This document shows positions 1 through 30,047 of a DNA stretch of 30,047 bases, in pieces. Origin of the DNA: a bacterium (GTDB lineage: Bacteria; Armatimonadota; Zipacnadia; Zipacnadales; Zipacnadaceae); NCBI GenBank assembly GCA_030603495.1, contig JAUVXR010000028.1, positions 1 to 30,047 on the forward strand, given 5' to 3'. Below the pieces are notes generated by a model, which did no database searches, was not told the DNA's origin, and saw nothing but the letters and a program-made list of their open reading frames with translations. The stretch's first letter is position 1; each line of letters opens with the position of its first letter. The position numbers and the translations under genes are program-made.

Positions 1-118
1 CACCTGCGCCCAGGATCACAAAAACCGGAAAACGCCGCAGGAGCCAGGCGATGTTGTTAATCAGAACGTCACCCGGCCCGAAAATCAGCGCCGGCCGCAG
101 GATGGCGTATGACAGGCC
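1..118 (-). pseudogene. NAD-dependent epimerase/dehydratase, internal fragment
   Basis: Read on the minus strand from about 118 down to the window edge, one frame encodes about 39 residues including YAILRPALIFGPGDVL and then NNIAWLLRRFPVF. This matches the middle of extended short-chain NAD(P)-dependent epimerases, just after the catalytic YxxxK region, where 'ILRP' and 'FGPGD' are typical. The N-terminal Rossmann half that should lie at higher coordinates is absent; a plus-strand gene occupies that DNA instead. The gene continues past the window's left edge, so its C-terminus cannot be judged. The family call is from recognition of the motif, and the substrate cannot be told. Confidence 0.6.
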
Positions 119-867
119 GACTGCTCGACCCCGACCCCAGCATCCCCAGCCTCTATACCCACACCTGGCCGCAAACGCTCCAGGTGGACAGTCGCGGCCG
201 CCACTGCCCCAAGGCCTGCCCCAACGACCCTCGCTTTCTGGAATGGTTTGCCTCGAGCATGCGGACGCTGGCCTGGCTGCTGGAGGTCAACGGTTTTGTC
301 TGGGACGAGCCCTCCTTCCACTACTCCCGGGGAACCTGGAGCTGCCGCTGCGAATACTGCCAGCGGCTGTTCCGTGGCACTTATGACAGCGCGCTGCCCA
401 AGCGCCTGTCGCCGGAAGTATTGGAGTTCCGTCGCCAGAGCATAGCGATGTTCCTGCTGGCTGCTCGGGCAGCCACCCAGGCGGTGGATCGCCGCCTCCG
501 CTCGATAGTGATGCCGCCACCACTCAACGCACCCAACTCCCGCTACAGTGGCGGCGACGATTGGGGGTTGCTGGCCGACAGCGCGGCCGTAGATGCAATC
601 TCTGTGTTGGTTATAGAGGAGGGTGCCGGTGCGGAGCTGGACCATACGGCACTTTATACCGATGCCGCCTCAGTAATAGCCGCCAAAGGCAAGCAGGTCT
701 GGCTATGGGTGGCCAGTGACCTCGAGAGTGCCGAGAAGGTGGCGAACCACAAAGAGTTGGCAACCAGGCTGGGGGCCCAGCGACTGGTGGTGGCTGACTA
801 CGAGAGCCTAAGGGACCGCCACAGCCTACCCCAGATGACCCAACTGCTCACTCGCCTAGCGCAGTGA
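109..867 (+). CDS. glycosyl-hydrolase-like protein, C-terminal part (5'-truncated)
   Basis: The open frame gives 252 residues. The best conserved part is early: SLYTHTWPQTLQ, then a stretch ending NGFVWDEPSFHYS, then a CRCEYC cysteine cluster near residues 79-84. The W-D-E-P segment resembles an active-site strand of a TIM-barrel glycoside hydrolase, but I cannot name the family. No signal peptide or convincing ribosome site precedes the ATG at 109, and the frame starts abruptly inside what looks like mid-protein sequence. It is therefore probably the 3' part of a longer gene cut at the epimerase junction. It ends 7 bp before the stop of the convergent SLBB gene. It could be an expressed remnant or an assembly artefact. 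Confidence 0.5.
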   Translation: MTGRLLDPDPSIPSLYTHTWPQTLQVDSRGRHCPKACPNDPRFLEWFASSMRTLAWLLEVNGFVWDEPSFHYSRGTWSCRCEYCQRLFRGTYDSALPKRLSPEVLEFRRQSIAMFLLAARAATQAVDRRLRSIVMPPPLNAPNSRYSGGDDWGLLADSAAVDAISVLVIEEGAGAELDHTALYTDAASVIAAKGKQVWLWVASDLESAEKVANHKELATRLGAQRLVVADYESLRDRHSLPQMTQLLTRLAQ

Positions 868-874
868 GTCGTCC

Positions 875-2596
875 TCAGTCGAAGGCATTGAAGATGGTGC
901 CCAGCCACAGCAGATCGCGGATTTGGGTCAGTATCGGCTTACGCGGCTTCTTGGGCGGCACGTAGACGATATCGCCGATCTCCAGAATCGCCTCATCCGG
1001 CGGAATACCCTTGCGATAATCACCTACAGAGACCACGATATGCTCCCACTCTTGCTCCTCGCTTTGGTGGCGGAGGATATGGACTTCGTCGGTGTGGGCT
1101 GCCTCGCTGAGACCACCGCTGCGGGCGATGACATCCAGGACGGTCAGATCCGGCTCCCACGGGAATTTGCCCTGCACACTAACCGCACCCAGTACGTACA
1201 GGGTCTCTTTTTCGGGGACCATCACGATATCGCCCGGCTCAACGTCAATATTCCCAGATAGCTTGCCCTCGTCAGTCATTGCCTCAACATCTACGACCAC
1301 GGGCTTCTCGCCACGGTATATAGTGACGCGGCTCAAGTCCGCCGCCGCAGTGGGGCCGGACAGCATCACAATGCGCAGCACGTCCCGCTCCTTCAGGTCC
1401 GCAATGCTCAGAACCTGGGAATTACCGACCGCTCCCACAATTAGGATCGTCTCCGGCTCTCGCTCGGGAATCACCAGCACATCACCGGGGTAAAGCTCGA
1501 CATTCTGCGACAGGTCGCCCTCTTCCCACAGTGCCTGGAGGTTGACTGCTCGCATCTCGCCATCTGTGGCATAGACTCGCGCCGCAGTCAGGTCAGCTTT
1601 GGCCGTGAAGCCCTGCGCCTGTGCCAGGAGTTGGAGCGCAGTAACTGGCTCGCCGCTGCGGAAAGTAGCAGGGCTGACCACTTCCCCCACGATGGATATA
1701 CTGCCCGCCTCGTTTATCACCACGACATCGCCGGAGCGCAGCACCTTGTTTTGCGACACGTCACCCTCTCTGATGAGCCGGTGCAGGTCAATGATTTCGC
1801 TGTGCTGGTCTTCATGGATCAGCACGGCCGTGGAGCTGTCCGCGCCGGCCGCCAGCCCTCCGGCCAGCCGGGTAATCGCCTCCAGAATCCGGATCTCCTG
1901 GCCCACCGGCAGGTAAACGGTAGTCGGATTCTCCACATAGCCCAGCACCGCGACGCGCTCACGCACCTTGGGGACGTAAACTATATCTCCGTACTGCACC
2001 CGCTCGGTGACATCAATCGGCTGATCCGTGCGTATGCCGCTGAGGTCAAGTATCTTGGGCGCTTGGCCCGGATGAGTTACCCGCACGCGCCGCAGATCAG
2101 AAAGCTCGGTGAGGCCGGCGCCGAGGACCGCGTCCACGACGGTGGCACCAAAGGGCAGCATCAGTGCGGCCTGACTGGACACGTAGCCGGACACGTATAC
2201 CTTGCGCACCGATTCGATCTCACGGATGCTGACCACGACATAGGGCAGCCGCAGCAACTCGCCCAGTCGCTCAGTGAGATGCTCGCGGGCCTCGGCCAGG
2301 GTCATATTGCGGACGTGGACCTGTCCCAACTGTGGAAGGGTAATCGTGCCCGCCGGGCCCACCGTGTACACACCAGACATGTCGGCAGCGCCGAACACCT
2401 CTATCTGGAGCACGTCGCCGGGACTGAGCCGGTAGTCCGGCCCCAACAGCCCAGCGTCAGCAACTTCAGCCGCCGGTAGCGGAGCAAGCTCGGCAGCCGT
2501 CTCTGCCCCACCCATCGCAGCCACTGCCACGACAAGCAGCAAGCTAACGCCCGCCCACCTACACGCGACTAAGCTGGTCTCTTTCATAGCATCCAC
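875..2596 (-). CDS. Wza-like polysaccharide export protein with multiple SLBB domains
   Basis: The protein has 573 residues. An N-terminal hydrophobic signal segment (about 14-32) is followed by a polysaccharide biosynthesis/export domain beginning with YRLSPGDVLQIEVFG (about 55-125). About five SLBB-type repeats follow, each ending in a 'GDIVYVP' or 'GDVLVIP' strand (near 200, 290, 375, 455 and 550). Proteins of this family form or gate the outer-membrane channel for capsule or exopolysaccharide; the extra SLBB repeats lengthen the periplasmic part. No lipobox cysteine is evident, unlike classical Wza. The ATG at 2596 has AGGG 8 nt upstream; ATG at 2587 is an alternative. A good promoter lies at 2648-2676. 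No polymerase or glycosyltransferase genes accompany it here. The epimerase stub at the left edge could belong to the same sugar locus. Confidence 0.85.
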   Translation of the reverse strand: MDAMKETSLVACRWAGVSLLLVVAVAAMGGAETAAELAPLPAAEVADAGLLGPDYRLSPGDVLQIEVFGAADMSGVYTVGPAGTITLPQLGQVHVRNMTLAEAREHLTERLGELLRLPYVVVSIREIESVRKVYVSGYVSSQAALMLPFGATVVDAVLGAGLTELSDLRRVRVTHPGQAPKILDLSGIRTDQPIDVTERVQYGDIVYVPKVRERVAVLGYVENPTTVYLPVGQEIRILEAITRLAGGLAAGADSSTAVLIHEDQHSEIIDLHRLIREGDVSQNKVLRSGDVVVINEAGSISIVGEVVSPATFRSGEPVTALQLLAQAQGFTAKADLTAARVYATDGEMRAVNLQALWEEGDLSQNVELYPGDVLVIPEREPETILIVGAVGNSQVLSIADLKERDVLRIVMLSGPTAAADLSRVTIYRGEKPVVVDVEAMTDEGKLSGNIDVEPGDIVMVPEKETLYVLGAVSVQGKFPWEPDLTVLDVIARSGGLSEAAHTDEVHILRHQSEEQEWEHIVVSVGDYRKGIPPDEAILEIGDIVYVPPKKPRKPILTQIRDLLWLGTIFNAFD

Positions 2597-2647
2597 TGAG
2601 CCCTAGTTATCTTATTGAGACGTCGGTTGCTACAGCGTCTTGGCCAG

Positions 2648-2676
2648 ATTGTAGGCCTATTCGCCGGCCAAGTCAA
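2648..2676 (-). promoter_or_regulatory. sigma70-type promoter for the SLBB export gene
   Basis: On the minus strand TTGACT (2676-2671) and TACAAT (2653-2648) are separated by exactly 17 bp. The transcription start would be near 2641, giving a leader of about 45 nt before the ATG at 2596. It is divergent from the purQ promoter about 70 bp away. Confidence 0.65.
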
Positions 2677-2748
2677 CTCATTCGCTTGCTGTTCGGTATA
2701 TCAATTCCCCCATCCGCCTGCCATTAAGCCCAGACTCCGAGGAACAGG

Positions 2749-2777
2749 TTGCTCAGGGGGCGTCGGTCCGCTATAAT
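2749..2777 (+). promoter_or_regulatory. sigma70-type promoter for purQS
   Basis: TTGCTC (2749-2754), a 17-bp spacer and a perfect TATAAT (2772-2777) precede purQ. The predicted leader is only about 33 nt, too short for a purine riboswitch. AAGGAG at 2803-2808 lies 8 nt before the ATG at 2817. Confidence 0.6.
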
Positions 2778-2816
2778 TACCACAGAGTACTGCCTCACCA
2801 GGAAGGAGTTCTACTG

Positions 2817-3677
2817 ATGTCGGAACAAGCCGCAGCCCAGCTCCGCGTTGCGCTAATCCAGTTTCCCGGTTCCAACTGTGAGTGGGAGACTAAGCGAGCC
2901 GCCGAAGCCGCCGGCATAACCTGTGATGTATTCCGCTGGAATCGCGACCCTGCCGCGCTGGTCGAGTACGATGGCTATATCATCGGGGGCGGCTTCTCCT
3001 ACCAGGACCGCATCCGTTCCGGCGTCATCGCGACCAAAGAGCCAATTGTGGCCACGATGTTTGAGCAGGTCAGCGAGTTTGGCAAACCAGTGCTAGGCAT
3101 CTGCAACGGTGCCCAGGTTCTGGTCGAGGCGGGGCTTATTCCCGGCCTGAACCCGGGTCGGGTCGAAATGGCCCTGGCGCCGAACTATCCCGATCCCCGC
3201 GGACGGATCGGCGACTTCTGCTGCCGCTGGGTCTACCTGAAGCACAAGTGCGCGCCGGGCCGCTGTGCGCTCAGCAGTCAGATGCCCACGGGCTACATCT
3301 GGCCGGTGCCGATTGCCCACGGCGAGGGCCGCTTTACGACGCGAGACCGCGACGCCATCGAGCAACTGCGCGCGAACGATCAGATCGTATTTCAGTACTG
3401 CGACGAAAACGGGCAAGTCGCCGACACCCCAGAGATCAACCCCAACGGTGCAATGGACAATATTGCCGGCATCTGCAATCCCGAAGGCAATGTCCTGGCA
3501 ATGATGCCGCACCCCGAACGCGCCAGCTTCGTCCGCCAGCTCCCCGCCGAACTCTCCGGCCAGTGGGGAACACAGAAGCAGGCAACCTGGGGAGATGATG
3601 CAGCTATGCGTCAGCCCGGGCCCGGTCGTCTGGTATTCGACTCCCTGCGCGAGGCGCTGTTGGTCTCGGTTTGTTAG
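2817..3677 (+). CDS. purQ: phosphoribosylformylglycinamidine synthase subunit I (glutaminase), PurQ
   Basis: PurQ is the glutamine amidotransferase subunit of the multi-subunit FGAM synthase, which carries out the fourth step of de novo purine synthesis with PurL and PurS in the cytoplasm. The 286-residue protein shows the class I amidotransferase nucleophile elbow GICNGAQVL (Cys about 99) and the His-Glu pair in MPHPERA near residue 227. The start motif [12 protein letters not shown] is typical of PurQ. It is longer than the roughly 225-residue Bacillus form, with an insert around the [13 protein letters not shown] segment and a C-terminal extension ending in [10 protein letters not shown], as in other long PurQ variants. 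The stop is 11 nt before purS, so the two are surely cotranscribed. purL is not in the window. Confidence 0.93.
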
Positions 3678-3688
3678 GAGGACCTCAA

Positions 3689-4222
3689 ATGCAAACCATT
3701 GAGCTGTTGGTCAATCTGAAGATTCCTGATGTGACCGCCCTGACGGCGGCCTCGGCTATCCGCCGCCGCCTCGGCTACGAGGAGGCACTCAAAGAGCTGC
3801 GCCGTAGCGACTATTACTCGCTGGACCTGAACGTTGGCAAGCTGGATGCTGCTCGCACTCTCGCTCAGGAGTTGGCAGAGAAAACTAACCTCTTCGTCAA
3901 TCCCAACAAGCACAGCTACGCGATCTGCTCGCCGGAAGAGCACAACGGCGGCCCGGCCTCGGTAGATGGCCTGTGGCGGGTGGAAGTGCTGGTTACTGAT
4001 GCGGAGGGCGCACAGGCCCCGGAAATAGAGCAAGCGCTGACCGAGCGACTTGGCTACGCCGACCAGGTCGCTGCCGTGCGGCAGGGCATCCTGTGGACTA
4101 TGCTGCTGGCCGCCGACAGCGCCGACGAGGCCCGCAGCATCGCCGAGTCAATCACCGTCACCACCGCCCGCGACGAAGGCCTGCTGGTCAACCCCCACTT
4201 CCAAGCCTGGGAGATCATCTAG
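3689..4222 (+). CDS. purS: FGAM synthase subunit PurS, tandem two-domain form
   Basis: The ATG at 3689 has AGGAGG 7 nt upstream and gives 177 residues, about twice the usual 80-90 of PurS. Two PurS-like units can be read. Residues about 1-82 carry IELLVNLKIPD, a LGY segment, YYSLDLNVG and the FVNPNKHSY tail. Residues about 88-177 carry RVEVLVTDAEG, ERLGYADQV, a TMLLAADSADEA stretch and LLVNPHFQAWEI. Each has the beta-alpha-beta layout and the closing 'NP' strand of PurS. PurS normally dimerises and bridges PurL to PurQ, so the fusion may supply the dimer as one chain. The position directly after purQ supports the role. The similarity of the two halves is judged by eye. Confidence 0.8.
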   Translation: MQTIELLVNLKIPDVTALTAASAIRRRLGYEEALKELRRSDYYSLDLNVGKLDAARTLAQELAEKTNLFVNPNKHSYAICSPEEHNGGPASVDGLWRVEVLVTDAEGAQAPEIEQALTERLGYADQVAAVRQGILWTMLLAADSADEARSIAESITVTTARDEGLLVNPHFQAWEII

Positions 4223-4290
4223 GCGAGCGGAGCCGGCGTGATAACTTGTGTACCGGGCGACAATAGTGCTGGGCACGAAGCTGGAAAGCA

Positions 4291-4623
4291 GTGACAGAGC
4301 ACAGCACCATGAACGAAGAACGGGTTAGAAGAGCTGAGCAAGACTCGATGGAACTGGAAGAGCAGGAGCGTTCGGCAGCGGCAATGCGTCGTTACTACGC
4401 CGATACTGGCTACGGCGAATGTCCGCGATGTGGCAGCCGGAACACGAAGCTGCTCGCTACCGGTGGAGCCAGTCTAGATTCAGAGATAGCTGCTGGGCTG
4501 TTGGGCTGCTTGCTCGTGCCGTTGGTTGTACTGTTCAGAGGACCGAGAAAGTACTACCAGCAGTGCAATATCTGCGGTTACCAGTGGCGTTGCGAAATCG
4601 AAGAAACGGGGCCTTCCGACTAA
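4291..4623 (+). CDS. small zinc-ribbon protein with a hydrophobic segment
   Basis: 110 residues from a GTG at 4291, with GGAAAG just upstream; ATG at 4309 is an alternative start. An acidic, charged N-terminus (about 1-40) is followed by CPRCGS, a hydrophobic stretch (about 69-82, AAGLLGCLLVPLVVLF) and CNICGYQW. The two CxxC knuckles would bind one zinc ion, with the hydrophobic hairpin between them. Such proteins are usually of unknown function; it could be membrane-associated. It follows purS by 68 bp and might be cotranscribed, but it has no obvious link to purine synthesis. Confidence 0.6.
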   Translation: MTEHSTMNEERVRRAEQDSMELEEQERSAAAMRRYYADTGYGECPRCGSRNTKLLATGGASLDSEIAAGLLGCLLVPLVVLFRGPRKYYQQCNICGYQWRCEIEETGPSD

Positions 4624-4756
4624 CCCGGCACGTAGTGCAACACTGTGGCAAAGGTCGGCCTAGCCGTCAGGTGGACGGTAGCGGCTACCTCTCGAGCGCA
4701 GAGCATCTCTTCTACCTTCTCTCGCTAGGACGGGGGTAGGGAGGAGTTTAGCCTTC

Positions 4757-4779
4757 GATCACGAATCATAATCGTGATC
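4757..4779. promoter_or_regulatory. 8-bp inverted repeat upstream of the PCMT gene
   Basis: GATCACGA (4757-4764) and TCGTGATC (4772-4779) form a perfect 8-bp inverted repeat with a 7-nt AT-rich spacer. It lies 26 bp before the ATG of the methyltransferase and covers a possible -10 element (CATAAT, 4767-4772). No T tract follows, so an operator is more likely than a terminator. No regulator can be named. Confidence 0.35.
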
Positions 4780-4804
4780 TACACTGGGATCAGGAGGTAG
4801 CGCT

Positions 4805-5605
4805 ATGTTGCGCTCAAGCAAGGTTACAGCCGTCGCGGTAAGCGCCGTTCTGGCCGTGATGTTGGCGGTCTTCGTGGGCGGGTGTAAGCCGGAAGAAGGG
4901 ACTAGCCCGCCCAGACCGGTGCCACCTGCCCCCACTAAGCAGCAGCAGGCCCCCGACTACGAGCAGATGCGCTCGGATATGGTCGAGCTGCTCAAGCGTC
5001 AGGGGATGGTGAAGTCGGCGCGGGTGATCGAGGCGATGACGGCCACCCCGCGGCATCTATTCGTCCCCGAACAGTACCGCCAGCGGGCGTATTTCGACAC
5101 GCCTCTGCCCATTGGGGAGGGCCAGACGATATCCGCGCCGGGAATAGTGGCCAAGATGACTGAACTGCTGGCGCCGAAGCCCGAAGACGTTGTCCTGGAG
5201 ATCGGCACCGGCTCGGGCTATCAGGCCGCGGTGCTGGCCCATCTGGTCAAGCACGTCTACACCATTGAGATTCTGTGTCCTTTGGCCGAGACTGCCCAAC
5301 AGCGCCTGGCAGAGATGGACTACGACAACGTCACCGTCAAGTGCGGCGACGGTTACCTGGGCTGGCCGGAACATGCGCCCTTTGACGGCATTATCGTCAC
5401 CTGCGCACCCGAAGAGATTCCCCAACCATTGCAGGACCAGCTCAGAGAAGGCGGGCGCATGGTCATCCCGGTGGGACCTGAACGCGGTGCTCAGAAGCTG
5501 TATCTACTGGAGAAGCAGGCGGGAGTCATCAAGAAGACCGCGGTGCTGCCCGTCATCTTCGTCCCAATGACCGGCGAGGTTCAAGAGCAGCAGATGAGGC
5601 AATGA
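4805..5605 (+). CDS. pcm: protein-L-isoaspartate O-methyltransferase, predicted lipoprotein
   Basis: The enzyme methylates isoaspartyl residues in damaged proteins using S-adenosylmethionine, which starts their repair. The 266-residue protein begins with a lysine-containing n-region, a long hydrophobic core and a lipobox VGGC (Cys27), so it is predicted to be exported and lipid-anchored. A Pro/Gln-rich linker (about 30-50) leads to the catalytic domain. That domain has the PCMT signature PIGEGQTISAP (about 102-112) and the SAM-binding loop LEIGTGSGYQAA (131-142). Family members are usually cytosolic and about 210 residues, so the extra N-terminus is the oddity; SAM supply outside the cytoplasm is unclear. 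AGGAGG lies about 7 nt before the ATG. It converges with secA, 61 bp between stops. Confidence 0.88.
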   Translation: MLRSSKVTAVAVSAVLAVMLAVFVGGCKPEEGTSPPRPVPPAPTKQQQAPDYEQMRSDMVELLKRQGMVKSARVIEAMTATPRHLFVPEQYRQRAYFDTPLPIGEGQTISAPGIVAKMTELLAPKPEDVVLEIGTGSGYQAAVLAHLVKHVYTIEILCPLAETAQQRLAEMDYDNVTVKCGDGYLGWPEHAPFDGIIVTCAPEEIPQPLQDQLREGGRMVIPVGPERGAQKLYLLEKQAGVIKKTAVLPVIFVPMTGEVQEQQMRQ

Positions 5606-5621
5606 TCGCAGTGCGGTAGCT

Positions 5622-5635
5622 CGCGCCGAGGCGCG
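5622..5635. terminator. possible hairpin between convergent pcm and secA
   Basis: CGCGC and GCGCG (5622-5626, 5631-5635) can pair around a CGAG tetraloop in the 61-bp gap between two convergent genes. No T tract follows on either strand, so it is at best a weak or factor-assisted terminator. Confidence 0.3.
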
Positions 5636-5666
5636 TCTGGCCTGTCACAGCGGGGCCACCTGGGGA

Positions 5667-8612
5667 TTATTTCTTGAGCATGCAGCACTTCTTGTATTTC
5701 TTGCCACTGCCGCAGAGACAGGGATCGTTGCGGCCGGGCTCCTTCTGAGCATGGTAAGTCTGCGCTATGCCGCGACTGTCCTCCGCCGCCTCGGCCATCG
5801 CCCCGGAGCCGTCAGTCTCCCCACCCGCGGGTACGCCGGCCGCTACCAGCTCCGGCGCCATCATCTGCGTGCCGGTCTCGAGCTCCGCCAGGTCGCGTTC
5901 CCGCTGCCGGGCACTGACTTCGCTCATCATTATCGCCTTGGTCATATCCCCGGCGATGTGGTCCACCAGCACCTCGAAGTAGTCGTAGCCCTCTTTCTGG
6001 TACTCGATAAGTGGATCGCGCTGGCCATAGCCGCGCAGGCCGATGCTGTCGCGCAGATTGTCCATCTCCTGGAGGTGGCCCATCCACCACGTATCCACGA
6101 CACGCAGCAGCCAGCTCCGTTCGATCTCCCGCATCATCTCCGGTCCAATGAGCGCCTCCCGTTCCTGATACAGTCGGTGGACAAGCTCGTGTAGCTCATC
6201 CTGGAGCCGGCTAGGATCCAGCGCATAGAGATCCTCGCCGCTCATGACCGAATCAATCGCCGGGACGGCCTCCACCAGGGCAGTGTAAAGCATATCCAGA
6301 TCACGGTCTTCGGGGTGGATGTCAGGGCTGGCATAGGCATCAACGACCGAATCCACGGTGCGCTCGAGCATCTTCAAGACGTACTCCCGGACATCTTCAC
6401 CCTCGAGGACGCGCCGGCGCTGCTCGTAGATGAGCGTACGCTGCCTGTCCATAACGTCGTCGTACTTCAGCGTATTCTTACGGATGTCGAAGTGGTGCAT
6501 CTCCACCTTCTGCTGGGCGCGCTCAAGCGACTTAGTGACAATCGAGTGCTCGATGGACTCTTCCTCAGGCCAGCCGCGGAGGAAGACCCCGAAGCGCCCG
6601 GGGCCAAACAGCTTCATCAGCTCGTCTTGCAGGCTGACATAAAAGCGCGAGCTGCCTGGGTCGCCCTGGCGGCCCGAGCGGCCGCGAAGCTGATTGTCAA
6701 TGCGGCGGCTTTCGTGACGCTCGGTCCCGAGGATGTGCAGCCCCCCGAGACCTCTCACATTCTGGTAAAGCTCAGGATTGACATCCTGGTTGGGATCCTC
6801 GGACTTACCGCCCAGGACAATGTCCACACCACGGCCCGCCATATTGGTGGCAATCGTGATTTGCCCGGGCCGTCCCGCCTCCGCGATGATCCGGCTTTCC
6901 TGCTCGTGGTACTTCGCGTTGAGGATATTGTGGGGGATGCCGTCGGCCAAAGCCTGCTCGAGCCGCTGGCGATAGCGCTTCGTATCCCGCTCGTCGGTAT
7001 CTTCGTCCACGATTTGCAGCAACCCAAGCAGATGGTCAGCATTCTCTTCGGCCTGGGCGTCGGGCGCCAGTTCCAACTCGCGGGCTATCTGGGTCAGCTC
7101 GTGGCGGTCCAGCTCGTCGAGCGGCCCGCGCAGTCGCTGGGTATATTCGTTGGCATTCTTACCCTCAAGCTTCGGCCCCTCACCGAGCTTCCATTGGCAC
7201 AGCAGCACCAGGCAGTGCCGACGCAGCTTGTCGGCGGCCAACCGCGTCCCCAGGTACTCGGAGACCTGCACTGAACGCGAGCCGCACAGCACCGGTTGCT
7301 CGCGGACATACATATTCAGTATCTCAGAGACGATCCCGCGGTACTTGGCTTCCTGGGTCTTGTAGACCACATCGGGGTAGTCCGCCCTGACGACCGGTTT
7401 GTTGGTGGGCATGACCACAACCGGCATCCCGTAGATCTGGACAAATTCCTTCTCCTCAGTCTTGGCCGTGCCAGTCATCCCCGCCAGCTTCTCATAGAGA
7501 CGGAAGAAGTTTTGATAGGTGATACTGGCCACGGTCTGGCGAGCTTGCTGGACCCGCACCCCTTCTTTGGCCTCGATAGCCTGGTGCAGCCCGTCACTAT
7601 AGCGCCGGCCAGGCTGGAGGTGGCCGGTGAATTCGTCAACGATAACGACCTCGCCCTCTTTGACTACATAGTCCACATCAGACTTGAACAGGGCGTGCGC
7701 CTTCAAGGAGTTGTTGATGTGATGGGCGATATCGAGGTACTCGGGGTCAGAGAGGTTGTCAATATTCAGCATCCTCTCGACCTTCTTCTGGGCCTTTTCG
7801 GTCAGCGCCACCTGATGGAACTTAGGATCAAAAGTGTAATCGGCATCGGTGTCATCTTCATCTTCGGTGCCGCGCAGCCGCGAGGTGATGCGGTCTATCT
7901 CATCATAAAACTGAGTGCTCTTCTGGGGCATACCCGAGATAATCAGCGGCGTACGTGCCTCGTCAACGAGGATGCTATCTACCTCGTCAACGATGGCATA
8001 GTAGAGGTCGGGTAAGACGAGATTAGCCGGGTTAGCGGTCATATTATCGCGCAGGTAGTCAAAACCCAGCTCGCTGTTCTCGACGTAGGTGATATCCTTG
8101 GCATAGTTGGCCAGACGCTCACGTGCCTCCATGCCCTTCTGGATGTAACCACAACTCAGACCGAGGAATTCGTATATCTCCCCCATCCACTCTGCCTGCC
8201 AGCGCACCAGGTAGTCGTTGGTGGTCACGAGCTGGACGCCTCGACCGGTCAGCGCGTTCAGGTACAGCGGCATCGTCGCCGCCAGCGTCTTGCCCTCGCC
8301 GGTCCTCATCTCAGCGATCTTGCCCTCGTGCAGGGCGATCGCCCCGATCACCTGCACGTCGAAGTGGCGCTGGCCCAGCGTCCGCCACGCCCCTTCACGC
8401 ACTAGCGCGTAGGCCTCGGGGAGAATGTCATCGAGCGTCTCCCCCTGGCTGAGCCGAGCTTTGAACTCCTCGGTCTTAGCCGGGAACTGCTCATCGCCGA
8501 GCTGCTTGATCTGCGGCTCGAGCGCATTGACCTCGGCCACCTGCCGACGCAGGCGAGCCACCTCCCGCTCGTTGGCATCGAAAACCCGTTTTACTACACC
8601 GAGAACACCCAT
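5667..8612 (-). CDS. secA: preprotein translocase ATPase SecA
   Basis: SecA is the ATP-driven motor that pushes unfolded preproteins through SecYEG. The 981-residue protein shows Walker A TGEGKT (104-109), the DEVDSILVDEARTPLIISG segment with the DEAD-type box (209-212), GMTGTA (about 378-383), the second-half motifs TNMAGRGVDI and QLRGRSGRQGDPG, and a C-terminal SEC-C zinc motif CLCGSGKKYKKCC that binds SecB or ribosomes in other bacteria. Between the usual 'RSVQVSEYLG' strand and 'HNILNAKYHE' there are about 90 extra residues (roughly 465-557), charged and largely helical. ATG at 8612 has AGGA upstream. It stands alone, with its own promoter at 8634-8662, and serves the many exported proteins in this window. 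Confidence 0.97.
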   Translation of the reverse strand: MGVLGVVKRVFDANEREVARLRRQVAEVNALEPQIKQLGDEQFPAKTEEFKARLSQGETLDDILPEAYALVREGAWRTLGQRHFDVQVIGAIALHEGKIAEMRTGEGKTLAATMPLYLNALTGRGVQLVTTNDYLVRWQAEWMGEIYEFLGLSCGYIQKGMEARERLANYAKDITYVENSELGFDYLRDNMTANPANLVLPDLYYAIVDEVDSILVDEARTPLIISGMPQKSTQFYDEIDRITSRLRGTEDEDDTDADYTFDPKFHQVALTEKAQKKVERMLNIDNLSDPEYLDIAHHINNSLKAHALFKSDVDYVVKEGEVVIVDEFTGHLQPGRRYSDGLHQAIEAKEGVRVQQARQTVASITYQNFFRLYEKLAGMTGTAKTEEKEFVQIYGMPVVVMPTNKPVVRADYPDVVYKTQEAKYRGIVSEILNMYVREQPVLCGSRSVQVSEYLGTRLAADKLRRHCLVLLCQWKLGEGPKLEGKNANEYTQRLRGPLDELDRHELTQIARELELAPDAQAEENADHLLGLLQIVDEDTDERDTKRYRQRLEQALADGIPHNILNAKYHEQESRIIAEAGRPGQITIATNMAGRGVDIVLGGKSEDPNQDVNPELYQNVRGLGGLHILGTERHESRRIDNQLRGRSGRQGDPGSSRFYVSLQDELMKLFGPGRFGVFLRGWPEEESIEHSIVTKSLERAQQKVEMHHFDIRKNTLKYDDVMDRQRTLIYEQRRRVLEGEDVREYVLKMLERTVDSVVDAYASPDIHPEDRDLDMLYTALVEAVPAIDSVMSGEDLYALDPSRLQDELHELVHRLYQEREALIGPEMMREIERSWLLRVVDTWWMGHLQEMDNLRDSIGLRGYGQRDPLIEYQKEGYDYFEVLVDHIAGDMTKAIMMSEVSARQRERDLAELETGTQMMAPELVAAGVPAGGETDGSGAMAEAAEDSRGIAQTYHAQKEPGRNDPCLCGSGKKYKKCCMLKK

Positions 8613-8633
8613 AGAATCCTGATCACCGGCAAC

Positions 8634-8662
8634 ATTATAGCACAGTTGCGGTTTTACCTTAA
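8634..8662 (-). promoter_or_regulatory. putative promoter of secA
   Basis: On the minus strand a perfect TATAAT (8639-8634) lies 22 nt before the secA ATG. A poor -35 (TTAAGG, 8662-8657) is 17 bp upstream. The leader would be very short, about 15 nt, which argues against leader-based secA control of the E. coli secM type. Confidence 0.45.
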
Positions 8663-8709
8663 GTATGGACGCTTCACCCGGCCAGAAAGTTGACTGAAAG
8701 CCGGTAGGA

Positions 8710-8724
8710 CAGGCGTCTCGCCTG
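8710..8724. repeat. short perfect palindrome (CAGGCG-TCT-CGCCTG)
   Basis: A 6-bp inverted repeat with a 3-nt loop sits in the 250-bp gap between secA and the permease fragment, within GGACAGGCGTCTCGCCTGC. Short palindromes like this are often dispersed, REP-like sequences in large environmental genomes. Only one clear copy is seen here, so the repeat label is inferred. Confidence 0.3.
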
Positions 8725-8864
8725 CTTGACGCGTAGTGCTGCTTGCTGCATACTGGGCCTTAGACCAACGAGACGCGGTAGCCCGCAAACGAGGCCAGGA
8801 TATGTGGCCACGGAAGCTGCTGGACTCAACATGGTTACGGATTTGTAACGACCGGAGAAACTCT

Positions 8865-9145
8865 ATGCAGAAGAAACGAGGAAACGCACAGATGCTGATT
8901 CCCACCATCGTCATGGCGGTGCTGGCGGTCACGCTACTTCTGATCGGCTACTACCGGGGCACAGGCGAGCACATCGCCGGCACACGCACCGGCCTGGTAA
9001 TGATCGTGCAGATCCTGCCCCTACTGTTGTGTGCATTCATCATCGCCGGCATGGTCCAGGTACTGCTGCCCCAGGAGCTGATCGGCCGGTGGGTAGGTGC
9101 CGAATCCGGTCTGCGTGGACTGCTCATCGGCAGCGCAGCGGGCGG
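8865..9145 (+). pseudogene. permease (DUF318/ArsP-like), N-terminal fragment
   Basis: From ATG 8865 (GGAGA upstream; ATG 8892 is an alternative with GAGG upstream) the frame encodes about 93 residues. There is one hydrophobic segment (IPTIVMAVLAVTLLLIG), then a second (VQILPLLLCAFIIAGMVQVL), then the typical ELIGRWVGAESGLRGLLIG loop. This is the start of the predicted permease family that pumps or handles small molecules in the inner membrane. After the expected 'GSAAGG' the sequence stops resembling a permease, and the other frame becomes the C-terminus of TrmFO. At least six transmembrane segments are missing, so it cannot function. Confidence 0.65.
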
Positions 9146-9493
9146 GTCGCGGACTGCGGGGGGCTTTTCCTGGCGGGGCAACTGCTGGGCACCGCCGACT
9201 ACACGGAGGCGGCGGCTACTGGTTGGCTGGCGGGAGTTAATGCGGCCCGTTGGGCCTGCCGCCGGGAGCCTGCGTTAATCCCGGGGGAGACGATGTTTGG
9301 CTCTCTGATTCGCCGATTGACCGAAAGTGATGTGAGCAGTTACTGCTCAGAGCCGGTTAACTTTGGAATGCTGCCCACGGAGAGGGGAGATGCCGGCCTC
9401 TCCAAAGAGGAGCGGCGCCAGTTGCAGGTGCAGAAGTCGGAAGTGGCGCTGGCTGAGTTGCTGGTTGAGCAGATATCAGAGACAGGAGGTTGA
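9146..9493 (+). pseudogene. trmFO: TrmFO (folate-dependent tRNA U54 methyltransferase), C-terminal fragment
   Basis: In the +2 frame, directly after the permease sequence ends, the protein reads GLFLAGQLLGTADYTEAAA, then GWLAGVNAAR, ALIPGETMFGSLIRRLTESD and VNFGMLPTE. These match the last third of TrmFO (Gid), including the FAD-domain 'FAGQ..G..GY.E..A.G..AG.NAA' block, the 'P.ET..G.L..Y.T' segment and the 'NFG.LP' tail. TrmFO makes ribothymidine at tRNA position 54 using methylene-tetrahydrofolate. About 330 N-terminal residues, including the FAD-binding GxGxxG site, are missing. ATG 9293 has a GGGGGAGA site and might still give a 66-residue product. The stop overlaps the next ATG (TGATG). 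Confidence 0.75.
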
Positions 9494-9606
9494 TGAGAGT
9501 GATTTACGTAGGAGTGGACGTGGCGAGAAGCAAGCCAACTGATATTGTCGCAGTGGATGCGAACTTGGTGGCTTACCCCGGCTTCCACCGCGCGGGCGAT
9601 CGGTAA
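9493..9606 (+). CDS. 37-residue stub ORF coupled to the trmFO end
   Basis: An ATG at 9493 shares an A with the trmFO stop (TGATG) and has a strong CAGGAGG site. The product starts MRVIYVGVDVARSKPTDIV, which looks like the first beta strands of an RNase H-like domain (the DUF429 or IS110 transposase start is similar). It then ends after 37 residues. Translational coupling suggests that it followed trmFO in an ancestral operon and was cut off about 28 bp before the nagA stop. The family cannot be settled from so short a piece. Confidence 0.4.
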   Translation: MRVIYVGVDVARSKPTDIVAVDANLVAYPGFHRAGDR

Positions 9607-9634
9607 CAGTTTATGGAACCGCGCGAAGTTATTG

Positions 9635-10831
9635 TCATTGCGCACCCGACTCATACACACAGTGCCCGGCAATCCAGGTTTGTTCAACCTCCAGTCCATC
9701 GTTTAGCACCACCAGGTCGGCGTCTAAGCCAGCTTCTATCTGTCCCTTCTGACCTTCCAGGCCTAGAACCTGGGCGGGATTGGCGCTGGCCATGCGGATC
9801 GCCTGGGGCAACTCGATGTCGAGCATAGCAACTGCGTTGCGCACAGCTCTGTCCATTGTCAGGCCACTGCCGGCGAGACCACCTGGGCGGTGAGAGTCCT
9901 CTGGCAGGCGCGCCGGGCCACCTTCGTAGGCAGATTCAACTTCCCGGTCGCCGAAACTGTAGCGGCCTGGTGGCAGACCGGCTACAACGTTGGCATCAGT
10001 GATCAGACACACCCTATCAGGCCCCTTGCACTGCAGAGCCATTTCAACCGCAATTGGGTGTACATGCACCCCGTCGAGTATGAAATCCACGCTAACCCGA
10101 GGGTCTGCCAGTATCGCTTCGACTACCCCGCAGGGCCGCACGTCGGGCTCCTGCTCTTCGGGCACTGGAAATGCGTCGTAGAAGTGGGTGGCATGACGTG
10201 CGCCGGCTTCAATCGCGGCTTGAGTCTGCTCGACATCCGCAGCAGTGTGGGTGATAAACACGGGTGCGCCTGTGGCGCTCATAAGCCGGATTAACTCTAG
10301 AATCTGCGGGAATTCAGGTGATATGCTGAATACCGCTGCATAGGGCTCGACCGCCTCGATGAGCGCCTGTGCCTGCTCCTTGCCCACCTTGGTGAGCGCC
10401 TCCGGGGGCATAGCACCCGGCAGACTCAGGAACGGAGTCTCGAGGTGAAATCCCAGCACTTGACTCCCCGTGCAGGAAGTTTCCGCTAACGAAGCCACAG
10501 AGCGGGTATCTATGTCTTTGTCTTTGGCCCAAGGGGTGAGAGTCGGCAGAAAACCAACCACGCCGTAGCGGGGCAGCAGTTCACAGATCGCCTGCAAGCT
10601 GTCAGGGCCAGTGTCGAGACGAAACCCGTGGAGACCGTGAGTGTGCAAATCGATGAAACCCGGGGTAAGATAGTTCCCACCGGCATCTACGATACGGTCG
10701 GTGCCCATCGCTGAGACAGCATGAGTCGGACTGACGCACTGGATCCTGCCATCCGCCAACGTTACGGTCTGCTGCCTGGCCACCTGATCCAGTTTCACAA
10801 CAGATGCATTTGTGATTAGCACGCGCGACAT
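9635..10831 (-). CDS. nagA: N-acetylglucosamine-6-phosphate deacetylase (NagA-like)
   Basis: NagA hydrolyses the acetyl group from N-acetylglucosamine-6-phosphate in amino-sugar and peptidoglycan recycling. The 398-residue protein has the amidohydrolase layout: a small beta domain, HTHG (His63, His65), GFHLETPF (Glu131), FITHTAA (His195), HATHFYDAF (His216), DGVHVHP (254-258) and LITDAN, where Asp279 is the catalytic base. The length is normal and all metal and catalytic positions expected in NagA are visible. 'ATHFYDAF' departs from the usual ATHLFNAM, so substrate preference may differ. The ATG at 10831 has AGGAGG 8 nt upstream. The gene starts 12 nt after the peptidase-acetyltransferase stop, so the two form an operon. 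Confidence 0.88.
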   Translation of the reverse strand: MSRVLITNASVVKLDQVARQQTVTLADGRIQCVSPTHAVSAMGTDRIVDAGGNYLTPGFIDLHTHGLHGFRLDTGPDSLQAICELLPRYGVVGFLPTLTPWAKDKDIDTRSVASLAETSCTGSQVLGFHLETPFLSLPGAMPPEALTKVGKEQAQALIEAVEPYAAVFSISPEFPQILELIRLMSATGAPVFITHTAADVEQTQAAIEAGARHATHFYDAFPVPEEQEPDVRPCGVVEAILADPRVSVDFILDGVHVHPIAVEMALQCKGPDRVCLITDANVVAGLPPGRYSFGDREVESAYEGGPARLPEDSHRPGGLAGSGLTMDRAVRNAVAMLDIELPQAIRMASANPAQVLGLEGQKGQIEAGLDADLVVLNDGLEVEQTWIAGHCVYESGAQ

Positions 10832-10843
10832 AAGTAGCTCCTC

Positions 10844-13693
10844 CTAAATTGGCTGCAGCTGCTCCGGTGCTGCTTTGATTGCAATTGGCTCATCTGGTGG
10901 TTGCCATTCCTCACGTAGTATCTTCTGGTAATTGGCGCAGAACAGGCAGTGTGAGTCGTCGCACAGTACCAGTGTTGGATCGTCGCTAACCACCTCCAGT
11001 GCAATCCGGAAAAGCTGTTGAGCATCGATAAGTTCCAGCTGCCCCATCCCCACGTCCAATCTTTGTGTTTGCCAGCCAGCTACTCGCAAGGCACGGAACA
11101 GTTTGCGCTCTTCGGCAGGCGGATCGTACCAGTCGCGATGCCCGGGCAACCACTTAGGGATGACCACTGTCTCCAGTATGCCATCTTCACGTTCTATCCA
11201 TCCGTAAGCCCGTTTGAGAAACGGTAGGTTAAGGCAGTCCTCAATGAGATGGATGAATGTCAGCGCGCCCAGCGGCGCGCCCAGCATCAGGATCTTCCCG
11301 CCGAGGTCTACTAGCTTCCCCAGCGGGCTGCGCTGGCCGGCGGGGGAGTCGGTCTCGCTATGATCCCTGATGCATTCTTCGCTCAGCGGTCCAGTAACTC
11401 CGACCGAATGAGTCGGGTGACAGCTACGGACCACGTCCTCTCGTTCCAGGAATGTCTGGGGAATACGTCCAATCCACACCGGGCTTTTGTCCGGATGATA
11501 CGGTCTGATGCGTGAGTCGCACATCAGCTCCACGTCGCAAAAGAACACACACCGGCTAGACGTTGGCAAAACCAGCGTCCCTTCCGAACCAAGCACCGCC
11601 AGTAGGGCATTGATGATTGTGTCGGCTTCGCCCTCAATGTGACCTAGAGCATTGAGCGAACTGTGTACAAATAGCAGGTCGCCATCGGCCACACCCACAT
11701 CACGGAGGGCCCCCTCGATATCCTGCTGACTGAGGCTCCGGGCATACTCTGCCCCGAGGTAGCCGTACTCTGCCAGCATCTCAGATTGTGCGACGATAGC
11801 CCGCACTTCACTATCAGAGTACGTGTGGGCACTTTCGGCCTCCAGGCATTCAACGATCTGCAGGAGGTTACGTTCTCCATCCATATACGCCAGCGGAGCC
11901 AACTCCAGCGAGTCATACCGCCATCGGACCTCTTCGGGAGCTCTGGCCAGATCCTGGGGGAAGCCGCGAGTTGTGCGTGCACATGTCATGTTCTGCGCCA
12001 GTTGGCGAGCATGGCTGAGACTGCGGTCGGGCTGCAGTTGGCCGGGTTCGGTCGTGAACTGCGGTGTGTGGCTGGCTACAGTTTTCTGCGCACCATCGAG
12101 GGCCTTGCCCAGGTGCTCTCGGGCTGAGGCGATCACCGCTTGGGCTTGCTGATCCGTCAGCAAAGGCCATTCGCGGAGGGTATCCAGACGGTCGGTGTTA
12201 CGCCTGTGCAGATACTCCAGCCGCCTGCGCGCACACAGTACCGCTTCTCCTGTAGCTTGCTCGTCTGGGGTCAATTGCTTCCGCAGACGCTCCGCTTCGT
12301 CGCTGAGACTCTCGCTGCCCTCGGCGGCAATCTGCTCAGTAATCCGGTGAGCCCGCTCTTGGTCCACTGTCGAAAGTGCCAGGCAGTAGGCGGCACTGAC
12401 AACGGTATTGTTCTGCAAGAGGCTGTGGTCAACAGTGTCCATAGTCTGCGCTGAACTGTGCCAGTAGTGGTGTGCGGGTCTATTGATCAGCAGGGCGGGT
12501 ATACCCAGGGTAGGGTCGCCAATGACTGGATCGTCGCTGAACACGCCGTCTTCTACCTTCCAAGGCATATCAGGGTCAGTGCGCTGGAACTGGGTGGCCG
12601 TCAGCTCAGCCAAGATCACATCCCCGAAAAAGCTGTGCGCGGGCTGACTCTGGCAAACCAGCAGGGGGCCGTCGACAACCCGGCGGCTGATGGCGATGCC
12701 GTCCAGGACCAGTGCCGTTAAGATGTTGTCCAGGGCGGCATGACGCTGTTCCAGGTAGGCAGCGTAGCCGTAGACTTCGGCAGTAAAGATCGGGCGGATA
12801 GTGCAGCGAGGCGGGTCAATCTCGCCGGCGGCAATCATTTCACTTAGCACCTGTCCGATTTCGATGCACGCAGCCACTCCCGTGGAATTGTCATTAGGCA
12901 TCGGTTCGTACAGATGCGACAGCAGCCAGATTTCCAGTTCAGGCCGCTGGGAGCCGGGAATTATGCCAGTCACAGTGTGGAAGTGGTCGGGGTAGCGCCG
13001 GGTGGTAACCTGGGCACGCACCTGGACCTGGCCCTGGGCGCAGGCATTACGCAGCGCCTCGCCCTGGCGCGGGCTGATCGAGAATCCGATAAGTGGCTCA
13101 TCCCGCAGCGTCGGCCACCAGTTAGGCCCGGCGGTGAACCAATTCTCCCAGCTAATGCCGTCCGGATTGGCCAGGCGATCTCGGTTCCAATCCGCCACAA
13201 TTCCTACCGCTCCCAGATCACTGGCCGCCTTCACCAGCCGATGGAGCCGATGGTGGGGACTGAGCAACACGAACTTGCCCTGCGCGGAGTTGCCCGCCCA
13301 CATCTGCTGCTCGGTTATCAACTGTGTCTCCAGTCCCTGCGACGGCGTGGACGCGGATCCCAGTATAAGATGCTTGGGCTCGCGATGCCAATCAGCGAGG
13401 ATCGGGTCACTGAAACTGACGGGAGCCTTAACCACCTCCAGGCGTCCATGCTCCGCCTCCCAGCCCAGCGGCATTATGTGATCGTTGAACACAGTCTCGC
13501 CGTCGGCTGGTACGGGAATCATCTCCACATCAGCAAAGCCCCCATCCTGCATTTGCTCGGCTGCATACTGAGCCGATTGGTGGTAACTGCTGAAACCGAA
13601 GCGGTACTCGCGCCGATAAAGCTGCTCGGTGCGCATAAGCAGCCGGTCAAGCTTTACCCTCTTGGTTAGCTTGTTCAGAAGCTCTTCGTACAT
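10844..13693 (-). CDS. M28-like metallopeptidase fused to an AAC(3)-type N-acetyltransferase
   Basis: The 949-residue protein has three parts. Residues about 1-450 form a DUF4910/M28-type aminopeptidase with a PA-like inserted domain (about 110-245). Apparent zinc ligands are in LLSHLYEP (His260), PNDNSTG (Asp268), FTAEVYG (Glu306), ALVLDG (Asp331) and YWHSS (His412). Residues about 580-650 look like the small winged-helix region found in such proteins. Residues about 655-905 match the aminoglycoside N3-acetyltransferase family: DLLFVHSSL, LVLPTSS, HPTHSVGVTGP (759-769), SPLGKLVDLGGKILMLGAP. A Cys-rich tail (CDDSHCLFCANY, 911-922) follows. No signal peptide is seen, so it should be cytosolic. 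The natural substrate is unknown; AAC(3)-fold proteins acetylate amines of many small molecules. It is the first gene of an operon with nagA. Confidence 0.8.
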   Translation of the reverse strand: MYEELLNKLTKRVKLDRLLMRTEQLYRREYRFGFSSYHQSAQYAAEQMQDGGFADVEMIPVPADGETVFNDHIMPLGWEAEHGRLEVVKAPVSFSDPILADWHREPKHLILGSASTPSQGLETQLITEQQMWAGNSAQGKFVLLSPHHRLHRLVKAASDLGAVGIVADWNRDRLANPDGISWENWFTAGPNWWPTLRDEPLIGFSISPRQGEALRNACAQGQVQVRAQVTTRRYPDHFHTVTGIIPGSQRPELEIWLLSHLYEPMPNDNSTGVAACIEIGQVLSEMIAAGEIDPPRCTIRPIFTAEVYGYAAYLEQRHAALDNILTALVLDGIAISRRVVDGPLLVCQSQPAHSFFGDVILAELTATQFQRTDPDMPWKVEDGVFSDDPVIGDPTLGIPALLINRPAHHYWHSSAQTMDTVDHSLLQNNTVVSAAYCLALSTVDQERAHRITEQIAAEGSESLSDEAERLRKQLTPDEQATGEAVLCARRRLEYLHRRNTDRLDTLREWPLLTDQQAQAVIASAREHLGKALDGAQKTVASHTPQFTTEPGQLQPDRSLSHARQLAQNMTCARTTRGFPQDLARAPEEVRWRYDSLELAPLAYMDGERNLLQIVECLEAESAHTYSDSEVRAIVAQSEMLAEYGYLGAEYARSLSQQDIEGALRDVGVADGDLLFVHSSLNALGHIEGEADTIINALLAVLGSEGTLVLPTSSRCVFFCDVELMCDSRIRPYHPDKSPVWIGRIPQTFLEREDVVRSCHPTHSVGVTGPLSEECIRDHSETDSPAGQRSPLGKLVDLGGKILMLGAPLGALTFIHLIEDCLNLPFLKRAYGWIEREDGILETVVIPKWLPGHRDWYDPPAEERKLFRALRVAGWQTQRLDVGMGQLELIDAQQLFRIALEVVSDDPTLVLCDDSHCLFCANYQKILREEWQPPDEPIAIKAAPEQLQPI

Positions 13694-13749
13694 GTTTTTG
13701 CCTCACAGAGGAGGGTTACAGGGCTCGATCTGATCCCAGCAGACCACGC

Positions 13750-14232
13750 TTAAATAGTCGCCGCACCATCGTAGGGCCCCGTCAGTCCGCTATGCAGCGA
13801 ATTGCCGTGATTGAAGACCACACGGATGTGCTTCTCGAAGGGAATGGCATCTGGTATGAACCCAGATTCCGTTCAACGTCTCTTCGGCTAGTTTCCCAGC
13901 TATTATTCTTGCCCGAATCCTTTGCGGGTTACGCTCGTCAGTGAAACCAGACTAGCAGAACATGAACTCCGGGAACTTCTCGCGCATCCGGGCCTGCATC
14001 ACTCGCATGGCCTCGTCCGGCCAGCCAATGTAGGGAGGCCAGATTCCCCAGTTGGCTCTTGCTTGGCCTGATATTCCTCTAGTCGGTGAGAAATTCCTTC
14101 TCCGGCTGGCGATATACGCACGAGAATCAGTGATTGCCAGTCGCTTCTTCTGCCCACTACCGCGCGCCTAGCGGGATCTACTGCCAACTGCTCAACGTTG
14201 TTGGTATCCTCGTGCCCCGATAGCTTGGTCAA
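13750..14232 (-). pseudogene. decayed gene of unknown family, C-terminal part
   Basis: Reading the minus strand and allowing two frameshifts and one in-frame stop gives a continuous protein-like trail. It starts in one frame with KLSGHEDTNNVEQLAVDP and DWQSLILVRISPAGE to EEYQAK. It shifts frame to NWGIWPPYIGWPDEAMRVM and REKFPEFMFC, passes a TAG (about 13956), then reads SGFTDERNPQRIRARIIAG and KLAEETLNG. It shifts again near 13850 to PDAIPFEKHIRVVFNHGNS and LTGPYDGAATI, and stops at 13750. No single frame explains this. I do not recognise the family. It lies just upstream of the peptidase-acetyltransferase operon, in the same orientation. Confidence 0.4.
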
Positions 14233-14357
14233 GCCCGGTCACGCTTGCACACCTTGCGGCAGGGCCAGCAAAGCTGGTGCAATGCGCAGGCCGCAGGATA
14301 ACAGATACGGAGAAGCAAGTGCCATCACACAGTCACCCCAGCAAACGCACACTGCCC

Positions 14358-14805
14358 GTGATTCGCTTGCCCCTGCTTATCACCGCGCTCGTTGTTGCCG
14401 GATGCAGCTCATCCCGCAGCCGTTTAGCGCAACCACGGCCTTCGGCGCCCCTACGACTTCACCAATCTGATCGCTGTCTTCTCGACCGCCGTACCTGGCC
14501 CCATCGCTATGATCAGCGACCTGCCCATGGAACTGAACTCAAGGAACGCCGCGCCGCAGTTGGTGGACCGGATCTGGAGCATCGCAGAGGCGCTGGGCCA
14601 CGACGCCTTCCGACGTACCGCCCAGGGCCCGATTATTGACGATCACGTGCCCTTCATCGCGGCCGGCATCCCGGCCGTGGACATCATTGATTACGTCCCA
14701 CCCGTTTGGCATACGACCGACGATGTGCCCGAGTATTGCTCGCCCGAGGCCCTGCGCCAGGTCGGCGAGACCGTGCGCCAGTCCTTGCGGTTCATTGCAC
14801 CGTAG
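14358..14805 (+). pseudogene. M28 family peptidase (glutaminyl-cyclase-like), deleted and frameshifted
   Basis: A lipoprotein signal (VIRLPLLITALVVAGCSS) in one frame is followed, after a +1 shift near 14450, by RPYDFTNLIAVFS, the usual N-terminal helix of M28 glutaminyl-cyclase-like enzymes. It then jumps near 14505 to MELNSRNAAPQLVDRIW and the C-terminal block IIDDHVPFIAAGIPAVDII with YVPPVWHTTDD (zinc-ligand His in WHTTDD). The central 150 or so residues with the other metal ligands are missing. The remains are about 130 residues against the usual 300. The last 115 bp overlap the 3' end of the opposing AbiEii-like gene. Confidence 0.65.
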
Positions 14806-15425
14806 ACAACGAAAGCGAGGCGAAGCTTCTCCCCATCGAGTCCGCCGTGGGCGAGCAGTTGGTGAACGTCGAATAGGTCACGGGCCGCATGGCGGGCGAG
14901 CAGGGCTGTGATCTTCCCGGCACCCAGTTCATGCTTGTCGAGTAGCGGAATGCCCTTGGCCGAGAAAGACCCGACCGGGCGCGAATCGCATATCACCACG
15001 GGCCAAAGTGGCACTCTAAACATGAAATTGAGGTCAAGCTCCAAGTTTCCACCCTGGCCCAAAGCTCCCTCATATCGCAACTGCCATTTGCCGCCGGCGT
15101 GGTCACTCGGAATGCGCTGAATGGAGAAGCCCTGCCGACCGCAAACAGCCGCGATGGCCTGCTCCAACTTCGGTCGTTCCGAAAGCATTGTCTCTCTATC
15201 CGGAGCGCCGAGGTAATTCAGGTCAAGGTCCACCGAGAGGCGCGGTAGGTCAAATACGAACAGGTTCAACGCGGTTCCGCCTTTCAGCGCCAGCCGGTTC
15301 CGCAGATAGGGATGACTCCTCAAGCCTTCCAGCAGCCCGAGTAGGTGAATAGCCTTCTCCAGCATCTCGGGTCGGAAGCCGGCTGATGCGGATTCCGCCA
15401 GCAGTCTCTCTCGGGAAAGTCTCAA
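14691..15425 (-). CDS. abiEii: AbiEii-type nucleotidyltransferase toxin (type IV TA system)
   Basis: AbiEii toxins are nucleotidyltransferases that, with their AbiEi partner, act as a toxin-antitoxin and phage-abortive system. The nucleotidyltransferase core is visible: LALKGGTALNLF followed by LSVDLDLNY (the GG[ST] and D-x-D catalytic motifs). The helical ARDLFDVHQLL segment lies near the C-terminus. The start is best placed at the TTG at 15425, which overlaps the AbiEi stop by 4 bp (TTGA) and has GGAGG 7 nt upstream; an upstream ATG at 15479 would add 18 residues antisense to nothing useful. That gives 244 residues. The C-terminal 38 or so residues overlap the end of the opposing M28 remnant, so the natural tail may be altered. 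Confidence 0.82.
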   Translation of the reverse strand: MRLSRERLLAESASAGFRPEMLEKAIHLLGLLEGLRSHPYLRNRLALKGGTALNLFVFDLPRLSVDLDLNYLGAPDRETMLSERPKLEQAIAAVCGRQGFSIQRIPSDHAGGKWQLRYEGALGQGGNLELDLNFMFRVPLWPVVICDSRPVGSFSAKGIPLLDKHELGAGKITALLARHAARDLFDVHQLLAHGGLDGEKLRLAFVVYGAMNRKDWRTVSPTWRRASGEQYSGTSSVVCQTGGT

Positions 15426-16222
15426 CCTACTTCCTCCCAGGAGCGCTCCAAGACGCGGACGGGGACGACCAGGTTCCATGAGTCCACCAAGCGCCCCGGC
15501 TCACGAGCGGAACGATCCATATAGTGTGGCTTGCGCGGAGTGTGGGAGCGCAGGCGGTCGAGATATGCCTCATCAACCATAAGCGCCTCGGCGTGCTGCT
15601 GTAGGTAGAAGCCGACCTTGGCGACGGTGGTGGCATTGCCGAGAAGCACAGCGTAATCCACTACCTGCTCGAGGTCGAAGTATTCAACGGATTCGAGCGA
15701 CCGCCACAGTTCCTCCCAGCCACCTCCTAGGGCGGGACGGTTGAGCACGTCCACCATCGTGCGCTCCAAGCCGGTGACACGGACATCCAACCCCGCGCGT
15801 TCGGCAAGTTCCAGTCCGAAGTACTCTTGCCCGTTGCGTACCAGCTCCTTCGGGAACGCCACTCGCTTAAAGGTTTCACCCGCGAACTGGAACGTCCTTG
15901 CCGCAAGCGCGGTAAGGTAGTAGAAGTCGTGGAACGCCGAGTAGGCCTTGCCGTGAAACTCCAGAGCGGTGTGGTAAGCCAGCACCGCATCAGGTGTCGC
16001 CCTGGCAGCAAGCAGGAACGGATCGGGACGGACGGACTCGGACGTCTGTCCAAGAGGCACAGTGACGTAGAGACCCCGGCGCACCCGCAGTATCCGACCA
16101 GCCTTTGCGTACTTCCTGAGGAGCGCCTTGCGTGTCTTGACGTTGCGGGAGCCCCTGTCTGCTAGGTAGGCCCCGAACTCTTCGTATGAGAACACCGGAT
16201 GTGTGGCAAAGAACTCTTGCAC
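15422..16222 (-). CDS. abiEi: AbiEi-type antitoxin and transcriptional regulator
   Basis: 266 residues from a GTG at 16222 with AGAGG 9 nt upstream. The N-terminus (about 1-60) is a winged helix: FSYEEFGAYL, a basic VKTRKALLRKYAKAGRI stretch, then RVRRGLYVTVP. This is typical of AbiEi proteins, which repress their own operon. The C-terminal part (about 75-250), with AYHTALEFHG and VTGLERTMVDVLNRP, matches the AbiEi antitoxin domain that counters the AbiEii toxin. The gene overlaps abiEii by 4 bp, so translation is coupled. A consensus promoter and a perfect 10-bp inverted repeat lie directly upstream, as expected for autorepression. Confidence 0.85.
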   Translation of the reverse strand: MQEFFATHPVFSYEEFGAYLADRGSRNVKTRKALLRKYAKAGRILRVRRGLYVTVPLGQTSESVRPDPFLLAARATPDAVLAYHTALEFHGKAYSAFHDFYYLTALAARTFQFAGETFKRVAFPKELVRNGQEYFGLELAERAGLDVRVTGLERTMVDVLNRPALGGGWEELWRSLESVEYFDLEQVVDYAVLLGNATTVAKVGFYLQQHAEALMVDEAYLDRLRSHTPRKPHYMDRSAREPGRLVDSWNLVVPVRVLERSWEEVG

Positions 16223-16258
16223 GGCAATCGGCCTCTATTTACTTGACATTGAACCACG

Positions 16259-16283
16259 ATAGTCGTACGGATTGTACGACTAT
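16259..16283. promoter_or_regulatory. AbiEi operator: perfect 10-bp inverted repeat
   Basis: ATAGTCGTAC (16259-16268) and GTACGACTAT (16274-16283) form a perfect inverted repeat with a 5-nt spacer. The spacer and right arm contain the whole -10 element of the abiE promoter. Known AbiEi antitoxins bind inverted repeats in their promoters, so this is the likely autoregulatory site. Confidence 0.7.
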
Positions 16284-16299
16284 TGACGGATGTTGTCAA
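16271..16299 (-). promoter_or_regulatory. consensus promoter of the abiE operon
   Basis: On the minus strand a perfect TTGACA (16299-16294), a 17-bp spacer and TACAAT (16276-16271) give a near-consensus sigma70 promoter. The start would be near 16264 and the leader about 42 nt to the GTG at 16222. The -10 lies inside the inverted repeat, so repressor binding would block polymerase. Confidence 0.75.
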
Positions 16300-16332
16300 G
16301 TGAAAGGCCCCTGTTAGTACAGCGCGCTGTCT

Positions 16333-16794
16333 TCAGTCCTCTCCGCCGTTGGCCGCGCCGCCCATGCGATACTTGATATCGTAGTTGATGATGAAGTCCA
16401 GTTCCTCGTCCGTGAAGCCATAGTGCTCCGCCAGCACACGGTCTATCTCGTCGATGATAGGCTTAGCACTGGTAGGATAGTATTCGTCATACTCCACGTA
16501 TCCAGAAGGGTACCTCCTCGACCTTATGGTGGCCGTATCCTTGTAGCAAGCCGATAGCTCTTCACACAGGTCCACTAGGCAAGCATGAGACTCGCCAAAT
16601 CGGAACTTCTCGATGTCCGAACGCTTGAGGTCGCGACAATTGCCGAACGCCTTGAAGAACGCGTAGAAGATTCCACTGTTAAGCACGGCAGCCACAGCGT
16701 CTCGAACGTCCACACTCTGTGCGTACAGTTCCTTGTAGTGCGAGGACACGTCGCGGTTGTCTGACCTCAGCGCCTTTTGGACACGGATGAACAG
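16333..16794 (-). pseudogene. Type II/IIG restriction-modification enzyme, C-terminal stub
   Basis: The frame holds about 154 residues from LFIRVQKALRS to the stop. The C-terminal block SAKPIIDEIDRVLAEHYGFT followed by DEELDFIINYDIKYRMG is the characteristic end of large N6-adenine methyltransferase or BREX-PglX-like and type IIG enzymes. Upstream is FFKAFGNCRDLKRSDIEKF, also typical. These enzymes are 900-1,300 residues, so nearly all of the protein, including the methyltransferase core, is missing. The frame reads through upstream of the GTG at 16749 to a stop at 16795, right beside the left end of the IS3 element, which shows where the gene was cut. Confidence 0.7.
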
Positions 16795-16843
16795 TTAGCT
16801 AAGGTGTAACCTGGGGGACAGTGGTGGAGCGGCCGGAGGCGGA

Positions 16844-16860
16844 GCAGGGCGTAGCCCTGC
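16844..16860. repeat. hairpin in the IS3 leader
   Basis: GCAGGGC and GCCCTGC form a perfect 7-bp stem around GTA, nested within GGCCG/CGGCC arms. It lies between the IS left end and orfA. Some elements use such hairpins to block transcription or translation from outside; that role here is inferred. Confidence 0.4.
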
Positions 16861-16950
16861 GCAGACTACGGCCGGCGCTAAAGCTCCCTTCCTTGATCGG
16901 CTTGACTCACTCCTGAAGCAGATTATCATATCGACAGGGAGGAGTCAACA

Positions 16951-17325
16951 ATGGCTCGTTTAGAAGCCAAACGCAAGCAGCAAACCCAGTCAGCTGGCAG
17001 TGAAACCACCAAGCTGATCCGCAAGACGCGGCAGGCGACGCGCAAGCGTTATACTGCCGAAGAGAAGATCCGTATCGTGATGGAAGGGGTCCGTGGCGAA
17101 GAACCGGTCAGCGCAATTTGTCGCCGCGAGGGCATCCACAGTAACATGTACTACCGCTGGCTGAAGAGTTTCATGGAAGCGGGCAAGGAGCGACTGAAGG
17201 GAGAGGAGACCCGGGGCGCGAGCCGCAACGAAGTCAAAGAACTGAAGCTGGAGAACCAGCGGCTCAAAGAGCTGGTGGCAGAGCTAGCGGTGGAGAATGT
17301 GGTGCTCAAAAAAAGTCTGCTTTGA
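16951..17325 (+). CDS. IS3-family transposase OrfA (helix-turn-helix subunit)
   Basis: 124 residues from an ATG with GGAGG upstream (16939-16943). Residues about 33-75 form the transposase helix-turn-helix: RKRYTAEEKIRIVMEGVRGE, then CRREGIHSNMYYRWLKSF. Residues about 90-122 form a leucine zipper (ELKLENQRLKELVAELAVE). OrfA binds the element ends and fuses with OrfB by frameshifting. An A7 run (17308-17314) just before the stop, with orfB in the -1 frame, is the expected slippage site. It seems intact, but alone it cannot transpose. Confidence 0.88.
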   Translation: MARLEAKRKQQTQSAGSETTKLIRKTRQATRKRYTAEEKIRIVMEGVRGEEPVSAICRREGIHSNMYYRWLKSFMEAGKERLKGEETRGASRNEVKELKLENQRLKELVAELAVENVVLKKSLL

Positions 17326-17868
17326 TTTTGCCGAGCAAGCGTATGAGATACCAACGAACTTCGGCAAAACAGAAGGCCGAGGTCATGCAGCTGGTGAGCA
17401 AGTCGCCCCTGAGCGTCAAAGAGACGCTGGCCAGGTTAGGAGTAGCCCGTTCCACGTACTATTCCTGGCGGCGCCGTGAGCAACGTCAGGGCCAGCAGGG
17501 CCTGGTTGATCTGACGCCTGCGGCCCGGCGGATGTGGAACCGGTTGCGCGACTGGGTAGTAGCTAAAGTACTCGAATATGCCCATAAACACACCGACTTA
17601 AGCAGTCGGGAGCTGGCCTGTAAGATCACCGATGAGGCAGGCTTTAGCGTCTCGGAGAGCAGCGTCTACCGGATTCTGAAGCTTCACGGCCTGGTGGCCC
17701 CAGCGCAGGTGGAAGTGGTCCAGGCGGCCGCTGAGTTTCGGCGTAAAACCACCCGGGTCCATGAGCTGAGGCAGACCGACTTGGCCTGATTTTTCATGCA
17801 CGGGTGGAGCTGGCATTATGTCGGTGGAATCCTGGATGACTACAGTCGCTACCTGCTCGCTTACCAGG
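17322..17868 (+). pseudogene. IS3-family transposase OrfB, nonsense-mutated and truncated
   Basis: The -1 frame relative to orfA reads an HTH-like part (SVKETLARLGVARSTYYSWR) and then SSRELACKITDEAGFSVSES and ILKLHGLVAP, leading to RQTDLA where the first catalytic Asp of the DDE domain sits. A TGA at 17787-17789 interrupts it, after which the same frame continues HGWSWHYVGGILDDYSRYLL and AYQ before homology ends near 17868. The second Asp and the Glu are gone. The enzyme is certainly inactive. Confidence 0.8.
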
Positions 17869-17871
17869 TGG

Positions 17872-18287
17872 TCGCGGCGTACCTGCTCAGCAGTAGCGAG
17901 GATGCGGCCATTCTGCCGCGCCGTCTCAATTATCATCCGGCCTGCTTTGATCGTGATGCCCACCGGCTTTTCGACCATGACGTCCAGTCCAGCTTCCAGG
18001 CAGGCAATAGCGGCAGTGTGGTGATATGCGTGGGGCAGGCAAATGTCGGCCGCGTCCAGATTGGCGGCTGCGAGCGTCTCTTCGACACTGCCATATTTAT
18101 CTGGCCGGTGACCCAGCTTCGCTTCAACATCCGCGGCATACCTCTCTACATTCTCCGCCGCGACATCGCAGACCGCCGCGACGCGAAATCTGTCGTAGCC
18201 TTTGTCCTGGAGCTTCTGGTAGCTGTTCAGATGCCCTCCCGCAATGCCGCCACAACCGATTATTGCCAACTTGACTTGGTCGCTCAC
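17872..18287 (-). pseudogene. Gfo/Idh/MocA oxidoreductase, N-terminal Rossmann domain only
   Basis: The GTG at 18287 with GGAGGT 7 nt upstream is the best start, giving VKLAIIGCGGIAGGHL, a clear NAD(P)-binding GxGxxG. This is followed by VAAVCDV, the ADICLPHAYHH segment, VMVEKPVGI (the EKP motif) and ILATAEQVRRD. These are the classic Gfo/Idh/MocA steps up to the end of the Rossmann half. The C-terminal substrate domain, more than 200 residues, is replaced by the IS3 remnant, so no activity is expected. It is divergent from the MFS transporter, with which it may once have shared a sugar-uptake role. Confidence 0.78.
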
Positions 18288-18497
18288 TTCAGATACCTCC
18301 ATGCTATGTTGGCTTGCTGGTAGTGCCGTTTTCCTCAGCATTAGCTCTCACTGAGTTGCAGCATAAAGGAGGTAGTTACACACCGACCGGGGAAGGACCT
18401 ACGGGCACGAGGATGAATTCATTACAAGTTCGAAGAATATACCAACAACAGTAAGTGAAATGGGGAATCTCGCTTAGAGACTTCGGAGGAAAAGATC

Positions 18498-19865
18498 ATG
18501 AGCGACCGAGAAGAGACCAATGTGTCTGGGTCACCAAACGACCAGGAAGTATCGCCACAGGAGCCGGCGGCGGAGCAAATTGTCCCACGCCTTTTGGTAA
18601 GGCGCAACCAAGTATCTTACGCCATCATCGCCTCACTGATATACCTGGCCGCCCCAATTCTCTACGTTGACGTCGTGCAGGCTACCCTGTGCGATAAATT
18701 GGGGGCCTCCAAGATGGTAGCCAACTTGCCTACGTCCCTGTCTATAGGGATGAGTGTCGTGCCGCTTCTTTTTGCCTGGCTGATTCCCTACATGCGCATG
18801 GTGCGCGGCGTCATCGTTGTCGCATACCTGGTGGGGGCAGCCATGGGCAGTGTAGTAGCTCTGGTGCTGATGTCACCGGCCAACGCGACGACAAAGATTG
18901 CCGTGATTATCATTCATGCCGCCGTAAATGGAATTGTGCTGGGGACAGCGGCCGTGTTCAACTGGGAGATTCTCAGCAAGGGAATGACTGAGGTGGACCG
19001 GGGTAAGCTTTTCAGCATCACCTACGGCTTTAGCCCGGGGTTTGCCGTGCTCGGTTCTCTGGGAGCGCAGGTGATGTTGCAAGAAAAGATCTCGTGGCTG
19101 CCTTTCCCTTATGACTGTGCGGCATTATTCGGCTTGACTGCGCCTATCCTGGTCTTTATGGCATTGCTTGCACGCCGGTTTTATGTCCCCATTCCGGCTC
19201 AGACTGAGCAACGCCAGCCCTTTGTATCCTTTATTTTCGGCGGCCTATGGGGTTTTATCCGCCAGCCGCGGTTCTTAGTGCTGGTGATCGCCTACCTGCT
19301 CTGGTATGCGACTCATTTCGTGTTCAACAACGCTGGCCTGAATTTGAGGGAAGTGTTGGGAGTCGAACCCAAGTTGTACGCCGGATGGATTAACACGCTG
19401 CGCTTTGGTGGCAAGATGGTGGCTGGTTTCTTACTGGGATGGCTGGTGGCAAGGCGGGGGGCGAAGGCCGGAGCGATAGTAACTACGTTATTGACGGTGA
19501 CGGCCGTGCTCTGGATCCTGGGGGTCAAAGGCCAGGTTTACCTGGTGACCTTCGCCCTATTTGGCGCGGGAGAATTGGCAGGGCTGTACTACCCCAATTA
19601 CCTTGCTTCAGCCTCCAAACCTCAGGATGTCAAGCGCAATATGTCCCTGTTATTCCTGATAATCGCACTTCCGGCAGCGGCAATGCCCGCACTCCACGGC
19701 GCTATTGCGGACCGCTGGAGTTTTCACTTCGGCTTCTGGGCAGCCCTGGCGATGGGGGTGGTGGCTCTTCTCTTGGTGCTCACTTTGCCATATCGCTCGC
19801 CGGTTAAAACGGCAGCCTTGCCCGATGAACAGCGCCCCGAGCCCACCGCGAGCAAGGAAGAATAG
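18498..19865 (+). CDS. major facilitator superfamily transporter
   Basis: 455 residues from an ATG with GGAGG 9 nt upstream. A charged N-terminal tail (about 1-35) and a charged C-terminal tail bracket about 12 hydrophobic segments, with a cytoplasmic loop near residues 220-245. The second half includes a conserved-looking RFGGKMVAGFLLGWLVARRG, like the MFS A-type loop, and GAGELAGLYYPNYLAS. MFS proteins move sugars, drugs or metabolites across the inner membrane by facilitated transport or proton coupling. The divergent sugar-oxidoreductase remnant hints at a carbohydrate or polyol, but no substrate motif supports that. Confidence 0.8.
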   Translation: MSDREETNVSGSPNDQEVSPQEPAAEQIVPRLLVRRNQVSYAIIASLIYLAAPILYVDVVQATLCDKLGASKMVANLPTSLSIGMSVVPLLFAWLIPYMRMVRGVIVVAYLVGAAMGSVVALVLMSPANATTKIAVIIIHAAVNGIVLGTAAVFNWEILSKGMTEVDRGKLFSITYGFSPGFAVLGSLGAQVMLQEKISWLPFPYDCAALFGLTAPILVFMALLARRFYVPIPAQTEQRQPFVSFIFGGLWGFIRQPRFLVLVIAYLLWYATHFVFNNAGLNLREVLGVEPKLYAGWINTLRFGGKMVAGFLLGWLVARRGAKAGAIVTTLLTVTAVLWILGVKGQVYLVTFALFGAGELAGLYYPNYLASASKPQDVKRNMSLLFLIIALPAAAMPALHGAIADRWSFHFGFWAALAMGVVALLLVLTLPYRSPVKTAALPDEQRPEPTASKEE

Positions 19866-19966
19866 AGCTCCCAGTAGGGTGTGCAACGAGCCGAAGGCGC
19901 CAAATCGCAGTAAGCACAGGCGAATCTGTGTCTCAGGAATGTTCGCCCAGACTCAACAAGTGATAC

Positions 19967-20203
19967 TTATGGATTTTTGACGTAGTGGCCGGTTCCCACG
20001 TACTGCTCACGGCTCTCCACGGCACAGGGCCCGGCCATGATGACCCCTTGCTGGCCGCTAATAGCCACCTTCTCCCCCACCCGGACTACAGTAGATTCGG
20101 GCTGCACCCCTCGAGTACGGGGCTGGCCTGCCCCCGGCACAGGAGCCGGCAGGCACCATACCCTGCCCCTACGTGAACCAGGCGGAACTAAACTGGCAGT
20201 CAA
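19967..20203 (-). pseudogene. DAHP synthase (AroF/AroG-like) N-terminal stub
   Basis: On the minus strand ESTVVRVGEKVAISGQQG followed by VIMAGPCAVESREQ matches the entry of 3-deoxy-7-phosphoheptulonate synthase, where the 'AGPC.VES' loop contacts substrate. After ESREQ the homology stops and a terminator is reached 10 residues later. The roughly 90 residues upstream do not clearly extend it. DAHP synthase starts aromatic amino-acid synthesis; about 250 residues are missing. It sits in the 387-bp gap between the MFS transporter and the next gene; I see nothing else there apart from a GC-rich imperfect hairpin near 20124-20154. Confidence 0.5.
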
Positions 20204-20252
20204 ACGTCTATAGTAGTGGAGCAGCGTATAAGTGTGGCAAGGAGATGGTCAT

Positions 20253-21185
20253 ATGAACCGGTTAGTGCTGGCTGGTCTGGCATGCGTGGTTTTGGTATTC
20301 ACTTTGCCCGCGCTAGCGCAGGAGGCCCCACCCCCAGCAGCGGACGCGTCAGCGACAGACGCTATCGCGACCGCAAGCAGTGCTATTCCCGCACAGCGAA
20401 TCGTGGTAATGGACCTGCAGATGGGGGGCCGCTACGCCCACGAGCTGCGCAAGTGGCTGCCGGCCTTCCTCGAGGCCAAGCTGGCTGAGCATGGCTGGAC
20501 CGTGCTGGCCCGGGGCGAGGCCTTGAAGACGATCCGGCAGGAGCAGGACCTGCCCGGGGTCAACCCCCTTACGGCGCCGCCCAAGAATCAGCTTTATGGG
20601 GCCAGCGCCATTCTGAAGCTCAATGCTCGGGTGGACGTCAAAGAGTACGATGCGGCGGCCAACATCGGCATCTTCTCCATCGGCGGTCTGACCAAGGTCA
20701 AGTTCCACCTCAACGGCCAGATCATTGATGCCGGAACCGGCGTTATCAAGCCTCTGGGCGAAATCACTGCCAGCGCCTCCAAGCTGAAGCGGCTGGCTGT
20801 GGTCTTTCCCAAGATTGGCTATATCGGTGGGGGCTTCAATATCAGCGACATCCGCGATTCGCTCGTCGGCGCGGCTGCCGACGACGGCGCCAAGGAACTG
20901 GTTAAGCGGTTGGACACGATGCGCGAGGCCGTCCCCGGCTATGAGGCAGCCATTCCCGTCGAGCAGGAGACCATCGTTCTGGCCTTCCCCGAGGGGATGC
21001 GGCCCGCGCCCGGTGCGGAGTACGGGATATACCGGCGCGACAAGATGATCGCCAAGGTGCGCGTAATACGCTTCGACGAAGGTCGGGCCACTTGCCAGAT
21101 CCTTGCTGCGACCGACCAGATCCGGTCAACCGACGTCGCCCGCCCGCTGGAGATCGTCGTCCCGGTCGAGGTGAGTGCGGAGTAG
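20253..21185 (+). CDS. exported CsgG/LpoB-like protein
   Basis: 310 residues from the ATG at 20253, which has AAGGAGA 7 nt upstream; an upstream ATG at 20232 is in frame but lacks a site. A signal peptide (MNRLVLAGLACVVLVFTL, cleaved after ALA) leads to a Pro/Ala-rich linker, then IVVMDLQMGGRYAHELRKWL, a CsgG/TolB-N-type strand-helix start, and KLAEHGWTVLARGEALKTI. ASAILKLNARVDVKEY and GQIIDAGTGVIKPLGEITA are the central CsgG-type strands. The final 70 residues look like a separate beta domain. Family members act in curli export, lipoprotein complexes or flagellar T-rings; no partner gene is nearby, so the role is open. Confidence 0.6.
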   Translation: MNRLVLAGLACVVLVFTLPALAQEAPPPAADASATDAIATASSAIPAQRIVVMDLQMGGRYAHELRKWLPAFLEAKLAEHGWTVLARGEALKTIRQEQDLPGVNPLTAPPKNQLYGASAILKLNARVDVKEYDAAANIGIFSIGGLTKVKFHLNGQIIDAGTGVIKPLGEITASASKLKRLAVVFPKIGYIGGGFNISDIRDSLVGAAADDGAKELVKRLDTMREAVPGYEAAIPVEQETIVLAFPEGMRPAPGAEYGIYRRDKMIAKVRVIRFDEGRATCQILAATDQIRSTDVARPLEIVVPVEVSAE

Positions 21186-21640
21186 GGCGCTATTCGGGGA
21201 GTGGGTGCCCGCCAGCTCCCAAATCGAGTAAGTTCCTCCATGCAGATAGCACACTCGGTTGTGTACAGAACTACCCTCATCCGTGCCCCGATAGGTCTAC
21301 GCACAGAGAATAGGACACCGGTCAGGCAGTTTGGGAGCTGTGGGCAAGGGGAAGACTTTGTTTGAGTAGGGGCAGCGTGTGAAGAGCAGAGAAGGCGAAG
21401 GAGACTGATATCATTGCTTACGCTGTGGCCGTGGCACGCTAGCCTGCAGCATTTCGACCAAGAGCAACTAGAGATCATCCGCCAGGGCGAGGTCGAGTAC
21501 TGGGATATCGGCAGCCAACAGAGCGCTTCGGCAAGGGGCTTCCCAGCATCCGCTACAATCAATAGCAAGAATCACAAATAGGCCCGCGCTCTGCGTGGAA
21601 CAGAGGCGGGACACTATAGCTTGCACGTGTTGGTATGAGA
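21186..21640. other. 455-bp gap without a convincing gene
   Basis: Between the CsgG-like gene and the Ig-like lipoprotein I see no reliable gene. A short plus-strand stretch (about 21430-21560) reads HFDQEQLEIIRQGEVEYWDI and then, in a shifted frame, ERFGKGLPSIRYNQ before a stop. This may be a decayed coding remnant, but it is too short to assign. Confidence 0.3.
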
Positions 21641-22336
21641 CTAGAGGACCGAGGGCATTACGCTAACGACAATGGTCTCGGCGACGCCGGACTCCTCCTC
21701 AATCACCTGCACAACGCCCTCCCCGGAAGACTCCCCCCTGACGACGCCGTTCTCATCTACTGATATGCAGTCGTCTCCTGCGATCACGGTCCAGGTGAAG
21801 GCCCCGCTCGCCGGCACGAGTATCACCTCATCACTGCTGTTGCGGGCTGTGGCCACAAGCTGAAGCGTTCCGCCCTCGTGGACTACGGGGGTGGCCGGCG
21901 CGATATCAACGCGCTCGATGGTCGAAGCCAGCACTAGTCCATATCCCCGGATCTCCCCCGGCACAACCGAAATGTCGGTTTCGCCTACCGCCAGGGCGAC
22001 TCCTTGGGCGTTTGGCTCAGGATAGGCCGCTGCTCGCAGCCGGGCCGGGCCTGCCGCCACATCATCAATAAGCACACGGGTATTAGGCCGGTTGATGATT
22101 GCCGTACCGCCAGGGACTACCGTCCCATTGCGTAGAACTTCCGCCTTGATTGATTCGCTCGCCACAGGCACCAGTGCAGGTGACATCTCACCATCGCGTT
22201 CTGGCCAGCTAATTTGAATCCCCACCGAGCCGACCCCAGCAGAGACCGGGATGACCTCGCTACTACCCCCACAGCCTATCAGTGCTGTTGCTAGTATTAC
22301 CACGGTAGCTAGTGCCAGTGTTCGACGATAGGTCAC
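21641..22336 (-). CDS. lipoprotein with a bacterial Ig-like domain
   Basis: The GTG at 22336 has AGGAGGT 8 nt upstream and lies 50 nt after a good promoter, so longer upstream starts are rejected. The product is about 231 residues. It has a short basic n-region, a hydrophobic core and lipobox LIGC, followed by Ser-rich sequence. Residues about 145-225 resemble a Big_2-type Ig-like fold: VHEGGTLQLVATARNSS, FTWTVIAGDD, VDENGVVRGESSGEGVVQV. Such lipoproteins are surface or periplasmic and often carbohydrate- or adhesion-related. The function is otherwise unknown. Confidence 0.65.
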   Translation of the reverse strand: MTYRRTLALATVVILATALIGCGGSSEVIPVSAGVGSVGIQISWPERDGEMSPALVPVASESIKAEVLRNGTVVPGGTAIINRPNTRVLIDDVAAGPARLRAAAYPEPNAQGVALAVGETDISVVPGEIRGYGLVLASTIERVDIAPATPVVHEGGTLQLVATARNSSDEVILVPASGAFTWTVIAGDDCISVDENGVVRGESSGEGVVQVIEEESGVAETIVVSVMPSVL

Positions 22337-22392
22337 ACCTATTGACCTCCTGTACGTGTCTCTTGCTGTGTGCCATACTACACACGCCACCA

Positions 22393-22421
22393 ATTGTAAC
22401 ATATTCGCCAAAGTTTTGCAA
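22393..22421 (-). promoter_or_regulatory. promoter of the Ig-like lipoprotein gene
   Basis: TTGCAA (22421-22416), a 17-bp spacer and TACAAT (22398-22393) on the minus strand give a near-consensus promoter. The start would be near 22386 with a leader of about 50 nt. This rules out the longer reading frame that begins at 22474. Confidence 0.65.
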
Positions 22422-22593
22422 GAGTATATCAAACTTTTATCAGGCAGGACATCCCTATTGGAATGGACATCCACGCATACGGCTTGGGTGGTGATTGTCA
22501 GCGGGCACTTCTCGGCACTAACGGCCCGGTAGTCCCGGACCCGTCTGGCGCGTACGGCGGGGCACAGCCGGTTGGCCAGCGGGCACTAAGCCT

Positions 22594-22633
22594 GTCGAGC
22601 CGGCTGGCGGTGAGCTTGCCGAACCGGCTCGAC
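22594..22633. terminator. strong inverted repeat downstream of the histidine kinase
   Basis: GTCGAGCCGG (22594-22603) and CCGGCTCGAC (22624-22633) form a perfect 10-bp stem. The 20-nt loop can pair further (GGC/GCC). It lies 95 nt after the kinase stop, in the 390-bp gap before the lipoprotein promoter. No T tract follows, so it may be a factor-dependent terminator, an RNA-stabilising hairpin or a protein site. The rest of the gap shows nothing else. Confidence 0.4.
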
Positions 22634-22727
22634 TGCCGCTCGGGGAGAGCCTGGAGGGGCTGCGTGGCGCTCGCCCGGTGGCAAAGGGGGCCGTCACGGT
22701 CCTCGCCCGTGGCGCCGCTTGCCGCTA

Positions 22728-24065
22728 TTACCGTACGCTCTCAGCCATGCCCAGCAGTCCCACCGACATCCGCACGACGCTGCCTTCTCCCGGTTTGGAG
22801 GCAATGCTGATGTGGCCGCCGTGCTTGCCTGCTATGCTGCTGGCCACGCTCAGACCCAGCCCGCGGCTGTAGTCCCCGCGTGTGGTGAAGAACGGCTCCG
22901 TGGCCCGCCGCCAGGTCTCCCGGTCCATGCCGACACCGTTGTCGGCCACTTGCACGAAGGCCTGGTCTTCGTCGTAGCCCTCCGTAACGGCTATTTCGCC
23001 TCCGCTGGGAACAGCTTGGAGGGCGTTGAAGAAGATGTGTATCAATGCCTGCTGAATATCCGCGCGGTCGGCGAGGACGGCTATGCCCTCCTGCTGCTGA
23101 TGCTTCACCTCGATCGTGGTGTCATCGGGGCGCTGCTCCCACACTGGACGGATCAGGTCAATAATCTCCTGAGCCAGCCCCCCCAGGTTCACTGTCTCCC
23201 GACTGCCTGTCTCCTTGTTCTGAACGAACTCCTGCAGTGCCCACAGCATCTGGGTGCCTCCAAGTATCCTCGCCTCCATTCGCTCGAGCCGCCCAGCTAG
23301 CTGCTCGTCGTCTGTCTCCTCGGCCAGAAGCTGGGTGTTGCCCAGCACACTGGCGAGTGCATTATTCAGGCTATGGACCACGCCACGACTGACCTCCGTC
23401 ACCAGCCGATAGTGCTCCCGCACGCTGCTGTCTTCGGCCCGGCGCTGTCGCCGGGTCACATTCAGGGCTCGTCTCCAACAGTGCCGCAAGCTGGCGCATA
23501 TTGCCCCGCCCAGTTCGTCCAGCCACACCATGTCCTCACAACTGTACTGGTTGGCCCGCCCGCTCCCCAGAACTAGGAGCTGGGATCCCGTCGCCTGGGT
23601 TGATAGCGGCAGCGTGATTGCGGAGCATATCCCGGCCTCAGCCAGTTGCCAGTCTAGCCAGTCGGAACTCAGCCGTGTATCCAAGTAGATGGCTGCCGCC
23701 AGCGGCCCGCTGGCCGACCCGGCAGCCGCCTCACTCATGGGCAGCTGGGCACCGGGTTCCAGCCCGCCGGGATGAGTTCCAGCTGTCGCCTTCACCTGGA
23801 AGTTGCGGTGGACGTCTTGCACCGTCAGCAACGCGGCGTGGTCGTGGCTCACCGAGTCCTGCAACTCAGCCGCGATCATCTCGAAGGTGCTTTGTAGATC
23901 ATGGCCCCGTACCGCCGCACCGATCAGCCGCTCCTCCACGGCCAAGATCCTGGGTCGTGAAGACTGCTCCCGCGGCACTCGCAGCACTTCGCGAACCGTT
24001 TCATTGTGAGTGTACTGACCCGGTTGGTGCTCAGCCTTTCGAAGTGTGGGTTGTACCCCGGCCAT
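22728..24065 (-). CDS. GAF-domain sensor histidine kinase
   Basis: The ATG at 24065, with GGGAGGG 5 nt upstream, gives 445 residues; the ATG at 24131 would add 22 with no site. Residues about 50-193 form a GAF-like sensor domain, then an H-box VVHSLNNALASVLGN (His231), a dimerisation helix pair, and a HATPase domain with FFNALQAVP (Asn347), VADNGVGMD (375), PFFTT and GLGLSVA (402-408). No transmembrane segment is seen, so it is a cytosolic kinase sensing a small internal ligand. The 'HSLNN' H-box is the NtrB-like type. No response regulator gene is adjacent, making it an orphan in this window. Confidence 0.85.
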   Translation of the reverse strand: MAGVQPTLRKAEHQPGQYTHNETVREVLRVPREQSSRPRILAVEERLIGAAVRGHDLQSTFEMIAAELQDSVSHDHAALLTVQDVHRNFQVKATAGTHPGGLEPGAQLPMSEAAAGSASGPLAAAIYLDTRLSSDWLDWQLAEAGICSAITLPLSTQATGSQLLVLGSGRANQYSCEDMVWLDELGGAICASLRHCWRRALNVTRRQRRAEDSSVREHYRLVTEVSRGVVHSLNNALASVLGNTQLLAEETDDEQLAGRLERMEARILGGTQMLWALQEFVQNKETGSRETVNLGGLAQEIIDLIRPVWEQRPDDTTIEVKHQQQEGIAVLADRADIQQALIHIFFNALQAVPSGGEIAVTEGYDEDQAFVQVADNGVGMDRETWRRATEPFFTTRGDYSRGLGLSVASSIAGKHGGHISIASKPGEGSVVRMSVGLLGMAESVR

Positions 24066-24131
24066 TTGTTCCCTCCCTGAGGCAGACTTCGGGACATGCT
24101 TGGATGAACTCGACTTGTGCTGACTACTCAT

Positions 24132-24643
24132 CGCGTTGGCTCATGCGGAGGGAGCCTTCGGCGAGAACCGGAATGCTCCCACGCGTGGCCCTGGTTGGGG
24201 TATCCGCCCAGATGCGCAGAAGCAGCCTGCAAGAGTTCACAGAGATCGTAGGTTATTATCGGCCTTCAGCGCCTTGAACTTGAGGCCCTCACATCGTGCG
24301 TATCTCGGCAGTGCCAGCAGGCAGGACCAACACCGCACTTGGCTGGTGAGCGTCTGCTCTGGCGAGGGGCCTGATTCCCCACGCCGCACAGTTCTCCCTG
24401 ACAGGCTGGGCCAATGTGGCCTGTGTCTGTTTCTGCCTTGTGAAGATGGCTGAGCCTGCCGAGGGCGAGGGAGCCAGCTACGCTCGCTCCGTACCTGCGC
24501 CGCCTAAGCGTGAAGGCATCCCTCGCACTGCTCCGTTCCTAGTACAGCCGTGGCCTCTGCCCACCATCAGTGCCGCTGTGCCGCCCCTTTGTTGACAGTT
24601 TTGGCCCATTTCGGCCACTTTTGGAGTATCTAACGCCGAGGGG
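24132..24643. other. intergenic region between kinase and PEP-CTERM genes
   Basis: About 510 bp with no convincing coding sequence in any frame. The end holds TTGACA at 24593 without a matching -10, and a small inverted repeat TGGCC/GGCCA (24602-24617) about 27 bp before the PEP-CTERM promoter, which could be an operator. The kinase promoter should lie here but no good match was found. Confidence 0.35.
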
Positions 24644-24672
24644 TTGACAGAATTGGTAAAATAATGTATAAT
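24644..24672 (+). promoter_or_regulatory. perfect consensus sigma70 promoter
   Basis: TTGACA (24644-24649), a 17-bp spacer and TATAAT (24667-24672) are an exact consensus. Transcription would start near 24679, 36 nt before the PEP-CTERM ATG. It is the strongest promoter in the window. Confidence 0.85.
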
Positions 24673-24714
24673 CTGTTGACATTCCAGAAACATAAGAGAA
24701 GTGGGGTACAGAGA

Positions 24715-25425
24715 ATGAAATGCTTTGTGCGTGTGACGGTCGCTATCACTGCAATAGCACTGCTGGTAGGCGTATGCTTCGGGGACGTTACTTACACCGG
24801 GAGCCTCGTAGCCGGCCCTTCCGATGGGGGTGGCATCTGGGTCAATGATCCCGGCAATGACCCCGACTGGTTCCCCGCCAATATCGAGTGGACAGTCAGC
24901 GAGAATGAGGACGGCTCCTGGAACTATGCCTACTTCATACAGGTATATGCGGGAGAGGTCAGCCACTTCATCCTGGAGACGTCTGAGCCTTTGCCCGAGG
25001 GACACATTTTCGATCCGAGCGGTCAGTTCGGCGAGTTAGTGATTGGTGAGTGGTTCTACCCCGGAGGCGGGAATCCGGATATGCCGGGCCCAGTGTACGG
25101 AGTGAAGTTTGACGAGACTTGGGGCATTGAGTTCACTGTTGAGTTCGACAGTTGGCGTGTGCCCGTCTGGGGCGACTTCTATGCCACGGATGGAGCGGCT
25201 GGGGGATTGGGCATCAACCAGTTCTGGAACAGCGGCTTCTTGCTTCCCGATCCCACTGCCCCGCCGTGGGATACTTCGATTGACGATCACATCCTGCGAC
25301 CGGACTCCTACATTCCCGAACCAGGCACGATGACGCTGATGGGGCTGGGCCTGCTGGGTTTGGTCGCCAGGGTGCGTAGGCGTAACCGCAACGTGCAGAT
25401 TAGCGCATCAGAAGAGAGCAAGTAG
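24715..25425 (+). CDS. PEP-CTERM sorted exported protein
   Basis: The ATG at 24715 follows the promoter; an in-frame ATG at 24664 lies inside the promoter and is rejected. The 236-residue product has a signal peptide (MKCFVRVTVAITAIALLVGV, ending near CFGD), a Gly/Trp-rich acidic body, and a C-terminal IPEPGTMTLMGLGLLGLVAR with an Arg-rich tail. That is the PEP-CTERM sorting signal: a PEP motif, a hydrophobic segment and basic residues. It is recognised by exosortase for anchoring or export, often with exopolysaccharide. The body has no cysteines after the signal and no recognised fold. Exosortase is not in the window. Confidence 0.85.
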   Translation: MKCFVRVTVAITAIALLVGVCFGDVTYTGSLVAGPSDGGGIWVNDPGNDPDWFPANIEWTVSENEDGSWNYAYFIQVYAGEVSHFILETSEPLPEGHIFDPSGQFGELVIGEWFYPGGGNPDMPGPVYGVKFDETWGIEFTVEFDSWRVPVWGDFYATDGAAGGLGINQFWNSGFLLPDPTAPPWDTSIDDHILRPDSYIPEPGTMTLMGLGLLGLVARVRRRNRNVQISASEESK

Positions 25426-25438
25426 AGCGAGGTAGATT

Positions 25439-25741
25439 ATGAGCATTCGCCAGATCATAGGTCCGGGTATCTGGTGGCGTTGGTTAGCTATGAGAGTGGG
25501 ACTATTGGTGAGACAGAAGCAACCGCGTTGTGAGCACCTCGCGACGTTCGTATTTTGGCGGCACTACTGGCGCGGAGGTTTCAGGGAGTGGAAACAATTC
25601 CGCTGTCGCCTAAATGATCCCTTGCTGGGGGACCCAGTCTCACTGCGGGTTTGCCGTCTATGTGAGCATAACAGGGCTGCCGCCGGAACTGTCAAGAGAG
25701 TACCAGTGGTGACGCACGGGCCCAGAGTGCCCGCCGCATGA
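25439..25741 (+). CDS. small basic Cys-containing ORF after the PEP-CTERM gene
   Basis: 100 residues, starting 13 nt after the PEP-CTERM stop with GAGGT upstream of the ATG. It is rich in Trp, Arg and Cys, with RCEHLATFVFWRHYWRGGF and a CRLCEH knuckle near residue 72. I do not recognise a family. Tight spacing and a ribosome site suggest cotranscription, but the composition is unusual and the ORF may be spurious. Confidence 0.4.
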   Translation: MSIRQIIGPGIWWRWLAMRVGLLVRQKQPRCEHLATFVFWRHYWRGGFREWKQFRCRLNDPLLGDPVSLRVCRLCEHNRAAAGTVKRVPVVTHGPRVPAA

Positions 25742-25815
25742 GGTATATTCATCCCACCACCTATTATGCGCTTGGCTGTCCGAAGCGCAGCTACAGCTAA
25801 GCATCCGGCTGGTAG

Positions 25816-26493
25816 TCAGTCAGCCCGGTGGCTGGGGGCGAGCGTCTCCAGCCGCCCGGTCTCCATATAGGACACCCGCTCGGCGACGTTAACGATATGG
25901 TCGGCGATGCGCTCCAGGTAGCGGGCGACCAGCAGCAGCGGCACCGCTTGCGTGATAACCTCGGGGCGCTGTTGCATAATCTCCTGGATCTCGTCCAGCA
26001 GCCCATACCACATCTTGTCAATGGCATCATCTTCGGCCACCACCTGCGAGACGAGGTCGAGATCTCGGTTGACCAAGGCTTGCAGGGCTTCGCTGAGCAT
26101 CTCCCGCACCATATCGGCCATCTTGGGGATATCAACCAGCGGCTTGAAGTATTCAGTTTCGGCGAGCGTGATCGCGGTGCGAGCGATATCTACTGAATAG
26201 TCGCCAATGCGCTCCACATCGGCGATGACTTTCATCACAGTGCCAATGGTGCGCAGGTCCTGCGCCATTGGCTGCTGGAGCGCCAGAAGCCGCATACACT
26301 GCTGCTCGATGCCCAGGTCCATCTCGTCAGCAACATCGTCCGCTGCGATGACCTCACGGGCTAGGCTGACATCGTGCTCGACCAGGGCCTGCATTGCGTT
26401 CGCCAGCATTTCGGCGACAAAGGCCCCCATTTTCAGCAGGTCCTGATCCAGTTGCGCCAGTTGCTCGTCAAACGATTGGCGAATGCGGCGCAT
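25816..26493 (-). CDS. phoU: phosphate-specific transport accessory regulator PhoU
   Basis: PhoU links the Pst transporter to the PhoR kinase and restrains the phosphate-starvation response and phosphate uptake. The 225-residue protein shows the two-repeat layout. FDEQLAQLDQDLLKMGAFV opens the first three-helix bundle. The metal-binding 'E/DXXXD' patterns occur in DDVADEMDLGIE (about 52-63) and EDDAIDKM (about 150-157). ADHIVNVAERVSYM closes the second repeat. The length is normal. ATG 26493 has AGGAG upstream and lies 12 nt after the pstB stop, as last gene of the operon. Confidence 0.93.
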   Translation of the reverse strand: MRRIRQSFDEQLAQLDQDLLKMGAFVAEMLANAMQALVEHDVSLAREVIAADDVADEMDLGIEQQCMRLLALQQPMAQDLRTIGTVMKVIADVERIGDYSVDIARTAITLAETEYFKPLVDIPKMADMVREMLSEALQALVNRDLDLVSQVVAEDDAIDKMWYGLLDEIQEIMQQRPEVITQAVPLLLVARYLERIADHIVNVAERVSYMETGRLETLAPSHRAD

Positions 26494-26505
26494 ATCTCAT
26501 CACTC

Positions 26506-27300
26506 CTAGCCGAATCTTCCTCGAACGTAGTCGTCTGTGCGCTGGTCCTGCGGGTTCTCGAATATCTTCGGGGTGTGGTCGTATTCGATCAGTTCGCCCA
26601 GCAGAAAGAAGCCGGTGAACTGAGATACCCGTGAGGCCTGGTACATATTGTGAGTGACGATGATGATGGTATAGTCAGCCATCAGCTCAGTCATCAGCTC
26701 TTCAATGCGGAAAGTGGCGGTCGGATCCAGCGCGCTGCACGGCTCGTCCATCAACACTACTTCTGGTTCAACTGCCAGGACACGGGCGATACACAGGCGC
26801 TGCTGCTGCCCACCGGACAGCTCAGTAGCCGTTTGGCGGAGTTTGTCTTTGACCTCATCCCACAACGCTGCCGCGCGCAAGCTCTTTTCGACGATCGCGT
26901 CGAGGCGCGAGCGGTCGGGGATGCCGTGCAGGCGTGGCCCGTAGGCCACGTTGGCGTAGATCGAGACAGGGAAGGGATTGGGCCGTTGGAAGACCATCCC
27001 CACGCGCTTGCGCAACTCCACCACGTCTGTGCGGCTGTCATAGATGTTGCGGCCATCGAGCAGTACGTCGCCCTCAACACGAGCACCCTCGATTACGTCA
27101 TTCATCCGATTAAGACAGCGCAGGAATGAGGATTTGCCGCAGCCCGACGGCCCAATCAGCGCGGTAATCCGCCGGGCGGGGACTGCGATAGTAACCTCCT
27201 TGATGGCCTGGAAGTCACCGTAGAACATATTGACGCCCCGCGTCTCCAGCTTTATTCGGCCCTCGGGCCGAAGGAGATTTCTTCCTTGGGCAGTCAGCAC
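26506..27300 (-). CDS. pstB: phosphate ABC transporter ATP-binding protein PstB
   Basis: PstB is the ATPase of the high-affinity phosphate importer. Sequence features: [19 protein letters not shown] (Walker A), the Q-loop VFQRPNPFP, the signature [16 protein letters not shown], Walker [14 protein letters not shown] and the [10 protein letters not shown] switch histidine. This PstB-specific motif set makes the call secure. The GTG at 27300 gives about 264 residues, close to the family norm; the longer reading from a TTG at 27345 would overlap pstA by 41 bp and is less likely. It follows the pstA stop by 4 nt. Confidence 0.95.
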
Positions 27301-27304
27301 AATT

Positions 27305-28144
27305 TCACCACCGGCGCGAGCCGCGTAGTCGGGCTCGCAGGACAATCGCGAATAGGTTAATGCCCAGCACCACGACTACCAGCACAAGGGCGGTCGCCCA
27401 TTTGGTCGATTCGGGTACATTGGGCACTTCTGTGGCCATGACGAAAAGCTGATAGGGCAGAACCAGAATTGGATCAAATACCGACTTGGGCAGGGGACTG
27501 GTCAACGAGTAGAAGGCGGCGGTAAACAGGATCGGCGCCGTCTCACCGGCCGCGCGACTGATCGAGAGGATCAGGCCAGTGATGATGCCGGGCAGTGCGT
27601 TGGGTAGTACCACCCGCCGCACGGTCTGCCACTGGCTGGCGCCCAATCCCAGCGAAGCGTGGCGCAGCCCTTGAGGCACTTGCCGTAGCGCCTCCTCGGA
27701 AGTGCTAATAATCAGGGGCAGTACCAGTAACGCCAGCGTACACGACCCAGCCAGCAGCGACCGGCCGAAGTGAAACAGGGTGACAAAGAGCGCCAGCCCG
27801 AACAGACCGTAGACCACCGAGGGCACACCAGCCAGGTTGACGATAGCCAAGCGAATGAGCCGCACCAGCGGCCCGGCCCGGGCGTACTCGTTCAGGTACA
27901 CCGCAGCGGCTACCCCCAAGGGCGCAGCAATTAGCGCGGTGAGGCTGACCAGGAGAACAGTGCCCACGATCGCCGGTAGTAGCCCCTCACGGGCTCCGAA
28001 CAGCAGCCCCCAGCTCAGACCGCTGGCACCGCGATACAGCATTACCGCAATAATGCCCAGGACCGGCAGAACAACTATCGCGGCGCTGGCCCATAGGGCG
28101 GCGAAGGCCAGTTTTTCCGTTCGCTGGGCGCTGAATAGCATCAT
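27305..28144 (-). CDS. pstA: phosphate ABC transporter permease PstA
   Basis: One of the two membrane subunits that form the phosphate channel. The 279-residue protein has about six hydrophobic segments and the inner-membrane permease motif [25 protein letters not shown], whose GAS...P core contacts PstB. Also present are [18 protein letters not shown] and the [15 protein letters not shown] segment typical of PstA. The ATG at 28144 overlaps the pstC stop (ATGA), so translation is coupled. Confidence 0.93.
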
Positions 28145-29040
28145 CGCGTCTTCACCCCGCCAGCGCGCCTGACCACCGTATCAGCGATGGTGTTCGTAGC
28201 AAAGGTGATGAGAAACAGGAGGAGGCCAACGGCAAACAGGGCATGATAGTGGGGACTGTGATAAGCGACTTCGCCCATTTCGGCGGCGATAGTGGCGGTC
28301 ATGGTCCGCACCGGCTTGAAGAAGCCGGCCAGCCCCTGCGGGATCACCGCAGCGTTGCCGGTGACCATAAGGACTGTCATCGTCTCGCCGATGGCGCGCC
28401 CCAGGCCCAGCAGCGAGGCGGCAATGATCCCCGAGCGTGCTGCAGGCACGACCACCTTGATTATCGTCTGCCATTGAGTCGCGCCCAGAGCCAGGGAGCT
28501 CTCGCGCAAGGCCGCCGGCACCGCCCGAATAGCATCCTCGGACACAGACACTACCGTCGGTATCGCCATAAAGGCCAGGAGCAATGAGCCTAGGCCCGCG
28601 AACTGGCCGATGGGCAGATGGAGCGCATCCGCCAGCCACGGGCCGATCATCAGTAATCCCAAGAAGCCGTAGACCACTGAAGGGATCGCTGCGAGCAGCT
28701 CCACCAGCGGCTTGAGGACTTCCCGGAGGCGCACTGGAGCTACTTCGGATATGAACACCGCGCAGGCCAGCCCGAGTGGCAAGGAGATGACGAGCGCCCC
28801 GACTGTCACGTACAGGGAGCCGAGGATGAGCGGCAGCATGCCGAACTGGGCGGGCGCGGAAGTCGGCCGCCAGTAGCGTCCGGCCAGCAGGTGCTCCAGC
28901 GAATCCCCGCGGAAGACGGGCAGGGCGTCGCGCAGCAAGAACGCGAAGATGAGTACGACAAAAGCAATTGCCAGCATGCCGGCCACGTGAATAGTCCGCT
29001 CGACCAACCATTCCTGGGCCCGCAATGTGCGGCGTTTCAT
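28141..29040 (-). CDS. pstC: phosphate ABC transporter permease PstC
   Basis: The partner membrane subunit of PstA, 299 residues with about six transmembrane segments. It carries LAAIPSVVYGFLGLL, the SSLALGATQWQTIIKVVVPAA permease loop and GRAIGETMTVLMVTGNA, all standard for PstC. ATG 29040 has GGAG about 8 nt upstream. It lies about 70 nt after the pstS stop, where a hairpin could tune the ratio of binding protein to transporter. Confidence 0.94.
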   Translation of the reverse strand: MKRRTLRAQEWLVERTIHVAGMLAIAFVVLIFAFLLRDALPVFRGDSLEHLLAGRYWRPTSAPAQFGMLPLILGSLYVTVGALVISLPLGLACAVFISEVAPVRLREVLKPLVELLAAIPSVVYGFLGLLMIGPWLADALHLPIGQFAGLGSLLLAFMAIPTVVSVSEDAIRAVPAALRESSLALGATQWQTIIKVVVPAARSGIIAASLLGLGRAIGETMTVLMVTGNAAVIPQGLAGFFKPVRTMTATIAAEMGEVAYHSPHYHALFAVGLLLFLITFATNTIADTVVRRAGGVKTR

Positions 29041-29064
29041 TTCCGCATTGCTCCTCCGTCGTAT

Positions 29065-29093
29065 AGCCGGGCCAGCAGCCCCCGAAGCCGGCT
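29065..29093 (-). promoter_or_regulatory. hairpin between pstS and pstC
   Basis: AGCCGG (29065-29070) and CCGGCT (29088-29093) pair in the 69-nt gap. Such intercistronic hairpins often protect the upstream message or attenuate downstream genes, keeping PstS more abundant than the membrane subunits. No T tract follows. Confidence 0.4.
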
Positions 29094-29109
29094 CGGCTAA
29101 GCTAGGTCG

Positions 29110-29985
29110 CTACTCGGACACCGGCACGTAGCCCAGTTCCGCTACGATAGCCTGGCCCGCAGGTCCCTTGATCCACTGAACGTATTCGCCGACTTCGCCG
29201 GTCGGTTCGCCCTTCGTATAGCAGTACAGTGCACGGGAGATGGGATAGCTGTCGTTCTGGACGTTCCCCACACTCGGCTCAATGGCGTCGTCGCCGGGCG
29301 TCGCCGTGACCTTGAGAGCATTGACACTATCGTCGAGATAACTGAGGCTGACATATCCGATGGTGGGCGGATAGCGCGCTACCAGATCAATAATTGCCTG
29401 GTTCGAGGACACTGCGAGGGCCTCTGGAGCATACTCACGTCCCGCCAAGACCAGCTCCTTAAACGCTGCCCAGGTCCCCGACGCCGAATCCCGGTTGATG
29501 ATGACAATCTCGCTATCCGGCCCGCCCACTTCATTCCAGTTATTAACCTCCCCGGCAAAAATGTTGGCTATCTGCTTAATGGACAGCTCGTTCAGCGGAT
29601 TCGAGAGGTGGACGACTACGGCCAGGCCGTCATAGGCGATCACGTGCTCGACAGGCTCAACGCCCGCCGCCCGGGCCCGCTGCTTTTCCTCATCCTTCAT
29701 AGGGCGGGAGGCGTTGGCAATCTCGGCGCTGCCTGAGATCAGGGCCTCGATGCCTATGCCCGAGCCACCGCCGGAGATGCCGATCTCAATCTCCGAATGC
29801 TCCGCGTTAAAGCCCTCCTGCCACTTCTGTGCCAGGGGCAGCACGGTGGTAGAACCTATCTGTCGGATGGCAGCGGAGCCGGCAGTAGCGGCGGGCCGTT
29901 GTGGCACGCAGCCCACCGCTACGACTACCAGCGCCCCCACTGCTGCCCCAGCCCAGGTAATTGCCGTTATGCGCTTGCCAGTTAT
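29110..29985 (-). CDS. pstS: phosphate-binding lipoprotein PstS
   Basis: PstS captures phosphate outside the inner membrane and delivers it to PstCA. The body shows QIGSTTVLPLAQKWQEGF, SGGGSGIGIEALISGSAEIA (phosphate loop), MKDEE and NRDSASGTWAAFKEL, which are standard binding residues. A lipoprotein signal (KRITAITWAGAAVG, then VAVGC) precedes it, but no ATG, GTG or TTG opens this frame ahead of the basic residues. The GTG at 29940 would leave a signal of 10 residues without positive charge. An ATA at 29985, 9 nt after AAAGGA, fits best in frame; an indel relative to the ATG at 29995 is also possible. The pst operon promoter is beyond the window. Confidence 0.85.
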   Translation of the reverse strand: MTGKRITAITWAGAAVGALVVVAVGCVPQRPAATAGSAAIRQIGSTTVLPLAQKWQEGFNAEHSEIEIGISGGGSGIGIEALISGSAEIANASRPMKDEEKQRARAAGVEPVEHVIAYDGLAVVVHLSNPLNELSIKQIANIFAGEVNNWNEVGGPDSEIVIINRDSASGTWAAFKELVLAGREYAPEALAVSSNQAIIDLVARYPPTIGYVSLSYLDDSVNALKVTATPGDDAIEPSVGNVQNDSYPISRALYCYTKGEPTGEVGEYVQWIKGPAGQAIVAELGYVPVSE

Positions 29986-30047
29986 CTGATGTCATCCTTT
30001 ATGGACATGCTGCCCTAGATGCGTTCTGGGATGCTGGGCCTTGTGCC

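Follow-up and report, generated by a model that had tools for sequence, protein, structure and literature searches.

The nearest described counterpart of the N-terminal half of the protein analysed here is CA_C2195 of Clostridium acetobutylicum (3k9t), which consists of DUF4910, DUF2172 and HTH_47. Its authors argued in 2014 that it is not a peptidase and that sugar modification is likely, DUF4910 being linked to aminosugar N-acetyltransferases (PMC4000134). For DUF4910 they proposed transacylation or amide deacylation of an amino sugar, and they reported neighbourhood links and unspecified gene fusions that connect it with carbohydrate genes, including those for aminosugar N-acetyltransferases (PMC4000134). 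The counterpart of the C-terminal half is AAC(3)-IVa (6mn3), a group 1 enzyme of the Antibiotic_NAT family. The TxxHxxE motif of this family houses the catalytic dyad, and a structural zinc site is known in AAC(3)-IVa (PMC8956665). The PA-domain M28 aminopeptidases, represented by 2ek8, provide a further comparison.

The window, a stretch of 30,047 nucleotides, derives from a genome of 2.67 Mb in 62 contigs (94% complete) within Zipacnadia, a class of Armatimonadota (PMC10290634). One of its genes joins an M28-fold domain to an AAC(3)-type acetyltransferase in a single ATG-started frame of 949 codons, uninterrupted as the sequence-only reading had claimed. The AlphaFold2 model of the product is confident (mean pLDDT 89.3, pTM 0.85). 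The features of the locus are as follows:

10844..13693, minus strand: fused gene, 949 aa (P0001), from the ORF, Pfam and the AlphaFold2 model
12374..13693, minus strand: M28-fold (DUF4910-like) domain, residues 1-440, with a PA-like insert at ~95-225, from Pfam M28 (27.8 bits) and the fold
12914..12916, minus strand: His260, first of five putative zinc ligands (with Asp268, Glu306, Asp331 and His412), from conservation
12014..12373, minus strand: antiparallel helical region, residues 441-560, helices in both structure models
11744..12013, minus strand: small winged-helix-like region, residues 561-650, from the alpha/beta pattern in the models and a weak HTH_47 match
10889..11743, minus strand: AAC(3)/Antibiotic_NAT domain, residues 651-935, from Pfam (2.5e-44) and alignment with AAC(3)-IVa (6mn3)
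11240..11260, minus strand: catalytic motif T812-F-I-H815-L-I-E818, from invariance in fused proteins, with the role taken from PMC8956665
10937..10963, minus strand: probable structural zinc site C911-D-D-S-H915-C916-L-F-C919, with C916 and C919 invariant
9635..10831, minus strand: nagA, 398 aa, 12 nt downstream of the fusion, from TIGR00221

The M28-fold and AAC domains are separated by ~120 residues of helices and the small winged-helix region. The winged-helix assignment made from the letters is supported by the alpha/beta pattern of the structure models, and the match of this region to the HTH_47 profile is weak (E 0.12, 12.3 bits vs a cut-off of 27.1). A structure search with the helical region alone returned only common helical-bundle matches and no decisive relative. 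The N-terminus shows no hydrophobic stretch or signal peptide. Since the AAC half also depends on a CoA donor, a cytosolic location is most likely for the fused protein.

The N-terminal half is recognised by Peptidase_M28 (PF04389) at residues 267-435, above the cut-off (27.8 bits vs 21.3). Both Peptidase_M28 and Antibiotic_NAT, two of the Pfam families named for checking, pass their thresholds, while DUF4910 (PF16254) stays below its own (19.7 bits vs 26.6). The DUF2172 insert gave no match in the fused protein at E up to 1. The closest solved fold to residues 4-459 is CA_C2195 (Z 29.9 over 360 residues), followed by the PA-containing aminopeptidase 2ek8 (Z 29.0); matches to the M28 folds of 2ek8 and 1amp lie at Z 28-29. 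In the fused protein and in CA_C2195 alike, the M28-like fold holds an insert and is followed by a winged-helix region; His, Asp and His residues are conserved in both, both M28 catalytic positions are replaced, and both are linked to aminosugar N-acetyltransferases. It differs from CA_C2195 in having only 17% identity over the structural alignment and a subthreshold DUF4910 score, and in carrying a PA-like insert instead of DUF2172, extra helices and a C-terminal AAC(3) domain. With the PA-domain aminopeptidases it shares the fold and the five metal-ligand positions, but it lacks their HxD Asp, their Glu-Glu pair and a visible signal peptide, and it has an acetyltransferase.

All five M28 zinc-ligand positions are present and form a putative metal site. 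His260, Asp268, Glu306, Asp331 and His412 lie where the sequence-only reading had placed them and are invariant in an alignment of the five intact fused proteins. In a 13-member family alignment Asp268, Glu306, Asp331 and His412 are likewise invariant, and His260 is present in at least 90%. An additional residue, Glu263, is also invariant, which suggests an active-site constraint on this half. The catalytic Asp of M28 enzymes, two residues after the first ligand His, is replaced by Tyr262 at a position that varies within the family. The Glu-Glu pair is replaced by Ala305-Glu306-Val307, and all 13 family members have only one Glu there. The alignment with 3k9t around Glu306 is without gaps, and this register suggests that Glu306 is a ligand and that Ala305 stands in place of the lost general base; if Glu306 instead occupies the base position, the ligand set would be four and not five. 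Asp331 is kept in the fused proteins but lost in CA_C2195 according to the profile alignment, and so a two-metal site is possible. Taken together, the altered catalytic positions, the nearest fold being the non-peptidase-like CA_C2195, and the lack of a visible signal peptide do not support the label of peptidase given earlier to this half, which is probably a DUF4910-like, non-peptidase domain.

In the C-terminal half, Antibiotic_NAT (PF02522) matches residues 676-901 (2.5e-44, 152 bits, profile positions 2-230 of 232) and passes the gathering score. Residues 648-926 align with AAC(3)-IVa over 256 residues (Z 29.0, rmsd 2.4). The two have in common the fold, the Thr/His/Glu motif and the C-terminal Cys/His cluster, and they differ in that identity is 29% and the AAC part of the fused protein does not stand alone. 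The proposal of a complete AAC(3) fold with HPTHSV is correct as to the fold and the motif, which lies at 759-764, but the catalytic residues sit in TxxHxxE and not in HPTHSV. Thr812, His815 and Glu818 of this motif are invariant in the five intact fused proteins, as are Cys916 and Cys919; by analogy with AAC(3)-IVa, the cluster from C911 to C919 is a probable structural zinc site.

The fusion was found in five other Armatimonadota genomes (G002, G101, G071, G084 and G049), giving six with that of the window. The possibility of an artefact, raised along with the original proposal, was addressed in these genomes, and recurrence together with low dN/dS through both domains in comparison with G002 rules out a chance frame or an assembly join. 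In G002, which belongs to the same genus, the order M28-AAC-nagA is retained at 74-86% identity and a DUF6785 membrane protein gene lies upstream. The fusion of G101 has 948 aa and 37-43% identity to the window protein, and those of G071, G084 and G049 are frames of 925-942 aa with 26-28% identity over the whole protein. In a further genome, G005, residues 1-102 of the protein are encoded where a contig ends (87% identity). A scan of named genomes with the fusion protein found no relative, and the fusion was also not found in seven genomes holding close relatives of NagA. The gene neighbours of the fusion vary from one lineage to another. In both G084 and G071 the beginning of the fused frame is overlapped by a metallo-beta-lactamase-fold gene, which is itself preceded by a NUDIX-like gene.

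Trees of the M28 and AAC halves agree on two clades, both supported at 99/99 or better. One contains the window and G101 (with G002 added in the AAC tree) and the other G049, G071 and G084. The M28 tree needs two changes to account for the fusion; in the AAC tree a single change is enough, on a weakly supported grouping (46/83). A single origin is not rejected by the AU test (p 0.26), so that the fusion arose once or twice and the trees do not discriminate between these. Against G002, dN/dS is 0.15 and 0.11 for the M28 part, 0.21 for the helical and winged part, 0.09 for AAC and 0.12 for NagA. Values of 0.09-0.21 in every segment indicate that both halves of the fused gene are under purifying selection. 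The copy in G002 is missing ~104 nt, out of frame, after approximately codon 269 in the M28 part. Either the fused gene of G002 is broken or its assembly is wrong; in the former case the M28 half may be dispensable in that genome.

Pairs of related genes occur elsewhere in the phylum. Among 101 relatives searched, full-length DUF4910 genes occur at six places, and three of them (G040, G027 and G018) directly follow AAC(3) genes; this adjacency repeats the linkage reported in 2014. A fourth, in G037, comes immediately after an FkbH-like part where the contig ends. The AAC(3) domains of G040 and G018 lie within proteins of 973-1002 aa that contain a HAD-like part as well, and the G040 protein begins with residues that look like those of an acyl carrier protein. 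A DUF2172 match (2.9e-28) is present in the true DUF4910 protein of G040. These loci resemble the fusion in that AAC(3) and M28-fold parts occur together, and differ from it in having separate genes, HAD-like and probable carrier-protein parts, and no NagA. In the PA-type family to which the fused protein belongs, fusions occur in six genomes and an unfused member in G010 follows an AAC(3) gene, while more than 20 of the ~30 members fetched have no AAC(3) gene in the fetched flanks. In G010 a long inverted repeat (AAAAGGGGTCAGAGGCTATTTTC and its complement; L034 10770-10930) separates the AAC(3) and M28 genes, which are therefore possibly not co-transcribed. The window genome itself has a second AAC(3)-M28 pair on contig C31 (L092 1261-3857). 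Here the gene after AAC(3), in the same orientation, encodes a canonical M28 peptidase in which the motifs HLD, EE and HTTEDT are present.

Several other arrangements of these families were noted. AAC(3) genes overlap or adjoin neutral-ceramidase-like genes in G271 and G294 (L088 2061-4299; L118), pairing an acyltransferase with a putative amide hydrolase. In G060 (L087 1819-3441) Antibiotic_NAT is fused to a xylose-isomerase-like TIM barrel (AP_endonuc_2) in a protein of 541 aa, and AAC(3) frames of 500-600 aa are many in the phylum. On the plus strand of the window a glutaminyl-cyclase-like M28 gene remnant (14360-14790) lies beside an AbiEi/AbiEii pair (14691-16222, minus strand). No Rfam match was found in window positions 8500-16500.

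The gene downstream of the fusion was correctly placed as nagA 12 nt away. Its product passes the TIGR00221 equivalog model (237.3 bits vs a cut-off of 225.65), and the 12-nt gap contains a strong Shine-Dalgarno-like AGGAGG that overlaps the stop codon of the fused gene. An operon with nagA, as proposed, fits the gene order here and in G002, but in G101, G071, G084 and G049 the genes next to the fusion do not include nagA. A conserved fusion-nagA system beyond the genus was therefore rejected, and nagA cannot define the function of the fusion; it supports an amino-sugar setting in this genus only. The expectation that the same architecture would be found beside nagA in relatives thus held for the fusion itself, and for its neighbour only within the genus. 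A Candidatus Zipacnadia bacterium record carries a nagA 84% identical to that of the window. The scan of named genomes gave nine NagA relatives, and the closest found outside the genus are in Pirellulales, Planctomycetota, Sedimentisphaerales, Kiritimatiellae, Lentisphaerae and Spirochaetes records (51-58% identity). Identity in other Armatimonadota searched is at most 42%, so that this NagA is closer to those of other phyla and the gene was probably acquired laterally. In several phyla nagA lies beside a distant NagB-like gene, ceramidase-like genes and an FGGY kinase, although not every gene is present in each record, and these groups possibly represent an unrecognised amino-sugar pathway. 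Standard nagB (PF01182) was not found in the window genome; a distant NagB-like gene is present on another contig, near a DegT-type aminotransferase identified by reading. On the plus strand at 8790-9490 of the window the first part of an ArsP-like permease gene continues, with a change of frame, as the last part of a TrmFO-like gene, which is either a deletion or an assembly chimera. In G002 a long TrmFO-like frame lies opposite nagA.

Our preferred reading, held tentatively and at somewhat less than an even chance, is that the fused protein is a cytosolic two-domain enzyme that remodels the acylation of an amine, an amino sugar or amino-sugar conjugate being the likeliest substrate. We infer that the metal site of the N-terminal M28-fold domain would cleave or transfer an amide on this substrate, and that the AAC(3)-fold domain would then acetylate the amine through His815 and Glu818, with acetyl-CoA rather than another acyl donor. 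In the genus of the window NagA may act next, on that product or on something related to it. A more specific version is acyl exchange within one chain: an M28-fold domain with a non-peptidase active site would strip an amino sugar of an acyl or aminoacyl group, and the AAC(3) domain would put acetyl in its place. This version we consider unlikely. Counted in favour of the remodelling enzyme were the conserved ligands and TxxHxxE motif, the CA_C2195 and AAC(3)-IVa folds, the sugar-modifying role proposed for the DUF4910 relative (PMC4000134), the AAC(3)-DUF4910/M28 gene pairs and the purifying selection. Counted against it were the replaced M28 Asp and Glu, by which the N-terminal domain may only bind; the lack of an AAC(3) neighbour in most of the ~30 family members fetched; fusion flanks that vary by lineage; the inverted repeat in G010; the out-of-frame deletion in G002; and the window, where no amino-sugar biosynthetic cluster is visible.

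If the N-terminal domain only binds, it could be a non-catalytic, metal-stabilised binding and dimerisation module, as in the transferrin receptor, leaving the AAC half alone as an N-acyltransferase for a sugar or amine. Tyr262 at the variable HxD Asp position and the single Glu where M28 peptidases have two count in favour of such a module, and transferrin receptor and GCPII chains do align over residues 1-600 (Z 27-28), but with rmsd of 4.5-7. The common helical-bundle matches of the helical region speak neither for nor against a relationship to that receptor's dimerisation domain. Transferrin receptors have lost the metal site. The fused proteins, by contrast, keep all five ligand positions at identities of 26-39% to the window protein, retain the Asp331 that CA_C2195 has lost, and have an invariant Glu263, so we judge such a non-catalytic role somewhat unlikely. 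The same conserved ligands would also suit a true intracellular enzyme of aminopeptidase type that frees an N-terminal amine for the AAC half to acetylate, a trimming and capping of peptides; the canonical M28 peptidase gene beside the other AAC(3) gene of this genome also counts in its favour. This reading is nevertheless distinctly unlikely, as the canonical catalytic Asp and Glu-Glu pair are absent and the closest fold is the non-peptidase-like CA_C2195 (PMC4000134).

Aminoglycoside resistance is highly improbable, even though a resistance enzyme, AAC(3)-IVa, has the solved fold nearest to that of the C-terminal half. The protein scores far below the cut-off of every NCBIfam AAC(3) resistance model (115.5 vs 270 for AAC_3, with the other models lower against higher cut-offs). 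Plasmid AAC(3) proteins among the matches listed cover only the C-terminal third of the fused protein, at 26-33% identity, and the AAC domain is fused to a conserved second domain. Genes with PF02522 are also near-ubiquitous in relatives (38 of 41 genomes).

The suggestion that this combination may be undescribed can be kept in a restricted form. No description of this two-domain protein was found in the literature searched, and the covalent union of AAC(3) with a PA-type M28 domain seems undescribed there, but linkage of DUF4910 to N-acetyltransferases at the level of neighbourhoods was already known in 2014 (PMC4000134). For DUF4910-type proteins a structure dates from 2009 and a role was proposed in 2014; no reported activity was found in the literature searched. 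An exchange of acyl groups by the fused protein, if true, would be the first activity for the DUF4910-like branch, whose function is still unassigned in the papers searched. Fusion to an acetyltransferase of known chemistry narrows the search for a substrate to amine-bearing compounds and makes both steps assayable in one protein. More broadly, the finding suggests that in environmental bacteria many genes of the AAC(3) family serve metabolism and not resistance.
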